NCBI GenBank assembly: GCA_019636285.1
Contig: JAHBXV010000016.1
Span: forward strand, 62,001 to 126,000
Direction of reading: 5' to 3'
Length of the DNA: 64,000 bases
Source: Planctomycetaceae bacterium
GTDB lineage: Bacteria; Planctomycetota; Planctomycetia; Planctomycetales; Planctomycetaceae
Within the stretch, counting starts at the first letter, position 1. Every line of letters starts with the position of its first letter. The notes below the pieces were generated by a model. The model was not told the DNA's origin and did not search any database. It was given only the letters and a program-made list of their open reading frames with translations. Shown here piece after piece: positions 1 through 64,000 of this stretch. Made by a program: the position numbers and the translations under genes.

Positions 1-1367
1 GGATTTCCACTCAGCTTGACCCGCTTGATTCAATCGCCTATGCAGCGCTTGTGTACGATTTAGGAAAGGATATTGAAAAACGCCGCCTACCATGCGACCG
101 CGAGATCGTGCACAGCTATCGCTTTAGTCCGAAGCCAAACGGGCAGCTATACCACTCAGATTATGGTTGGAAGTCATTCCAAAAGCGGTCGAAGTCACTT
201 GCCGAAAACCCAAAGTGTACTCATGTCGTAGTTGCTGATGTGGCAGATTTCTTTCCAAAAATATATTCCCATCCGCTAGAGAATGAGCTGGTCGCGTGCA
301 CTGCTCGCCACAAGTCGGCTGCCAAGGCTTTGCTGAGGATGCTCAAACATTGGAATTCAACGATTTCGTATGGCGTACCGGTGGGGCCGGCTGTGTCGCG
401 GCTGGTCTCCGAGTTGGCATTGACGATCATAGACAACGCTCTTGTAGGGGCAAATGCCGTATACTGCAGATTCTCTGATGACTTTCGAATCTTTTGTCAT
501 AGTCAGCGAGAGGCTCACGAGCGGCTTGCATTCTTGGCACAGATGCTTTTCGAGGGGCTTGGGCTGACTTTGCAGCAAAGCAAGACAAGGATTCAAACGA
601 GCGTCGAGTTCAGTAAGACGCTGGTGTCGCCTCGGCAACAGGAACGGCGCCGCCTGTCATCGCAGTTTGACGATATTATAGATGCAATTGGTCTGAGCGA
701 TCCATATAAAAAGATCGACTATGAGTCGCTCAATAAGGTGCAAAAGGCGATGGTCGACTCGCTGAACTTGTCGCAAGTGCTGGCCGAACAGATTGTTTTG
801 GGTGAGGATCTGGATATTCCCGTTGCATCATTTGTACTTAGGCGACTCTCCCAGTTGAGGGACAGTAGTAGTTTTGCTCGGGTTTTGGAGCGTCTCGATG
901 CACTGTATTCGGTGTTTCCGGATGCGATAAGCTATATTGCTTCATTGGAGGGCATTCACGGTAACACAAGAAGAGTGATTGGCGCGAAGCTTCTGAGTGC
1001 GCTAGATGACACGGTTAGCGGGCATTTGGAGTTTCATCGATGCTGGGTGCTTAGCGTGTTTGCCAACAGTGACAAGTGGGATAATGAGCATGTTCTCGGC
1101 GGGCTTGAGAGCAAATGGTCGGACATTTTTACGAGGCGCGAGCTGATTATTGCTCGGGGCCGGGCGGGACATGATTCTTGGTTTAAGAAGGAGAAGCTCA
1201 ACTTTGAGAATATGGGGCCTTGGGAACGGCGTGCCTTTTTGTACGCAGCTAGCTGTCTACCGGGCGACGAGCCAAAGCATTGGTGGGATGGATTGAAGCA
1301 AGGCGGCAAACTGGATCCCGTCGAGAGAGCGATTGTTGGATATGGAAAGCAGCACCCGATCCGATAA
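1..1367 (+). CDS. Reverse transcriptase, 5' end outside window
   Basis: RNA-directed DNA polymerase fold. The frame is open back to base 3 with no stop, so the gene starts upstream; the first visible start-like codon (GTG at 51) is probably internal. Numbering from that GTG: motif A is VVVADVADFF (59-68, catalytic D63), motif B is GVPVGPAVSRLVSEL (108-122), and motif C is RFSDDF (140-145, D143/D144), so FSDD replaces the usual YxDD. The GxPxGPxxSR form of motif B with a helical C-terminal extension of about 270 residues resembles the Abi/UG (defence-associated) RT groups rather than group II intron RTs; no maturase X or HNH domain is visible. Base composition looks clearly lower in GC than the neighbouring genes, which suggests transfer. 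RT identity is firm; the antiphage role and subgroup are inferred. Confidence 0.87.
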   Translation, partial: ISTQLDPLDSIAYAALVYDLGKDIEKRRLPCDREIVHSYRFSPKPNGQLYHSDYGWKSFQKRSKSLAENPKCTHVVVADVADFFPKIYSHPLENELVACTARHKSAAKALLRMLKHWNSTISYGVPVGPAVSRLVSELALTIIDNALVGANAVYCRFSDDFRIFCHSQREAHERLAFLAQMLFEGLGLTLQQSKTRIQTSVEFSKTLVSPRQQERRRLSSQFDDIIDAIGLSDPYKKIDYESLNKVQKAMVDSLNLSQVLAEQIVLGEDLDIPVASFVLRRLSQLRDSSSFARVLERLDALYSVFPDAISYIASLEGIHGNTRRVIGAKLLSALDDTVSGHLEFHRCWVLSVFANSDKWDNEHVLGGLESKWSDIFTRRELIIARGRAGHDSWFKKEKLNFENMGPWERRAFLYAASCLPGDEPKHWWDGLKQGGKLDPVERAIVGYGKQHPIR

Positions 1368-1528
1368 CGTGTGATTTTGCGAAGTGGTCCAAGAATGGGA
1401 CGTGAGGCGGATCAATATCGGGCCACACGTTGGGGGCCGTTTGACTTCCGCGCCATCACTCCCATTCTTCGGTCCGTCGTGTACCATGATGGGCGAAATT
1501 CTCACCAAACGATTTTCGTTGGGGTTTG

Positions 1529-2113
1529 ATGATGACTTGGAAAGTGCTGTTGCCGATTGGGGATGCGACTGAGGTGATGGATACGTTGTATCCCATTTTC
1601 CGGTTGCCCGAGGATGATTTCGAGGTGGTGGTCGCCGGGCCGGAGGCGCGGTTGTATCACGGGGTGATGCACGAGATTCCGCCCGATTCGTCGATTCCCT
1701 GGGACATTACCCGCGAGCAGCCGGCCTACCATGTGCGGGCGACGATTGCGTTCAAGGACGTTGTGCCGACCGATTATGTTGGGCTGTTTCTGTCGGGGGG
1801 GCGGGCTCCGGAGTATCTGCGGTATGACCATCACTTGCTTGATGTCACGCGGCATTTCTTCCAGGCGAACAAGCCGGTCTGCTCGGTCTGCCACGGCGTG
1901 GAGATCGCGGCGGCGGCGGGATGCATCACGGGCCGGAAGATGACGAGCGTTGCCAAGTGCGCCCTCGACATCACCAGCTTCGGCGGCGAGTACGTCAATC
2001 AGCCGGTCGTCGTCGATGGCAACCTCGTCAGCGGACGGACCTGGCACGACAACACGCCGATGCTCAAGGCGTTCGTGAAGTCGCTGAAGGCGTATGTCGC
2101 GGCGAATGGGTGA
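1529..2113 (+). CDS. DJ-1/PfpI family protein
   Basis: A 194-residue protein of the DJ-1/PfpI class I glutamine-amidotransferase-like superfamily. The nucleophile elbow is SVCHGVEIAAAAG with Cys121-His122-Gly123, preceded by a glycine-rich turn LFLSGGRAPEYLR (87-99). Members include proteases, chaperones, glyoxalases and isonitrile hydratase-like enzymes, so the substrate cannot be named. ATG at 1529 is preceded by GGGG at about 5 bases; ATG at 1532 is equally possible. It follows the RT gene in the same direction but with normal GC, so it probably marks the return to chromosomal backbone. Confidence 0.85.
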   Translation: MMTWKVLLPIGDATEVMDTLYPIFRLPEDDFEVVVAGPEARLYHGVMHEIPPDSSIPWDITREQPAYHVRATIAFKDVVPTDYVGLFLSGGRAPEYLRYDHHLLDVTRHFFQANKPVCSVCHGVEIAAAAGCITGRKMTSVAKCALDITSFGGEYVNQPVVVDGNLVSGRTWHDNTPMLKAFVKSLKAYVAANG

Positions 2114-2181
2114 CGGTTGGGCTGTTGAGTCGGGGGCAAGGTCGAGACTGCGATCCTTGAGCGTGCGCGGGAGTTGTTGGC

Positions 2182-3021
2182 GTGACGGTCTTCAGCGACC
2201 CGTGGCGGGCTTTGCCGGACGAGGATCATCGCTACACCGTCGGCATTTCGCCGGGCGATGTGGCTGCGTACTTCGCGCCGACGAGCGAATCGGAAGACCT
2301 GCTCGCCGAGCGCGGGCGGTGGCTCGATGAGGATTGCGGGCGGTACTGCGCGCTCGATCCAGCGGGTGAAGAGCTTGTCGGGGCGATGACGGGTTGGTTT
2401 CGCGAGTGGTGCCCGGCCGTTGCTGATGAGCGGTTCGAGGGGTCGCCCCTGGAGAACCTTGCACGGCTGGGGCGGCTTGTTGAGCCGGACTTCGTGCTGC
2501 TGCGGCTGGATGAGGCGGGGCAGCCGATCACGGTGGGGGGCTGTGTCTGCTTTCCGTCGTCGTGGCGATTGACGGACAAGATTGGCCTCGCGCTCGCGGA
2601 CGTTCACGACGTGGTGCCGGGGCTGAATGCCGAGCTGGGGAAGCGGCTTGACAAGCTGGTGCAGAACTTGAAGCCGGCACGGGGGTGGTATCGCTCGAAT
2701 TGGGGGCTGTCGGCGTTTCCGGATCGCAATCAGCATCTCGATCGCGGGTTGCAGGGGCTGACGGGGCCGTTATCGCTGACGGATGTCTGGTTCCGTCGGG
2801 AAGATCAATTGCTGGTGGCGATTCCCGAGACGCGCGGCGTGCTGTTCGGCATTCGCCTGGATGTGCGGCGCGGGGATGAGGTGGCGCGGGATGCCGAGAT
2901 GAGTCGCCGGCTGGCGCGCGGGCTGAGGACCGCGCCGGATGAGCTGTTGGAGTATAAGCGGTTGTTAGCGGTGCGGGGGGAGTTGCTGGAGCTGTTCGAG
3001 GGGAAAGTGATGGGAGAGTAA
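2182..3021 (+). CDS. DUF3445 / heme-dependent oxidative N-demethylase-like protein
   Basis: A 279-residue protein that looks like the DUF3445 (heme-dependent oxidative N-demethylase) family. Recognisable blocks are CFPSSWRLTDKIG (123-135), VHDVVPG (141-147), and late in the protein WFRREDQLLVAIPETRGVLFGIR split around the conserved R-x-x-Q and IPxT elements. Characterised members act on methylated amines using heme; whether this one does is not shown. The GTG start at 2182 has a GGGAG ribosome site about nine bases upstream. A hairpin repeat follows directly and may end transcription. Confidence 0.75.
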   Translation: MTVFSDPWRALPDEDHRYTVGISPGDVAAYFAPTSESEDLLAERGRWLDEDCGRYCALDPAGEELVGAMTGWFREWCPAVADERFEGSPLENLARLGRLVEPDFVLLRLDEAGQPITVGGCVCFPSSWRLTDKIGLALADVHDVVPGLNAELGKRLDKLVQNLKPARGWYRSNWGLSAFPDRNQHLDRGLQGLTGPLSLTDVWFRREDQLLVAIPETRGVLFGIRLDVRRGDEVARDAEMSRRLARGLRTAPDELLEYKRLLAVRGELLELFEGKVMGE

Positions 3022-3082
3022 GTAACCCGAAGCGTCAGCAAGGGATCTTCAATCCGCTCCCTCGCTGACGCTTCGGGTTACT
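3021..3082. repeat. Palindromic repeat family A, copy 1
   Basis: A near-perfect inverted repeat of about 24 bases per arm: AGTAACCCGAAGCGTCAGC on the left and its complement ending in CTTCGGGTTACT on the right, with a short spacer. It lies just after a stop codon, so it can form a hairpin and could act as a terminator or mRNA stabiliser. Related copies are at 26893-26951, 29635-29695 and 59801-59858. Confidence 0.85.
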
Positions 3083-3523
3083 TAAGATGCGGGTACAGCG
3101 AAGGAAGTTTCTGCGACCCCCGCTAGGGGTCGAGGGCCTAAAAAACGTCCGCTTAACCGTGGGTGCGCTGCGCGACCCCCGGCTACCGTCTTCGATGCCT
3201 TCGGCATCGGAGGAGTTGAATGTTACTCGCTGCCGGGTGGAGCTTGGAACAATCGCGTTTTCTTGAGACGGGCGAGCCCTGAAGGCTTGACCGTCAGGCC
3301 AGCTATCAAACTTTCGCTCCGGCCAGGCAAGCTGGCCGGGGGGCGGATCAAGGTGCCGCGTCATGCTAGCTGTCAAACTGCCCCGTACCCACCGGACAAG
3401 CCGGTGGGGGACGCAGCAACGAGGGCGTCGTGTGGCGCTGGATGTGCTTGTGCGGCTTGGCGTATTCCTTAAATACACACTGGCGGAGCCAGTGGCACGC
3501 GAAGACACAGCGATGATATATCG
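3083..3523. other. Gene-free repeat-rich spacer (families D and C)
   Basis: About 440 bases with no convincing gene. It holds a family D block at 3111-3212 (GGTGCGCTGCGCGACCCC, then a GATGCCTTCGGCATC hairpin), two short palindromes (CCGGCCAGGCAAGCTGGCCGG-like near 3321 and CCACCGGACAAGCCGGTGG near 3390), and a family C unit at 3476-3503 (CACTGGCGGAGCCAGTGGCA). Open frames across it translate the repeats into arginine/serine-rich sequence and were discarded. Confidence 0.7.
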
Positions 3524-4084
3524 CTATTTCTTGAGCGGGCCGACGAGTTCGATGAAGTTGCCGTCGGGGTCGCGGAAGGTGGCGAGGCCGACGCCGTCGG
3601 GGAAGCCGGCGGGGAGGGGGACGGCTCCTTTGCTGATCGGCTTCGCGCCGGCGGCTTCTGCCTTGGCGACGCTGGCATTCAGGTCGGTGACGAAGAGCGT
3701 CAGGTAGCGGATGCCGTAGCTGGAGTGGATGAACCGCTGATCGACGCGGGCGCCGGGCGAGGTGGGGAAGGACATCAGCTTGATCTTGGTGGCTGATTCG
3801 TCGCTGCCGAGCGTCATGACGTCGACATGGAATGCGAGGCCGTCGGTCAGGCCGATGTCGGTGGCGAACTCGCCGGGGGCGTCGAAGCCTTCCAGTTGCG
3901 TGCAGCCGAGGACGTCTTTGTAGAAGGCGATCGATTTCTCGGCGTTACTGCAGACGATGCCGAAATCGACGGTTTGACGGGCGAAGGGGGAGGCGGGTTT
4001 GTCGGGGGTTTGAGCGGATCCCCAGAGGACGCCAAAACCGACGAGAGCAGCCGACATCAAACCGAGTTTCAACGCGCGGGGCAT
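3524..4084 (-). CDS. Exported VOC (glyoxalase/bleomycin resistance-like) protein
   Basis: A 186-residue protein with an N-terminal signal peptide (hydrophobic residues 8-22, probable cut near SAQ at 23-25) followed by one vicinal-oxygen-chelate domain. VOC features are the opening strand TVDFGIVCSNAEKSIAFYKD (38-57) and the closing FRDPDGNFIELVG (170-182), where Glu179 would be a metal ligand. VOC members are lyases, isomerases, dioxygenases or resistance proteins; the export signal argues for a periplasmic role, but the substrate is unknown. It is transcribed opposite to the preceding gene and in the same direction as the SDR upstream of it. Confidence 0.85.
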   Translation of the reverse strand: MPRALKLGLMSAALVGFGVLWGSAQTPDKPASPFARQTVDFGIVCSNAEKSIAFYKDVLGCTQLEGFDAPGEFATDIGLTDGLAFHVDVMTLGSDESATKIKLMSFPTSPGARVDQRFIHSSYGIRYLTLFVTDLNASVAKAEAAGAKPISKGAVPLPAGFPDGVGLATFRDPDGNFIELVGPLKK

Positions 4085-4165
4085 GGCAGTCGATCTCCAG
4101 GAATCTTGGACGGATTGTTGAATACGGGTCGTCAGATCAGGGCATGGCCGTGATCGCGCACCAGC

Positions 4166-4939
4166 TTACCGCATCGTGCGGATCGTGGCACCGCCGTCGA
4201 CCACCAGCGTGGAGCCGGTGATGTAGCTGCCGGCATCGCTGGCCAGGAGGAGAGCAGGGCCGGCGAGTTCTTCGGGGTTGCCCCAGCGGCCCAGGGCCGT
4301 CCGCGTGGCAATGGCGGCGCGGGCTTCCTCGGAGAAGAACGACATGGGGAGATCGGTGAGAAACGGGCCGGGGGCGATGCTGTTGACGGTGATGTTGCCG
4401 TGCGGGCCGAGATCGAGAGCCATGGCTCGCGTCATGCCGATGAGGGCGGCCTTGGTGGCGGAATAGAGGCTGCGGCCGGCGGTGGAGGCGAGACCCATGA
4501 CCGACGAGATATGAATAATGCGACCCCAGCCCCGTTCCTTCATGCCAGGGACGACGCCGCGGGACAGAGCCATGCAGGACGAGAGGTTGAGTTCGAGCAG
4601 GCGATCCCAGGTTTCGTCGTCGATCTGGTCGATTTCCTGCGGCGCGTTGGAGCCCGCGTTGTTGACGAGGATATCGATTCCGCCGAGGGCCGTCTCGACT
4701 TCGCGCAGAAGGGGTTCGACCGCCTCGCGCTTCGACAGATCGGCGACCTCCCAGACACCACGACGGTGGGTTCCGGCCAGAATTTCTTCGAGAGCCGATT
4801 CCAGTTCCGCGGCATTGCGGCTGCAAATGGCGATATCGGCTCCATGGAGCGCGAAGGCCCGGGCCATGGCTTTGCCGAGCCCTTTGCTGCCGCCCGTGAT
4901 GAGGGCCCGTTTGCCGGTCAGGGAGAAGGGGGATTGCAT
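4166..4939 (-). CDS. SDR family oxidoreductase
   Basis: A classical short-chain dehydrogenase/reductase of 257 residues. The NAD(P)-binding motif is TGGSKGLG (15-22), the structural motif NNAG (93-96), and the catalytic set Asn118, Ser145/146, Tyr159 and Lys163 (YSATK). The C-terminal VDGG is typical. It resembles the FabG/gluconate 5-dehydrogenase type; substrate unknown. The frame is open further upstream, but the start MQSPFSLTGK was chosen because the family begins about eight residues before TGG and because the upstream sequence translates a simple repeat. Confidence 0.9.
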   Translation of the reverse strand: MQSPFSLTGKRALITGGSKGLGKAMARAFALHGADIAICSRNAAELESALEEILAGTHRRGVWEVADLSKREAVEPLLREVETALGGIDILVNNAGSNAPQEIDQIDDETWDRLLELNLSSCMALSRGVVPGMKERGWGRIIHISSVMGLASTAGRSLYSATKAALIGMTRAMALDLGPHGNITVNSIAPGPFLTDLPMSFFSEEARAAIATRTALGRWGNPEELAGPALLLASDAGSYITGSTLVVDGGATIRTMR

Positions 4940-4974
4940 GGGAGTGGTTGGTGGTTGGTAGTTAGTGGTTGGAA
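4940..4974. repeat. Simple GTTAGTGGTTGG-type repeat
   Basis: Imperfect iterations of a GTGGTTGGT/GTAGTTAGTGGTTGG unit lie directly upstream of the SDR start. A similar but weaker TGGTCGAGGGTTGAGGGTCGATGGTT tract occurs near 7560-7595. No function is evident. Confidence 0.5.
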
Positions 4975-5031
4975 AAAACAGAATGCGAAAGGCGGAAGGC
5001 TGAGAGCTGATTCCTGATGCCTGAGCCCTTC

Positions 5032-6318
5032 TCAATGCACGTCGATGATCATTAATGTTCGGTCGTCGGAGGGGGGTTGGCCTTCGTCGTGGACGTGGAG
5101 GGCGTTCAGGATGTGGGCGACGGTTTCGGTCGCCGTCATGTCGCAACTGCCGACGAGGTTATCGAGCCGTTCGACGCCGAACATCTCGCCCGCGCGATTC
5201 GCGGCTTCGGTGATGCCATCGGTATAGAGGACGAGGCGATCGCCGGACCGGAGAATCTGCTCGACGTTCGCATAGGTCCATTCGCAGTTGATGCCGAGCG
5301 GCAGCGTGTTAGCGCGGTCGAGCGGCAGGACTTCTTTCGAGCCGCAGCGCCTGAGCCGCGGCGGATTGTGGCCCGCGCAGGCATAGGTGAGCGTGCGGGT
5401 TTCCGGTTGATAGACGGCGTAAAAAGCCGTCACGAAATGTCCGGAATCCTGCGTGTAGCGGGCGGTGAGGTGCCGCGTGAGATACGACAAGAGGTCGCCC
5501 GGCGGAGTCGGCCGTCCGGGATAGGTATGGGCGATGGAGTGGGTGACCGCCATGACGACGGCAGCGGGGGTTCCGTGCCCGCTGACATCGGCGATGAGCA
5601 TGCCCCAGGATCCATCCGGCAGGGCGAAGAAGTCGTAGTAGTCGCCCCCGGCGCGGCGCGAGGTCTGGTAGTTGGCGGCGATGGAGAGCCCGGGGATGAT
5701 TGGCATCGAGCGGGGGAGCAGCGATTGCTGGATTTCCGCGACGACCTGCAATTCGCGATCGACCGCGCGATAGGCTTCGTCGAGCTGTTCGGCGAGAACC
5801 AGGTTCTGCGTGGCACGGCCGAAGAGGTTGGCCATCCAGACGCGCTCGGGGATTTCCTCTTCGCAGAACGCGGCGGGCGATTCGGAGGTCATGACGACCA
5901 TATTGAGGGCTTCGCCACGGTCGAACAGCGGGACCGCGAGCAGCGAGCGCTGGCCTTCCAGGTACTGGCTGGCGGGGTCGTCGCTGGCGATCTGTAAGTC
6001 GTGGATGATGCGCGGCGCATCGGCATAAATGAGTTCGGCAAGCAGGCCGCCATTGAGTCGCGGCAACAGATCGACCTGTTTCCAGGGGTTGATTTCGGCA
6101 GTCCAGCCGCTGTAACGGGTGATGCGGAATTCAGGCCGTGGCAGATCACGTCGTGACAGGCTCATTCGGCGGGCGGCGGGGCACAACTTCGACATCCGCC
6201 GGCCGTAGGCGCGGACCATTTCCTGCGGATCGGTTTGCAGGCTCATTTCCCGCATGGTCTCGACGACCGCGGCGAGCCGATCCTGCCAGGAATCCAGGTT
6301 GGGTGATTGCATCGTCAA
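5032..6318 (-). CDS. GAF and PP2C/SpoIIE (RsbU-like) serine phosphatase
   Basis: A 428-residue regulator. Residues about 30-180 look like a GAF-type sensory domain, followed by a linker helix (around AIQQSLLPRSMPIIPG) that typically precedes SpoIIE/RsbU phosphatases. The phosphatase domain has the metal-binding acids in GGDYYDF (224-230), ADVSGHG (243-249), YTDGITEA and the final DDRT. Such enzymes dephosphorylate anti-anti-sigma factors in partner-switching pathways; no anti-sigma partner gene lies next to it. An internal ATG two codons later is an alternative start. Cytosolic, no membrane segment. Confidence 0.92.
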   Translation of the reverse strand: MTMQSPNLDSWQDRLAAVVETMREMSLQTDPQEMVRAYGRRMSKLCPAARRMSLSRRDLPRPEFRITRYSGWTAEINPWKQVDLLPRLNGGLLAELIYADAPRIIHDLQIASDDPASQYLEGQRSLLAVPLFDRGEALNMVVMTSESPAAFCEEEIPERVWMANLFGRATQNLVLAEQLDEAYRAVDRELQVVAEIQQSLLPRSMPIIPGLSIAANYQTSRRAGGDYYDFFALPDGSWGMLIADVSGHGTPAAVVMAVTHSIAHTYPGRPTPPGDLLSYLTRHLTARYTQDSGHFVTAFYAVYQPETRTLTYACAGHNPPRLRRCGSKEVLPLDRANTLPLGINCEWTYANVEQILRSGDRLVLYTDGITEAANRAGEMFGVERLDNLVGSCDMTATETVAHILNALHVHDEGQPPSDDRTLMIIDVH

Positions 6319-6424
6319 CTCTTTGTCAGGCGTTTCAACGGCCTTCAGTTCTCAGGAGCCGATTCAGTCGAGTGTCGAGAGTCTAGGGTCGAGCAAGAGG
6401 GGACCGGACGAGGCGCTGTCTGGA

Positions 6425-6625
6425 TCACAGGTTCAGGCTGAAGAGCCATAACAGGGCGAGGACGGCGAACATCAGGCCGAGAATCTGAAGGAATAGCCGA
6501 AAACCGCGGCGCAGGATCTTTTCGGTCCGTTCGAAGCGGCTCGCGCTGTAAACGAGGCTGACAACCATGGCTAGTGGCAGCAGGTACCAGGTGACGTTGG
6601 TCGTCGCCAGCAACCAGATAGGCAT
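6425..6625 (-). CDS. Small two-helix membrane protein
   Basis: A 66-residue protein with two hydrophobic segments (about 3-24 and 44-64) separated by a basic loop, ending LLWLFSLNL. It starts four bases after the stop of the DUF6677 gene on the same strand, which indicates translational coupling and joint function. No known family recognised; coding status rests on the tight spacing and the clear membrane pattern. Confidence 0.7.
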   Translation of the reverse strand: MPIWLLATTNVTWYLLPLAMVVSLVYSASRFERTEKILRRGFRLFLQILGLMFAVLALLWLFSLNL

Positions 6626-6628
6626 TTT

Positions 6629-7534
6629 CTAGCGGCTTTCTTGAGGGGCAGGGCTGGTCGGCTCGAGCGGAGCGGGCGGGGGCGGAGTTCCGGCGGGGGC
6701 CTCGGACGGTTTTTCGTCTTCGTCGCCGATGCCGTAAGCCGGCCCCTGGACACAGTCCCAGATGGCCAGGACGTTCAGCAGCCCGGCGATCCAGGTAAAG
6801 ACGAGCGCCAGGTCGTAGGTTTTCGCGAGGCGGAAGTTCAGTTCCCGCAGCGATTCGGGATCGGGGGGGGCGAGGAACCCATCGACGAACGATCGGGGGA
6901 TCGAGCCGCGGATCGACTGTTGCAAATGGGGATGTTCGCTGGGGGACGGGGCGACCGAGATACGGAGCTGACGGCGCATGCCGCCGGCAATCGGACGTTC
7001 GAGTTCGAGACTGCCGCTCAAGGGGAGTTCAATGGGTTTGCCATCGAGCGTTCCGACGAACTTGCCCCTTGTTTCCCAGATCACGCCGATATCGCTGGAG
7101 GCCAGTTCGATCGTGCCAATGAGTCGGCCGGCGCCGTCGGCATGTCCGGGGCCTTTGCCGAGGAGGATGCCTTCAAAGTCGGTCTTGAGGGGGTGTTCGA
7201 GATAGCCAACGGGGCGATTGTCGTCGCTGGAATAGCGTTTGGTCTGGATGAAGGCCAGGACGGTCGGAAAGCCCACGCCCAACTGGGCGGCGAGGCTGAG
7301 CGAAATCCGGCTGCCGTTGGCCTGCGACTTGGGCTTCTGGTAAACGACCTGCCCTTCGCCCATCCGCAGTCCGCCGAAGTAGAGCCCCCAGATGCAGACC
7401 AGGTAGATGATTCCCTTGACGGTGCGGCCCTGATAGAAATGGCCCGCTCCAGGAATCAGCCAGGCCAACAGCCCCGAGGCGAACGGGTTGGCGGTCTCCC
7501 AGGGGTAGGGGCCTTTCGGCGAAGAAGTCGACAT
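6629..7534 (-). CDS. DUF6677-like membrane protein
   Basis: A 301-residue protein. The N-terminus has the planctomycete pattern NPFASGLLAWLIPGAGHFYQGRTVKGIIYLVCIWGLYFGG (given here only as its key elements: PGAGHFYQGR at about 29-38 followed by a membrane segment), related to TM2-like domains. A middle soluble region and a second membrane segment (FTWIAGLLNVLAIWDCV) follow, then a proline-rich tail. The start at 7534 has AGGA about ten bases upstream; ATG at 7546 is possible. Function unknown; it is probably cotranscribed with the small membrane protein downstream. Confidence 0.8.
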   Translation of the reverse strand: MSTSSPKGPYPWETANPFASGLLAWLIPGAGHFYQGRTVKGIIYLVCIWGLYFGGLRMGEGQVVYQKPKSQANGSRISLSLAAQLGVGFPTVLAFIQTKRYSSDDNRPVGYLEHPLKTDFEGILLGKGPGHADGAGRLIGTIELASSDIGVIWETRGKFVGTLDGKPIELPLSGSLELERPIAGGMRRQLRISVAPSPSEHPHLQQSIRGSIPRSFVDGFLAPPDPESLRELNFRLAKTYDLALVFTWIAGLLNVLAIWDCVQGPAYGIGDEDEKPSEAPAGTPPPPAPLEPTSPAPQESR

Positions 7535-7546
7535 GAAACGGGTCAT

Positions 7547-7879
7547 CCTGCGGGGCGGAGATGGTCGAGGGTTGAGGGTCGATGGTTTATGGTTGAGGCG
7601 GGAAACGCTTGGAAGTTGTTCTCGGATCAAGATTTTCGGTCGCCTGTCGGTCGGGACCGTGGCAGTCGGCTCGACCGTTCGACAGCGTACCCGAAATGTC
7701 TGGGGGATCACCAGACCAACGAGGCCGGGGGAAAGCCGGTGGGCGAAGTCTGACCAGCGACAATTGATGCCTGGTGAAGTTCCAGTCGCGCGGGTTGTCA
7801 TGAATGGTAAGTCGTGAATCTTATGCGGGATGAGTGAAGGTTCCGGAGAACCGGGTGAAATGTGTCTCGGGCGGATTCC
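7547..7879. other. Divergent intergenic region
   Basis: About 330 bases between two divergently read genes, so it should hold promoters for both. Apart from a weak GGTTGAGGGTCGATGG tract near 7563-7590, no hairpin, operator or RNA gene was recognised. Confidence 0.5.
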
Positions 7880-8473
7880 ATGACACTTGAGATCGACTTG
7901 TCGCGGTTGGCCCGGATTCGCCGGGTGAACGTCATCGGGACATCCGGCAGCGGGAAGTCGACGTTCAGCCGGCGGCTGGCGGACGCTTTGCGGCTCCCGC
8001 ATGTCGAGATGGACCGATTGTTTTGGGGGCCAAACTGGAGGGAATGCCCCACTCCGAAATTCTTCAAGAAGATCGAAGCCGCGACGCGGGAAGAGGAATG
8101 GGTTCTCGACGGCAACTACACGCGTACGACGGCCATCAAGTGGGAGCGTGTGCAACTGGTGGTGTGGCTCGATCTCCCGTTCTGGCGGACCGTGTGGCGG
8201 GTGACGGGTCGCAGTTTCTCGCGGGCGCTCAGCGGGAGCGAGTTGTGGCCCGGCACGGGGAATCGTGAGACTCTTGCCAAAGCCTTTCTATCGCGCGACT
8301 CGGTGATTCTGTGGGCGATGACGACGCACGGGCGACATCGTCGGGAGTATTCGCTGCTGATGGATGTTGCCGATCCGGACCAGGTCTGGTTCGTGCGGTT
8401 GCGTTCGCCACGGGAGGTCGAAGGGTTTTTGCGTGCGGCCCGGGAGGCAATGAGTTCGGCGCCGAGTACGTGA
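7880..8473 (+). CDS. P-loop adenylate-kinase-like NTPase
   Basis: A 197-residue protein with a Walker A motif GTSGSGKST (20-28), an early VNVIG strand, and the pattern LFWGPNWRECP plus WVLDGNY, which is typical of the adenylate-kinase-like/FlaR (topology modulation protein-like) group. These are small P-loop nucleotide or metabolite kinases with poorly known substrates. A GTG at 7862 would add six residues; ATG at 7880 is preferred because GGCGGA lies about six bases upstream. Confidence 0.85.
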   Translation: MTLEIDLSRLARIRRVNVIGTSGSGKSTFSRRLADALRLPHVEMDRLFWGPNWRECPTPKFFKKIEAATREEEWVLDGNYTRTTAIKWERVQLVVWLDLPFWRTVWRVTGRSFSRALSGSELWPGTGNRETLAKAFLSRDSVILWAMTTHGRHRREYSLLMDVADPDQVWFVRLRSPREVEGFLRAAREAMSSAPST

Positions 8474-8634
8474 TTACGACAGGACAGCGCTTTCCGTGAC
8501 GGATTGGGGCCGGAATGAGTTCGACCAGACAAATTTTCGAATGACGGGACTCTGCCCTTGGGGTGGTTGAACCAGGATTCACCAACTGGGTCTATCGACG
8601 TCTCAAGCGGCAACATGGGTGAACGTGGCCGGAC

Positions 8635-10014
8635 ATGACGTTGTGGGAATCGTGCGGCTGGACGCTCGGGCGCGCCATGTTGGTGGCGATTGCCGCGTGG
8701 CCGGTTTGTCGGTTGCTCGAAACGAGTTTGCGGACGTCGCCGGCGAGGGTTCAGAAGCCGGTGCTGGCGATTCTGGCCGTGTTGTTTCTGTTTCCCGAAC
8801 TGTTGACCGCGTTCGCGTGGATGCCGTGGGTGGCGGGGCGGCCGGCTGTTGCCGAAGTGGGCTGCGCGGTCCTGTTGTGGTGCCGGGCGATCCCGATTGG
8901 CGTGGCGACCTTATTGGTGGGGCCGCCGACGGCGGAATCCGGGCCGAGCCGCTTCCTGTGGCAGGAACTGGCGGGCGAGAGTCCGATACGCGGGCAATAC
9001 CGCTGGCGGGGGCTCCGGGGCGAATTGCGGCGTGTGGCACCGGCGCTCGTGCTGATGGGGCTGGTGACGTTTCAGGAGTTCGAGCTGGCGGCGCTCTTCA
9101 AGACCGTGAGCTGGACCGACTGGTTGTTCGTGGCTCAGGCACGGGGGCTGGAACTGGGGGCAGCGGCGCGGCAGGTGGTGCTGCCGGTGGCGATCCAACT
9201 GGTCGCGCTGTTCGTTCTGGTCGGGAGCAGCCGGGCCAACAGTGCGAACGAACCGGATGTCGAACCCAGCGAGCAGTCGACGCGGAATCTGGCCGCGGGC
9301 GTGGTGCTGATTCCGCTGTTTCTTCTGGTGCTGCTTCCGCTGGGGTTGCTGGCTCCGGCTGTTGTCGAGGGGCTCTCGGTCTGGTGGCAGCAGCCGGGGC
9401 GCTTGCGGGGGATGGCGCTGGAGATGGTGAGCGGGCTGTCGGCGTCGCTGGTGGCATCGATGGGAGCGCTGTGGGTTGCTGGTCGGCTGCTGGACGGGCT
9501 GGGTTCGAGCTGGGGGCGATTCTGGCTGATCGCGGCGCTGTTGCCCGGATTGTGTGGAGCGCTCGCCTTGGCGATGGCCTTGCAGGGGTTGTTCCTGCTT
9601 CCCGGCTTACGGACCGTGTATGGGACGCCGCTGCCGTGGGTGATTGGGCTGACATTGTGGCTGCTACCGCGGGCGGCGCTCCTGCAATGGTGGACGCGAC
9701 GTTCGCTCGAACAGCCGGCCGTCGTGGTAGCCGAGCAGTTGCCGGATGGCGGGCGTCGCGATCGCGTGTTGTGGCGGATGCGGGATCGGCCGCGGTTTCT
9801 GGCGGGGGCGTGCCTGGTCTATTGGGGTTACCTCGATTTGACGCTGGCGTCGATGCTGGCACCCGCCGCGATGACGCCGGGGATTGTCCGGCTGTACAAT
9901 TTCATGCACTACGGTCGATCGACCATGCTGTCCGTGGAAGCCATCACGATTCTGCTGGTTCCTGTCGCGCTGGCCGGGCTGGTGCTGGGGTGTTTGTCGC
10001 TACGGCGGGGCTAG
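8635..10014 (+). CDS. ABC-permease-like polytopic membrane protein
   Basis: A 459-residue protein with about ten to twelve hydrophobic segments in two halves, resembling the two-domain permeases of iron(III)/thiamine-type ABC importers (FbpB/ThiP). The segment LVTFQEFELAALFKTVSWTD and the later LDLTLASMLAPAAMTPG recall the cytoplasmic-loop region of such permeases, although the EAA motif is degenerate. The next gene encodes an FbpC-like ATPase, supporting the assignment. No substrate-binding protein gene is adjacent. A longer overlapping frame beginning at 8619 is a shadow. Confidence 0.7.
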   Translation: MTLWESCGWTLGRAMLVAIAAWPVCRLLETSLRTSPARVQKPVLAILAVLFLFPELLTAFAWMPWVAGRPAVAEVGCAVLLWCRAIPIGVATLLVGPPTAESGPSRFLWQELAGESPIRGQYRWRGLRGELRRVAPALVLMGLVTFQEFELAALFKTVSWTDWLFVAQARGLELGAAARQVVLPVAIQLVALFVLVGSSRANSANEPDVEPSEQSTRNLAAGVVLIPLFLLVLLPLGLLAPAVVEGLSVWWQQPGRLRGMALEMVSGLSASLVASMGALWVAGRLLDGLGSSWGRFWLIAALLPGLCGALALAMALQGLFLLPGLRTVYGTPLPWVIGLTLWLLPRAALLQWWTRRSLEQPAVVVAEQLPDGGRRDRVLWRMRDRPRFLAGACLVYWGYLDLTLASMLAPAAMTPGIVRLYNFMHYGRSTMLSVEAITILLVPVALAGLVLGCLSLRRG

Positions 10015-10039
10015 CGGGTTGTCGTGTTCAAGTCAGTCA

Positions 10040-10070
10040 AGGCACACTGGCGGAGCCGGTGGCACGCGAA
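10040..10070. repeat. Family C repeat, copy 2
   Basis: GGCACACTGGCGGAGCCGGTGGCACGCGAA-type unit between the permease and ATPase genes, able to form a CACTGG...CCGGTG hairpin. Other units are at 3476, 25003, 34548, 34900-34980, 37449 and 41236-41312. Confidence 0.75.
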
Positions 10071-10133
10071 CGCGGATTGCCGTGTCGCCGATTGACATCG
10101 TTCCATTCGCACGCCGGGAAAATCTTCGCCGCC

Positions 10134-11954
10134 ATGTCTGATGTCTTGTGGGAACTGCATGACGTCGGACTGACTTCCGGGGGAAAGACTCGGTTGGAAC
10201 AGGTGACGTTGCAGCTCACTACGGGCGTGACAGCCGTGGTGGGCTGGTCAGGGATGGGGAAGACGTCGCTGTTGAATCTCTTGGTCGGATATGAGGCACC
10301 CACTTCGGGGACATTGCAACGCTGCTGGCCCGTGCAGCCGGATCGCGCGGCGTGCGGCTGGTCGCCGGCTTCGTTCGGGCTGTGGCCGCATTTGACCGTG
10401 CGCGAGCATTTACTCGCGGTGACGACGGCGGATGCCACGAAGACGGTCGAGGACGCGCTGGCGGCGTTCGACCTGAGCGAGGCGGCGGGGCAATATCCGG
10501 CGACGCTGTCGCAAGGGGAAAAGTCGCGGCTGTCGATGCTGCGGGCGTGTCTGACCGGGAGCCCGGTGATTGTCCTGGATGAACCACTCGCGCCGGTCGA
10601 TCGCGTGCGGGCGCGGCGGTGCTGGCAGTGGGTACGGGATGATCTGAAAGCGCGAGGGGCCTCGCTGGTCTTTGCCACGCACGACGTCGAAGTGGTGCGT
10701 CGTGAAGCGAGCAGGGTGGTTGCCATCACGTCGGGGCAGGTCAGCTTTCACGGGCCGGTGGACGAACTGTATGACCGCCCGGCCACGCCCGAAGCGGCGT
10801 CGCTGTTGGGCCCGTTCAATTGGGTTCAAGATGATTCGACCGCAGTCGAATCCAGCGGCGGAGCTGTTGCAGGAAAGTGCCTGCGGCCGGAACAGTGTGT
10901 ACTCATTGAGCGCGAGGAATCGCCTTGGGAACTCGTGGAGACGCGCGATTGTGGCTCGTATGAAGAGTCGCGGGTGTCGAATCAACGCGAGGGGGGCGAG
11001 GCATTCTGGGTTCATGGTCGGTCCGACAAGCCGGTCCGCGTGGGACGCCGGGTCATGTTGTCGGTCCTGCTCGTTCTTCTGAGCGTGTTCATCGGTGCGG
11101 GTTGTTCCGGCGCGGCGGGAAGCACGTTGTCGTTCGCGCGGCAGGATTCGTGGAAGATGCCGCCGGAGGGAGCCGTTGTTCCCGCGCCGCGAGCGGCGAC
11201 GGCTGACACGGATGGATCGTTCTACGTGCTCGACAATGCGGGGCGGGTGCTGCATTACGACCCGGCCGGGACCGTGATCGCCAAGTGGTGGATGCCCGAG
11301 TATTCGGTCGGGAAGCCCGAAGGAATCCTGGTGCTGCAGGACGGGCGGATCGCGGTCGCGGACACGCACTATCATCGCGTGGTGATTTTCGACAAGCAGG
11401 GAGCTGTGCTGGACGAGTTCGGCAAGCTGGGGAGCGGGCCGGGCGATTTTCTGTATCCCGTCGCGCTGACGCAGGATGCGGATGGGAATCTGTATGTCTG
11501 CGAATACGGCGGGAACGATCGGATTCAGAAGTTTCGACCGGATGGGACTTACCTCGCCACGATGGGAGCGAGCGGGACGGGGAAGGGCGAATTTCAGCGC
11601 CCCAGCGGAATTGCCTGGCGCGACGGGCAGTTGTACGTCGCTGACGCGTTCAACAATCGCATTCAGGTGTTTTCGGAAGAGGGGGAGTGGCTGGGGTTTC
11701 TCGGCGGTGATTCGGCGGCGGAGCTCGACTATCCGTATGACCTGGCCAGGGCCCCGAACGGCGATGTGCTGGTGGTTGAGTATCGCGCGGGGCGGTTAAC
11801 GCGGCTCGACAGCGAGGGGCGGTTGCTGGGGCGGTTCGGGACAACCGGAGCGAGCGTGGGCGAGTTTCAGACGCCGTGGGGACTGGCGGTTGACGGGAAT
11901 GGGGGCATTCTGATCTGCGACACCGGGAACCGCCGGCTGGTGAAACTGGATTGA
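10134..11954 (+). CDS. ABC ATPase joined in frame to NHL beta-propeller
   Basis: A 606-residue reading frame. Residues 1-230 form an ABC ATPase: Walker A GWSGMGKTS (37-45), signature LSQGE (125-129), Walker B VIVLDE (145-150), and a switch histidine in FATHD. Residues about 240-310 resemble the TOBE domain of FbpC-type ATPases (CLRPEQCVLI, then PVRVGRRVMLSV). Without a stop, the frame continues into a hydrophobic stretch (309-320) ending IGAGC (C324), like a lipoprotein signal, and then into NHL repeats (GSFYVLD, GRIAVADTHYHRVVIFD, GNLYVCEYGGNDRIQKF, GQLYVADAFNNRIQVF, GILICDTGNRRLVKLD). Either it is one membrane-spanning fusion, or a separate lipoprotein starts at ATG 11055 (299 residues). 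The preceding gene is the likely permease. Confidence 0.75.
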   Translation: MSDVLWELHDVGLTSGGKTRLEQVTLQLTTGVTAVVGWSGMGKTSLLNLLVGYEAPTSGTLQRCWPVQPDRAACGWSPASFGLWPHLTVREHLLAVTTADATKTVEDALAAFDLSEAAGQYPATLSQGEKSRLSMLRACLTGSPVIVLDEPLAPVDRVRARRCWQWVRDDLKARGASLVFATHDVEVVRREASRVVAITSGQVSFHGPVDELYDRPATPEAASLLGPFNWVQDDSTAVESSGGAVAGKCLRPEQCVLIEREESPWELVETRDCGSYEESRVSNQREGGEAFWVHGRSDKPVRVGRRVMLSVLLVLLSVFIGAGCSGAAGSTLSFARQDSWKMPPEGAVVPAPRAATADTDGSFYVLDNAGRVLHYDPAGTVIAKWWMPEYSVGKPEGILVLQDGRIAVADTHYHRVVIFDKQGAVLDEFGKLGSGPGDFLYPVALTQDADGNLYVCEYGGNDRIQKFRPDGTYLATMGASGTGKGEFQRPSGIAWRDGQLYVADAFNNRIQVFSEEGEWLGFLGGDSAAELDYPYDLARAPNGDVLVVEYRAGRLTRLDSEGRLLGRFGTTGASVGEFQTPWGLAVDGNGGILICDTGNRRLVKLD

Positions 11955-12144
11955 CGAGCTTCTTAGAGAGTGTGGACGAAACGGACGCCAAAACAGGACG
12001 GAGAAAATCTCGGTTGCTTGTGACCTCAGAAGTGTACACGCTGTTCATTGGTGCCGCCGGCATTCTTTGGCGGTCCACCTTCGTGAGTTTCTTATCTGAA
12101 TTCTGAATTCGTAGCTGCCTTCACCGTCTTTCGAGCGTTGCTGC

Positions 12145-15100
12145 ATGGCGCTTTGGCGAAAGTTCTTGCTGTCGATTTTTCCCCGCCCGCGACGCGCGGT
12201 GCGGTGGCAGGATGCCATTTCGCTGGTGGTGTTTCTGGTGCTGTTCGCGGCGGTGGCGATCGGGCTGGAGCAGGCGGACGTGCTGCTCTTTTCGCGGCCA
12301 CTGATGCTGCTGCTGGTGCTGCTCGCGCCGTGGGTGTGGTGGATGCACTTTGCGGGCTATGGCGGCCTGCCACGGATACGCGGACAGATGGCGCTGTGGA
12401 CGCGGTTTCTGCTGTTGGGGCTGTTTGCGTTCGCGCTCGCCGAGCCCCGGGCGGTGCGCAGTCGCGACATACTGTCGGTGATGTATGTCGTCGATGTGTC
12501 GGACTCGATCACTTCGGCGAGCAGCGATCAGGCGATTCAGTACGTGACGGCGAGCGTGAACACCAAGCCTGGTCGCGATGAGGCGGGGCTGAGCATCTTC
12601 GGGAAGGGACCGGCGGTGGAATTGCCGCCCCGTGCGAGTTTCCCTTTCGAAGGGGTGTTCAATTCTCGCATCGATGGGGGAGCGACGAACCTCGAGCAGG
12701 CCCTGTCGCTGGCGGCGGCTATGCTTCCGGCCGAGAACGCCGGTCGGCTGGTGCTGATCACCGATGGCGTGCAGACAGAAGGATCGCTTTCGCGGCTGAT
12801 GGATGACTTCCGGTCGCGGAATCTTCCTGTCGACGTGTTGCCGATTGATTACTCCTATGAGAAGGAAGTCTGGCTGGAACGGCTGGAGTTGCCTCAGCAG
12901 GTGAAGCTGGGTGAGACCTATGAGGCAGCGACGCTGCTGTCGGCCCTGACGCCGGGCGAGGGGACGCTGGTAGTTCGCGAGAATGGCCAGGTCGTCGCAG
13001 AGCTGCCGGTCAGTTACCAGGCGGGTAAGAACCGGATCAGCATTCCAATTTCGTTACGGTCCCCCGGCTATTACGAATACACGGCGACGATTGAAACCAA
13101 CCCGACGAATGACAGTCTGGCACAAAACAACACGGTGCTGAACTACATCTTCGTTGAAGGGGAAGGGCGGGTTCTGCTGGTTGTCGATCCGTTCGGCGAA
13201 GAGCGGGATCACAAGAAGCTGGCGGAAGTGTTGCGTTCGGGCGAGCGAGCCGTCGATGTCGTGAACGCAGACACCTTCCCGAGCGATGCGGCTTCACTGA
13301 TGCCCTACGACTGCGTGGTTTTCGTCAATGTTCCCAACGACCAGTTCGACGCCGTGCAGCTGCGGGCGCTGCGGGATGCGGTCTACGACCTCGGGATGGG
13401 CTTCCTGATGGTGGGGGGCGAGAACAGTTTTGGTCCGGGGGGCTATCAGCGGACGGTGGTTGAGGACATTCTGCCCGTCAGCATGGATGTCACGCAGAAG
13501 AAAGTGCTGCCCAAAGGGGCGCTGGCGCTCATTCTGCACACTTGTGAGTTCCCGGAGGGGAACACCTATGCGAAGCGGATCACCAAAGAGGCGATCAAAA
13601 CGCTGAGCGAGCAGGATGAAGCGGGCGTCCTGGCATACACCGAAAACGGCGAAGAGTGGGTCTTCGAGCTCACGCCGGTCAGCCAGTATGAGTCGATGGT
13701 CCCCAAGATCAACGGGGCGTTGATCGGCGACATGCCCTCGTTCGCGCGGACGATGGAACTGGGGTTGGCGGGGCTCAAGAAGAACGACGCCTCGACCAAG
13801 CACATGATTATCATCTCGGATGGCGATCCGCAGCCGCCGCCACCAGCGATGATTCAGGAGTATATCGACAATAAGATCAGCATCTCGATGGTGGCGATCT
13901 TCCCGCATGGCGGCGAAGACATCTCCAAAATGCGGGCCATCGCGACGGCGACAGGGGGACGGTATTACTTTCCGCAAGACCCCAATCAGTTGCCGCAGAT
14001 CTTCATCAAGGAAGCGAAGACCCTGCGGCGGAGCATGCTGCAACAGCGGGAGTTCACGCCGGAGATCGAATTCCCTTCGCCGATCCTCAAGGGGATCGAG
14101 GCGATGCCGGAATTGAAGGGGTACGTGCTGACGACGGCGAAGGACGCCCCGGCGATGACAGTGCTGCGGGTGCCCCCCGATGAGAAAGAGCCGGATCAGC
14201 TCGACCCGCTCCTGGCCGTGTGGCAGCACGGACTGGGAAAGACGGCGGCGTGGACGAGCGATTTCTCGGCGAACTGGGCCTCGAACTGGCAGAACTGGGA
14301 CCGTCTGGAGGCATTCACCAAGCAGCTTGTGACCGACATTTCGCGCGTTAGGAAGGATGGCTCGTTGCGGATGTCGACGTACCATACCGGCGGCGAGGCG
14401 ACGATTGTTGTCGAAGACTTCCATCCGGAAGAGTCATTTCTGGAGACGCAGGCGCGCATTACGGGGCCGGGAGACCGGTCGGAGACGGTCACGTTGCGGC
14501 AGGTCTCGCCGCGACGGTACCAGGCGACGGTGCCGCTGTGGGGCCATGGCCGCTATCACGTTTCGGCCCAGGGAAAAGGGGGCGAACGCACGGACCAGGT
14601 CTTCGGCGGGTTCATCGTGCCCTATTCGCCGGAGTACCTGCGACTGCGGTCGGATCGCAAAACGCTGGATGACATTGCCGAGCGGACGGAGGGACGCGTG
14701 TTGACGGGCGATCCCGAGAAAGATGCGATCTATACGACGGCTCGCCGTCCGCAGCAGAGCAGCCGTCCGATCTTCGACTGGTTTCTAATCGCGCTGGCAA
14801 TTCTGCTCATCATCGACGTGGCGGTCCGCCGGATTCAGATCGACGCCGATGCGCTGCGGTCGCTGCTCTTCTGGAAACGTCGCCAGGGACCGGCGACCGC
14901 GACGATGGGAACGCTGTTGCAGCGCAAGCAGGAAGTTTCGCAGGGGCTGCAAACTCGCCGCGAAGAGCGCGTGCTGCCGACGGCCATGCAAGCACCGGCT
15001 CCACCGCGAACCAGCGTGGCGACGACACCGAAACCTGTTTCCAAGACTCCGACTCCGCCTGCGGCGCCACCAAAGGCCGATGGCGATAAGCCGATGTCGA

Positions 15101-15156
15101 CGACCGAACGACTGCTGCAAATGAAGAAACGCCGCGACGATGACAAGCCTTCGTGA
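12145..15156 (+). CDS. Large VWA / glutamine-amidotransferase-like membrane protein
   Basis: A 1003-residue protein. Two membrane segments at about 24-40 and 52-66 and a third at 88-99 precede a von Willebrand A domain with MIDAS residues DVSDS (117-121). The middle part has a class I glutaminase-like fold signature (GMGFLMVGGENSFGPGGY) without a clear catalytic cysteine, and a second VWA-like segment (HMIIISDGDPQPPPP). A C-terminal membrane helix (FDWFLIALAILLIIDVAV) is followed by a proline/lysine-rich tail. It opens the long MoxR/VWA cluster and overlaps the next possible start, so it is probably cotranscribed with moxR. Related proteins in this phylum occur with MoxR and DUF58; role unknown. 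Confidence 0.87.
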   Translation: MALWRKFLLSIFPRPRRAVRWQDAISLVVFLVLFAAVAIGLEQADVLLFSRPLMLLLVLLAPWVWWMHFAGYGGLPRIRGQMALWTRFLLLGLFAFALAEPRAVRSRDILSVMYVVDVSDSITSASSDQAIQYVTASVNTKPGRDEAGLSIFGKGPAVELPPRASFPFEGVFNSRIDGGATNLEQALSLAAAMLPAENAGRLVLITDGVQTEGSLSRLMDDFRSRNLPVDVLPIDYSYEKEVWLERLELPQQVKLGETYEAATLLSALTPGEGTLVVRENGQVVAELPVSYQAGKNRISIPISLRSPGYYEYTATIETNPTNDSLAQNNTVLNYIFVEGEGRVLLVVDPFGEERDHKKLAEVLRSGERAVDVVNADTFPSDAASLMPYDCVVFVNVPNDQFDAVQLRALRDAVYDLGMGFLMVGGENSFGPGGYQRTVVEDILPVSMDVTQKKVLPKGALALILHTCEFPEGNTYAKRITKEAIKTLSEQDEAGVLAYTENGEEWVFELTPVSQYESMVPKINGALIGDMPSFARTMELGLAGLKKNDASTKHMIIISDGDPQPPPPAMIQEYIDNKISISMVAIFPHGGEDISKMRAIATATGGRYYFPQDPNQLPQIFIKEAKTLRRSMLQQREFTPEIEFPSPILKGIEAMPELKGYVLTTAKDAPAMTVLRVPPDEKEPDQLDPLLAVWQHGLGKTAAWTSDFSANWASNWQNWDRLEAFTKQLVTDISRVRKDGSLRMSTYHTGGEATIVVEDFHPEESFLETQARITGPGDRSETVTLRQVSPRRYQATVPLWGHGRYHVSAQGKGGERTDQVFGGFIVPYSPEYLRLRSDRKTLDDIAERTEGRVLTGDPEKDAIYTTARRPQQSSRPIFDWFLIALAILLIIDVAVRRIQIDADALRSLLFWKRRQGPATATMGTLLQRKQEVSQGLQTRREERVLPTAMQAPAPPRTSVATTPKPVSKTPTPPAAPPKADGDKPMSTTERLLQMKKRRDDDKPS

Positions 15157-15206
15157 TCCGAACCGCGGCTGAACCGTTAATGACCTGGGACCAAGGAATA
15201 CGCGTC

Positions 15207-16217
<1,011 letters not shown>

Positions 16218-16222
16218 AGGTG

Positions 16223-16244
16223 GTTGCGCGCAGAGGCGCGGAGA
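16223..16244. repeat. Left inverted repeat of GxxExxY cassette
   Basis: 22-base arm starting GTTGCGCGCAGAGGCG that is exactly complementary to 16742-16763. Beyond the perfect part the similarity continues loosely (GAGAAAACTAGAGAG against GAGAAAAACCAGAGAG on the other side). Confidence 0.9.
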
Positions 16245-16303
16245 TCGCGGAGGAAGAGGAGAAAAGCGGAGAAAACTAGAGAGAGAAAGCAGGGGGGAAG
16301 CCA

Positions 16304-16720
16304 ATGGCGCCGAATGAGGTTTCTGGGGCGATTATTGATGCTTCAATTCGGATTCATAAGGCTCTTGGGCCGGGGCTTTTGGAGTCGGTTTATCACTTGG
16401 TTTTGATGCACGATCTGGTGGAGAGAGGATTTCGAGTTCGGTCGAAGGAGCCGATTCCTCTGCGATATGAGTCCTTGCAGATTGATAAGGCATTTGAAGC
16501 GGATTTGATTGTTGAAGAGCAGGTGATTGTTGAAATTAAGTCGGTGGAGACGCTTCTTCCGGTTCACTCCAAGCAGTTGCTGACGTACTTGAAACTCACA
16601 AACCTCCATCTGGGGCTCTTGTTGAATTTCAACGCCGCTTATCTGAAAGACGGAATCATTCGTTTGGTCAATCAACTTCCCGAAGTTAACAAAGCGACGT
16701 CTGGAGTCCCCCTCTTCTAA
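16304..16720 (+). CDS. GxxExxY family protein
   Basis: A 138-residue protein with the family-naming motif GLLESVY (G24, E27, Y30), preceded by IDASIRIHKALGPG, and a nuclease-like core FEADLIVEEQVIVEIKSVE (D and E-x-K arrangement similar to PD-(D/E)xK enzymes; this comparison is inference). Molecular function of the family is not established. The gene is richer in A+T than its neighbours, lies between moxR and the DUF58 gene that are normally adjacent, and is bounded by perfect inverted repeats, so it looks like an inserted cassette. Its start is preceded by AGGGGGGAAG. Confidence 0.9.
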   Translation: MAPNEVSGAIIDASIRIHKALGPGLLESVYHLVLMHDLVERGFRVRSKEPIPLRYESLQIDKAFEADLIVEEQVIVEIKSVETLLPVHSKQLLTYLKLTNLHLGLLLNFNAAYLKDGIIRLVNQLPEVNKATSGVPLF

Positions 16721-16741
16721 CTCTCTGGTTTTTCTCTGCGT

Positions 16742-16763
16742 TCTCCGCGCCTCTGCGCGCAAC
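16742..16763. repeat. Right inverted repeat of GxxExxY cassette
   Basis: 22-base arm ending CTCTGCGCGCAAC, the exact reverse complement of 16223-16244; the pair encloses a 541-base unit holding a single gene. Confidence 0.9.
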
Positions 16764-16779
16764 CCTCTTCGAGCCAACC

Positions 16780-17673
16780 ATGACGACCGCTCGGTTCACC
16801 TCCCTCTACGACAATTCCACGCTCGGGCGGATTGAGCGGATGCGGTTGTTGCCGCGTCGACGGCTGACGAATCGGAGTCGAGGCGAGCATCTGGCGGGCA
16901 AGGGGGGGACGAGCACAGAGTTCAACGACTATCGCGACTACGCCGCCGGCGATGACATGCGGTATGTCGACTGGAACATCTTCTCGCGGCTCAATCGTCC
17001 TTACATCAAGCTGTACCGGCATGAAGAGGAGATGCATGTCGTCGTCATGATCGATGCCAGCGCGTCGATGCGGTTTGGCACGAAGCTGGAGCGGGCGCGG
17101 CAGTTGGCCGGGGCGTTGGCGATCATGGGGATGATGAACCTGGAGAAGGTGAGCCTGTATGCCGCACAGGACCGCGAGACGGCTCCGAAAATTCTGCCGC
17201 CCTGCACGGGCCGGATGAGCCTGAAGCGGGTGCTCGACTTTCTGGAAGACCTGCCAGCAGGGCGTGATTACCCGATTGAGCAGGCGGTCGACGCCGTGCT
17301 GAATCAGCATCGCGGCCGGGGGATCGCGATCGTGCTGTCGGACTTTCTGACGTTTGGCGATGTCGATCGGTCCTTCAATCGCCTGTTCAGCGCGGGGCTG
17401 GAGCCGTTCGCCGTGCAGATTCTTTCTCCCGAGGAATTGCAGCCGGACGTGACAGGGGATGTACGGTTCGTCGACGTCGAGACGTCTTACACACTGGATG
17501 TGTCGTCGGCGGGCGATCTGTTGGGTCTGTATCACGAACATTTGTCGGGGTTGCAGGATCGACTGGGAACAGTGTGCCGTCAGCGTGGAGGGCGGTTTCT
17601 GTCGATCAACGCGGCCGATCCGATTGAAACTGTGCTGTTTGACACGCTGCGGCGGAAGGGGTGGGTTCAGTAA
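16780..17673 (+). CDS. DUF58 domain protein
   Basis: A 297-residue DUF58 protein. The signature GDDMRYVDW (57-65) and RPYIKLY (73-79) are followed by a VWA-like core with MIDAS IDASASM (D92, S94, S96). DUF58 proteins are usual partners of MoxR ATPases. It has no membrane segment. It is separated from moxR only by the inverted-repeat cassette and is followed by a BatA-like gene, the standard MoxR-DUF58-BatA order. Confidence 0.95.
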   Translation: MTTARFTSLYDNSTLGRIERMRLLPRRRLTNRSRGEHLAGKGGTSTEFNDYRDYAAGDDMRYVDWNIFSRLNRPYIKLYRHEEEMHVVVMIDASASMRFGTKLERARQLAGALAIMGMMNLEKVSLYAAQDRETAPKILPPCTGRMSLKRVLDFLEDLPAGRDYPIEQAVDAVLNQHRGRGIAIVLSDFLTFGDVDRSFNRLFSAGLEPFAVQILSPEELQPDVTGDVRFVDVETSYTLDVSSAGDLLGLYHEHLSGLQDRLGTVCRQRGGRFLSINAADPIETVLFDTLRRKGWVQ

Positions 17674-17752
17674 CCAGGTGCCTTTACCGTTCTCGCCGGT
17701 GGTGGCTGAGTGCGATTGAGTTGTGTTCGTCCGTCAGGAATTGGTTTTCCCC

Positions 17753-19624
17753 ATGCTTCCCGGTTTTGCGAATCCGCTGGGTGCCTTGCTGCTGCTCCTG
17801 TTGATTCCGCTCATCATTTTCTATTTTCTCAAGCTGCGGCGTCCGCGGATGGATCTGCCGTCGCTGGCGCTGTGGCGCCAGGTGATGGCCGACCAGCGGG
17901 TGAATTCGCCGTTTCAGAAGTTCAAACGCAATCTGCTGCTACTGTTACAGATTCTGTTACTGCTTTCGCTGGTCGGTGCGGCGACGCAGCCGTTTCTGTC
18001 GGGGGATGCCGAGCGGGCCGAGTATCTGCCGGTCCTCATCGATACCTCGGCCAGCATGGAAGCCCGCGATCAGGCGGGCGGGAAGACGCGCCTGGAAGTC
18101 GCGAAAGAGCGGGTCGGGCGGCTGGTGGAGAATCTGCTGCCGGACCAGCGGCTGTGCCTGATTGCCGTCGATTCGTCGGCTCGCCGGTTGACGGACTTCA
18201 CGGACAATCGCCGGATGCTGACCACGGCGCTCAATGGCCTTGGTGTTTCTCAGACAGCCAGCCGTCTGGAGGATGGTCTGCGACTGGCACAGGCGCTGGC
18301 GCGTGCGAACCCGGTGAAGAAGGTCGTTCTGATCAGCGACGGAAACGTCCCGGCGACGACGGACTTCGAACTGCCGTTCGATCTCGATTTCCAAAAGCTC
18401 GATCCCGCCGGCGCGAACGTGGGAATCACGGACTTCAACGCGCGGCGGACTTCGAGCGGCTGGGACGTCTTTGTGCGCGTCGAGTCGGCGGCGGCGACGC
18501 AGGGCGTGGTGGAACTGATGCTGCGGCAGGGAAATTCGGAGGTGGCGCGGCGGACGCTGTCGGTCACGCCGTTGTCGTCGGAGCGCGTGGTCTTTCGGCT
18601 GGAGACGGCGGAAGCCGCGTCGCTGGTTCTGCAACTGAAGCCGGATGGTTTCGACTCGTTGCCAGCGGACAATGTCGCCTATCTCGATCTGCCCAGGGTT
18701 CGGCCGCTGGCGGTCTATTGTCCGGAATCGCTGACGACGTATCGCCATGCGCTCGCGATCGTGAAGGACATCCGCCTGTATCCGGGCGAGGAGGCAGCGC
18801 CGGCGACTGTCGACCTGAAAATCGTGGACTCGTCGCAGGAAACCGGACCGGAAGCCGACGTGACGGTGCTGGTGGGTGTCACGCCGCCCGATCTGTCGGA
18901 CCTGTTGGAGGTGACGACGGGACTGGCGGACGTGGTCGACTGGATTCGCACGACTCCGCTGTTACAGCATGTTCAATTGCGCGATGTGCAGATTGCCGAT
19001 TCGCCACAATTGACCAAAGGCGTCGAGGAACGGGAGATTGAAGCTGCTGGCTACGAGATCCTGGCGCAGGCGAAAGACGGTCCGCTGATTCTGCAAAGTG
19101 AAGATGCGACGGGACTCAAGCTGTGGCTGTTGTTTCATACCGATCGCTCGTCGCTGCCTTATCGCGTAGGGTTTCCGATCATGGTCTCCAACGCGGTGCA
19201 ATTGGCCTGGCAGCGATCGGGCTTGGCGGAGGTGCGGTCGCTGGCGACGGGGACGTTGCCGCCGATTGCCGCGCCGGCTGAACAGCAGGCCCAGGTGGTG
19301 TTGCCGGATGGCAGCCGGGAGTCGCTGCGTGTTTCTGGAAACGGACTGCTGACGGGAGTTTCGGCCCGGCAGTCGGGTTCCTACCAGATTCTGGTCGACG
19401 GGAAGGAGCTTCGCCGCGTCGGGGTGAGCCTGATGAGCCCCACGGAAACGCGGCTGGAGGTGGTTGACAAGTTGCAGTTCCCCGAAGTGTCGGTCTCGGC
19501 CAGTGCCGAAGCGGTGGCCCCGGCCGATGTGCCGTTGTGGTCGTGGCTGGCGGGGATTGGCTTGTTGGTGCTGCTCGTGGAGTGGTGGTATTTCCAGAAG
19601 CGTCCCGCCGGATTGCCCGCATGA
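17753..19624 (+). CDS. BatA-like VWA membrane protein
   Basis: A 623-residue protein from ATG 17753 (AGGAA twelve bases upstream; a GTG at 17723 would add ten residues). The BatA N-terminal domain has two membrane helices (10-27 and 61-77) around a basic loop with LKLRRPRMDLPSLALW. A VWA domain follows with MIDAS DTSAS (97-101). The C-terminus carries a third helix (WSWLAGIGLLVLLVEWWYF). It presumably presents the VWA and large soluble part outside the cytoplasm. Its stop overlaps the ATG of the next gene (ATGA), indicating translational coupling. Confidence 0.92.
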   Translation: MLPGFANPLGALLLLLLIPLIIFYFLKLRRPRMDLPSLALWRQVMADQRVNSPFQKFKRNLLLLLQILLLLSLVGAATQPFLSGDAERAEYLPVLIDTSASMEARDQAGGKTRLEVAKERVGRLVENLLPDQRLCLIAVDSSARRLTDFTDNRRMLTTALNGLGVSQTASRLEDGLRLAQALARANPVKKVVLISDGNVPATTDFELPFDLDFQKLDPAGANVGITDFNARRTSSGWDVFVRVESAAATQGVVELMLRQGNSEVARRTLSVTPLSSERVVFRLETAEAASLVLQLKPDGFDSLPADNVAYLDLPRVRPLAVYCPESLTTYRHALAIVKDIRLYPGEEAAPATVDLKIVDSSQETGPEADVTVLVGVTPPDLSDLLEVTTGLADVVDWIRTTPLLQHVQLRDVQIADSPQLTKGVEEREIEAAGYEILAQAKDGPLILQSEDATGLKLWLLFHTDRSSLPYRVGFPIMVSNAVQLAWQRSGLAEVRSLATGTLPPIAAPAEQQAQVVLPDGSRESLRVSGNGLLTGVSARQSGSYQILVDGKELRRVGVSLMSPTETRLEVVDKLQFPEVSVSASAEAVAPADVPLWSWLAGIGLLVLLVEWWYFQKRPAGLPA

Positions 19625-21933
19625 CGTATTGCCGGATCGATCGCGAGCGGAGAATGCGGCTGGCCGCGTGGCTGACCGTGATGCTGGCGATGTTTGTTGG
19701 CGAATCGCGTGGGTGGTGCCAGGGATTGGTGCGGCTCGAACTGGCACGGTCGTCGCCGCCGGTTGTGCCGGGACGGCCGATGCCGACGATCTGGGATCTC
19801 TCGGTCGATGGAACGGCGGTTCTCGAAGGCGAACTGGAACTGACGATTCGCTTTCTCGACCAGGTGAAGTCCCGCGTCACGATTGAAGATCTGGCGATCA
19901 CCGGACCCCAACAGCAGATACGGCTGGTGCTGCCGCCTGTTAATGAAGACAGCACGATCGACCAGTTTGAGGTCGATGCGCGATTCAAGACGGCTCGGGC
20001 CTCGCACGACCTGGGGATGCATGTTTTGCGGGTGCCTCGCGTGGGGTTCAACACGGCGATGCTGGCGGTGATTGAAGGGGAACTCGATGCGACCACGATG
20101 AAAGCGCGAAGCCAACTGACGATAGAACTTGCCCGCGAGCGATTGTATGGATCGACCGAACAATCGGGCCTGTCGACGATTGGCACGACGATGCGAGCGT
20201 CGGATATCGGAGCCGATCCCTTCTGGTGGTGTGGGTTCGACGGAGTCGTGCTGCTGCCGGATGGATTGCGGGACATGAAGTCGGCTCAACTGGCGGGGCT
20301 GGCGACGTGGGTTCGGGCCGGCGGGCGGCTGGTGGTCTTCGCGGGAGGGCAACTCGGTCGCTCGCACCTGACGTGGTTGAATGATCTGACTGCGGAGACA
20401 GTTGACGGGCGTGAACCTCTTGTGGCCGATGATCGAGGTCGCTTGATGCCGCTCGCGAACGAACGCTCTCTCCTGGAAGCCGATTTTGGTTGGGGTCGGG
20501 CGTTGGTGCAGACGGAACAGACTTCGGGTGATCCCGATTCGCGGCCGCTGATTCCTCCGGTGGTCGTGGCCCGCTGGTGGGGGGTCTCGCCAGCGGAGTA
20601 CCACAGACTTTTGCAGGTGCCCGATACGATTCCCGATCCGGCGCTTCTGAGCGAAGCCGAAAGATCGCAAAGCCCACCGTTCATTCAACAGAGTTCGGAG
20701 ATGCCCGTTGGCGTGAACTGGTCGATGGTCATGAATCCGATGTCGGGCTTTGCCCTGGAGCATCTGACGGACTTTCTGTTGCCGGACAGTCTGCGGCTGG
20801 TCCCGTTGTGGCTCCTGGCGTCGATCCTGCTGGTCACCGTCGTGGCTGTCGGACCCGGTGAGTGGTGGGTGCTGGGGGCGATCCGCCGTCGCCGGTGGAC
20901 GTGGATTACGTTTCCCCTCTCCATCGTGGCGGTGACGGCCGCGACGTTGCTGGTGAGCGACGCCTACATGTCGACGACCGATCTGCGGCGAGAGCTGGTG
21001 GTCATCGATCTGGACGAGGCGGGGGAAGAGGTACGGAAGACACGGTTTGAGGTGATGTTTCCCAATCGTCCCGGACCGGTCGAGACGGACGTCGTGAGCG
21101 GTGTCGCGATGGCCGTGAAGTCGTTGCAGTTTTCGTATCGAGCGGGAACGAATTTCGTTGTGGTGACGAACGCGAATGGGACGACGACGATCGTTCCCAT
21201 GGCGATGAATCCGACGATGGGGAACGCTAGCCCTCCAGTCTCAGTCTATACGGGACGTCCTCTGGCGCGCTACACGCTGACACAGGACTTGCAACAGTGG
21301 ACGCCCCAGATGAACCAGGTGCTGTCGTTTCCGGATCGGGATGATCCTCCCGCGTCACGACCGCGCGTGAAACTGGCCGACGGGCTGATGTGGCGCGATT
21401 TCCTGACGAACCGGACCGATGGCGGGCTGGTGGCCAGCGAAACCGGTCGGGAGCTTGTTAATGAGGCACGAAGACTGCATGGAGCGACCGTCGCCGTGGC
21501 GGCGGTGGGACCGCATGGCCGGATGCTGACGGATGGCCATGGCTGGTGGCGAATGATCACCGACCAGCAAATGGCGGGGCGGCAGACTCGTCGGTTCTTC
21601 CCTGGTTCGGCGAATCAGAACGGACTGGAAGTGGAGGGGTGGCCGTCCATTGTTCGCGCACTGACTCTAGCCAACGGACACGCTTCGGTACCCGGCCGTG
21701 AGGGGCTCTCGGGGCTGGCACCGCTTGCCTCTCTGGATGTGAACCGCTGGCAGTTGGTGCTGCTGGATGCTCAAGAGGGTCTTTGGCGAATCGTCCGGGA
21801 AATTCATCGATTTCCCGCGGATGGCGTTGCGCCGCTCGATTTGCGTCCGCCTGGTCAGCAAGTCCAACGACCCGTGCCCATGCTCACTTTGCCGGGGCCG
21901 GGGCAAGTGCAGCCTGTGTTCACAAACCCGTGA
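19621..21933 (+). CDS. Large exported membrane protein of the MoxR/VWA cluster
   Basis: A 770-residue protein starting at ATG 19621, overlapping the previous stop by four bases. A signal-like hydrophobic segment lies at 13-27. A glutaminase-fold-like stretch (GFDGVVLLPDGLRD, then AGLATWVRAGGRLVVFAGGQ) is followed by two membrane helices at about 390-450 (LRLVPLWLLASILLV and WITFPLSIVAVTAATLLV). The layout, a soluble domain ahead of two helices, parallels the protein encoded at 25083, suggesting related roles. No enzyme motif recognised. Coupling to the BatA-like gene points to the same complex. Confidence 0.8.
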   Translation: MTYCRIDRERRMRLAAWLTVMLAMFVGESRGWCQGLVRLELARSSPPVVPGRPMPTIWDLSVDGTAVLEGELELTIRFLDQVKSRVTIEDLAITGPQQQIRLVLPPVNEDSTIDQFEVDARFKTARASHDLGMHVLRVPRVGFNTAMLAVIEGELDATTMKARSQLTIELARERLYGSTEQSGLSTIGTTMRASDIGADPFWWCGFDGVVLLPDGLRDMKSAQLAGLATWVRAGGRLVVFAGGQLGRSHLTWLNDLTAETVDGREPLVADDRGRLMPLANERSLLEADFGWGRALVQTEQTSGDPDSRPLIPPVVVARWWGVSPAEYHRLLQVPDTIPDPALLSEAERSQSPPFIQQSSEMPVGVNWSMVMNPMSGFALEHLTDFLLPDSLRLVPLWLLASILLVTVVAVGPGEWWVLGAIRRRRWTWITFPLSIVAVTAATLLVSDAYMSTTDLRRELVVIDLDEAGEEVRKTRFEVMFPNRPGPVETDVVSGVAMAVKSLQFSYRAGTNFVVVTNANGTTTIVPMAMNPTMGNASPPVSVYTGRPLARYTLTQDLQQWTPQMNQVLSFPDRDDPPASRPRVKLADGLMWRDFLTNRTDGGLVASETGRELVNEARRLHGATVAVAAVGPHGRMLTDGHGWWRMITDQQMAGRQTRRFFPGSANQNGLEVEGWPSIVRALTLANGHASVPGREGLSGLAPLASLDVNRWQLVLLDAQEGLWRIVREIHRFPADGVAPLDLRPPGQQVQRPVPMLTLPGPGQVQPVFTNP

Positions 21934-21960
21934 TGGAACTACGAACAACCTGGACTTGGC

Positions 21961-22893
21961 ATGCTTGCGATTGATGTTCAAGACCTGTGGGTTCGCTACG
22001 GCAAGTTCGCCGCGGTGAAGGGGATTTCGCTGGCGATTCCGCGGGGCGAAGTCTTCGGATTCATCGGGCCGAATGGAGCGGGGAAGTCGTCGACGATCAA
22101 GGTGCTGGCGACGCTCCAGCGGAAGTTCGAGGGAACCGCGCGGCTGGGAGGTGTCGATATCCGGCAGTCGCCGGACCGGGTCCGGGAGAAGATGGGTTAT
22201 GTTCCGGATTCGTTCGGGGTCTATGAAGATTTGACCGTGCGGGAGTTCCTGCACTTTTTCGCGGCCGCCTATCGGTTGCCCTACAGTCGACGCCAGGCTG
22301 TGGTGGACGATGTGCTGCAGTTGACGGACCTCGCGCACAAGATCGATGCGCAGGTTGACTCGCTGTCGCGGGGGATGAAGCAGCGACTGTCGCTGGCGCG
22401 CGTGCTGCTGCACGATCCGGAAGTGCTGCTCCTGGACGAACCGGCAAGCGGGCTCGATCCTCGGGCACGAATTGAAATGCGAGAGCTTTTGAAGGCGCTC
22501 AAGGAGATGGGGAAAACGATCCTGATCTCCAGCCACATTCTGCATGAACTCGCGCAGCTGTGTACGCAGATCGGCATTCTGGAAGCGGGAAAGCTCGTGG
22601 CGCAGGGGTCGGTGGCAGACATTTATCGCCGGTTGAGCATTTTGCGGATCGTGCATGTGCAGGTGGGGGGCGGCCCGACGGATCTCGCGGACCGGCTGCG
22701 AGGCTTTGCCGGTGTCTCACAGGTCGATGAACAAGCTGACCGTTTCGCGATCCGGTTCGAGGAAGGTTCGCTCGAACTGGAAGATCTGCATGACTTCATT
22801 CATGGGCAGGGAGCGCGAATCCGAATGTTTCAGGCCGAGGTGATGGATATGGAGACGGCGTTCATGAAGCTGACGGAAGGGATTACTGCCTGA
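21961..22893 (+). CDS. ABC transporter ATP-binding protein
   Basis: A 310-residue ATPase. Walker A GPNGAGKSS (36-44), signature LSRGMKQRLSLARVL, Walker B LLLDEPASGLDP and switch ISSHILHELAQL are intact; the signature has LSRGM in place of LSGGQ, as is common in ABC-2/NatA-type exporters. The C-terminal 80 residues form the usual small regulatory domain. It lies 27 bases after the previous gene and is followed by a permease, so it is the energy subunit of that exporter. Substrate unknown. Confidence 0.93.
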   Translation: MLAIDVQDLWVRYGKFAAVKGISLAIPRGEVFGFIGPNGAGKSSTIKVLATLQRKFEGTARLGGVDIRQSPDRVREKMGYVPDSFGVYEDLTVREFLHFFAAAYRLPYSRRQAVVDDVLQLTDLAHKIDAQVDSLSRGMKQRLSLARVLLHDPEVLLLDEPASGLDPRARIEMRELLKALKEMGKTILISSHILHELAQLCTQIGILEAGKLVAQGSVADIYRRLSILRIVHVQVGGGPTDLADRLRGFAGVSQVDEQADRFAIRFEEGSLELEDLHDFIHGQGARIRMFQAEVMDMETAFMKLTEGITA

Positions 22894-22954
22894 GTGGATG
22901 TCGGGATTACTTACTACGAGCGTTCCTTCTTAATTGTTCTGAATAGAGTTTGTT

Positions 22955-24874
22955 TTGCTGTCGCAATTTCACCTGCCGTTGTTGACGCGTGAGCTGATCG
23001 AGCAATCGAATCGGCGGAGGACATACGTCTTTCGGGTGATTTACGCGGTCGCGCTCTTTGGCCTGACGGGCTGGACGATCTGGAGCGAAGTCGGGGAGAT
23101 GTGGGCCTCGGGCAATCGCGCCATTCTGACGATGGGGATTGGCCGGACCGTGCTGGATAGCGTGGTGGGGCTGCAGTTTGCCGGGATCTATTTGTTCCTG
23201 CCGGCGCTGGTCTGCGGCAGCATCACCTCGGAAAAAGAACGGGAGACATTGGGCCTCTTAATCGTGACTCGCCTGGGTCCGTGGACGATTCTCTTTGAAA
23301 AGTTGCTGGCACGGCTGGTGCCGATGTCGGGGTATCTGTTGTTGTCGCTTCCCCTGTTGGCGGTCGCCCGGACGCTGGGTGGGGTGAGCAACATGGACAT
23401 CGTGTGGGCGGCGATCGTGCTGTGCGTCACGATGTTCCTGGTGGCGAGTTTTTCGCTGATGTGGTCGGTTCTGGCACGCACGACGGCTTCGGCGCTTGTG
23501 CTGACGTACGTGACGGGGGCGATTTTTATGCTCCTTGGAAACTGGGTCGTGATCACGGCGATCGAGGGCTTCGCGAGTCTGCTGACGCTGAACTTCACGC
23601 CGACGGTTTATTCGTCCGGGCCATATCCTTACACGCGCGAGTTGTTCATGCTGCAAAACTCGCCACAGTCCACATTTTTGTTGGGGAGTTTCGCTTTTAA
23701 CGGGACGGTGCTCTTCAAAGTGGGGCGGATGACGGGTGCGGCTCCGGCGGGCTATCTGCTGCTGCCGTCCCTTCTTGCCGCGGGTTCCTGCCTCGGCATC
23801 GCGCGGTGGCAGTTCTGGCGAAGGGCGTTTCCGCCAGCGGGGAGCTTTATTCCCAAGCTCCTGCGGTGGTTTGATGACTTCTTTCATCGGATCAATCAGA
23901 ATCGGCTGACTCGCGGCATCGTGCTGGTGCGCGATAAGAACACGCTTCCGCTGTTCAAGCCTGTGGCCTGGCGGGAGACGGTCAAGAAGTCGCTGGGAAC
24001 GACGCGATATCTGGTGCGGCTGCTGGTGCTCCTGGAACTGCCGCTGCTGCCGCTCGTCAGCATGGTACTGTTCGACCTGATCGAGGGACGGCAGCTTATT
24101 CTTCCGCGGCCGGCAGGAGTCATTTATCCGGTCTGGTTCTTCGCGGTGTTGTTCGTGTCGGTGCATGCGACGGGGGCAATCGCGAACGAGCGGAGCCACC
24201 AGACACTGGATGTGCTGCTCTCGACGCCGTTAACGTCGCGGGAGATTGTGTCGCAGAAACTGGCGGGCGTTTGGAAGCTGTGTTTCGTGCTGGCGATTCC
24301 GTTCGCGACGGCGATCTTGTACGAGCTGATGACGACGGCGGAAGCGTCGCGGCCTATCATGCCCATGGGGACAAATCCTTGGACGGGACAAGTTTATACA
24401 CAGCCCGTTTTCCGGAAATTGCCGCATCTGTTCTGGTCGATTGCCAGTTTTCTGATCTATCTGCCGCTGATGGCCTGGCTGGGGTTATGGCTCAGTCTCA
24501 GGCTGGCGTCCCGATTGCGGGCATTGGTCACGCAGATTCTCTTGACCGTTGCGATTTGCGCACTTCCCCTGTTATTTGTCTCGTCGCTTCGCGGTGTGAT
24601 GACAATTGGGTCGATGGTTGTGGTCGTCATCAGTCCGCTGGCAGCCCTGATGCAAATTGAGCTGCATAGCGTCCCGTTCGACGAGACGACGCGAACCGTG
24701 ACGCTCGCGGTGAACATGGTCCTATGGGCCGGGGTGGCGGGCTGGCTGCGTTTTCAGTGTTATCGTCACTTCGCCGAGTTGGCGGGCCGCCTTGATCCGG
24801 TGGCTTCGTCGCGAGTGGCGAGCGCTGTTGAAAAACCGGCGTTGGAGTTTGAAGCGGTCGGGGAGATGGGATAA
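22955..24874 (+). CDS. ABC-2-like transporter permease
   Basis: A 639-residue polytopic protein with at least ten hydrophobic segments in two halves. The motif TSEKERETLGLLIVTRLGPWTILFEKL and, in the second half, ANERSHQTLDVLLSTPLTSREIV are the E-x-x-x-T/L-x-L-L signatures of ABC-2-type permeases, so two permease units are fused. The apparent start is a TTG at 22955 (MLSQFHLPLLTREL), an uncommon codon; no better start lies nearby. It works with the preceding ATPase. Confidence 0.88.
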   Translation: MLSQFHLPLLTRELIEQSNRRRTYVFRVIYAVALFGLTGWTIWSEVGEMWASGNRAILTMGIGRTVLDSVVGLQFAGIYLFLPALVCGSITSEKERETLGLLIVTRLGPWTILFEKLLARLVPMSGYLLLSLPLLAVARTLGGVSNMDIVWAAIVLCVTMFLVASFSLMWSVLARTTASALVLTYVTGAIFMLLGNWVVITAIEGFASLLTLNFTPTVYSSGPYPYTRELFMLQNSPQSTFLLGSFAFNGTVLFKVGRMTGAAPAGYLLLPSLLAAGSCLGIARWQFWRRAFPPAGSFIPKLLRWFDDFFHRINQNRLTRGIVLVRDKNTLPLFKPVAWRETVKKSLGTTRYLVRLLVLLELPLLPLVSMVLFDLIEGRQLILPRPAGVIYPVWFFAVLFVSVHATGAIANERSHQTLDVLLSTPLTSREIVSQKLAGVWKLCFVLAIPFATAILYELMTTAEASRPIMPMGTNPWTGQVYTQPVFRKLPHLFWSIASFLIYLPLMAWLGLWLSLRLASRLRALVTQILLTVAICALPLLFVSSLRGVMTIGSMVVVVISPLAALMQIELHSVPFDETTRTVTLAVNMVLWAGVAGWLRFQCYRHFAELAGRLDPVASSRVASAVEKPALEFEAVGEMG

Positions 24875-24907
24875 GACGAGTACTCTTTCAATGGTCAAGA
24901 TGCGGGT

Positions 24908-24990
24908 GGGTGGCACGCCCTGAAGGCTTTGCGAAAGGGCGTGGCAGTCGTTCTTCGCCACGCCCTTCGAAGACTCAGGGCGTGCCACCC
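24908..24990. repeat. Family B palindromic repeat, copy 1
   Basis: GGGTGGCACGCCCTGAAGGC at the left end and its complement ending GGGCGTGCCACCC at the right, with an inner GGGCGTGG/CCACGCCC pair. A long cruciform-capable element between two genes of the cluster. A family C fragment follows at 25003-25022. Other family B copies: 32635, 34454 and 55300. Confidence 0.85.
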
Positions 24991-25082
24991 TACCGGTTGC
25001 CAAGGCACACTGGCGGAGCCGGGGTCGTTTTGCCGTGGATGCGGAAACGGTTCGAGCAGGGTCGGCTGACGGATACCATACT

Positions 25083-26873
25083 ATGAGCGCGATGAACCGC
25101 GGATTTCCCGGATTGTGCCTGCTGGCCGCGCTCCTGGCCGGGAGAGCGGCGTGGTCGTTCGACGTGGAAGAGGTACGGTGGGGCTTCGACGGGCGCGTCG
25201 CGGTCGGCCGGTTTAACCCTCTTTCGGTTCTGGTGAGCAACAATACCGCGAGCCCGGTTGACGGCGAACTGCGGCTGACGAAGCTGCAGGGGGCTCAATC
25301 GGTCGATGCGACGATTGTCGAACCGGTGTTTCTTTCGCCGTTCACGTCGCGGTGGGTGCAGCTCTATCCCTTCGTCACGAACGACAATGACGACTGGAGC
25401 CTGCGTTTCGGACGGAGCACGTTTCCGTTGCCGCGCCCGCGGCCGGGACAGAAGCAGGTCATCGCGCTGGAGAGTTCCAATCGGCTGGAACGGGCATCTG
25501 GAGCGGCTCGGAGTTTTCCGGACGAATTGTTTCCGCCGTTCGTGACGGCGACCGACGCGCTGGGAGGGGTGGTTCTGGACCATGTTCCCCGTTGGGAAGA
25601 AGCGCGACGCCGGGCTTTCATGGACTGGCTGTACCTGGGGGGGACGCTGGTTCTCTTGCAGCAGCCGGACGGGCGGTTTCCGGAGTTCATCGGCTCGATG
25701 GCGGCGCTGAACTCCCCGGCTGGCGATGCGACGATCGGGGCGGGCCTGGTCCGTCGCGTGGAAAAGGTGAAGGCGGAATTCGATCGCGATCAGCTCAAGT
25801 CGGTGCTCGCGAGTCTGACGAAGGATCCGCTGGAGCTGGCGGGCAAGGAAGGCGAAGAGGACGAGGCCAGCCGACGGTCGGGGCCGCGCTATGACGAGAA
25901 CGACGCGACGGAGGCTCTGGGCTGGTCGCGCTTCTTCAGCACGCTGCGGGAAATGACGAACCCCGAACATAGCTGGCTGCTGCTGCACCTGATGTTCTGG
26001 GTCTACATCGGGACGGTCTTTCCCGGTGCCTATCTGTGCGGACAAAAGTGGGTCGACTATCGGCTGGTCTATGTCGCGATTCTGGGGTCGGTGGTGGTCT
26101 TCGGCTTCCTGTTCGCGATGGTCGGTCGGCGCGGATATGGCGAGTCGACATCGGTCAACACGGTCGCCATTCTGCGGCCGCTCCCGGATGGTGCGGTGGA
26201 CGTGACATCGTGGTCCAATACCTTCGTGACTTCCGGGGGCGATTACCTCATTCGGCACGATGGACTCGGAAATCTGTATTCGACGTGCCAGATGTCCGAA
26301 AAGGTGAAGGGCGAGGTTCGCAATGGCGCGGAAGGAGGCTTCGTGGTCGATATCCCGCCGTATTCATCACGCGAATTCGCGCATCGCGGCCGCATCGAGG
26401 GACCGGTGCCCAGGGTCGAGATCCTGAAATTCGATGCCAATTCCGAAGCGATCACCGCGCTGCAACTGAAGCTGACCGGCCTCGACAAGCCGCCGCAACA
26501 GGCGTATGCGCTGTATCGCGATCGGGTGTATGCGTTGCGCTACGCCGACGGAGAACTGACGTTGGGGCATTCGCTGGGGAGCACGGAGGGCTTTCTGAAG
26601 GTGCAGGGCTATGGCGGCTGGCAGCAGTCTCGGCCGTACTATTACCAGCAGAACACGAATTCGGAGACGGATCTTTACCAGCAGCTCTGGCAGCCGCTGA
26701 TTTTGCGCAGCCAGGGAATCGCCACGGATTCCGATACGAAGGCGTTTCGATTGGCACCGGGCATCGTCCGGCTGCTCTTGTATACCGATCTGCCGGGGGC
26801 GTACCTGGCGTCGACACCGGAACTGATCGGTCGACAGGGGCGGGCGCTGTATGTGATGAATCTGTCGCCGTAG
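25083..26873 (+). CDS. Exported membrane protein linked to ABC exporter genes
   Basis: A 596-residue protein from ATG 25083. A signal peptide (hydrophobic 10-24, WSFD after it) precedes a soluble domain of about 275 residues, then two membrane helices (WLLLHLMFWVYIGTVFPGAYL and LVYVAILGSVVVFGFLFAMVG), then another soluble domain. No catalytic motif recognised. It sits between two ABC exporter sets and shares its overall plan with the protein encoded at 19621-21933, so it is probably an accessory subunit facing the periplasm. Confidence 0.82.
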   Translation: MSAMNRGFPGLCLLAALLAGRAAWSFDVEEVRWGFDGRVAVGRFNPLSVLVSNNTASPVDGELRLTKLQGAQSVDATIVEPVFLSPFTSRWVQLYPFVTNDNDDWSLRFGRSTFPLPRPRPGQKQVIALESSNRLERASGAARSFPDELFPPFVTATDALGGVVLDHVPRWEEARRRAFMDWLYLGGTLVLLQQPDGRFPEFIGSMAALNSPAGDATIGAGLVRRVEKVKAEFDRDQLKSVLASLTKDPLELAGKEGEEDEASRRSGPRYDENDATEALGWSRFFSTLREMTNPEHSWLLLHLMFWVYIGTVFPGAYLCGQKWVDYRLVYVAILGSVVVFGFLFAMVGRRGYGESTSVNTVAILRPLPDGAVDVTSWSNTFVTSGGDYLIRHDGLGNLYSTCQMSEKVKGEVRNGAEGGFVVDIPPYSSREFAHRGRIEGPVPRVEILKFDANSEAITALQLKLTGLDKPPQQAYALYRDRVYALRYADGELTLGHSLGSTEGFLKVQGYGGWQQSRPYYYQQNTNSETDLYQQLWQPLILRSQGIATDSDTKAFRLAPGIVRLLLYTDLPGAYLASTPELIGRQGRALYVMNLSP

Positions 26874-26892
26874 TGCGATTCACGTCAATCAA

Positions 26893-26951
26893 TAACCTGA
26901 AGCGTGAGGGAGGGAGACGATGCGGAAGACCCTCGCTGACGCTTCGGGTTA
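26893..26951. repeat. Family A palindromic repeat, copy 2
   Basis: TAACCTGAAGCGTGAGGGAG on the left against CCCTCGCTGACGCTTCGGGTTA split over the right arm. The left arm is degenerate, so the hairpin is imperfect. It lies between the preceding stop and the next ABC ATPase gene. Confidence 0.75.
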
Positions 26952-27035
26952 CAAGAGAGTTCAACCAAGCTAGCGCGGCGAAGTATAGCAGCGATTACAA
27001 GTTGAGAACTCATAACCTCCACGAGGTCACACGGA

Positions 27036-28031
27036 ATGATTCCCGAGTCCGAGACCGAGGGCCGTCCATCGCGGCCGGCACCAATTGGCGCGCCCCCCGT
27101 GATCGACATGGACGATGTCGTCCACACGTTCAAGGGCCGCCGCGCGCTCGACCATGTGACGTTTCAGGTGCATGCGGGATCGCTGCACGGATTCGTCGGG
27201 CCGAACGGGGCGGGTAAGACGACATCTCTGAAGTTGATCTGCACGCTGCTCAGGCCGCAGTTTGGCGAGGTGCGCGTCTTTGGCAAAGATGTCGTGCAGG
27301 AGCAGCGGGCGGTGCGGCAGAAGATCGGTTTCATGCCCGATCACTTCAGCACGTATCGCCAGATGAGCGTGCAGGAGTATCTCGATTTTTTCGGGGCGGC
27401 TTACGGGCTGACCTACCGGCAGCGGACGGAAACGATCGAGCAGGTGCTCTCGCTGGTCGACATGGACGGGCGGCGGAACGACCTCATCAGCGGACTTTCT
27501 CGCGGGATGCAGCAGCGCGTGAGCCTGGCGCGGGTGCTGGTCAACGATCCGGATCTGCTCTTATTGGATGAACCGGCGAGCGGTTTGGACCCGCATGCCC
27601 GCATCGAGCTGATGGAAATCCTGAAAGCGTTGCAGGGGATGGGGAAGACGATCTTCATCAGCTCGCACATCCTCAGCGAACTGGCCGAATTGTGCGACTC
27701 AGTCACGATCATCGATCGCGGCCGCGTGAAGTATTCCGGATCGATGACGGGGCTATTGGACCGCACGGGGGAACATCCCACGTATCGGCTGACGGTGGGG
27801 AACGAGAGCGAGGAACTGATCGATCACCTGCGGGAGATCCCCGGAGTCATGCTGGCGGAACGAATCCCCGAGCGGCCCGAGTACCGGATTTCGTTCGACT
27901 GGACGCAGACCACCACGAATGACCTGCTGCGGGCGATTATCGAGCGGGGGGTGATTGTGCAGGGGTTCGTGCAGCATCGCAAACATTTGAACGAAGCGTT
28001 TCTGGACCTGACGGAACGGGGAATTCGCTGA
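27036..28031 (+). CDS. ABC transporter ATP-binding protein (second set)
   Basis: A 331-residue ATPase with a short polar N-terminal extension. Walker A GPNGAGKTT, signature LSRGMQQRVSLARVL and Walker B LLLDEPASGLDP are intact, as is ISSHILSEL. It is close in sequence to the ATPase at 21961. Its stop overlaps the ATG of the following permease gene by one base, so the two are translationally coupled. ABC-2-type exporter; substrate unknown. Confidence 0.93.
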   Translation: MIPESETEGRPSRPAPIGAPPVIDMDDVVHTFKGRRALDHVTFQVHAGSLHGFVGPNGAGKTTSLKLICTLLRPQFGEVRVFGKDVVQEQRAVRQKIGFMPDHFSTYRQMSVQEYLDFFGAAYGLTYRQRTETIEQVLSLVDMDGRRNDLISGLSRGMQQRVSLARVLVNDPDLLLLDEPASGLDPHARIELMEILKALQGMGKTIFISSHILSELAELCDSVTIIDRGRVKYSGSMTGLLDRTGEHPTYRLTVGNESEELIDHLREIPGVMLAERIPERPEYRISFDWTQTTTNDLLRAIIERGVIVQGFVQHRKHLNEAFLDLTERGIR

Positions 28032-29599
28032 TGTTCGCGGGCGTGACGGCATTAATGACGCGAAGCTTCCGGCTGGATGCCCGGCAGACGCCGACGCATT
28101 TGTTCCGGCTGGCATTCGTGGTCTTTATTTACTTTTCGCTACTGTCGGCCCAGGCGCAGGCCATGATGTTCGGCGCGCCGGGGCTGCGGTTCTTCCATTG
28201 GACGTGCCACGTCAATGCGGTCTTCCTCGCGCTGGCCGGGGTGAGCCTGTTTTCCACGGCGCTGACCGAGGAAAAGGAAGAGAACACGTTGGGGCTGTTA
28301 CGGATGACGGGCCTCAATCCCCTGGGGATCCTCCTGGGCAAGTCGACCAGCCGACTGGTGCAAGTGCTGCTGTTGCTGGCGGTACAGGTTCCCTTCACCT
28401 TCCTGTCGATCACGCTGGGCGGCATCACGATGGACCAGATCGTGGCGGCGTACGCGGCCTTGATTGCGTTCGCGATTCTGGTCGCCAACGTCGGTTTGTT
28501 GCATTCGGTCGTTTGCCGCAGCGGGGGGACGGCGGCCGGGATGACCTTCATGTGGTACATCCTGTACTGCTTCTGCTGGCCCATCGGCAATGGACTGATT
28601 CTGGAACTGAATGCACGCGGCGTGACGGCGACGACCCCGACGGGAAGCTGGCTGCTCGCGATCGCGGGCTGGATTCGGGACGCGAATGTTCACGCGGCGA
28701 TCGAAACGATCATGGTCACGGGGTTCGCGGATTCGCCGATTTCGTCGCAGGTGATCTCGAACACGGTGGTCGGCGCGATTTGCTTTCTGCTGTCGTGGAG
28801 TTTGTTCGATATTTTTACCCGCAACCTTGGGCCCACGATGCAGACCCGGGGGTTCGCACTCCGGCCGACGTCGCGGATCCGGTTTCTGTCACCGGGCCGT
28901 GCCTGGAAGGGGGGGCTGGTCTGGAAGGACTTTCACTTCATCGCCGGAGGCTGGCCACTGCAACTGGTCAAGCTTTTCCTGTACTTGGGGGCGTATCCGG
29001 CGATTGTCGCAGCCGACATGTATGCCAATTACGGAACCGCATTCTTTTCGGAGAGTCTGACGGCCGCATATCTGGTGGTCTTGTGCGTGGGGCTGGTCAT
29101 CGAGATCGCGCTGTTGTCCTCGAGGCTGTTTCACGATGAAGTCAAGGGCCAGACGATGTCGTCGCTTCTCATGTTGCCGCGTAGCGTCGCGGACATTGGT
29201 TATTCCAAGGCAGTGGGATGCCTGTTGTCGCTAGGGCCGGCGCTCGTCTGCCTGTTCGGATTGGGGCCCGTGCTGCCGGACGGAGCGCGGCTATTAGCGG
29301 AAGGACTGACACAACCCGGCGTCTGGGCAACCGTGCTGGGTCTCGTCATTTTTTTTCACCTGACGGCGCTATTGTCGCTGTTCGTGAAGTGGGGCGCGCT
29401 GCCGCTGGCGTTCTTCATCATGCTGGTTTCGACGTGGTGCTGCCCGGTCTTCGCGTTCGCGATCCTGGCGCTTATCGAAGCTGTCGGTGATGAAAGCCGA
29501 TTGATTGCCGTCCTGGGGATCTGGCTGGCCATCGCGATCGTCTCCTTCGTGTTTCACATGATGATTGGCGCGCGGCTGCAGGAAGTCGGCACGCAGTAG
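28031..29599 (+). CDS. ABC-2-like permease, first of a tandem pair
   Basis: A 522-residue polytopic protein. The N-terminal half carries LTEEKEENTLGLLRMTGLNP, the ABC-2 permease signature, and a second-half echo VKGQTMSSLLMLPRSVADI. About ten to twelve membrane segments. It begins on the last base of the ATPase stop. The next gene encodes a clear paralogue with matching opening (MFAGVTALMTRSFRLDAR against MFQGVTTLLERSLRTDAR), so the pair may form a heterodimeric membrane channel with one ATPase. Confidence 0.9.
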   Translation: MFAGVTALMTRSFRLDARQTPTHLFRLAFVVFIYFSLLSAQAQAMMFGAPGLRFFHWTCHVNAVFLALAGVSLFSTALTEEKEENTLGLLRMTGLNPLGILLGKSTSRLVQVLLLLAVQVPFTFLSITLGGITMDQIVAAYAALIAFAILVANVGLLHSVVCRSGGTAAGMTFMWYILYCFCWPIGNGLILELNARGVTATTPTGSWLLAIAGWIRDANVHAAIETIMVTGFADSPISSQVISNTVVGAICFLLSWSLFDIFTRNLGPTMQTRGFALRPTSRIRFLSPGRAWKGGLVWKDFHFIAGGWPLQLVKLFLYLGAYPAIVAADMYANYGTAFFSESLTAAYLVVLCVGLVIEIALLSSRLFHDEVKGQTMSSLLMLPRSVADIGYSKAVGCLLSLGPALVCLFGLGPVLPDGARLLAEGLTQPGVWATVLGLVIFFHLTALLSLFVKWGALPLAFFIMLVSTWCCPVFAFAILALIEAVGDESRLIAVLGIWLAIAIVSFVFHMMIGARLQEVGTQ

Positions 29600-29634
29600 A
29601 ACAGGTTTCGACGGGCATGACTGGCTGAGGGCAT

Positions 29635-29695
29635 GTAACCCGAAGCGTCAGCGAGGGTCTTCCGCATTCTCTCCCTCGCTGACGCTTCGGGTTAC
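29635..29695. repeat. Family A palindromic repeat, copy 3
   Basis: Near-perfect palindrome GTAACCCGAAGCGTCAGCGA to TCGCTGACGCTTCGGGTTAC. It sits between the two tandem permease genes and could attenuate or stabilise the transcript there. Confidence 0.85.
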
Positions 29696-29745
29696 TAAAG
29701 TGCCCGTGTCATGTCCGGTTTAGCAGACGCAGGGGTGCGCGGACG

Positions 29746-31263
29746 ATGTTTCAGGGTGTGACCACGCTGCTTGAGCGCTCGCTGCGGACCGACGCGCGGA
29801 CGTGGCCGACGCACGTCTTCCGTCTGACGTTTCTGCTGGTGACGTACGTTTGCCTCGCGCAGGCGCAGGAACAGGCGCGCTGGATCGGCGCGCCGGGCCT
29901 GTTTTTCTTCACGATGGTCAGCTTCGTGAACGCCTTCTTCATTGCCGTGGCGGGGGCAAGCTTTTTCTCGCAGGCGGTGACCGAGGAGAAAGAAGAAGAC
30001 ACGCTGGGACTGATGCTGCTGGCGGGGATCAGTCCGTTGGGGCTGCTCGTTGGAAAATCGATCGGGCGGCTGGCGCAGGTGGCGCTGCTGCTGGCCGTGC
30101 AATACCCGCTGATGCGGCTGTCGGTGACGCTGGGAGGCGTGCTACCGAATCAGCTCGCGGCGGTCTATGTGTCGCTGTTGTCGTTCACGATCCTGTTATC
30201 CGGAGTAGGACTCTTCGTCTCGGTGGTGTCGCAGCGTTCGCGCGACGCGTCGTTCCTGATGGGCGTGTTTCTGATGGCCTACTGGATCGTGCCGATGATC
30301 GCGATGGCGTACGGCTATCACCAGGCGCGAATCGCGGGTGACACGCCGTGGACGCTGGCATTTAAGGAATTTGGCTCTTGGTGCATCTTCTTCCGGATGA
30401 ATACGGTCCTGTCGACAGGATTTGGCGAGTCGATTCTCAGCGGTCAGGTGATCTCGAACGTGGCTGGGGGGCTGCTTGGGTTCGCGCTCGCATGGACTCT
30501 GTTTCCGTTTTTCGCGACTCGAGTGCCGACTGAATCGACCATCGGGGTCTGGATGCGCCGCCGGCGCTGGTTCACGGCCCCGCGACCGTGGAGCAATCCG
30601 TTCATCTGGAAAGACTATTACTTTTCGTTTGGCGGCGTGGGAGGGATTGTCTGGCGATTCGGGCTGTTTGCCGGGTTGTTCGTTCTATGCGCGGCGCTGA
30701 CGACGCTGGATCGCGGCCGGGTTGATCTGGAAGACGCGGCCGAGGTGGCCACGGGGTTCTTGTGCCTGGGGCTGGTCATCGACGCGGCCTATTGCGTGGC
30801 GCACGCGATTGCCGGCGAGGTTCGCGGACAGACGCTGAGCACGTTGATGATGCTGCCGCATTCCCCGGCGCGGATCATCTATAGCAAGCTGGCCGGGGCC
30901 CTGCTGGGGTGGCTGCCTGGGCTGGCATTGCTCGTGGTCGTGACGTTGCTGTTCGAGCGGACGAGTCGCAATCTGGGCGACTTGCTTGACGAAGAGGTTT
31001 TCTTCTGGCTGGTCGCGAACGCCCTGTGCGGAGTGCATCTGTCCGCGTTGTTAGCCACGTTCGTGCGGTGGGGGGCGGTGGCGTTCGGGCTGGGGACGCA
31101 GTTTCTGTCGATGTTTCTGGGCGTGATCATCATGGAGACCATGATCCGCGGCAGCGAGGAGGAGTTTATTCTGTTCGTCTGGACGCCGTGTCTTGTGTTC
31201 CTGATGATCGGCCTGAACGTCCTCTTGGTCGCGCGCTTTCAGAAGCTGGCCGAGCAGGGTTGA
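29746..31263 (+). CDS. ABC-2-like permease, second of a tandem pair
   Basis: A 505-residue paralogue of the permease at 28031. Shared blocks include the N-terminal TDARTWPTHVFRLTF, the signature VTEEKEEDTLGLMLLAGISP, and VRGQTLSTLMMLPHSPARI in the second half. About twelve membrane segments. It is the last gene of the long same-strand cluster. A likely ribosome site is not strong upstream of ATG 29746. Confidence 0.9.
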   Translation: MFQGVTTLLERSLRTDARTWPTHVFRLTFLLVTYVCLAQAQEQARWIGAPGLFFFTMVSFVNAFFIAVAGASFFSQAVTEEKEEDTLGLMLLAGISPLGLLVGKSIGRLAQVALLLAVQYPLMRLSVTLGGVLPNQLAAVYVSLLSFTILLSGVGLFVSVVSQRSRDASFLMGVFLMAYWIVPMIAMAYGYHQARIAGDTPWTLAFKEFGSWCIFFRMNTVLSTGFGESILSGQVISNVAGGLLGFALAWTLFPFFATRVPTESTIGVWMRRRRWFTAPRPWSNPFIWKDYYFSFGGVGGIVWRFGLFAGLFVLCAALTTLDRGRVDLEDAAEVATGFLCLGLVIDAAYCVAHAIAGEVRGQTLSTLMMLPHSPARIIYSKLAGALLGWLPGLALLVVVTLLFERTSRNLGDLLDEEVFFWLVANALCGVHLSALLATFVRWGAVAFGLGTQFLSMFLGVIIMETMIRGSEEEFILFVWTPCLVFLMIGLNVLLVARFQKLAEQG

Positions 31264-31323
31264 TGGGCCGCGTTTACGGTATTCCGAAGCAGCGCTCCGC
31301 GTTGCGTCGCGGCTAAGGGGCGG

Positions 31324-32481
31324 CTAAGGGTTCGGGACGCTGAGGAGCGGCTGCGATTGCGAGACTCGTTCCAGTCGCGAGGGGGCCGACGGGGCGCCAG
31401 CCGACATGGGAGGTTGTTCAAGGAAGGCGGCGATGCGGGTCGTCATTTCCTTGCGCTGTTCGATGGTTTGTCCGTCCGCGAGTTGAATCTGCATTTCCAG
31501 GAAGCGGTCGATCTGGGAATCGAGCGGCATTCCGGTGCGCGGGTCGATGCGGCTGAGGCCGGAGACTTGTCCGCCGCGGACCAGCACCTGCATGTCGCTG
31601 GCGCCGATCGGGCGAATGGGCTGCGTCCCCGGCTGAATCGTTCCCATGATGGCGATTTTCGTGGCGTCCGGGGCGATGTCCTGAACGAGGCAGCGCGAAT
31701 TGATTTCGATGGGAACCGGCTGCGAGATCCGCTGAGCGGGCAATTCCCAGCCGCTGCCGACCTGAATCCGCGCAGCGTCGCCAATCGGGAGCAGGCCGAT
31801 GCTGCCGTCGACAAAATTCGCGACGCCATCCGGCCCGTGGTCGGCGAGCAATTGCGCCTGCAAACCGGTTCGAAGGCTTTCGGGAACATGCAGGGCACAG
31901 CGGCCGACGAATTCCTCGAAGCCTTCCAGCCGGGTGACCCGGTTGTCGGCCCCGAGCCAGAAGGAAAAGCCGTTGCCCGCGAGCCCCGCGTAACCGGCGA
32001 CTTCCGGCGGCAGGCTGCTGGGGGGATAGTCGGAGGAGAACTCGATCTTCTGTCCGTCAATTTCCTGAGCGTAGCGGACTCGCTGATATTGGACGCCGAT
32101 CTGCCGGTCGGTGCCTCGTTCCGCGAGAACCGACAAGGCCAGAAGCAATTCGAGGTGCGTGGTCGAGACCGAGACCTGCCCGTTGATTAACTGCGTCAGC
32201 CGCTGGTCGACAGTTTTTGAAAGCGGAAACCGATTGCCGACTCGCAGCGCGAGCTTGAGCGATGATTCGTTGGACCCCGCGAATGTGCCGGAGGCGGCGG
32301 GAGCAGCGGGTTCGCCAGCCGACGAGTTCGGCGCATTGGGCGATGCGCCGCCTTCCTCTTCGGCGGCGAAGAACTCTTCATCCCACGCTTCTTCTGTACT
32401 GCTGCTGAAGGCATTGCAGCCCGTCAGCGCGATGAGCAGCAGCAGTCCCAGCCAGCGAGGACCGACGGTCGTCCCTGCCAT
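31324..32481 (-). CDS. DUF6263-like lipoprotein
   Basis: A 385-residue protein with a lipoprotein signal (MAGTTVGPRWLGLLLLIALTGC, lipobox LTGC near residue 19-22 given the start at 32481). A low-complexity acidic and alanine/proline-rich stretch follows, then a globular region beginning LKLALRVGNRFPLSKTVDQR, reminiscent of DUF6263 proteins. The function is unknown. It is convergent with the end of the ABC cluster and divergent from fliO. The family name is tentative; the lipoprotein assignment is firm. Confidence 0.78.
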   Translation of the reverse strand: MAGTTVGPRWLGLLLLIALTGCNAFSSSTEEAWDEEFFAAEEEGGASPNAPNSSAGEPAAPAASGTFAGSNESSLKLALRVGNRFPLSKTVDQRLTQLINGQVSVSTTHLELLLALSVLAERGTDRQIGVQYQRVRYAQEIDGQKIEFSSDYPPSSLPPEVAGYAGLAGNGFSFWLGADNRVTRLEGFEEFVGRCALHVPESLRTGLQAQLLADHGPDGVANFVDGSIGLLPIGDAARIQVGSGWELPAQRISQPVPIEINSRCLVQDIAPDATKIAIMGTIQPGTQPIRPIGASDMQVLVRGGQVSGLSRIDPRTGMPLDSQIDRFLEMQIQLADGQTIEQRKEMTTRIAAFLEQPPMSAGAPSAPSRLERVSQSQPLLSVPNP

Positions 32482-32839
32482 GTCACATGACCTTCCCTGG
32501 TGTTCAAGCGGGGCCATTGCGGTCTGGATCATTGCGGACCGGCTCCCTGGCTCCATTCGGCTTTTAGCAACCGGCAGAGTCCGCGCGAAGACGAATCCCG
32601 GTCGCGTGGATTTGGCAAGGAGAAATATCATTTGGAGTGGCACGTCCTGAAGGCTTCGCGAAAGGGCGTGGAGTCGATCATCCGCCACGCCCCTCGAAGA
32701 CTCATGGCGTGCCACTCTTTACAGGTGCACTCGCAAACCGCTCTTGTCGAAATCCCGCCTGGGAAGGTATGACCCGCCGTCAATCGGCAGAAGTTGCCGG
32801 TTTTGGAGTCATTTTTTGCCGCAGGAATTGGGGTCGGTC
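32482..32839. other. Divergent region before the flagellar gate genes, with family B repeat
   Basis: About 360 bases between the divergent lipoprotein gene and fliO. A family B palindrome occupies 32635-32717 (GAGTGGCACGTCCTGAAGGC to GGCGTGCCACTC). Promoters for both directions should lie here, but no sigma-factor box could be called with confidence. Confidence 0.6.
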
Positions 32840-33442
32840 GTGACCGCGCCGCAAGGTCTCGTCGCCGTGCTGATCCTGGTTGTCGCGACCGGCGTGGTTC
32901 GCGGGCAGGACGATCGTGATCCGTTCCGTTCGCAGGCTCCACAGCGCATGACGGTCGATTCGTCGTCCGCGCGTCCCTTGCCGGCCCGCCCCGAAGGCCT
33001 GACCTCCCGCCAGCCTCGCGAGGCTTCCACCCCCGTTTCGATGGGGACCTTGTGGCCGACGCTGGTGACGTGCGGACTGTTCCTGGTTGTCTTCGGCGGG
33101 TGCTCGTGGTGGATTCGCAGACACGGACCGGCGCGGCTGCGCCCGTTGCCAGGCGAGGTGCTGGAAGTGCTCGGTCGGCGGAGCCTCGAGCCGCGGGTCA
33201 ATCTGCACCTGGTCCGTTGCGGCCAGAGAATATTGGTGCTGGGAGCGGGGCCGGATGGCGTGCGGACGCTGTCGGAGATCACTGACCCGGTCGAGGTCGA
33301 TCTTCTGTCGGGAGCCTGTCTTCGCAAGCCGGAGGGAGGCGAAACGCCGGGCGAGTTCGCGATGTCGTTGCGCCGCTCGGTCCTGGGGACTCGGGGCGCG
33401 ACCGCCGAGGCACGTAGCGGGAGACCCGAACGTGCGGCATGA
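32840..33442 (+). CDS. fliO: Flagellar biosynthesis protein FliO
   Basis: A 200-residue FliO-like protein from a GTG at 32840: a signal-like segment ([17 protein letters not shown]), a polar linker, a membrane helix ([22 protein letters not shown]), then the conserved cytoplasmic part [20 protein letters not shown] and [21 protein letters not shown]. FliO assists assembly of the FliP ring of the flagellar type III export gate. The following fliP start overlaps its stop region. Sequence is weakly conserved in this family, so identification relies on both motif and position before fliP. Confidence 0.85.
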
Positions 33443-34409
33443 TCGTCTGCTCCGAATTCACAATTCAGCCGTCGTTCGGCGGATGTTGGTCTGGCTGCTG
33501 GTGCCACTCTTTGTGTTGGCGGCCGGGGCGGATGCCGACGCTCAACCGGGCACGCGGATGACCGCCAACCAGGCGGTGGATGCGGTGCCATTCACGCCGC
33601 CGGCGCGGCCGGTGCCGATGAATGACCAGGCACGGCCCCTGGTCCCGCCGACGAGCGCCCCCAACAGCCTGGGGATTCCCAGCGGGATGGATGTCAGCAG
33701 TTGGACGTCGCCGTCCGGGCTGACGTCATCGCTGAAGATCATGTTGCTGATGACGGTGCTGACGCTGGCACCGTCGATTCTGATGATGACCACCAGCTTC
33801 GTGCGATTCATCATCGTGTTTGGGCTGCTGCGACAGGCGTTGGGGACGCAACAGTTGCCGCCCAACCAGGTGCTGACATCGCTGGCGCTATTTCTGACCT
33901 TCCTGGTGATGAGCCCGGTATGGCAGGAGAGCTACGAAGCGGGCATTCGGCCGTTCACCAGCCCCGAACCGGGAGAGCCGGTGCTGAGCGAAGCGGAAGC
34001 GTTTCGCCGAGCCGTCCAGCCACTCCGTAAATTCATGGCCGACCAGATCGACCTCGCCGACAATGGTGACGCGGTCTGGATGTTTCTCGACTATCTACGT
34101 CCGCCGGCAGACAGTCCTCGCGCCGCGACGTGGGTAGAACCCAAAAGTTATGACGACGTCCCGCTGGCGGCGCTGGCGCCGGCCTACATGCTGAGCGAAC
34201 TGAAGGTGGCCTTTTTGATCGGGTTCCAGATCTTTCTGCCGTTCGTGATTATCGACATGGTGATTTCATCGATCCTCATCAGCATGGGGATGATGATGCT
34301 CCCTCCCGTCATGATTTCGCTGCCGTTTAAGCTGTTGCTGTTCGTCCTGATGGATGGCTGGTTCCTCACCGTGGGGATGCTGCTGACGAGTGTGCGGCCG
34401 CCGTTGTGA
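33432..34409 (+). CDS. fliP: Flagellar export gate protein FliP
   Basis: A 325-residue FliP. The core is unmistakable: [20 protein letters not shown], then [38 protein letters not shown] and the C-terminal [12 protein letters not shown]. FliP forms the pentamer at the heart of the export gate. It carries an N-terminal signal peptide (18-38) and a proline-rich extension up to about residue 98, longer than in many bacteria. GTG 33432 overlaps the fliO stop; ATG 33483 (MLVWLLVP) is an alternative start that still keeps the signal peptide. Confidence 0.96.
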
Positions 34410-34453
34410 CGGCTTCCTCGGATCCGTGATTTGTCAAAGTTAAGGATACGCGT

Positions 34454-34577
34454 GGGTGGTACGCCCTGAAGGCTTTGCGAAAGGGCATGGAGATGGCTCA
34501 TTCGCCACGCCCTTCGGAGACTCAGGGCGTGCCACCCCATTGTTAATGGCACACTGGCACAGCCAGTGGCACCCGAA
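34454..34577. repeat. Family B copy 3 and family C copy between fliP and fliQ
   Basis: 34454-34537 is a family B palindrome (GGGTGGTACGCCCTGAAGGC to GGGCGTGCCACCC). Directly after it, 34548-34577 is a family C unit (CACTGGCACAGCCAGTGGCA). Together they fill most of the 204-base gap before fliQ in what would otherwise be a tight operon. Confidence 0.85.
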
Positions 34578-34613
34578 GATGAAGCCGTGACAAAACTTTG
34601 GGAGAGAGTCTTC

Positions 34614-34880
34614 GTGACCGTGGATCTAGCCGTCGAACTGTGTCGTAACGCAGTGCTGCTAGGACTGCTCATTGCGCTGCCGGTGCTGGCGGCGGCGATG
34701 CTGGTGGGCCTGGTGGTCAGCATCGGTCAGGCCGTGACGCAGTTACAGGAGCAGACGATCAGCTTTGTTCCCAAGCTGGTGGCGATGGTCGTGGTGACGA
34801 TTTTCGCGTTGCCGTGGGCATTCAACCTGTTGATCGACTACGCCCGCGATTTGTTCCAGAGCATCACGATCGGTCCCTAG
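34614..34880 (+). CDS. fliQ: Flagellar export gate protein FliQ
   Basis: An 88-residue FliQ, matching the usual length of about 89. Two membrane helices: NAVLLGLLIALPVLAAAMLVGL and LVAMVVVTIFALPWAFNLL, with the family motif VSIGQAVTQLQEQTISFVPK between them. The GTG at 34614 is chosen because GGGAGAG lies eight bases upstream and the length fits; a longer frame starting in the repeat at 34566 adds sixteen residues that translate repeat sequence. Confidence 0.95.
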   Translation: MTVDLAVELCRNAVLLGLLIALPVLAAAMLVGLVVSIGQAVTQLQEQTISFVPKLVAMVVVTIFALPWAFNLLIDYARDLFQSITIGP

Positions 34881-34899
34881 CGCTCCGTCATGTTAAAGA

Positions 34900-34980
34900 T
34901 TGTGTGCCACTGGCTTTGCCAGTGCATCCTTTCGTGGGTGAAAGGCTTAAGACGCACTGGCGGAGCCAGTGGCACACGAA
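34900..34980. repeat. Family C pair between fliQ and fliR
   Basis: An inverted copy (TGTGCCACTGGCTTTGCCAGTGCA, about 34902-34925) and a direct copy (GCACTGGCGGAGCCAGTGGC, about 34953-34974). After the direct copy the sequence GAA-CAT-CAAGCC-CTGACAAAAC closely matches that after the copy before fliQ, so the repeat unit extends further than the palindrome. Confidence 0.8.
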
Positions 34981-35031
34981 CATCAAGCCCTGACAAAACA
35001 CTGGCACGAGATCTTAGGAACGGAATTCCCC

Positions 35032-36027
35032 GTGGACTGGCTGGCCGGCGCGACAGCATTTGACAGCCTCGTCGAATGGTCCTGGTCCAGCCTGTTGGCC
35101 GGGGCTCTGGCCCAGTTCGCGACGTTCGTGCTGGTGCTGTTGCGCCTGGGGGGGCTATTCCTGCTGGGGCCCGTGTTCGGGCATGCGACGGTTCCCGTCA
35201 ACATTCGAGCCCTGCTCGCCGTCACGCTGGCGCTTCTGCTGACGCCGCTCGTTCATGAGCAATCCAGGCGGGGGTTCGACCTCTTGGACCAGAACGGCGA
35301 CGGCCGGTTGGCCCGCCATGAAATTCCAGCGGGGTTGGAATCCGAATTTGATCGGCTGCTGCTGGCCGCGCACCGTCCGCGGGATGGGCAGTTACTTCCC
35401 GAAGATTACCGGAGCGAATCGCGCTGGCCGGCGAATCTGGGCGAGTTTGTGGTCGTGGGAGTGCTCGAATTGTGCCTGGGAGTGCTGTTGTCGCTGGGGG
35501 TGACGATCGTGCTGTCGGGATTGCAGACCGCGGGCCAGGTGATTGATCAGCAGGCGGGTTTCGGGCTGGGCCAGGTTTTTAACCCCGACTTTGGCGGAGG
35601 GGGGGCAACGGCCGGGCCGCTGCTCTACATGCAGGGGCTGGCGATCTTCCTGATTCTGGTTCCGCTGGGGGGGCATCTGCAGATGCTGCGGATCGTCATG
35701 GAGACGTTTCAGACGCTGCCGCCGGGCCGGGCTCTGGTGAGCCTCTCGGCGATCGAATTGCTGTCGGGACTGGTGCAACAGTCGCTGCTGCTGGCGATTC
35801 GCGTGGCGGCACCGCTGCTGGTGATTATGTCGCTGACCGACATGCTGATGGGTTTTCTGGGTCATAGCGTGCCGCAGATCAATATTCAGGCGGTGGGCTT
35901 CACGGTGCGCGCGGTCTCGGGGGTCTCGCTGCTGGTGGTGACGGTCACGACCGTTCCGGATGTTTTGGCCGAGACGTTGCCGGGACTTCTGGAGACCTGG
36001 CGGACGGCACTGGTGTTGCCGCCATAG
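35032..36027 (+). CDS. fliR: Flagellar export gate protein FliR with inserted EF-hand
   Basis: A 331-residue FliR. Membrane helices at about 19-48, 58-74, 138-165 and further segments toward the C-terminus match the family; GQVIDQQAGFGLGQVFNPDF is the conserved FliR block. Between the second and third helices is an insertion of about 55 residues with a canonical EF-hand loop DQNGDGRLARHE (86-97: D86, N88, D90, E97) and a degenerate second loop HRPRDGQLLPED (114-125). Ordinary FliR lacks this. GTG 35032 is preferred (AGGAACGG upstream); GTG 34969 would add 21 residues derived from the repeat. Confidence 0.92.
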   Translation: MDWLAGATAFDSLVEWSWSSLLAGALAQFATFVLVLLRLGGLFLLGPVFGHATVPVNIRALLAVTLALLLTPLVHEQSRRGFDLLDQNGDGRLARHEIPAGLESEFDRLLLAAHRPRDGQLLPEDYRSESRWPANLGEFVVVGVLELCLGVLLSLGVTIVLSGLQTAGQVIDQQAGFGLGQVFNPDFGGGGATAGPLLYMQGLAIFLILVPLGGHLQMLRIVMETFQTLPPGRALVSLSAIELLSGLVQQSLLLAIRVAAPLLVIMSLTDMLMGFLGHSVPQINIQAVGFTVRAVSGVSLLVVTVTTVPDVLAETLPGLLETWRTALVLPP

Positions 36028-36052
36028 TTCGACACATAGTCGCTGATGGGCG

Positions 36053-37132
36053 ATGGCTGACGACGATTCTGGTGAAAAGTCCGAAGACCCGACAGATCGC
36101 CGCCGCGAGAAGGCGCGCGAGCAGGGGAACATTGCGCGCAGCACCGATCTGAACGTGGCGGCGGTGACGCTGGCCTCGATCGGCGCGCTGTGGTTCAGCG
36201 GCAATACGGCCGCGCAGATGCTGGCGGGGACGATGGCGGACGGGCTGGGGGGCGATCCGTGGATCGTGCCGGATGCCGCGCTTATCTGGCGGACATTCCA
36301 GCAGCACGCATTGAACGCGGGGGGGGCCGTGCTGCCCGTGATTCTCTTGATTGCCCTGGGGGCGGTCGCCGTCAATTTGGCACAAGTCGGCTTTCTCTGG
36401 GCTCCCGACGTCCTGCTGCCGAAATTCGAGCGGCTGAGTCCCTGGCAGGGGATTCAGCGGATTGTTTCGATGCAGGCATTGGTCAAGCTGGGAAACAGCC
36501 TTGGCAAACTGACGATTCTGACGGTCGTCGGCGTGTTCTATTTCTGGCACAAGCTGCCGGCCTTTCAGGGGCTGACGCACCTGGATGGCATGCAGATTCT
36601 GATCGAGACAGGTTGGGCGTGGATTGAACTGGGCTTCTATCTGGCGCTGGCGCTCTTAGGGCTGGCGGCGTTCGACTATGGCTTTCAGTATTGGAAGCAC
36701 GAGCAGGATCTGAAGATGACGCGGCAGGAAGTCCGCGAGGAAATGAAGGACATGGAAGGGGATCCGCACACCCGCATGCGGCGGCGCGAGGCCCATCGCA
36801 AGCTGACGGAAGGGCGGCAGCTCCAATCGGTGAAGACGGCGGATGTCGTTATCACCAACCCCACTCACTACGCGGTGGCAATCAAGTACGATCCTAAAAC
36901 GATGTCGGCACCGACCGTGGTCGCGAAAGGAGCCGATGAACTCGCGCTCCAGATTCGGCGGCTGGCCAACGAGCATGGCGTGCCAATCATCGAACGCAAG
37001 GCGCTGGCTCAGAAACTCTATAAGACGGTCAAAGTGGGCCACTCGGTTCCGCCGGACCTGTATGACGTGTTCGTCGAGATTCTCGCGTACATCTATAAGA
37101 TCACGGGTCGTGAGCCGCCCATGGTGGCGTGA
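36053..37132 (+). CDS. flhB: Flagellar export switch protein FlhB
   Basis: A 359-residue FlhB. The N-terminus EKSEDPTDRRREKAREQGNI (8-27) is the family opening, four membrane helices follow, and the cytoplasmic domain has the self-cleavage motif NPTH (269-272) within VVITNPTHYAVAIKYD. FlhB switches export specificity from rod/hook to filament substrates. It starts 26 bases after fliR and closes the gate operon; flhA is not in the window. Confidence 0.97.
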   Translation: MADDDSGEKSEDPTDRRREKAREQGNIARSTDLNVAAVTLASIGALWFSGNTAAQMLAGTMADGLGGDPWIVPDAALIWRTFQQHALNAGGAVLPVILLIALGAVAVNLAQVGFLWAPDVLLPKFERLSPWQGIQRIVSMQALVKLGNSLGKLTILTVVGVFYFWHKLPAFQGLTHLDGMQILIETGWAWIELGFYLALALLGLAAFDYGFQYWKHEQDLKMTRQEVREEMKDMEGDPHTRMRRREAHRKLTEGRQLQSVKTADVVITNPTHYAVAIKYDPKTMSAPTVVAKGADELALQIRRLANEHGVPIIERKALAQKLYKTVKVGHSVPPDLYDVFVEILAYIYKITGREPPMVA

Positions 37133-37492
37133 GACAAGCGATCCGAACTGGGAAGCAATCGCATTCTTCTGACCGCGAAGCGGTCAAAGAGGGTAGCCGT
37201 GGGTCGCGCAGCGCACCCACGGTATGGAATTTCGAATCGTGATTCCGACCCCCCAGCGGGGGTCGCAGATAGTCGTGTGCTTCTGCGACCCCCGCTGAGG
37301 GTCGAGAGGCATAACATCGACGTCTTACCGGGGGTGCGCTGCGCGACCCCCGGCTACCGTTTGCGATGCCTTCGGCATCGGATGCATAGAAGATTCGATG
37401 AGATGCTTCGCCGTACCCTTTGACGGCTCATGGCGTGCTGTGCGATCGCACTGGCGGAGCCAGTGGCACACGCATGCTAAGCGGGAACTCAA
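37133..37492. other. Repeat-rich spacer between flhB and mutL
   Basis: About 360 bases without a gene. 37171-37385 holds family D in both orientations (GACCGCGAAGCGGTC hairpin, GGGTCGCGCAGCGCACCCAC, then GGGTGCGCTGCGCGACCCC and GATGCCTTCGGCATC). 37449-37473 is a family C unit. The two genes converge here, so the hairpins may serve as bidirectional terminators. Confidence 0.75.
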
Positions 37493-39334
37493 TTAGCCCA
37501 ATCGGCCGAATTGGCGGTCGAGTTCCTGGCGGGACAGCTTGAGGGCGGTCGGGCGGCCGTGGGGGCAGTGGTGGTGGTCGTCGACGAGGTGGCGCTGGGC
37601 GAGCAGGCTGTCGATTTCGTCGGCGTTCAGACGCTGGCCGGCTTTCACGGCTGCTTTGCAGGCCATCATGCTGAGGAGATCTTCGAGGAGATCGCGACGG
37701 CCGGGCTGGTGATGATCGGCTTCCAAGCGTTCGGCGAGATCGTGCAGAAAGACTTCGATGTCGATCTTGCCGAGCATGGCGGGGTAACGGTCGACGAGAA
37801 CCGTCCCCTGGCCGAAGTCCTCGACGCCGAGTCCCAGCGAGGCGAGGAGGTCGGCTTTTTCCAGAACCGTGGCGGCATCACGCACGGAGAGCTCGATGGC
37901 GGCCGGGACCAGCAGCCTCTGCGATTCGACGGCCCCGGCGAGCACGCGTTCGCGGAACTGCTCGAACAGAATGCGTTCGTGGAGCGCGTGCTGATCGATG
38001 ACGGTCAGCCCGTCTTCGGTTTCAACGAGCAGGTAGCAGTCATGAATCTGCATGGCCCGCGCGGGGGGCGAGACCATTCCGGCTGACGCGGGTGTCGGGG
38101 CTGGGTCGGGACGGTCGGTTTCCGTCGCGGGAGCGGTCTCAACGGATGGTGCGAGGGTTGTCGTGGAGGGGCTCAGTCGCGGCGGGCGGTCGGGCGTCCA
38201 GGTGGCGAGTTCGTTGCGTGCCCAGTCGGCGAAGTCGGTTTGCGTGAGCGTCGCGGCTCCGCGAGCTGCCGGGGCTGGTTTCCAATCGCCGCTCGAGAGT
38301 CTGGCGGTTTCCGCCGCGCGGACCACCGAGAGGCAGCTGTCGAGCTCCATCGAGCGGAACTTCTGCCGGACCATGGCCAGCACCTGGCGGAACAACTGCT
38401 GTCCGTCGCGGAAGCGGACTTCGATCTTGGTCGGGTGGACGTTGACATCGACCTGGTCGGCGGGGACTTCCAGAAACAGGAACGCGACGGGATAACGGCC
38501 CACCATCAATAGGCCGCGATAGCCTTCGGTGAGCGCGTGTTGCAGCGAGCGATCCTGAATGCAGCGGCCGTTGAGAAACAGGTACTGGCTTTTGCGGGTC
38601 GACTTGCTGAGATCGGGGTGACCGATGTAGCCCCACAGCCGGACGCCGTTGTGTTCGGAGTCGACCCGGATCAACTGGTCGGCGAGCTCCTTTCCGTAGA
38701 ACAGCCGCAAGCGTTCGAGGGGTTCCTCGCTGGCGGGAAGGTCGAAAACCGTCTTCTCGTTATGCCGCAGGCTCATGCGGAGACGCGGATTGGCGAGCGC
38801 GATGCGTGAAAACTGTTCGGAGATGCGGCCGAATTCGGTCGAGACCGACTTCATGAACTTGCGGCGGACGGGAGTGTTCTCGAAGAGATTGCGAACTTCA
38901 ATCTGCGTTCCGACCGGACAGCCGCAGGGACGGATGGGGCTGATGTCCCCCAGGTCGACGGTCAGTTCCGCGCCGTCGGGAAACTGGGCGGTGCGGCTGC
39001 GAATTTTGAGGCGGCTGACTTCCGCGACCGAGGCGAGCGCTTCGCCCCGGAAACCCAACGTGTGAACGCGGAACAGATCGTCGGCCGATTGCAGCTTGCT
39101 GGTGGCGTGACTGGTGACGGCCAGGAGCAGATCGTCGGGTTCGATCCCTTCGCCGTCGTCGACGATGCGAATGAGCTCGCCGCCGCCCGCGACGATGTCG
39201 ACATCGATCCGCGTGGAGAGGGCATCGACGCTGTTTTCGAGCAGTTCTTTGACGACGCTCGCCGGCCGTTCGATCACCTCGCCGGCCGCGATTTTGTTGA
39301 CAATCGCCTGGGACAGTTTCTGGATGCGGGGCAC
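37493..39334 (-). CDS. mutL: DNA mismatch repair protein MutL
   Basis: A 613-residue MutL. The GHKL ATPase motifs are ELLENSVDA (30-38), DDGEGI (59-64) and [10 protein letters not shown] (91-100). The C-terminal domain keeps the endonuclease motif [12 protein letters not shown] (D-Q-H-A-x2-E-x4-E), plus ACKAAVKAG and CPHGRPT, so it should be a nicking-competent MutL like those of bacteria without MutH. The middle linker is proline/threonine-rich. The GTG at 39334 ([19 protein letters not shown]) is chosen since family members start about six residues before this; an ATG ten codons upstream is possible. Confidence 0.96.
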
Positions 39335-39579
39335 GAGAAATCCGTTTCGACAAAAAGGCGGCAAAGCGGGGCCAGTTTACCATGCGGGGAAGAAGTTCTC
39401 AGCCTGACGCGGCGAGTTGTTGGAACTGGCTGGCGGGGCGTGAGTTGCGACGTCGTCCGAGGTCGAGCGGGGCGGGACCGATCGCCGATCGGTCTTGACC
39501 CCATGGCGACTTCGGGGATACCGTTCCCGGCCGCAACCTGCGGAGACGGAGTTGCTGCGTTTTAACGGCGGAGCCGTGC

Positions 39580-40293
39580 ATGGCCGGATTCCAGACACAC
39601 ATTACCGTCAGCAGCCTGGTGGGCGTGGGCTACGCCTGGGTGGGAAGTTCCCAGCTCGGCCTGCCGTTCACGTCGTGCGCGGCGGCGGGCGGATTGTGCG
39701 CGATCGCGGGGACGCTGCCGGACCTGGACAGCGACAGCGGGGTGCCGGCTCGCGAAACGATTTCGTTCGCTGCGGCCGTCGTGCCGATGCTGCTCTTCTC
39801 CCGTTTCGAACAGATGGGGATGACGACCGAGCAACTGTTCCTGGCAGGGGCGCCGGTCTACCTTTTCATTCGGTTTATCTTTGGCACGCTGCTGAAGCAG
39901 ATCACGATCCATCGCGGGATGTTTCACAGCATTCCGGCGACATTGATCGCGGGGTTTCTCGCGTTCCTGATCATTTCGCATCCGTCGCTGGAAGTCCGCT
40001 TGTTCAAGGCGTTCGCCGTCGCGGTGGGCTATCTGACGCATCTCGTGCTCGATGAAATCTGGAGCGTGGACCTCGCTTCGGGGGTGCCGCGGCTGAAGAG
40101 TTCGTTTGGAACGGCGCTCAAGCTCTTCGGCGACAAAGCCGGCGCCAATTCGGCCGCATACGGGCTTCTCCTTCTCGTTGGCGTCTTCGCGATGAGCGAT
40201 CTCTCCAGCCATTTGACCGCGCACCAGAAGGCGCGGCTGCGGTCGCAGTGGCAACAGATGGCTGCTCCTCTACAAGACTCGGCTACGCGTTAA
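39580..40293 (+). CDS. YdjM-like membrane-bound metal-dependent hydrolase
   Basis: A 237-residue protein of the YdjM/LexA-binding inner-membrane hydrolase type. Conserved acidic and histidine positions are seen in LPDLDSD and HRGMFHS, plus LTHLVLDE. Several membrane helices (about 28-45, 68-80, 112-131, 190-202). Such proteins are predicted phospholipase-like membrane hydrolases with unproven activity. Divergent from mutL. Confidence 0.85.
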   Translation: MAGFQTHITVSSLVGVGYAWVGSSQLGLPFTSCAAAGGLCAIAGTLPDLDSDSGVPARETISFAAAVVPMLLFSRFEQMGMTTEQLFLAGAPVYLFIRFIFGTLLKQITIHRGMFHSIPATLIAGFLAFLIISHPSLEVRLFKAFAVAVGYLTHLVLDEIWSVDLASGVPRLKSSFGTALKLFGDKAGANSAAYGLLLLVGVFAMSDLSSHLTAHQKARLRSQWQQMAAPLQDSATR

Positions 40294-40346
40294 GTCGATC
40301 GATTACCAGACTCTGTTCGGGCCAGTTTGAATTCGAGTACCAAACC

Positions 40347-41207
40347 ATGACGATGTATGACGGCCTGATGGTGCTGCTGGTGCTGTTTGCGATCATGACG
40401 GGAGCCTGGAGGGGGGCTGCGTGGCAGATTGCCCCGATTGCATCGCTCGTCCTGGGGTATTTCTTCGCATTGCCATTGTCGGAAGCGACGAAGGACTTTT
40501 TTGGCGAACCGCCCCTCAATCGTTTGTTCGCGATGGGAGCCATGTACCTGGTGATCGCGCTAGGGGTTTACCTAGTCGCGCGATCGGTACGGGAGTCGGT
40601 CCAGCGGCTGAAGCTGGAAGCCTTCGACGCGCACCTGGGGGCCATCCTGGGGGGCGTGAAGGGAGTCCTCTTTACGATCGCGATTACCCTCGGGCTGATC
40701 ACGTTCTTCCCGAATTCCCGAGAGATGATTCTGGCGTCCGAAACCAGCAGCGTCGCCGCGAGAATTCTGCATCGCATTTCTCCGATTCTGCCCCAGCAGA
40801 TGAACGTCGTGTTGCGACCATATGTCGAGAAGCTGGGACCACTGCCAGAAGCGGAAACGCCGGCTTCTGACTTCGGGGAGCCGCCGGAACGGCGGCTGGT
40901 TCAGCCGGAGGACAAGCAGCGTCCGCCGGTGGATACGGCTTTTCAGGACACACCGACCCGCCCGCGTCGCCGTCCGCCGCAAGGCATTCCGGCGTGGCCG
41001 GAAGATGAACGTCGCCCGACCCGTTCGACGATGCCCGAAAATCGCAACCTGTTCCCCCCGGTCGACGATCTGCCGCCGATTCGTTCGACGCCCGAGCGAA
41101 CGCCCGCGCCAGCGCCAACCACGACACAACCGGCTGATCCGTTTGGCAGCGATGACCTCTTCAACGCCGACCCGGATAAGGCGCTGCGGAAATTTCAGAG
41201 CCGGTAG
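40347..41207 (+). CDS. CvpA-family-like membrane protein
   Basis: A 286-residue protein whose first 150 residues look like CvpA: four hydrophobic segments starting YDGLMVLLVLFAIMTGAWRG, with the family pattern of a second helix pair ending LGAILGGVKGVLFTIAITLGLI. The C-terminal 130 residues are proline/arginine-rich and probably disordered, an extension beyond the usual CvpA length. ATG 40347 starts the conserved part; the frame is open back into the previous gene. CvpA proteins relate to colicin V production and envelope stress; the role here is unknown. Confidence 0.8.
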   Translation: MTMYDGLMVLLVLFAIMTGAWRGAAWQIAPIASLVLGYFFALPLSEATKDFFGEPPLNRLFAMGAMYLVIALGVYLVARSVRESVQRLKLEAFDAHLGAILGGVKGVLFTIAITLGLITFFPNSREMILASETSSVAARILHRISPILPQQMNVVLRPYVEKLGPLPEAETPASDFGEPPERRLVQPEDKQRPPVDTAFQDTPTRPRRRPPQGIPAWPEDERRPTRSTMPENRNLFPPVDDLPPIRSTPERTPAPAPTTTQPADPFGSDDLFNADPDKALRKFQSR

Positions 41208-41235
41208 CGCTTCGTCTATATGAAAGATACGAGTG

Positions 41236-41312
41236 CGAGGCGCTGGCTCGGCCAGTGCCTCATGTTATTCCCCCCTCGAGTGAAAGCACACTGGCGGAGC
41301 CAGTGGTACACC
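41236..41312. repeat. Family C pair
   Basis: GGCGCTGGCTCGGCCAGTGCC (about 41239-41259) and GCACACTGGCGGAGCCAGTG (about 41286-41305), between convergent genes. A tail resembling that after the fliQ/fliR copies (CTGTAAGCCGCGACGAATC) follows. Confidence 0.75.
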
Positions 41313-41334
41313 GACTGTAAGCCGCGACGAATCA

Positions 41335-42282
41335 TTACTCCTCGTCGTCCTCCTCGGCATCGGGGTGCAGGGGGTCTTCGGGGTCGAAGAAGAAGTCGCC
41401 CAGGCCCATGGGGGTGGCTTCGCCGCCGAGGGTTTGGCGTTTGCGGCGGGAGAGGCGTTCGAGGTCGATGGCGTCTTCGCCCAGGCAGGCAGCGAGAGCT
41501 TCGCCCCAGATCTTGTCTTTTCCGGCCGGGTGCCTGTCGTTCTGGATCAGCCGTTTCATGGCGTATCGCAGCACGTTGATGCCATCGCGGGTCGAAAAAT
41601 CGAGATTCAGTTCGTGCGACTGCTGCAGGAAATCGACCGTGAGGCTGAGCATTTCGGCTTCGGCGAACGGCAGGTGATACTTGAGGATCGCCATCTCATC
41701 GGCCCGGTTCGGTTGGCCGAGCGTGAGTGTGGGCTGCAACCGGCTGAGGATGTAGTCGGGAATTTCGAAGGTCGATTCGTCGTCGTTCATCGTGACGGCG
41801 CAGCGGAAGTCGCGGTGTGCGTGGATGGTGATGCCCGCGACGATCGATTCGACGTAACGGCGATGGTCGAGCAGTGGGGCGAGGCTGGCCCACGACTTCT
41901 CGTTCATGCGGTTCCCTTCGTCGAGGATGCAGATGCCGCCGCGAATCATGGCGGTGACCAGCGGGCTGGCGTGGTACTTGATCGCCCCGCTCTCGGCGAG
42001 GACGGGAGTGACCAGCAGGTCTTCCGGCCGCGTGTCAGCCGTGCACTGGTAGATATAGAGCCCCTGCTGCCGGACCCGCCCGGCAGAGATGGCGAGAGTC
42101 GTTTTGCCGATTCCCGGCGGTCCGGCGAGGCGCGGGGCGAGCGGGAGATCCTGGTCGTCAACCACCAGCCAGCAGGCCAGGAGTTGCCGCAGCACCTCTT
42201 TTTGGCCGATCCATTCCCCGGTTGACTGATCGGGCTGGCTCAGCCACAACTGGACGCCGTCAATTTCCACATGCTCAATCAT
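41335..42282 (-). CDS. MoxR-like AAA ATPase
   Basis: A 315-residue AAA+ ATPase, distinct from the MoxR at 15207. Walker [11 protein letters not shown] (53-62), Walker [13 protein letters not shown] with the glutamate, and sensor AVTMNDDES. The layout resembles the CbbQ/NirQ/MoxR-like group. C-terminus acidic ([16 protein letters not shown]). No VWA partner gene is adjacent, so its substrate must be encoded elsewhere. Confidence 0.88.
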
Positions 42283-42383
42283 GAAACAAGCCGTTCTCTG
42301 TTGGGTTGTCGCGACCGCCTTCGCGGTCCAGCACGCGCGATGATACCGGCGGAGACTCGGCGACGCATCCGGGACGCCCCGTC

Positions 42384-43148
42384 ATGTCTGCGGTTGAAGT
42401 CGAGAAAGAGCCGGTGACAATACCGCCCGCGTCGCCCAGCACGCTGGCGGAAGATCGAAGGCTGTTGGGAGGGCCTCGCTCCCGAACGGCGGAGTTCTTT
42501 CGCCTGGTTCGGATTTTTTTCGAGTTCCTGCGCGGGTTTCGGTCGCTCCATTTTCTGGGACCGTGCGTGACGATTTTCGGGTCGGCCCGCTTCGACGAGA
42601 ACCATCGCTACTACAAGCTGGCTCGTGCGACCGCGGCGGCCGTGGCGCGCGACGGATTCAACATTATGACGGGGGGCGGGCCGGGAATCATGGAGGCGGC
42701 CAACCGGGGGGCGAAAGATGTCGGGGGCTACTCGATCGGGTGCAACATTGTTCTGCCGCACGAGCAGGCGGCCAACCCGTACATCGACCGGCTGGTCACG
42801 TTTCGGTACTTCTTTGTCCGCAAGGTGATGCTGGTGAAGTACTCGCAGGCATTCATCATCTTTCCGGGCGGATTCGGCACGCTCGACGAAGCCTTCGAAG
42901 CGGCGACGCTGATTCAAACCGGGAAGCTGTTTGGTTTTCCGCTGATCTTCGTGGGGATCGACTACTGGCAGCCTTTTTTCGATGCCATGCGGACAACCAT
43001 GCTGGCCGAAGGATGCATCGACCGCGACGACTACAGCCGTTTTCTGCTGACGGATGATGTCGACGAGGTCGTGCAACGATTGGCCTGGTGCCCGTCGATG
43101 CCGGCCACGCGGCGAGGGCGAGCCAGCCGCGCGTGGACGGAGTTGTAG
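42384..43148 (+). CDS. TIGR00730/LOG family Rossmann-fold protein
   Basis: A 254-residue member of the lysine-decarboxylase-like/LOG family. Motifs: VTIFGSAR (62-69), GGGPGIMEA (98-106) and PGGFGTLDE (161-169), which together form the nucleotide 5'-monophosphate phosphoribohydrolase active site. Homologues release free nucleobase or cytokinin from its ribotide. ATG 42384 is used; a GTG at 42306 would add a polar extension. Divergent from the AAA ATPase. Confidence 0.92.
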   Translation: MSAVEVEKEPVTIPPASPSTLAEDRRLLGGPRSRTAEFFRLVRIFFEFLRGFRSLHFLGPCVTIFGSARFDENHRYYKLARATAAAVARDGFNIMTGGGPGIMEAANRGAKDVGGYSIGCNIVLPHEQAANPYIDRLVTFRYFFVRKVMLVKYSQAFIIFPGGFGTLDEAFEAATLIQTGKLFGFPLIFVGIDYWQPFFDAMRTTMLAEGCIDRDDYSRFLLTDDVDEVVQRLAWCPSMPATRRGRASRAWTEL

Positions 43149-43176
43149 AGCGCGAGCGCTCCCCGTTGGGTCGCGG

Positions 43177-46170
43177 CTAATTTTTTATGGATTGGCGCTG
43201 TTCCAGTAAAAAGCCGAGGAGATTGGCGTAGTCGGTTTCGCTGAGTTTTTCCGCGATGTTTGCGGGCATCGGGGAGAGGGGCAGGATTGCCCGTTCGTCG
43301 ATGTCTCCTTCAGAGACGCGGACTTCGCGACCCTGTTCATCCGCAAGGACGATGACCGCTCCTTCCTGCCGTAGCAGCAGCCCGGTGATGACCTTGCCGT
43401 CGACGGTGTTGATGACCGTGGTGCGAAACGCCTGATCGACCAGTCTGCTGGGGTCGAGTGTGTCTTCCAGCAGGCGATCGAGGCCGCGGAGTCCGACGCC
43501 GTGCAGTTCGGGGCCGACCTTGTTGCCGACGTCGCCCAGTTTGTGACAGGCGGCGCAGTGCTGCTTGAAGAGGGCCTGGCCGCGAACGAGATCGGGTTTG
43601 GATGCGGCAACGGCGGCTCGGCGCGAGGCGATGAGCTGAGTCACGCGCTCATCGACGGCGGGGAGACCTTCGAGCAACTTGGATCGTCGCGCATCGAACT
43701 CGGCGAGATTGGCGCCGCGCATTCGCTGTTCGATCGGGCCGTCCTGCAACAGGCGTGGCGCGGCCTTGCCGGTTTCGATCGCCGAAAGGAGCGCGGCGGA
43801 ACCGGCCGGGGTTTGCACGAGGCCGCGAGCGATCATCAGTTCGGTGGCTGCCGGAGCGGCTTGAAGCTGGGCGAGCAGAGCCGTGCGGACGTCCTCGCGA
43901 TCGCGCTGGCCCAGCATGTTGGCCGCATGTTGCCTCAAATCGGGTGAAGCAAGCGACAACCAGACGGCCCCGGTTTCAATCGCGCGGTCCAGCGCGATGA
44001 CGGCGAGCGTCTCGAAGGCGAGTTTGCGGAGGCCGTCGTCGAGCTTGTCGTCCTGGGCGAATCGATCAACGGCCTCACGATTTTCTGACAGTCCGTAGTC
44101 TCGCGTCAGTTCGAGGGCCGGAACGAGTTTTCCGGTGTTCAAGGCCGATGCCGCCAGCCCTTTCGCCCAATCGAGCAAGGCTGCCGGACGCGAGACACCG
44201 CGTTCCTGCAAACCGCGATCCACGGCACGTAGAGCTGTGATCTGTCGTTCGAGCGGCCACGAGTCGTGCGATTGCAAGGATTCGATCAGGACCGGGAGAC
44301 GAGAGTCATTCGAATAGCGGGCGAGGTGGCGTGCATATTCGTCGATGCGGGCGACAAACCAGTCGGGAGGCGTGGCGACGAACTGATCCAGGAAGCGGGC
44401 GGCTGGCTCGGCGGGAATCCCCAAGGAGACATCGGCCAAGTTTTGAAGGCCAATGGGAGACGGGTCGACTCTGAAGTCCTGGAATTTTGCGAGATGGTCA
44501 CGTAGAGCGATGCGGGTCGTGTGAACGAGAAGCGCATCGACCGGGTCGGAGTTCTTCCAGAGTGTCAGCAGGTCGACTTCCCAGCCCGGTTGCGGCTGTT
44601 TGCCGGCAGCTTCGGCGGCGGCGCGGCGGACTCGGGGATCGTTGTCCTGGAGACCATTTCGAACGACGGCCGCGAACCTGGCGAACTGCTCGGTGGGAAG
44701 GTCGCCGAGCATCTTTTGCAGATGGAGGCGGACGAGGGGGGACTCGGACTGGGCGAGGCCGACGGCTCGTTCGGGGGTTCCCTGTCGTGCCCAGACGTAA
44801 ATCGCATGGGCCAGTTGGCGCTCGGTGAGATCTTTCCGATCAGCCAAGTGCTGGCTGGCTTTCTGCCGCTGGACGAGTTGATGGGTGGCCTGCACGCGGA
44901 CAGTGAGGTTCGGGTGGTCGAGCGCGGCGATCAGGGTGTCTATGTCAGCCGTTTCGAGAGTAGCGGGAGCCGCAGTTCCTTGGGCGGGGGCTTCGGGGGT
45001 GCCGGTGTAGCGAATGCGCCAGATGCGGCCGCGTTCGCGATCGCGTCCGGGGTGCGTGAGGGGGACTTCGTAGTGGCCGATGATGCGGTTGTAGAAGTCG
45101 GCGATGTAGAGCGAGCCGTCGGGGCCGAGTTGCAGGTCGACGGGGCGGAACCACGGGTCGTCGCACCAGAGGAAGTCGGGTTGCTCGATGGCGATGGGCG
45201 TCGAACCGTACCAGTCGAGGTGGTCGCGGTTGATGCGGCCGGTCACGGGATTGCCGAGGAACAGGTTGCCGTGATAGCCGGAGCCGAACTGATCGGCGTC
45301 GTAGACCACGACGCCGGCGATCCCGGTTGAGCCGTGAGCGTGCTGCATCATTTCGGGCCCGAAGCCGAGGCCGTCGTGCGGTTTGCCGAAGCTGGGGTAG
45401 TAGGCGCCGCGCACGAGGAGATAGGCGGGACGCGTATGGCAGTCCGACGTGTAGACGTTGCCGAAGGCGTCGAAGCACATACCGAACGGGTTCACCTGCC
45501 CGCGGGTGTAGGCTTCGATGTGCGAACCATCGGGGCGAAGGCGATAGGTGTTGCCCGACTGCATTTGCAGGGGCTGCCGGTCGGCACCACTGACGGACGA
45601 CTCGTTCGCGAAGCCGTGACAACCATAGACCCAGCCGTCGATCCAGTAGTTGAGCGAACTGCACATGCCGTGGGTGTCGCGAAAGCCCCAGGCGGCATAC
45701 ATGGGTTGTCGGGAGTCGGCTTTCAGGTCGTGATTGGCGTCCGGAAAGAAGGACAATTCGGGAATGGCATAGCCGAGCACGCCGCCCGGAACGGGCGTGA
45801 CGCCGATCGGAATGTTGAGGCCATCGGCGTAGACCTGCGTCTTGTCGGGGAGGCCGTCGCCGTTGGTGTCGACCATGACGCGGATGGTGTCGCGACCGGT
45901 AACGTCTTCGCCGACGGGGAACGGGTATTCGATCGACTGCGTGACGAACAACCGGCCAGCCGCGTCGAACTTGAGGTTCATCGGCTTCCGGATGTCGGGT
46001 TCCGAGGCGACCAGCTCAATGACGAAGCCGGGCGGCAGATGGAATTTCGCCTGTTGCTCGGCTGGCGAGAGGGGTTCAGTCTCGGCGACGAGCGGCGATT
46101 GCGCGGTCAGCAGGCCGGGGGAGAGGAAAGCCGTGACGAGTGCCAGACCGACAATGGGCCGGAAGTGCAT
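43177..46170 (-). CDS. PVC-type membrane-bound dehydrogenase with HEAT repeats and cytochrome c
   Basis: A 997-residue exported protein. A signal peptide (cut near LLTAQ at 20-24) leads to a beta-propeller of the planctomycete membrane-bound dehydrogenase type (FHLPPGFVIELVASEPDIRKP, then MNLKFDAAGRLFV, DGWVYGCHGFANES, VNPFGMCFDAFGNVYTSDCH). HEAT-like alpha repeats occupy the middle. The C-terminus is a cytochrome c module with heme motif CAACH near residue 870, followed by the PVC-specific GPELHGVG and VDGKVITGLLL. Probably periplasmic sugar or polyol oxidation; substrate unknown. Divergent from the ThuA-like gene, a frequent companion. Confidence 0.95.
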   Translation of the reverse strand: MHFRPIVGLALVTAFLSPGLLTAQSPLVAETEPLSPAEQQAKFHLPPGFVIELVASEPDIRKPMNLKFDAAGRLFVTQSIEYPFPVGEDVTGRDTIRVMVDTNGDGLPDKTQVYADGLNIPIGVTPVPGGVLGYAIPELSFFPDANHDLKADSRQPMYAAWGFRDTHGMCSSLNYWIDGWVYGCHGFANESSVSGADRQPLQMQSGNTYRLRPDGSHIEAYTRGQVNPFGMCFDAFGNVYTSDCHTRPAYLLVRGAYYPSFGKPHDGLGFGPEMMQHAHGSTGIAGVVVYDADQFGSGYHGNLFLGNPVTGRINRDHLDWYGSTPIAIEQPDFLWCDDPWFRPVDLQLGPDGSLYIADFYNRIIGHYEVPLTHPGRDRERGRIWRIRYTGTPEAPAQGTAAPATLETADIDTLIAALDHPNLTVRVQATHQLVQRQKASQHLADRKDLTERQLAHAIYVWARQGTPERAVGLAQSESPLVRLHLQKMLGDLPTEQFARFAAVVRNGLQDNDPRVRRAAAEAAGKQPQPGWEVDLLTLWKNSDPVDALLVHTTRIALRDHLAKFQDFRVDPSPIGLQNLADVSLGIPAEPAARFLDQFVATPPDWFVARIDEYARHLARYSNDSRLPVLIESLQSHDSWPLERQITALRAVDRGLQERGVSRPAALLDWAKGLAASALNTGKLVPALELTRDYGLSENREAVDRFAQDDKLDDGLRKLAFETLAVIALDRAIETGAVWLSLASPDLRQHAANMLGQRDREDVRTALLAQLQAAPAATELMIARGLVQTPAGSAALLSAIETGKAAPRLLQDGPIEQRMRGANLAEFDARRSKLLEGLPAVDERVTQLIASRRAAVAASKPDLVRGQALFKQHCAACHKLGDVGNKVGPELHGVGLRGLDRLLEDTLDPSRLVDQAFRTTVINTVDGKVITGLLLRQEGAVIVLADEQGREVRVSEGDIDERAILPLSPMPANIAEKLSETDYANLLGFLLEQRQSIKN

Positions 46171-46379
46171 GCGAAATCTCCACGATGTCGAAACGCGATG
46201 AGCGAGTTACTGTAGCATCCGCCGCGAGGATTCGCAGCAAATGGGGAAGTCGCGAATAACGAGGACGATTGCCCTTGGTCGCGGCGACCGTAACATGGAT
46301 GTTTGACGCGACGAACGAGAACGACTTCGGTTGTACGCCGATGTTCCACCGAGAGATCTACCAATCGAGAGGTTGCCGA

Positions 46380-47387
46380 ATGCTTCGCTGTAGCCCGTTG
46401 GCCTGTGGATTTCTGATGATGCTGACGCTGCCGGTGGCGGCCGATGACCCCTGGCTGGTCTTCGAAGGGAAAGAGGGGCCGGGGGTTGGCAAGCACATCG
46501 TGCTGGTGAGCGGCGACGACGAGTACCGGTCGGAGGAAGCCTGCCCGCAGTTAGCGAAAATCCTGTCGAAGCATCACGGATTCCGCTGCACGGTGCTGTT
46601 CGCCATCAATCCGGAAACGGGTGAGATTCAGCCCGACTATCAGAAGAACATTCCGGGCCTCGAGGCGCTGAAGACGGCGGACCTCATGATCTGTTTCCTG
46701 CGATTTCGCAATCTCCCCGATGAGCAGATGAAGCACATTGTCGACTACGTGGAATCGGGGCGGCCGATCATTGGCCTGCGGACGGCGACGCACGCGTTCA
46801 ACCTCGATGCGAAGTCGGCCTATAAAGACTGGACATGGACCAGCAAGGACTGGGACGGCGGCTTCGGCCGGCAGGTGCTGGGGGAAACTTGGATCAGCCA
46901 TCATGGCTCGCACGGATCGCAGAGCACGCGCGGGTTGGCGGCTCCCGGCCAGGAAAATCATCCGATTCTGACGGGGCTGAAGTCGGGAGACATCTGGGGC
47001 GACACCGACGTCTATGGCGTCACGCTGCCGCTGCCGGGCGATTCGCAGCCGATTGTTCTGGGCCAGATTCTGCAAGGGATGAAGCCGAATGATCCGCCGC
47101 TGGAAGGGCCGAAGAACGACCCGATGATGCCGGTGGCCTGGACGAAGACCTACACCGGCCCGTCGGGGAAAACGGCACGCATCTTTACCACGACGATGGG
47201 GGCGGCGTCGGATTTGGTAAGTCCAGGGACGCGGCGAATGATCGTGAATGCCTGCTACTGGGGCCTGGGGATGGAAGAGAAGATCGATCCCAATTCGAGT
47301 GTGGACCTGGTGGGCGAGTACAAACCGACGAAGTTCAGCTTCGGCGGGTATGTGAAGGGGAAGAAGCCCGCTGATTATGGACTGTGA
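46380..47387 (+). CDS. Exported ThuA-like protein
   Basis: A 335-residue protein with a signal peptide (MLRCSPLACGFLMMLTLPVAAD) followed by a ThuA-like, glutaminase-fold domain: HIVLVSGDDEYRSEEACPQL, LMICFLRFRNLPDEQMKHI, GRPIIGLRTATHAF and WISHHGSHG. ThuA proteins are linked to trehalose/sugar metabolism and are abundant in planctomycetes beside PVC dehydrogenases. ATG 46380 has GAGAGG eight bases upstream and starts the signal peptide; the frame is open further back. Confidence 0.9.
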   Translation: MLRCSPLACGFLMMLTLPVAADDPWLVFEGKEGPGVGKHIVLVSGDDEYRSEEACPQLAKILSKHHGFRCTVLFAINPETGEIQPDYQKNIPGLEALKTADLMICFLRFRNLPDEQMKHIVDYVESGRPIIGLRTATHAFNLDAKSAYKDWTWTSKDWDGGFGRQVLGETWISHHGSHGSQSTRGLAAPGQENHPILTGLKSGDIWGDTDVYGVTLPLPGDSQPIVLGQILQGMKPNDPPLEGPKNDPMMPVAWTKTYTGPSGKTARIFTTTMGAASDLVSPGTRRMIVNACYWGLGMEEKIDPNSSVDLVGEYKPTKFSFGGYVKGKKPADYGL

Positions 47388-47399
47388 GAGCTTGTCGCA

Positions 47400-49241
47400 T
47401 CACCGGCGGCTTTCAAGCAGCTTGTAGATTCGTTCGGCGGGTTCGGCTGGTCGTGTGCCGGCCGCCGCGAGGGCGGCATCGGGGGTGATCCAGCCGTTCA
47501 CGGTGAGGGTTTCGAGAGCGGTCAGGGCGGCGAGGACTTCGGCGTCGTTACCTTTGCGGGCAATGTTCGCGAGGGCAGAGAGGGCGGAGCCGGCTTCTCC
47601 CAGATGTCCGAGAGCCTCGGCCGCGATGGCACGGACTTCGAACGAGTCGTCGTTCAGCGCGGCCAGAAGCGGGTCGCGGAGTTGTTTCGCGTGGTCGATG
47701 TCGACAAGCAAGCCCTTGACGCCCCAGTAGCGGATCACCGGGTGGGGATGAGTAAGGTCAGAGCGGCGATCGTCGAGAGGGACGCCGCGGGATGAGCCGC
47801 GCCAGGCCGCGTCGAGCACCCGTTCGGCGGGATAATCGGATGAGTGAACCACGTCGTACCAGGTTCGCTTCTCGGACAATCGTTCGGCGAGACCTTCGGG
47901 AATCAGGCCGACGTCGTGTGTGCGGAGTAGTGTTTCCCGTAGCCGTGTTCGCGCGGATTGAATCGCAGCCTGGTGGTCGGCCGAGTCGATCAGGTTATTG
48001 ATTTGAAATGGGTCGTCTGTCGTAACGTAAAACTCTTCCGACGGCTTGGGCTCCCAGTAGACACGCTGGGCGGCGTTGCAGCGCCCCGCCTGATATTCAT
48101 CGAACCAGGACTGCATACTCGGCATGACCGTGAACGGATAGGTGTAGTGCTGGCCATACGGCCGATGCGGTGAGAAGTTCTTAACGTAGAGCGTGTCAGC
48201 CGTGCGAATCGCGCGGACGACGTCGGTCCGTTCGTCCATGCGTCCGCGAAACAGGTAGACGGCTTCCGAAGGACTGGCCCGGTTCGCACCGAGAAAGGGT
48301 CGGCCTTCCATCCATTCGGGGATGGGAGTCTCGGCCAGGTTCAAAACGGTCGCGGCGAAGTCGGTGAATGAGACCATGTCGTCGCACCATTCGCCGGGCT
48401 TCGCTGGGGCCAGGTGTTGCCACTTCGGAGGAAAGAAGACGATCAGCGGGACGCGAGTGCCGGAATCGTGGACGTTGCGTTTGCCACGGGGGAGCGCCCC
48501 GCCGTGGTCCGAGAAGTAGAAGACGATGGTGTTGTCGGCCTGACCGGACGCTTCGAGCTCGTCGAGATGTTGGCCGATCTCTGCGTCCATCTGCGTGATC
48601 CGCTGATAATAGCGAGACCAGTTTTCGCGGAGGATGGGGGTATCGGGATGATATGGCGGCAGGACAATCTGGCCTGGCGATATGACTCGTGGCTGATCGC
48701 GTAGTGGCGGCTTGGAGAATGCTTCGTCGGTTGTCTGGCTTTCATGCGATGTCGTGCTGTTGAAGACGGCAAAGAATGGCTGGCCGGGCTGACGATTGCG
48801 GTAGTGGGCTCGGGGACTGCTGACATCCCACATGAAGGTGGGGCTGCGTTTGCCGCTAGTGGCAAAGTTATAGTCGGTCTTTGAGTTGTTCGTGCAGTAA
48901 TAGCCAGCGTCGCGAAGCAGTTGCGGAAATGGAACGAACTGCTTCGGAAGCGCAACGGCACTTCGATGGTTGTGCAGCCCCAGCGATGTCGCGTGTAGAC
49001 CCATCAGCAAGGTGGAGCGGGCGGTCGAGCAGACGGGGGCTCCCGAGAAGGCGAGTCGATAGCGGACACCACGACTGGCGAAGCGGTCGAGATTTGGCGT
49101 CTTGGCGAGGTGATCGCCGTAACAGCCGAGGTAGGGGCTATTGTCTTCGCTGGTCAACCACAGAATGTTCGGTCGTTCGGCGGGAGCCGTCTGAACGAGC
49201 GACAGCGAAACGAGCCAGCCCAGGCAGCAACTTGGGAACAT
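47400..49241 (-). CDS. Exported sulfatase with C-terminal HEAT-like repeats
   Basis: A 613-residue sulfatase: signal peptide (1-21), opening PNILWLTSEDNSPYLGCYGD (24-43), formylglycine site CSTAR (71-75), and metal site VFYFSDHGGALPRGK. The maturation consensus is C-x-P/A-x-R; here the third position is Thr. The last 130 residues (LLAALNDDSFEVRAIAAEALG and following) are HEAT-like, unusual for a plain sulfatase but common in planctomycetes. Likely hydrolyses sulfate esters of polysaccharides outside the cytoplasm. Ends 13 bases from the convergent ThuA-like gene. Confidence 0.93.
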   Translation of the reverse strand: MFPSCCLGWLVSLSLVQTAPAERPNILWLTSEDNSPYLGCYGDHLAKTPNLDRFASRGVRYRLAFSGAPVCSTARSTLLMGLHATSLGLHNHRSAVALPKQFVPFPQLLRDAGYYCTNNSKTDYNFATSGKRSPTFMWDVSSPRAHYRNRQPGQPFFAVFNSTTSHESQTTDEAFSKPPLRDQPRVISPGQIVLPPYHPDTPILRENWSRYYQRITQMDAEIGQHLDELEASGQADNTIVFYFSDHGGALPRGKRNVHDSGTRVPLIVFFPPKWQHLAPAKPGEWCDDMVSFTDFAATVLNLAETPIPEWMEGRPFLGANRASPSEAVYLFRGRMDERTDVVRAIRTADTLYVKNFSPHRPYGQHYTYPFTVMPSMQSWFDEYQAGRCNAAQRVYWEPKPSEEFYVTTDDPFQINNLIDSADHQAAIQSARTRLRETLLRTHDVGLIPEGLAERLSEKRTWYDVVHSSDYPAERVLDAAWRGSSRGVPLDDRRSDLTHPHPVIRYWGVKGLLVDIDHAKQLRDPLLAALNDDSFEVRAIAAEALGHLGEAGSALSALANIARKGNDAEVLAALTALETLTVNGWITPDAALAAAGTRPAEPAERIYKLLESRR

Positions 49242-49495
49242 GCCGAATACTCCGCGCGACGCCAGAAGGTTCTGGGAGCGTCGGCGACTTCCTCGTGCAG
49301 CGATCTCCCGGATTCGATTGTCATACCCGATTCGGCAGAGCGCCGCGACTTGCGGGAGCGGAGTGTGTTGGCTGACTCGATCTTGGAGAGGTTCGAAGAG
49401 CTTGTCAGAATGTGGCGATCAAGCTCGGCCGCTCGGAACTTTCCGAAGCGCATGGTGTTGAGTCTGGCTGGCGAGGCCGTTTCGAGGACCACTTC

Positions 49496-49720
49496 ATGAA
49501 GCCGCGATTTGTTGCCAGCGGAAAATGGAAGCTACGCGGCAACCCGGAGTTTCAGAAACGCTTGCGCGAGTTGCGTGAATCGATTCGCGCACGACACGCG
49601 GCTGATTGGGCGCGGTCTGGTTTCTTGCGTCGGCTCATCCTGCGTTGGCGGATCGCCAGCGAGTTTCGACGAGAGCGCCGGAGGATCGAACCGTCAACCG
49701 GCGCGCTGTATATCGGATAG
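49496..49720 (+). CDS. Small basic hypothetical protein
   Basis: A 74-residue, strongly basic protein with an amphipathic helical centre (FQKRLRELRESIRARHAADW, then RRLILRWRIASEFRRERRR). The pattern looks like a real short planctomycete protein rather than noise, and the gap to both neighbours would otherwise be empty. A membrane-surface or nucleic-acid role is possible but not shown. No strong ribosome site; upstream bases 49242-49495 show nothing else. Confidence 0.5.
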   Translation: MKPRFVASGKWKLRGNPEFQKRLRELRESIRARHAADWARSGFLRRLILRWRIASEFRRERRRIEPSTGALYIG

Positions 49721-49809
49721 CGCCGTAGTAGGGTCCGCTGTGAGGACCGCGCTTTTAGAATGCCACGGGAAGATGGTCCGCACAGAGAACCCTACGTTTT
49801 CAGCGAGAT

Positions 49810-50328
49810 TTATCGCAAGGAGCGGACGGTCGCGGAGTCGGCTCGCTGTTCGTTTGACTCGGTGGCGGGAGCCGCGATTTCGTTGGCGGTCGCGGGAGAA
49901 TTCAAGGCGTTGGTCGCCGACCGCTCGAGCAGAAGTTTCGACTTGCGCGGCAGCCGTGCCGGCTCTCCGTTGACGAGAAGTTCCTTCATGTCGACTTGCA
50001 GGAATTTTCCACCCAGCGGCAGCAGTTCGCACTTGGCCCAGACGTTGTCACCCGATTCGCGATAGACCGAATAGACCAGCGTGATGGGATCGGTGGTTTC
50101 ATCCAACTGGTAGATACCGCGAGACGTCCCTTCGGCTCGCGAGGCGACCACGATCTGGTTTCGCGGCAGAAACTCCATGTACATATGGGTGGTGGTCCAG
50201 CGGTTCTGGAGCTGGAAACCTTCGCCGCAGCCCGAGATTCCGACAAGGGCAGCGACCAGGGCAGCCGCGAACGGTCGTCCCAGGGACGACGGGCCGACGC
50301 GGTACGAGGGGGAGTCAGGTTTTGTCAT
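49810..50328 (-). CDS. Small lipoprotein, unknown function
   Basis: A 172-residue protein with a lipoprotein signal: basic N-terminus, hydrophobic AAALVAALVGISGC (lipobox ISGC near residue 34). The mature part contains YMEFLPRNQIVVASR and VYRESGDNVWAKCELLPLGG, with no known domain. It lies 16 bases downstream of the larger membrane-protein gene on the same strand, so they are probably cotranscribed. Confidence 0.78.
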   Translation of the reverse strand: MTKPDSPSYRVGPSSLGRPFAAALVAALVGISGCGEGFQLQNRWTTTHMYMEFLPRNQIVVASRAEGTSRGIYQLDETTDPITLVYSVYRESGDNVWAKCELLPLGGKFLQVDMKELLVNGEPARLPRKSKLLLERSATNALNSPATANEIAAPATESNEQRADSATVRSLR

Positions 50329-50344
50329 GTCAGAATTCCGGAAT

Positions 50345-52111
50345 TCAGTTCGGCAGCGCGTCTTCGCGTGACCGTGCGGGGCCTGGTACGTCGCTGGATG
50401 TTGATGCGGTTCGTGATTCGGGAGGGCGTTCTCGAACGACGATGGTTCCCGCCTGAAACACGACCGGCAGGTTCCAGGGGTAGCGTTTCTCCAAACCGGG
50501 TGGCAACGACAGCGGTGTCTGGCCTCGCTCCGTCCTGGAGTCGTGCCGGGGGGGCATCAGACCGACTGCGGCCAGATCGGTCACGGCATAACGCTGGGGG
50601 CCGCCGAGGATCTCTCCCCAGATTTCCCGCCGCAGCGGCTTGAGGATCATCAACACCGATTCCTGAAACACGAACCGATGCGCGGGGGCTATGTCAAGAT
50701 CGCGATAGAGGGCGACCAGACTATTGTTGATGGTGTCGACATCGCCATTGGCGACGTGTTGTTCGCGGAGAAAGGCTTCGGCGGCGGCCAGATCGACCCA
50801 GTTGGGGGTGGGAATGAGGGCCAGCCGATTGCGAACTTCGGGCGAACTTCCCTCGGTGAAGCAGCGGGGCCAGACAGCGAGACGATCCAGGTCGATGCAG
50901 GGCGAAAACACGATCGCCAGTAGCAGGAAGGCGTAGACGACGACTTTCTTCCAGCCGCTCGGATCAATGGCAGCCGATAGGCCCGCGAGAACAAGCGCAA
51001 GCCAGATCAGCGGCCAATGAACGTAGTCGAACAGGTGCTGGCACCCATAAACCTGCACCGTCCAGCCCAGGAAGGCCGCGCTCCAAAGGCCAAAGAGATC
51101 GGTTCGACGGTCGGCGGAGCCCGTGGCGATGCCGGCGTCGTCGGTCTCGATGTCCGTTCCGCCAAGGGTCGCGGCGACGGCCCGGCGAATCCCCGACATG
51201 GCGAGAAGACCGGCGGCGGGAACGACGAAGATCCAGGGGCTCAGGCGATAGACCATCGCGATGAATCGACCGCGCGTCCAATGGTCCAGCCGGGCTTCCC
51301 AATAATAGGGAGCCCAGTTCGAGACGACGTCCCAGAAGGGAGCCCAGGCTCCGCTGGCGGCGAGACCCGCCATCCCCATGCCCCCCGCAACGAGGCCCCC
51401 GGCCAGCAAGCCGACGACATCGCGAGCGATCGAGCGCGGTTGCCCCATCCGCAGTGCGGAAACCAGCCAAACCAGACCGGCTGGAACAACGATGTAGGGC
51501 TTCAGCCAGATGCCAGCACCCCAGACAAGACCTTCCACGAAGCCAGCCAGGACCAGCTTTCGCCCCGCCGCGCTGTCGCGAACTCGCTGAATTTGAAGCT
51601 GGCGGAGACAGATGGCAGCCGTCAGCGGAACGAGCAGCCACATGTCGCGCTGAGTCTGCACCCATTCACTTTGCGACAGGTAGGCGAAGCAGAGCAGGAC
51701 CGCCAGCCAGGCGACTGGGCGTCGTTCGAGCCCCGCCAGGCGGCAACTCGTCCAGACGAGGCCGAGCAGCACGCCCAGCATGCCGAGGTCGAACAGGCGA
51801 AGTGCCTCGGAGGACCAGCCAACCACCGATCGGACCAGGGCATGGAGCCAGATGATGCCGGGGAAATTCGGTTCGAAGACATCGGCGTAGAGGGTGCCGC
51901 CGCGCAGAAAAATCCAGGCTTGCAGGTCGTAGACCTCGGTGTCGTTCGTGAGGGGCAGGCAGACAAAGAGGGGGCCGGCCGTTGCGAGCAGCAACGCGAG
52001 CACCAGCCAGGCGCTTCCGGGCGACGAGTCGTTCGCGGGAGGCATCACTCGAAAATCGACCTTGGTTGGATCGGCGACCTCGGGCGGAACCTGCCATTGG
52101 TCGCGGATCAC
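50345..52111 (-). CDS. Polytopic membrane protein, GT39/GT-C-like
   Basis: A 588-residue protein with about eleven hydrophobic segments. The first loop has the acidic element NDTEVYDLQAWIFLRGG and DVFEPNFPGIIWLHAL, like the early loop of GT-C glycosyltransferases (PMT/ArnT type). A large soluble C-terminal domain follows. Start: GTG 52111 is preferred, with AGGGATGAG about nine bases upstream; ATG 52045 (MPPANDSS) is the alternative. A lipid-linked sugar donor is presumed from the family and the neighbouring GT2 gene, not shown. Confidence 0.78.
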   Translation of the reverse strand: MIRDQWQVPPEVADPTKVDFRVMPPANDSSPGSAWLVLALLLATAGPLFVCLPLTNDTEVYDLQAWIFLRGGTLYADVFEPNFPGIIWLHALVRSVVGWSSEALRLFDLGMLGVLLGLVWTSCRLAGLERRPVAWLAVLLCFAYLSQSEWVQTQRDMWLLVPLTAAICLRQLQIQRVRDSAAGRKLVLAGFVEGLVWGAGIWLKPYIVVPAGLVWLVSALRMGQPRSIARDVVGLLAGGLVAGGMGMAGLAASGAWAPFWDVVSNWAPYYWEARLDHWTRGRFIAMVYRLSPWIFVVPAAGLLAMSGIRRAVAATLGGTDIETDDAGIATGSADRRTDLFGLWSAAFLGWTVQVYGCQHLFDYVHWPLIWLALVLAGLSAAIDPSGWKKVVVYAFLLLAIVFSPCIDLDRLAVWPRCFTEGSSPEVRNRLALIPTPNWVDLAAAEAFLREQHVANGDVDTINNSLVALYRDLDIAPAHRFVFQESVLMILKPLRREIWGEILGGPQRYAVTDLAAVGLMPPRHDSRTERGQTPLSLPPGLEKRYPWNLPVVFQAGTIVVRERPPESRTASTSSDVPGPARSREDALPN

Positions 52112-52478
52112 TGTCTCATCCCTAACACAACCTCTGTGCAATCCAGTTTTTGCCTGGATTTTCGCAGACTTCTGACAGGCACAACCGGCTGTGTTAGAGG
52201 TTCGTCGCCGAACACCGGTTTCGGACGCGCCTGCGAGTCCGAAAGTCCATTCCAGCGACATGGTGAGGCAAATTTCGCGCCTGAATGGGCCGAAGACACG
52301 GGGCCGGGGGACGATTGGGAACAGGCGTTGCTGCACCACATGCGTTAGAGATCGATTCCCAGCGCGACGAAGTAGAAGACCCTCGTTCGCCCCGGAAATT
52401 GCGTGAACTGGCGTTACAGGCGCGATTCGAGCGCGGTCGTACGGTTTGACAAAGTGTTAAGAAATCGGAACACACGAC

Positions 52479-53540
52479 GTGAAATCCGTGGAATCACCGC
52501 CGGTCCTCTCGATCGTGCTGCCGGTCTTCAATGAAGTCCGGGTGCTCGGCGATCTGATGGAGGCCATCACCGATGCCGTCGCCCTGGAGCCGGTGCGGCT
52601 GGAAGTGATTTTCGTCGACGATGGCTCGACCGATGGCAGCGGCGGGCGGCTGGATGATATCGCGGCGCTGCGGGACGACGTTCGCGTGCTGCATTTCGTC
52701 CGCAATTTTGGTCACCAGGCGGCCGTGCAGGCAGGTCTGGCGGCGGCAACGGGCGACGCGGTCGTGCTGATGGATTCGGACATGCAGGACGATCCGCGAG
52801 CCATTCCGCGGTTTCTCGAGGCGTGGCGGAACGGAGCCGACGTGGTCTACGCCGTGCGGACCGATCGTAAAGAGGCGATCTGGAAGCGGACGCTGTTTGT
52901 CAGCTTTTATCGCGTGTTGAACGCGATTGCCGACCAGCCGATTCCTCGGGATGCTGGGAATTTTTCGCTCTTGGATCGATCGGTCGTCGACCAGATCAAT
53001 TCGCTGCCCGAACGGGAGCGATACTTTCCGGGACTGCGGCAATGGGTCGGGTTTCGCCAAGAGGGCCTGCCGGTCGAACGGCTGGCCCGGTATGACGACA
53101 ACCCCCGCGTTTCGCTAAGAGGGCTGTTCCGGCTGGCGCAAACGGCCGTCTTTTCGTTCTCGACGTTTCCGCTGCGAATTTTCTATGGGATTGCCGCAGC
53201 TTCGTTCGTGGTCTTTCTGGGCGTGGGGCTGTTCGCATTTTACCACCGAATGCTGACCGGGGAAGCCATTCCTGGCTGGACGTCTCAACTGTGTGTGGCC
53301 GCGTTCTTTGGAATGATTAACGCGTTGGGCGTGGGGATTTTGGGCGAGTACGTCTTTCGCATCTACGACCAGGTCCGCGGGCGGCCGTTGTTCATCGTTC
53401 GTGATCCGGGCCTGGCACCGGGACGACGCGCGTTCGGCAATTCGCTGGAAGAAAGAACCTCGACCAGCGCGGCTTCGCGCCGTCGAATCCGGGAGAGCGA
53501 CGCCGTCGAACCCTCGGTTGTGGGTGGGGAACCAGGCTGA
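52479..53540 (+). CDS. GT2 polyprenyl-phosphate glycosyltransferase (DPM1/GtrB-like)
   Basis: A 353-residue family 2 glycosyltransferase: LSIVLPVFNE, EVIFVDDGSTDGS, the RNFGHQAAVQAGLAAATGD block, DSDMQDDP (the DXD-like metal site) and two C-terminal membrane helices (FYGIAAASFVVFLGVGLF and LCVAAFFGMINALGVGILGEYVFRIY). Such enzymes load a sugar onto undecaprenyl phosphate for GT-C transferases, matching the membrane proteins on each side. Tail of about 40 residues is polar and probably disordered. Confidence 0.94.
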   Translation: MKSVESPPVLSIVLPVFNEVRVLGDLMEAITDAVALEPVRLEVIFVDDGSTDGSGGRLDDIAALRDDVRVLHFVRNFGHQAAVQAGLAAATGDAVVLMDSDMQDDPRAIPRFLEAWRNGADVVYAVRTDRKEAIWKRTLFVSFYRVLNAIADQPIPRDAGNFSLLDRSVVDQINSLPERERYFPGLRQWVGFRQEGLPVERLARYDDNPRVSLRGLFRLAQTAVFSFSTFPLRIFYGIAAASFVVFLGVGLFAFYHRMLTGEAIPGWTSQLCVAAFFGMINALGVGILGEYVFRIYDQVRGRPLFIVRDPGLAPGRRAFGNSLEERTSTSAASRRRIRESDAVEPSVVGGEPG

Positions 53541-53620
53541 TGGTCGAGGGTAATTACTGAGCGTCCAGCGAGTTCGTGGCGACGAATCGTCGCGAAGCAG
53601 GATCGACAGAAGGAATAACG

Positions 53621-55276
53621 ATGGCGACCGGATCGACCCGGGTGGATTTGCACGATCTGACACCGCAAATCGGGATGCGCTATGCCCTGGGGCCGGGACA
53701 TCTCTTTCTGGCGTTGTGGTTCAGCGTGCTGTTTCTGCATCTCAATTATATCCCCCTGTTCTATACCGATGTCTGGGGTCACATCGCCTACGGGAACTGG
53801 ATGCTCGATCACGGAGCGCTTCCGACCGAGGATCCCTACACCCCGTTGACCGAAGGGGTGCCGATTACCTGCACGGCCTGGTTGGGACAGGTCGCCTTGG
53901 CGGGAGCCGGGCGACTCCTGGGAGACGAGGGGTACTCGACGATTTTCGCGATCGTGGGGCTGGCGACCTACCTCGTCTTCGCTCGCATTTTCTGGTTGCA
54001 GACGCGCTCGCAGGTGATCGTGGTCGCGGGGACGGCGATCATCTTTTTCACGGGATTCACCCGGCATGCAATCATTCGGCCGGAGATCTTTGGCAGTCTT
54101 TGTTTCGCCGTCGTGCTCTGGCTTTTGATTCGGACGGAACAGGCTCCGACGAAACGCAATGGGTGGATTCGCCTGCTTGCGGTTCCGCTCGTGATGGCCC
54201 TGTGGGCCAATCTGCACGGTTCGTTCATCGTCGGTCTGGCCGTCCTGGGGCTGGCCTGGCTGGGGCGCGTGATCGAAGTGGCCTGGAAGTCGGGACGGGT
54301 GGAAGACGTCTTGCAGGATGGTGAAGTCATCCGGCTGCTATTGATGGTGGAACTGGCGACGGCCGCCGTCTGCTTGAATCCTTATGGGTGGGAATTGCTG
54401 GTTCATTCGCTGGTGTTTTCGACCAATCCGAACCTGAATGATGTGGAGGAATGGTTTCGCCTGGAAATGGTTTCCGCGGAAGGCATTACCCTCGGCGCGT
54501 CGTGGATTCTGCTGGGTCTCGCGCTGCGACACGGCCGTGTCGCCATGCGGCCTCGCGATGTCCTGTGGCTGGGATTGTTCACCTTCGCGGTCTGTCTTCG
54601 CGTGCGGATGATTACCTGGTACGCGCCGATTCTGGCGATTGTCATCGTGCCGCAACTTGATGACATCTGGCGCCGGCTGAAGCCCTGGCTGGCCTCGCGG
54701 CTCTCCCTGCAAAATGACCCGACGTGGGCACGGCCCTCCTTCAACTATTCGCTGCTCGCCGTGCTCTTGATCTGGGTGACGTTTACGCTGGCTCCGTGCA
54801 GCACTCCGGTTTTTGGCGGGAATGGACGGCCCGAAAAATTTCTGTACGCCAAGGAAACGCCGCGAGCCCTCACCGCGTATCTCCGCGAGCATCCCCCCCA
54901 GGGGCAGATCATGAATCCCCAGTGGTGGGGCGATTATCTGTCGTTCGCGGGGCCGCCGAATTTGCAGGTCTTTATGACCACGAACGCCATCCACGTCGCC
55001 CCTGCAAGGGTCTGGAAAGACTATCTCGCCCTGGCACGAGGCAATGCCGGGTACGAACGAAAACTGGACCTCTACCGCATCAACACGATTGTCGTGCATA
55101 CGACGTTGCAGCCTATTACCGACCGGATTGTTCGCGGCCTGCCGGATTGGAGCATCGTCTACGAGGACGACTTTGGTTACGTGGCGACGAGGAATCATCG
55201 GAAGCCGGGTGACGGAGACGTCGAAGCGACCGAAACGGCCGTGATACCCACCAATGAAAGCCCGGTGGAAGATTAG
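53621..55276 (+). CDS. Polytopic GT-C-like membrane protein
   Basis: A 551-residue protein with about ten membrane helices. The first periplasmic loop carries YTDVWGHIAYGNWMLDHG and LPTEDPYTPL, a pattern found in planctomycete GT-C-like proteins with the catalytic acid in the TDVW segment. ATG 53621 follows AGGAATAACG. Together with the GT2 gene it suggests a lipid-linked sugar transfer system at the cytoplasmic membrane. No oligosaccharyl acceptor can be inferred. Confidence 0.82.
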   Translation: MATGSTRVDLHDLTPQIGMRYALGPGHLFLALWFSVLFLHLNYIPLFYTDVWGHIAYGNWMLDHGALPTEDPYTPLTEGVPITCTAWLGQVALAGAGRLLGDEGYSTIFAIVGLATYLVFARIFWLQTRSQVIVVAGTAIIFFTGFTRHAIIRPEIFGSLCFAVVLWLLIRTEQAPTKRNGWIRLLAVPLVMALWANLHGSFIVGLAVLGLAWLGRVIEVAWKSGRVEDVLQDGEVIRLLLMVELATAAVCLNPYGWELLVHSLVFSTNPNLNDVEEWFRLEMVSAEGITLGASWILLGLALRHGRVAMRPRDVLWLGLFTFAVCLRVRMITWYAPILAIVIVPQLDDIWRRLKPWLASRLSLQNDPTWARPSFNYSLLAVLLIWVTFTLAPCSTPVFGGNGRPEKFLYAKETPRALTAYLREHPPQGQIMNPQWWGDYLSFAGPPNLQVFMTTNAIHVAPARVWKDYLALARGNAGYERKLDLYRINTIVVHTTLQPITDRIVRGLPDWSIVYEDDFGYVATRNHRKPGDGDVEATETAVIPTNESPVED

Positions 55277-55299
55277 TGGTTTGTCTTGGAGGAATGCGG

Positions 55300-55383
55300 G
55301 GGTGGCACGCCCTGAGTCTTCGAAGGGCGAGGTGAATGAAATAACTTCACGCCCTTCCGCAAAGCCTCCAGGGCGTGCCACCC
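55300..55383. repeat. Family B palindromic repeat, copy 4 (inverted)
   Basis: GGGTGGCACGCCCTGAGTCT to CCTCCAGGGCGTGCCACCC. The inner arms are in the opposite order to the other copies, so this element is inverted. It separates the GT-C-like gene from the next gene. Confidence 0.85.
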
Positions 55384-55467
55384 AGCAGAAATGTTTTCAC
55401 TGATTTTCGCCCTCGACAGATAGAGTCAGTCGACTCAAGTGATCGGCCATTCAGGAGCAACGCAGTC

Positions 55468-56679
55468 ATGCGTGGTGTCCCGGTTTTGATGAAAGCGTTC
55501 TGGTTCGTTCAGGTTGTCGCCGTCGTGGGGACGCTGGCCTGGGGGAAGCTCGAGATCGATCGCGAGCACGCTCTTCGGGAGCTTCCGCAGCCGAACCAGC
55601 AGCCGCGAACGGTCCGGCCTCTGCGCGACGATCCGTCGGTGGTGTCTGACGAGACACTCCACCAGGTGTTGTGGCGGTTGCGCCCGCGGTTTCGTGGTCC
55701 GCAGCCGAAAATCAACCATGTCGATCACGCGCTGCGCTGCTGGGGACTGGCGGCCGAGTTCAGCGACCCCGAATGTCTGTCGGGCGTGGAACTGCGCGAA
55801 CTTCTGCTGGACAACCGGCAGTTCGCCGAGGCGTGGGGGCCGAAGACGGCTCCGTTTATCGCCCCCGATACGCGCGGCGACCTCGTGGTACGAACGCAGC
55901 AGGGGCAGGCGACCGCCAGCCACGTCGATCATACGCTCGCGGGGCTGGCCGAGGTGGGAACGCCGCTGGACTACCCCGTGTTGACGCCGAAAGGCGAGTA
56001 CGTGGTCGGCGATATTCTGAACGCATCGCTCAAAGATTTTAGTTTGAACCAGGTGGAGTATGAATGGTCGACACTCGCGTACCTCCTGTATCTGGCACCA
56101 CGCGGCGACTGGTATTCCACGGAAGGACAGCGACTGAGTTTTGACCGGCTCGCCGAGCGCCTGATGCGGCAGCGCCGCAGCTTGGGAGTTTGCGGCGGTC
56201 AACATCGATTGCATACGCTCGCCATGATGTTGCGGATCGACAGCGAGACGCCGATTCTGTCGCCGGAATCTCGCGCGGCGGTCGTGGCGCACTTGCAAGA
56301 CGCGACGCGACGGCTGGTGGAGACGCAGTCTCCGGAAGGTTTCTGGTCTCTCGAATGGCCTGGCGAGGAGGAAGAGGGATTGCGTTCCGCCAGTACCGGG
56401 CCGATGGGCGAACTGGCTGACCGCATCCTGGTGACGGGTCACGTTCTGGAGTGGTGGGGCATCGCGCCTGACCAGATTCAGCCGCCCCGCGAGGTGGTTG
56501 TTCGAGCGGCAGGCTGGCTGGCGAAGTCAATTCTGGGCCTCACCGACAGCCAGGTCGCTCGATTCTATCCGTTCCTCACCCATGGCGGTCGGGCGCTGGC
56601 TCTGTGGCGCGGCCGCGAGCCGGCGGAAGTCATGAACGGCTATGTGCCGCCGACCGAGGACGAGTCAGGGAGCGAGTAA
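55468..56679 (+). CDS. Exported protein with helical toroid-like region, unknown function
   Basis: A 403-residue protein from ATG 55468 (AGGAG eleven bases upstream). One N-terminal membrane helix or uncleaved signal (VLMKAFWFVQVVAVVGTLAW) anchors a large soluble domain. The helical stretch around YEWSTLAYLLYLAPRGDWY, GVCGGQHRLHTLAMMLRID and LVETQSPEGFWSLEW looks like an alpha/alpha toroid of the prenyltransferase/terpene-cyclase type, but no catalytic DxDD is seen. Role unknown; position beside glycosyltransferase genes may be coincidental. Confidence 0.72.
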   Translation: MRGVPVLMKAFWFVQVVAVVGTLAWGKLEIDREHALRELPQPNQQPRTVRPLRDDPSVVSDETLHQVLWRLRPRFRGPQPKINHVDHALRCWGLAAEFSDPECLSGVELRELLLDNRQFAEAWGPKTAPFIAPDTRGDLVVRTQQGQATASHVDHTLAGLAEVGTPLDYPVLTPKGEYVVGDILNASLKDFSLNQVEYEWSTLAYLLYLAPRGDWYSTEGQRLSFDRLAERLMRQRRSLGVCGGQHRLHTLAMMLRIDSETPILSPESRAAVVAHLQDATRRLVETQSPEGFWSLEWPGEEEEGLRSASTGPMGELADRILVTGHVLEWWGIAPDQIQPPREVVVRAAGWLAKSILGLTDSQVARFYPFLTHGGRALALWRGREPAEVMNGYVPPTEDESGSE

Positions 56680-56689
56680 TTTCGATTCC

Positions 56690-57249
56690 TGCGATGCCGT
56701 AGGCATCGAAGACGGTAGCCGTGGGTCGCGCAGCGCACCCACGGTCCGGTATCGTCCTTCTCATCTTTCTTTCGACCCCCGCTGGGGGTCGAGGGCCCAA
56801 TCGATGTCCATTTTTTCCGTGGGTGGGCTGCGCGACCCACGGCTGCCGTCTTTGACCGCTTCGCGGTCAGGAAATCAATCGGCGAAATGCACCTGTTCCC
56901 CAGATCCCGCCTGGGAACGACGAAAATCGCCTGAAAACGGGGCGCTCTAAGGCGCTCCCCTGCGGGATGTACCTGTTAACCCGAGTTATCAGCTTCGAGT
57001 CGCGAGGTGGGGATACCTCGAAGCGAAGGTGCGGTTTCCGTTCGCGGGATTGGCCTTCGCAACCAGCAATTGGCTCTCAGCCGTGAAAACGCCCTGAAAA
57101 ACGTGATGGGTCTGATCGCTCGGCATCACCGTTGCTATCAGAACGGATGTCGATCGACACCAGCGGAAGACATGCGGGCCTCGCGAACCTGCTTTCGTGG
57201 TCTTTCGCATCACAGTCCTTTCAGTGGTTTCAAGAACAGGGTTTACCGC
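56690..57249. other. Long spacer and leader before the pilin-like genes
   Basis: 560 bases without a convincing gene. 56690-56870 is a family D block (GATGCCGTAGGCATC, GGGTCGCGCAGCGCACCCAC, GGGTGGGCTGCGCGACCCAC). 56929-56965 has a GGGGCGC...GCGCTCCCC imperfect hairpin. 56993-57023 offers two alternative small stems (CTTCGAG with CTCGAAG, or CGAGGT with ACCTCG). The final 220 bases up to ATG 57250 look like a long untranslated leader; no riboswitch class was recognised. Confidence 0.6.
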
Positions 57250-57597
57250 ATGAACAAGTTTGTTGCCTTGCTGCGCGACGACCGTGGTTTCGTCGTCTCG
57301 TCCGAACTGGTCCTGATCGCGACGATCGTCGTGATCGGCCTGATCACCGGCCTCGTCACCGTCCGTGACCAGGTCATTCAGGAACTGGCCGACGTCGCCG
57401 ACGCGATTTCGGAAGTTGATCAATCGTACAGCTATAGCGGCGCCACCGCTCACGCTGCTAGCACCGCCGGAACTATCTTTGCCGACTTGGCTGACTTCTG
57501 TGATACCGGCGTCGGCTCAGACCAGCAGACCGGGACTAACGACGAGCCGACGTGCCTCGCGATTTTGGCTGTCACCCCGACCAGCGAAGGAGACTGA
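57250..57597 (+). CDS. Flp/type IV-like small pilin, paralogue 1
   Basis: A 115-residue protein with a short basic leader (MNKFVALLRDDRG), then FVVSSELVLIATIVVIGLITGL, a single N-terminal hydrophobic helix, as in prepilins. Gly at 13 with Phe at 14 looks like a prepilin peptidase site, but the glutamate is at +6 rather than the usual +5. The rest is polar with two cysteines (FCDTG, PTCLAI) that could pair. It precedes Tad genes, so it is probably a pilin or minor pseudopilin. A GAACCTGCCC hairpin follows. Confidence 0.75.
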   Translation: MNKFVALLRDDRGFVVSSELVLIATIVVIGLITGLVTVRDQVIQELADVADAISEVDQSYSYSGATAHAASTAGTIFADLADFCDTGVGSDQQTGTNDEPTCLAILAVTPTSEGD

Positions 57598-57634
57598 TCT
57601 CCAGGTCAGAACCTGTCGTAATGTTGCTTGATCC

Positions 57635-57690
57635 GAACCTGCCCTTCTCTCCGTTGGGCAGGTTCATTCTCACTCTTGTTCGGTTCTGCC
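57635..57690 (+). terminator. Hairpin after first pilin-like gene
   Basis: Perfect 10-base stem GAACCTGCCC (57635-57644) with GGGCAGGTTC (57656-57665), loop of 11 bases, then a T-rich but interrupted tail. Likely a terminator or processing hairpin that raises expression of the first pilin-like gene over the later ones. Confidence 0.65.
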
Positions 57691-57851
57691 CCTCTCCTTA
57701 GTCGCTAACAAGATTGCACTTGTAAATCGATATTGGTGGCGGAGCGACTGGATTCAGTATAGGTAATTGTATGGTCGGTTGGATGGCAGAGACCGATATA
57801 TTCTTCTCCATTCGGCGTCCAATGGGAATGGGCTGTGATAGGAGTGCAGTG

Positions 57852-58187
57852 GTGAGTCTGGTGATGCTGTGGCGCGACGACCGTGGTTTCCTGGCGTCTT
57901 CGGAACAGGTTCTGATTACGACGATTGTTGTGATCGGTCTCATCACCGGCTTGGTGACTGTTCGTGACCAAGTGATTCAGGAGCTTGCCGACGTCGCCGA
58001 CGCAGTCTCGGAGTTCGACCACTCATACAGTTTCGCAGCGATCACGACGTCAGTGGGAAGCGTCGCTGGATCGATCTTTATAGACCTTTCCGATTTCTGT
58101 GAGGCCGCCACCGGCAGCGACCAACAAACTGGTCCCAATGACGAGCCGGCATGCATTAACATGTTGGTGGACGCGACTTCGGAATGA
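57852..58187 (+). CDS. Flp/type IV-like small pilin, paralogue 2
   Basis: A 111-residue paralogue of the protein at 57250: RDDRGFLASSEQVLITTIVV and GLITGLVTVRDQVIQELADV are almost the same, and two cysteines (FCEAA, PACINM) are retained. GTG 57852 is preferred over earlier in-frame codons because AGGAG lies seven bases upstream and it gives the same short leader (MSLVMLWRDDRG) as paralogue 1. The pair is a recent tandem duplication. Confidence 0.75.
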   Translation: MSLVMLWRDDRGFLASSEQVLITTIVVIGLITGLVTVRDQVIQELADVADAVSEFDHSYSFAAITTSVGSVAGSIFIDLSDFCEAATGSDQQTGPNDEPACINMLVDATSE

Positions 58188-58299
58188 ATAGCTGGCACGA
58201 CACTTTTTCTGCTTAAGATCGTAACAGTGTGGTGCTCTGTAGTGTCGGGGTGAAGAGCGGTACCGAGTCTCAGTCGAAAAAATGTCTCGAGAGGATCAC

Positions 58300-58590
58300 G
58301 TGAAGCGCATTGTTCGCGAAGAAGACGTCCATTCTCATCGACGGGGTTCCGTCGATGGAGCATCGTATTTGCTGCTGGTGACGATCCTCGGAATCGGAAT
58401 GGTCTGCGGGCTGGTGACGATGCGCGACCAGTTTGCCCAGCAGTTTGGGGACGTCGCTTCAGCGCTCGAACAGGTCAATCAGTCGTACAGCTTTACAGTG
58501 GGGACAGTGACCTCACAGTATTCCGATACTGTTGCCGCGAACCCGGTCCCGAATCCGATTGGCTTCGTAAACGGAACGACCTCGGAATGA
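58300..58590 (+). CDS. Pilin-like small protein, divergent paralogue 3
   Basis: A 96-residue divergent member: GLVTMRDQFAQQFGDVASAL and VNQSYSF align with paralogues 1 and 2, but the leader region is RRGSVDGASYLLLVTILGIG, without the SSE glutamate, and the paired cysteines are absent. GTG 58300 has GAGAGGA close upstream; ATG 58282 lacks a ribosome site. Loss of the glutamate suggests a minor or initiator subunit, or decay. Confidence 0.68.
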   Translation: MKRIVREEDVHSHRRGSVDGASYLLLVTILGIGMVCGLVTMRDQFAQQFGDVASALEQVNQSYSFTVGTVTSQYSDTVAANPVPNPIGFVNGTTSE

Positions 58591-58693
58591 GTTCCTGGCG
58601 GCTGGCTGGTGGCACGTTGAGAGCGATTACGGCGGCCGTGAACTGAAGCCGTCAATCAGATAACAGATCGTAGCACGACGCGGAGTTGACGAT

Positions 58694-59689
58694 ATGTCGA
58701 AGTTGAATCCGGGGACACTCACGGCGGCAGTCTTTGCCGTCCTGCTGGGACTGAGCGGTGCCGTCGCGGTTCGGCAGTTCCTGGCGGGGCAGCAGACGGC
58801 GGCTGTCGCTCCCGCGCCGGCTCGCAAGGCGGCCAAGGTCTTCGTGCCCGTGGCGGCCATCGATTTGCGCGCCGGACAGCGGGTGACGATGAACGACATC
58901 GCGGTCTTTTCATTCACCCCCGAGGATTTCGCGAAGAGCCGGTTTAAGGGATCGGCTTTTATGTCAGACACCCGGCAGATTGCGGAACGCGTGCTGAAGA
59001 CGGAAATTAAACAGGGGGAAACGTTCGCGCCGGCCTTCTTCTATCCGGACGGTATGGGACCTGGTCTGGCGGACCAGTTGCGTCCGGGATATCGAGCCGT
59101 GACGGTGCCGATTCAGGATGTTGGTGCCGTGGCCGGTTTTGCCCGGCCGGGATCGTATGTCGACGTGATCTTCCGATCGAGCCCCGCGGAAGATCGTCCC
59201 GAGGTCACGCTCACGCTTCTGGAGATGGTGGAAGTTCTGGCGATCAACCAGAACCTGCATCCGGACGTGGCTCTGAAAAATGGTCTGGACAAGGGGACGG
59301 TGACGCTGGCCGTGACTCCCCCGCAGGCCAAGGCGCTGAAGGTGGTCGAGTCGCGCGGGGAACTGTCGCTGGCCCTGCGGAACCCTGATGATGTGGGGAA
59401 CATCTTGCCGGTCAGCAATTCAACAGCGCAGCGGCTGATGATCGAGGACATTCTGGGCCTGCCCGGTCCGGAACAGCGCGAACGCATCGAAGTTTATCGG
59501 GGCGGCACGAAGTCCGTCGTCGAGTTCGAGGGCTACCGTCGCCCCCTTTCTGATGATCGTACGCTACCCGGCCTGATCAGCACGCCGGTCGCCGCCGATC
59601 CCGATCGGACCAGCCCGTTCGATGAACCGGTGCTGCCTGTGAGCACGGGCCGCGAACTGCCGCTGGATTCGCGCGTCGGCGGTTCGTGA
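58694..59689 (+). CDS. cpaB: Tad pilus assembly protein CpaB/RcpC
   Basis: A 331-residue CpaB/RcpC. One N-terminal membrane helix (LTAAVFAVLLGLSGAVAV, 9-26) leads to a SAF-like domain (VFVPVAAIDLRAGQRVTMND) and the RcpC domain (RPGYRAVTVPIQDVGAVAGF, then PGSYVDVIF). It acts in the periplasm with the secretin in Tad systems. A strong terminator follows, so the ATPase and TadBC genes downstream are a separate unit. No secretin gene (cpaC/rcpA) follows it as it often does. Confidence 0.93.
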   Translation: MSKLNPGTLTAAVFAVLLGLSGAVAVRQFLAGQQTAAVAPAPARKAAKVFVPVAAIDLRAGQRVTMNDIAVFSFTPEDFAKSRFKGSAFMSDTRQIAERVLKTEIKQGETFAPAFFYPDGMGPGLADQLRPGYRAVTVPIQDVGAVAGFARPGSYVDVIFRSSPAEDRPEVTLTLLEMVEVLAINQNLHPDVALKNGLDKGTVTLAVTPPQAKALKVVESRGELSLALRNPDDVGNILPVSNSTAQRLMIEDILGLPGPEQRERIEVYRGGTKSVVEFEGYRRPLSDDRTLPGLISTPVAADPDRTSPFDEPVLPVSTGRELPLDSRVGGS

Positions 59690-59716
59690 GAACTCTTCAA
59701 ACGATCGAATCTCCGA

Positions 59717-59755
59717 GGGCTGCGGTCTCATGGACCGCAGCCCTTGCCGTTTTGT
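59717..59755 (+). terminator. Rho-independent terminator after cpaB
   Basis: Perfect 11-base stem GGGCTGCGGTC (59717-59727) with GACCGCAGCCC (59733-59743), 5-base loop, followed by TTGCCGTTTTG. Confidence 0.85.
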
Positions 59756-59800
59756 GAATGAGGATGTGCGGAACGCCGGCCCTTGTCCTGGAGGATTTAG

Positions 59801-59858
59801 TGACCTGAAGCGTCAGCGAGGGAAGAGACAGGACATCCCTCGCTGACGCTTCGGGTTA
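59801..59858. repeat. Family A palindromic repeat, copy 4
   Basis: GACCTGAAGCGTCAGCGAGG to CCTCGCTGACGCTTCGGGTTA split over two arms, between cpaB and cpaF. Confidence 0.85.
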
Positions 59859-60000
59859 TTTTTGCGGGTGACGTTTTCGAAAGACGTCTTGATTTCAGGG
59901 CTTACGGCAACTACCCGCAGTTCGAATGGAACATCCGGGCGACACGTCTGGCATGCACTTTGCCTGTTCGTTCGGTATCCCGACCGAGGAGCGATTGCCA

Positions 60001-61320
60001 ATGCCCGCCATGTTGACGCGGCTGACCGAACTGCCCGCCGATGCCAGAACGTCTCCGGAACGCGAGTACCAGCTTCTGAAGGTGCGTCTGCACGAGAAGC
60101 TGGTTGACTCGCTGAACCTGGCATTATTAGCCGAATTGCCGCAAGACGAACTGGAACGCGAAGTTCGACTGGTGGGCGAAGAACTGATCGATGAGGAACT
60201 CACCCGCGAGGAGCAGGTTCACCGGACACGACTGCTGGCCGAACTCGTCGACGAAGTCTTTGGCCTCGGGCCGCTGGAGCCGTTGTTTCAAGATCCTGAC
60301 ATTTCCGACGTCCTGGTAAACAATTCGCAAGAGATCTTTGTCGAACGCCGCGGTCGACTGGAGCCAACGTCGGTGGTGTTTGCCGATGAAGCCCACCTGG
60401 TACGGATTATCCAGCGAATTGCCTCCCGGATTGGGCGGCGGGTGGATGAAGTCAATCCGATGGTCGACGCGCGGCTGCCGGACGGCTCGCGCGTGAACGC
60501 CGTCATTCGTCCCCTTGCGATCGATGGTCCGAACCTGTCGATCCGTCGTTTTCGAGCCGAACCCTTTTCGCTGGACGACCTGGTCGACAACGGAACCATG
60601 ACCGAGCCGATCGCCCGGTTCCTGATGGCCGCAGTCGCCGCGCGATGCAGCCTCTTGGTCTCGGGAGGAACCGGGGCCGGTAAGACGACGCTCTTGAATG
60701 CGCTGGCCCAGCATGTTCCCGACGACGAACGGCTGATCACGATTGAAGATGCGGCGGAACTCCGGTTACGCCATCGTCACGTGATCCGGCTGGAGACTCG
60801 GCCGTCGAACACGGAAGGGAGCGGCGAAATCACGCAACGAGCCCTGGTGCGCAACAGCCTGCGTATGCGTCCCGATCGGATCATCGTCGGGGAAGTCCGC
60901 GGAGCGGAAGCCCTCGACATGCTGCAGGCGATGAATACAGGGCATGAGGGCTCGCTCACCACGATTCACGCTAACGACACCCGGGACGCGCTGGCGCGCC
61001 TGGAGTTGATGGTCGCGATGGCGGGCTTCGAACTGCCGGTGAGTGTCGTTCGCGAGTACATCGCCTTCGGCATCCAGTTGCTGGTCCATGTTTCCCGATT
61101 GAAGGGCGGAGCGCGACGAGTGATGCGTGTGTCGGAACTGTGCGGCGTCGAAGACGGACGCCTCATGGTCCGCGACTTGTTTGTCTTTAAGCAGTCGGGC
61201 CTCGACGCGGATGGCATCGCGACGGGTTCGTTTGTCGCGACGGGGGAAACGCCGCAATGCCGAGAGCGGATTGAAGCAGCCGGAGAACAGATTCCGGCGG
61301 AATTGCTGGCAGCGAAGTGA
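60001..61320 (+). CDS. cpaF: Tad pilus ATPase CpaF
   Basis: A 439-residue secretion ATPase of the VirB11/CpaF type. [20 protein letters not shown] (89-108) is the family N-domain, Walker A is GGTGAGKTT (222-230), followed by the Asp box TIEDAAEL and His box [15 protein letters not shown]. It powers pilus assembly with TadB and TadC. ATG 60001 has AGGAG nine bases upstream; the frame is open 75 bases further back but that part is not conserved. Confidence 0.97.
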
Positions 61321-61406
61321 GCCCTGGCGGCGGCATGTCGGCCGGGATACGGGACGCATGGAGCAGCGCGGACGACGCGCGGTTGTGATCGACTGGGAAA
61401 AGCGGC

Positions 61407-62333
61407 ATGGGATTGGGAATTGGGCCCGTTGTCCTGGTGGTGTTTCTGGCCACCGTTGCGATTGTCCAGGCGGTTTACCTGGTACTGCGGGATCTGTTTG
61501 CTCCGGCAGCGGTGAAGTCGTCACGCTCGCGCTATCGCCGTCCCGCGGCTGTTCACGATGTCCCCGAGGCGTCATCGACCCGGGGACGACTGGATCTTGC
61601 GTTCGAACGGTTGGCGGTCGAGTCGGGGATGGGCTACTCGAGTGTCACCGCATTCATGACGATGCTGGTGTTTGGCCTGGCGGTCGGCGCGGCCATGTTG
61701 CTCTGGCTGGATAACGTCATCGCCGCGATCGGCGCGACGATGTTGGGTATGACCGCGTTTCTGGTCGTGCTTACCCTGGAGCGTCAGAAACGCTGGCGTG
61801 CCATTCGGCAGCAGCTACCGGAACTGCTGGATCTTCTGAGTCGTGCGGTCCGCGCGGGGCAGAGCGTTGATCAGGGCCTGCAACTCGCTGCCGAGGAACT
61901 TGGCGGCGTTCTGGCGGACGAGTGTGCCCGTTGCAGCCAGGAACTGGAATTCGGCCGCGGCCTGTCCAGCGTTCTAAAGCGACTGTCCGATCGAGTGCGT
62001 ATCCCGGAAATGCGACTGTTCACGATGACGCTGTCCATTCAGCGGCAGACCGGCGGCAACCTGGGAGAGACACTCGAACGAATGGCGGGGGTGATGCGTG
62101 ATCGGGTCGCGGCCATGCGGCAGATTCGTGCCGCCACGGGAGCAGGTCGGGCAGCGGCGTTGGTCGTCTCGATGACCGGCCCGATTGCATTTGTGGCGAT
62201 CACGCTCATCAATCCTAATCACATGGAGATTTTTTACACCGATCCGCTCGGACAGTCTTTGCTGCTGGGGGCCTTCGTGCTGGAACTGATCGGGATCGTC
62301 CTGGTGATCGGGATTTTGAAGCGGCAGGCGTAA
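61407..62333 (+). CDS. tadB: Tad pilus inner-membrane protein TadB
   Basis: A 308-residue type II secretion F-domain protein: one N-terminal helix, a pair of helices (about 75-90 and 94-115), the T2SSF core LLDLLSRAVRAGQSVDQGLQ and QTGGNLGETLERMAGVMRDR, and two C-terminal helices. It partners TadC and CpaF. It follows cpaF by 86 bases. Confidence 0.93.
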   Translation: MGLGIGPVVLVVFLATVAIVQAVYLVLRDLFAPAAVKSSRSRYRRPAAVHDVPEASSTRGRLDLAFERLAVESGMGYSSVTAFMTMLVFGLAVGAAMLLWLDNVIAAIGATMLGMTAFLVVLTLERQKRWRAIRQQLPELLDLLSRAVRAGQSVDQGLQLAAEELGGVLADECARCSQELEFGRGLSSVLKRLSDRVRIPEMRLFTMTLSIQRQTGGNLGETLERMAGVMRDRVAAMRQIRAATGAGRAAALVVSMTGPIAFVAITLINPNHMEIFYTDPLGQSLLLGAFVLELIGIVLVIGILKRQA

Positions 62334-62385
62334 GTATCCTCCGCGGCATCGTACGTTTCGTGGGTTTGGACGGGGCGGAAGCGAT

Positions 62386-63366
62386 ATGTCGGGTTTTGCG
62401 GTCAACGTGATCACGGTATGGGTGTTTCTGGCCGGGGCCGCCGTGCTCTTCGGCCTTTTGATGGTTCTGCAAGCCGTCCAGCACCGCACCCGCAACTTAG
62501 TGGAATTCGAGTCGCGGAGTCGGCGCGGCAAGGCCGGGGCATTTCGTCGGGCACTAGCCGGCCTGGTCCCGCAATCGGATCGAGAAATCGAATCGATCGA
62601 ACAGGACTTGATGCGCGCCGGCTATTATGCAGGCGACTCGCTGGTTGACTACCTGGCCTCCCGTAACACCCTGATTGCGATGGTTCTAATCGGTTCGGGT
62701 GTTCTCGCCCTGCTCGCCGACCCATCGACGTCGGCACCGATGTGGATTCTTGCCGGGGGAGCGGTGGTTGCGGCGCTGGGACACGGGATTCCGCGTGTCC
62801 TCCTGGCCGCACAGGCTCGCCAGCGTGTCGGGCGAATTCAGCGGGGCCTGCCGGACGCCCTGGATGTCATTCGGATGTGTCTGACTGGCGGGATCTCGCT
62901 TCGTGAGTCGCTGATTCGAGTAACCTCGGAAGTCGAGAGTTTTCATCCCGAGATTGCCGTCGAGTTCCGCGTCATCCAACGGCACTCCGATGCCGGGACG
63001 CTTGCTGCGGCGCTCAAATCGTTCGCTCGACGTCTGAAGACGCCGGATATTACCGCACTGACGGCAGTCGTTTCGCAAACCGAGCGCACCGGCACCAGCG
63101 TGGTTCACGCAATCAGCGAGTATGCGGATGGCATTCGCCGCATGTTGCGTCAACGGGCCGAGGAACAAGCCTCGAAAACGAGTATCTCGCTGCTGTTCCC
63201 CGTCGTCTTTTGCCTGGCTCCGCCGGTCTTCATTATTCTGATTGGACCGCCGGCGCTGCAGCTCAAGAAATTCGTCACCGATGCGCACGCTCCGGGCGGT
63301 GTCTTCGAACAGAAGACGATCCGCCCGCCAAGTCTGCAGTCGTCCCCGGCCAACGACACGCCGTAA
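62386..63366 (+). CDS. tadC: Tad pilus inner-membrane protein TadC
   Basis: A 326-residue paralogue of TadB with the T2SSF core (LPDALDVIRMCLTGGISLRE and QTERTGTSVVHAISEYADGI) and a C-terminal helix pair (LLFPVVFCLAPPVFIILIGP). The order CpaF-TadB-TadC is the conserved Tad core. The last 40 residues are polar. Confidence 0.93.
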   Translation: MSGFAVNVITVWVFLAGAAVLFGLLMVLQAVQHRTRNLVEFESRSRRGKAGAFRRALAGLVPQSDREIESIEQDLMRAGYYAGDSLVDYLASRNTLIAMVLIGSGVLALLADPSTSAPMWILAGGAVVAALGHGIPRVLLAAQARQRVGRIQRGLPDALDVIRMCLTGGISLRESLIRVTSEVESFHPEIAVEFRVIQRHSDAGTLAAALKSFARRLKTPDITALTAVVSQTERTGTSVVHAISEYADGIRRMLRQRAEEQASKTSISLLFPVVFCLAPPVFIILIGPPALQLKKFVTDAHAPGGVFEQKTIRPPSLQSSPANDTP

Positions 63367-63421
63367 CCGACGGGTGGCATGTCCTCGCTGCAAGGGGATT
63401 GCAGGACGCGTGACGTCCCGG

Positions 63422-64000
63422 CTATGGCTTCGCGGCGGCCGGAACCAGGTCTTCTGGTCGTGTCAGCACCAGCAGGTGGCCATGATCGGCCGTGACGATC
63501 ATGAGCGATTCATTCCAGTTGCTGTGCGTTTCGACCCAACTGGCGATGGTGGAGATCGCGTCATCGCCGCTGCGGACGGCTCCGATCGAATTGTCGATGT
63601 TGTTGTCGTGGTTGGCCCAGTCGACATCTCCCGCTTCCACCATCAGCCAGAAGCCGTTGGGGCCCGATTCCAACGCGGTCAGCGCAGCCGTCGTCATTTC
63701 TGTCAGGGTGGGGTTCTCATACAAGTCTGCTTCGGAATACTCCTCCGCTTTTTTCGACCGTCCGGGAGGGGGCTGATAGTCGCCATCGGCGGTCTGAAAC
63801 GGCAGGTGACCGCCGAACTCCCCGACGCCGTAAAAGCCGAACAAGCGACTCCCCGACGCTTTCGCTTGCTGGGCAGCATCTAACAGAGCCGTTGATCCGT
63901 CGACTCCCGATTCGCGCACCGCGGTGACGTATTTGCCGCCGCGCCGAACATCGATGGCCAGCAGATCGGCCTCGGTCAGGTAATTGTTGCCGGGGACGAA
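63422..64000 (-). CDS. Alkaline phosphatase, 5' end outside window
   Basis: The C-terminal 190 or so residues of an alkaline phosphatase. The frame is open to the last base of the window (FVPGNNYLTEADLLAID at the edge). Conserved elements: FWLMVEAGDVDWANHDNN with the metal-binding E-x-x-x-x-D-x-x-x-H pattern, and VTADHGHL (D-H-G metal ligand). It would hydrolyse phosphomonoesters in the periplasm. Convergent with tadC. A GTG at 63919 is an internal codon. Confidence 0.9.
   Translation of the reverse strand, partial: FVPGNNYLTEADLLAIDVRRGGKYVTAVRESGVDGSTALLDAAQQAKASGSRLFGFYGVGEFGGHLPFQTADGDYQPPPGRSKKAEEYSEADLYENPTLTEMTTAALTALESGPNGFWLMVEAGDVDWANHDNNIDNSIGAVRSGDDAISTIASWVETHSNWNESLMIVTADHGHLLVLTRPEDLVPAAAKP

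Follow-up and report, generated by a model that had tools for sequence, protein, structure and literature searches.

Inverted arms of heptamer iterons enclose genes of the GxxExxY family in bacteria of many phyla, and one such unit lies between moxR and a DUF58 gene in the window, a stretch of 64,000 nucleotides from a Planctomycetaceae bacterium. We propose, with a probability of about 0.62, that this unit belongs to a widespread family in which the GxxExxY nuclease recognises the inverted iterons around its gene and disperses gene-less copies of them in trans. If the proposal is correct, a common protein family so far uncharacterised gains a function and a partner, a class of interspersed bacterial repeats is explained, and bacterial genomes have a second, enzymatically unrelated way of retaining gene-less hairpin repeats.

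The unit in the window and its protein

The features of the unit and its two neighbours are as follows (window positions).

15153..16217, plus strand: moxR (AAA_3), host gene upstream, outside the element
16222..16244, plus strand: left arm, perfect core of 23 nucleotides, with a weak extension to 16216-16262
16229..16235, plus strand: left iteron 1, CGCAGAG
16237..16243, plus strand: left iteron 2, CGCGGAG
16246..16252, plus strand: left iteron 3, CGCGGAG
16304..16720, plus strand: GxxExxY gene, 138 amino acids, PF13366/TIGR04256, predicted PD-(D/E)XK fold
16322..16327, plus strand: codons of residues S7-G8, the strongest covariation with iteron base 5
16734..16740, minus strand: right iteron 3, CGCAGAG
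16742..16764, minus strand: right arm, perfect core of 23 nucleotides, with a weak extension to 16724-16770
16743..16749, minus strand: right iteron 2, CGCGGAG
16751..16757, minus strand: right iteron 1, CGCAGAG
16780..17673, plus strand: DUF58, host gene downstream, outside the element

The initial annotation had described perfect inverted arms of 22 bases. The arms are indeed exact reverse complements of each other, but their length is 23 bases, and the weaker similarity that was noted beyond them extends over 47 nucleotides at 83% identity. Each arm contains three direct heptamer iterons, oriented inward. The unit has an inverted-repeat score of 27.5; ten shuffles of one flank reached 12 at most. 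A chance inverted repeat is ruled out by the shuffles together with the excess of arms over same-locus control positions given below. The gene is richer in A+T than its surroundings, as had been stated (47.5% GC versus 61.3% in moxR and 60.9% in DUF58), and the gene order bears out that it separates these two neighbours. An overlapping antisense frame of 144 codons is also present in the unit. No direct repeat suggestive of a target-site duplication was seen beside the unit; the empty sites are too diverged for a comparison at base level. Rfam gave no match here up to E 0.1.

The protein passes the curated cut-offs of both PF13366 (3.3e-38, 131.1 bits versus a cut-off of 22) and TIGR04256 (1e-38, 132.3 bits versus 35), which places it in the GxxExxY/PDDEXK_3 family. 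Glu27, Tyr30, Asp67, Glu77 and Lys79 are invariant in an alignment of 30 sequences, and the motif D-x(6-14)-E-x-K was found in 195 of 197 loci. An AlphaFold2 model from the 30 aligned members has a mean pLDDT of 92.6. Its closest solved fold is SSO0001 (pdb entry 4ic1; Z 9.7 over 111 residues, rmsd 7.3), which we take to be Cas4-like, followed by restriction-endonuclease-like proteins (Z 8.5 and 8.2) and Hjc (1gef, Z 7.3). The model thus displays the PD-(D/E)XK core fold with its D...ExK residues. Since only five rows reach Z ≥ 8 and Foldseek alone returned no row at E ≤ 0.001 for the model, Pfam and the conserved residues carry most of the weight of the fold assignment. The nuclease-like core that had been suspected agrees with the invariant Asp67, Glu77 and Lys79, and the protein is probably an active nuclease.

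PF13366 was the sole family found in the protein; no transposase family was detected, and a family search showed no HUH/Y1 transposase domain. A sequence search of the PDB gave a single match at E 0.42, and there was a weak match to phrog_1706 (1.8e-4). With the window protein as single query at E 1e-5, a search that distant members could escape, none of 50,697 phage records and 5 of 72,556 plasmids were matched.

Iteron arms around GxxExxY genes

PF13366 occurs in 59 of the 99 genomes searched, the window's own counted, with 0 to 8 copies each. In and near the window's genome, inverted arms with a score of at least 14 surround 65 of 81 GxxExxY genes versus 6 of 151 control positions from the same loci; at a score of at least 18 the counts are 51 of 81 versus 1 of 151. 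These 81 loci are the window and 80 others selected manually among the higher-ranking of more than 150 listed matches, in roughly ranked order with some skipped, and the 80 overlap largely with 31 loci read earlier. Across many phyla, arms of score 14 or more were found around 60 of 80 GxxExxY genes (the best 80 of 582 loci) versus 2 of 127 controls. The recurrence of this pairing in many bacteria, with joint changes of protein and word (see below), suggests mobile DNA of a little-noticed kind. The iteron words include CACGGAG, CACGAAG, CGCAAAG, CGCAGAG, CGCCAAG, CACAGAT and others, usually the same in both arms, and one genome (G036) contains elements with several different words.

Two departures from this arrangement were seen. 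At L108, L117 and L118 arms occur in both orientations on at least one side of the gene, as if the gene adjoined or sat between compact gene-less inverted units. At L125, L135 and L157 the arms are built on an ACAGGAT- or AGGAT-like word outside the heptamer scheme.

Within a locus the two arms agree. Of 47 orthologous, Sphingomonas-type loci, 45 have the same bases at positions 5-6 of the left and right iterons, and 37 do so over positions 4-6. Iteron identity is 0.945 between the arms of one locus versus 0.856 between left arms of different loci, and none of 2000 shuffles reached the observed within-locus value. Arms could stay alike through hairpin-based template switching, and such hairpin-based mutation could by itself be the source of this agreement.

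The iteron word also varies together with the protein. For iteron base 5, which is A or G, the highest shuffle-corrected mutual information belongs to residue 8 (0.49 bits) and residue 7 (0.46 bits, numbering of the window protein), and the next-best column reaches 0.12 bits. The set comprises the 166 of 202 loci with readable heptamers; 36 loci, among them those with ACAGGAT-like arms, were left out, and a few distant members were lost because a pattern served as reading-frame anchor. Ala at residue 7 goes with base A (48 of 49) and Thr with base G (33 of 34), and Ser occurs with both (49 G and 19 A of 69). At residue 8, Gly is found with base G in 50 of 50 cases and Lys with base A in 26 of 27; Ser, Thr, Ala and Tyr are mixed. 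The window, with S7-G8 and CGC[A/G]GAG, conforms.

This covariation is not confined to one lineage. On a tree built without columns 7 and 8, whose branches are poorly supported, the protein being so short, base 5 requires at least 27 changes. Among 27 independent pairs, Ala at residue 7 gave 12.3 concordant, 0 discordant and 14.7 uninformative, with the same outcome for Gly at residue 8. The starred branches yield 6 independent pairs, of which 3.1 are concordant and 0 discordant, too few for significance. Other columns lean likewise: residue 103 by 11.3 to 0, residue 9 by 12.4 to 2.1 and residue 83 by 12.2 to 1.9. The pairing of residues and word may amount to a protein-DNA code in this nuclease, which is about 130 residues long.

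Gene-less units and empty sites

The GxxExxY gene occurs once in the window's genome, but arm-like sequences were found at about ten further places. At least two of these are compact gene-less pairs, on contig 26 (108 bases) and contig 23 (about 176 bases); the remaining ones are wider pairs or lone arms. The contig 26 unit folds as a hairpin (z -8.7), and all four gene-less units that were folded, one from this genome and three from Sphingomonas, were more stable than each of 200 shuffles. Two wider pairs enclose other sequence. On contig 59 (L024, ~2310-4395) two inverted arm copies lie about 2 kb apart around other genes, and the frame beside them reads by eye as metG. On contig 36 (L027, ~1252-1808) an arm pair about 550 bases apart surrounds a small unrelated open frame, and an additional arm begins immediately past the right one.

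In Sphingomonas, gene-less arrays depend on the presence of the gene. PF13366 was found in 50 of 101 genomes, with a single match in 46 of the 50. Carriers show a median of 52.5 matches to three patterns, genomes lacking the gene a median of 1 (each match is a pair of iterons, so that one arm may yield two); at least 10 matches occur in 44 of 50 versus 3 of 51. The difference is visible with each pattern singly. With one pattern alone, at least 5 matches were counted in 37 of 50 versus 1 of 51 genomes, and its reversed control gave 0 to 3; the reversed controls of the other two are raised in carriers because they match the arrays of 8-base period themselves. Across 16 independent pairs of genomes with and without the gene, placed on a host tree of fabD-fabG from 88 genomes, the carrier has more arrays in 13.7, fewer in 0.5 and equally many in 1.8.

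Exceptions exist on both sides. Six carriers have fewer than 10 matches (G108, G115, G126, G161, G172 and G175); in G108 and G175 the iteron words lie outside the patterns, and in G115, G126 and G172 the gene is at another place. Three genomes in which no PF13366 gene was found have 19 to 54 matches (G124, G135 and G193). In G124 the fabG contig is cut exactly there, and G193 has kept a gene fragment at fabD-fabG (L277). Genomes with one gene contain arrays of several words, and the match between array word and resident protein is modest: the AGA fraction is 0.22 in 11 genomes versus 0.05 in 31 (p 0.0025) and the GAA fraction 0.26 in 17 versus 0.15 in 25 (p 0.015), with kinship ignored in both tests.

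Twenty gene-less units were read, all chosen as close inverted pairs; a single genome (G201) supplied 17. Measured from one outer pattern end to the other they are 119 to 263 bases long, and 16 of them fall between 119 and 167. Some gene-less units lie at operon junctions, and several of the twenty are nested. In nested units (L361, L363, L366-L368, L372 and hisA-hisF loci among L381-L402) one word stands outside and another inside; in some cases several species share the inner position but differ in the word found there. For five Sphingomonas loci Rfam returned eight matches, all to microRNA models below their own cut-offs.

Given that the residues covary with the word and that presence of the gene predicts gene-less arrays, we read the gene as the enzyme of the element itself and the gene-less units as the non-autonomous form. 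To the initial annotation the unit had looked like a small non-autonomous mobile cassette carrying cargo; a small repeat-bounded cassette it is, but for the gene the role of enzyme is likelier than that of cargo. Arms that occur at random without the gene had been named as evidence against such a cassette. Arms without the gene do exist, but in Sphingomonas their pattern is tied to its presence.

Occupied and empty sites were compared at several junctions. The patchy presence that had been expected at moxR-DUF58 was found: tblastn detected no GxxExxY gene in the 10 gaps of relatives examined, so that an old membership in this operon is ruled out for these relatives. Some of the gaps contain other hairpins, and one (L068) shows, by eye, an iteron-like direct repeat. 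G015 and G036 differ in having a GxxExxY gene immediately downstream of DUF58, not between it and moxR. Of the 81 GxxExxY domains, 7 have a moxR or DUF58 homologue no more than 500 bp away (the window, L169, L126, L141, L152, L098 and L133), with the element between the two genes in three of the seven loci. Since the residue 7-8 pairs differ among these loci, this type of operon has seemingly been hit more than once. In G001 (L067) the DUF58 orthologue is closely preceded by a broken GxxExxY gene that has iteron-like arms and may be the same insertion (39% identity); another gene replaces moxR.

The fabD-fabG junction was compared in 95 loci. Ninety are from Sphingomonas; the other 5 came out of separate searches, and two of them likewise belong to genomes of the Sphingomonas set. 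A GxxExxY match is present in 50, two of them degenerate or partial (L277 and L283), and absent from 45, where the gap is at most 46 bases in 32. Arm remnants without the gene persist in at least two loci (L279 and L355), and in L319, L321 and L338 fabG has no neighbouring fabD. At hisA-hisF (the best 30 of 100 hisF loci by similarity to G201) a unit follows the hisA stop codon in 16 of 24 species with the gene versus 0 of 6 lacking it, one of the six being without a hisA match. Another gene-less unit lies between two genes that read by eye as glyQ and glyS. Terminal inverted repeats with occupied and unoccupied sites, as used to recognise insertion sequences and MITEs, are therefore present.

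Mechanism, rival readings and related systems

In the proposed mechanism the stand-alone PD-(D/E)XK nuclease would bind the heptamer iterons of the arms around its own gene and cut at or near them, and this cutting would lead to copying or moving of units. By acting on paired arms anywhere in the same genome, the protein may disperse gene-less arm pairs, i.e. long hairpins, in trans, partly into gaps between operon genes, by analogy with the RAYT enzyme that is thought to spread REPINs. No excised or circular form and no fresh insertion of a unit was seen. We also lean, if only slightly, towards a wider view: GxxExxY genes with iteron arms would form a phylum-spanning minimal mobile DNA, convergent with RAYT/REPIN, in which two residues of the first helix read base 5 and joint changes of protein and word give rise to new repeat families.

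The strongest competing reading, which we nevertheless consider improbable, assigns the spread of the hairpins to other means such as template switching, slippage or another transposase. GxxExxY would then bind and process the hairpins so that the cell tolerates them, and arrays would last only where the gene is present. An undamaged match lies beside fabG in 46 of the 50 Sphingomonas carriers, judged by coordinates; the gene-bearing copy thus seems seldom to move there. Such a fixed site fits a caretaking role, as do the purifying selection on the gene at fabD-fabG (median dN/dS 0.11 in 31 pairs that are not mutually independent), which also fits our own proposal, and structural neighbours that include Holliday-junction resolvase and Cas4-like nucleases. 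A caretaker, however, leaves unexplained why gene-less units of one architecture occur at many separate sites and why arms enclose the gene itself in many phyla.

Slightly less probable still is that the units are ordinary MITE-type elements moved by a separate transposase, with GxxExxY as passenger or accessory. MITEs commonly have inverted ends, gene-less copies and an intergenic location, and the units resemble them in being short and gene-less and in occupying a given site in some species and not in others. But a passenger has no reason to follow the iteron word in its residues, and GxxExxY presence predicts arrays in independent pairs. Moreover, no second frame of a known family was seen in the window unit, the frame tested being that of GxxExxY. 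In comparison with known MITEs, no target duplication was identified for the units, and the linked gene is nuclease-like, with no transposase family found in it. Very improbable, finally, is a reading in which the iterons serve the gene and operon junctions as operators or mRNA-processing hairpins and the protein is a regulator or RNase of benefit to the host: units do lie between a stop and the next start at moxR-DUF58, fabD-fabG, hisA-hisF and, by eye, glyQ-glyS, but the fabD-fabG and hisA-hisF sites are often empty, units are nested, and arms stand on both sides of the gene.

Among known systems, RAYT/TnpA-REP with its REPINs is the closest to the element that we propose. In the parts of the literature consulted (PMC3116915, PMC3733652, PMC8266576), the enzyme gene lies near or is flanked by its repeats, REPINs are extragenic gene-less inverted doublets with predicted hairpins, and enzyme and repeat are said to co-evolve. 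The GxxExxY units share the enzyme gene between inverted repeats, the gene-less hairpin doublets and, apparently, the co-evolving specificity, a correspondence of organisation only. They differ in that GxxExxY has the PD-(D/E)XK fold instead of that of an HUH/tyrosine enzyme and in their ends of about three direct heptamers per arm. In TIRYT/TIRtrons, relatives of RAYT flanked by terminal inverted repeats, the enzyme gene likewise lies between such repeats, some of which are dispersed; their enzymes, in contrast, are of the tyrosine/HUH type, and the sections consulted describe no iteron word matched to protein residues (PMC3733652).

A likeness to Cas4-family nucleases is seen in the top solved fold, in the weak phrog_1706 match of the window protein and in the PADLOC Cas4 model, which 3 of 30 members match (best 7.5e-5); the window protein itself gave no match in PADLOC. 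Cas4 has the four conserved cysteines of an Fe-S module according to the sections consulted of PMC5704561, where the terms searched did not bring up the GxxExxY family. The window protein, by contrast, contains no cysteine and thus lacks this module, and it has inverted iterons of its own. In open-access PubMed Central we found neither GxxExxY genes with iteron arms nor a relevant paper on the iteron words. A GxxExxY/PDDEXK_3 domain is described, in the part consulted of PMC8934634, beside a reverse transcriptase where cas4 would be expected.
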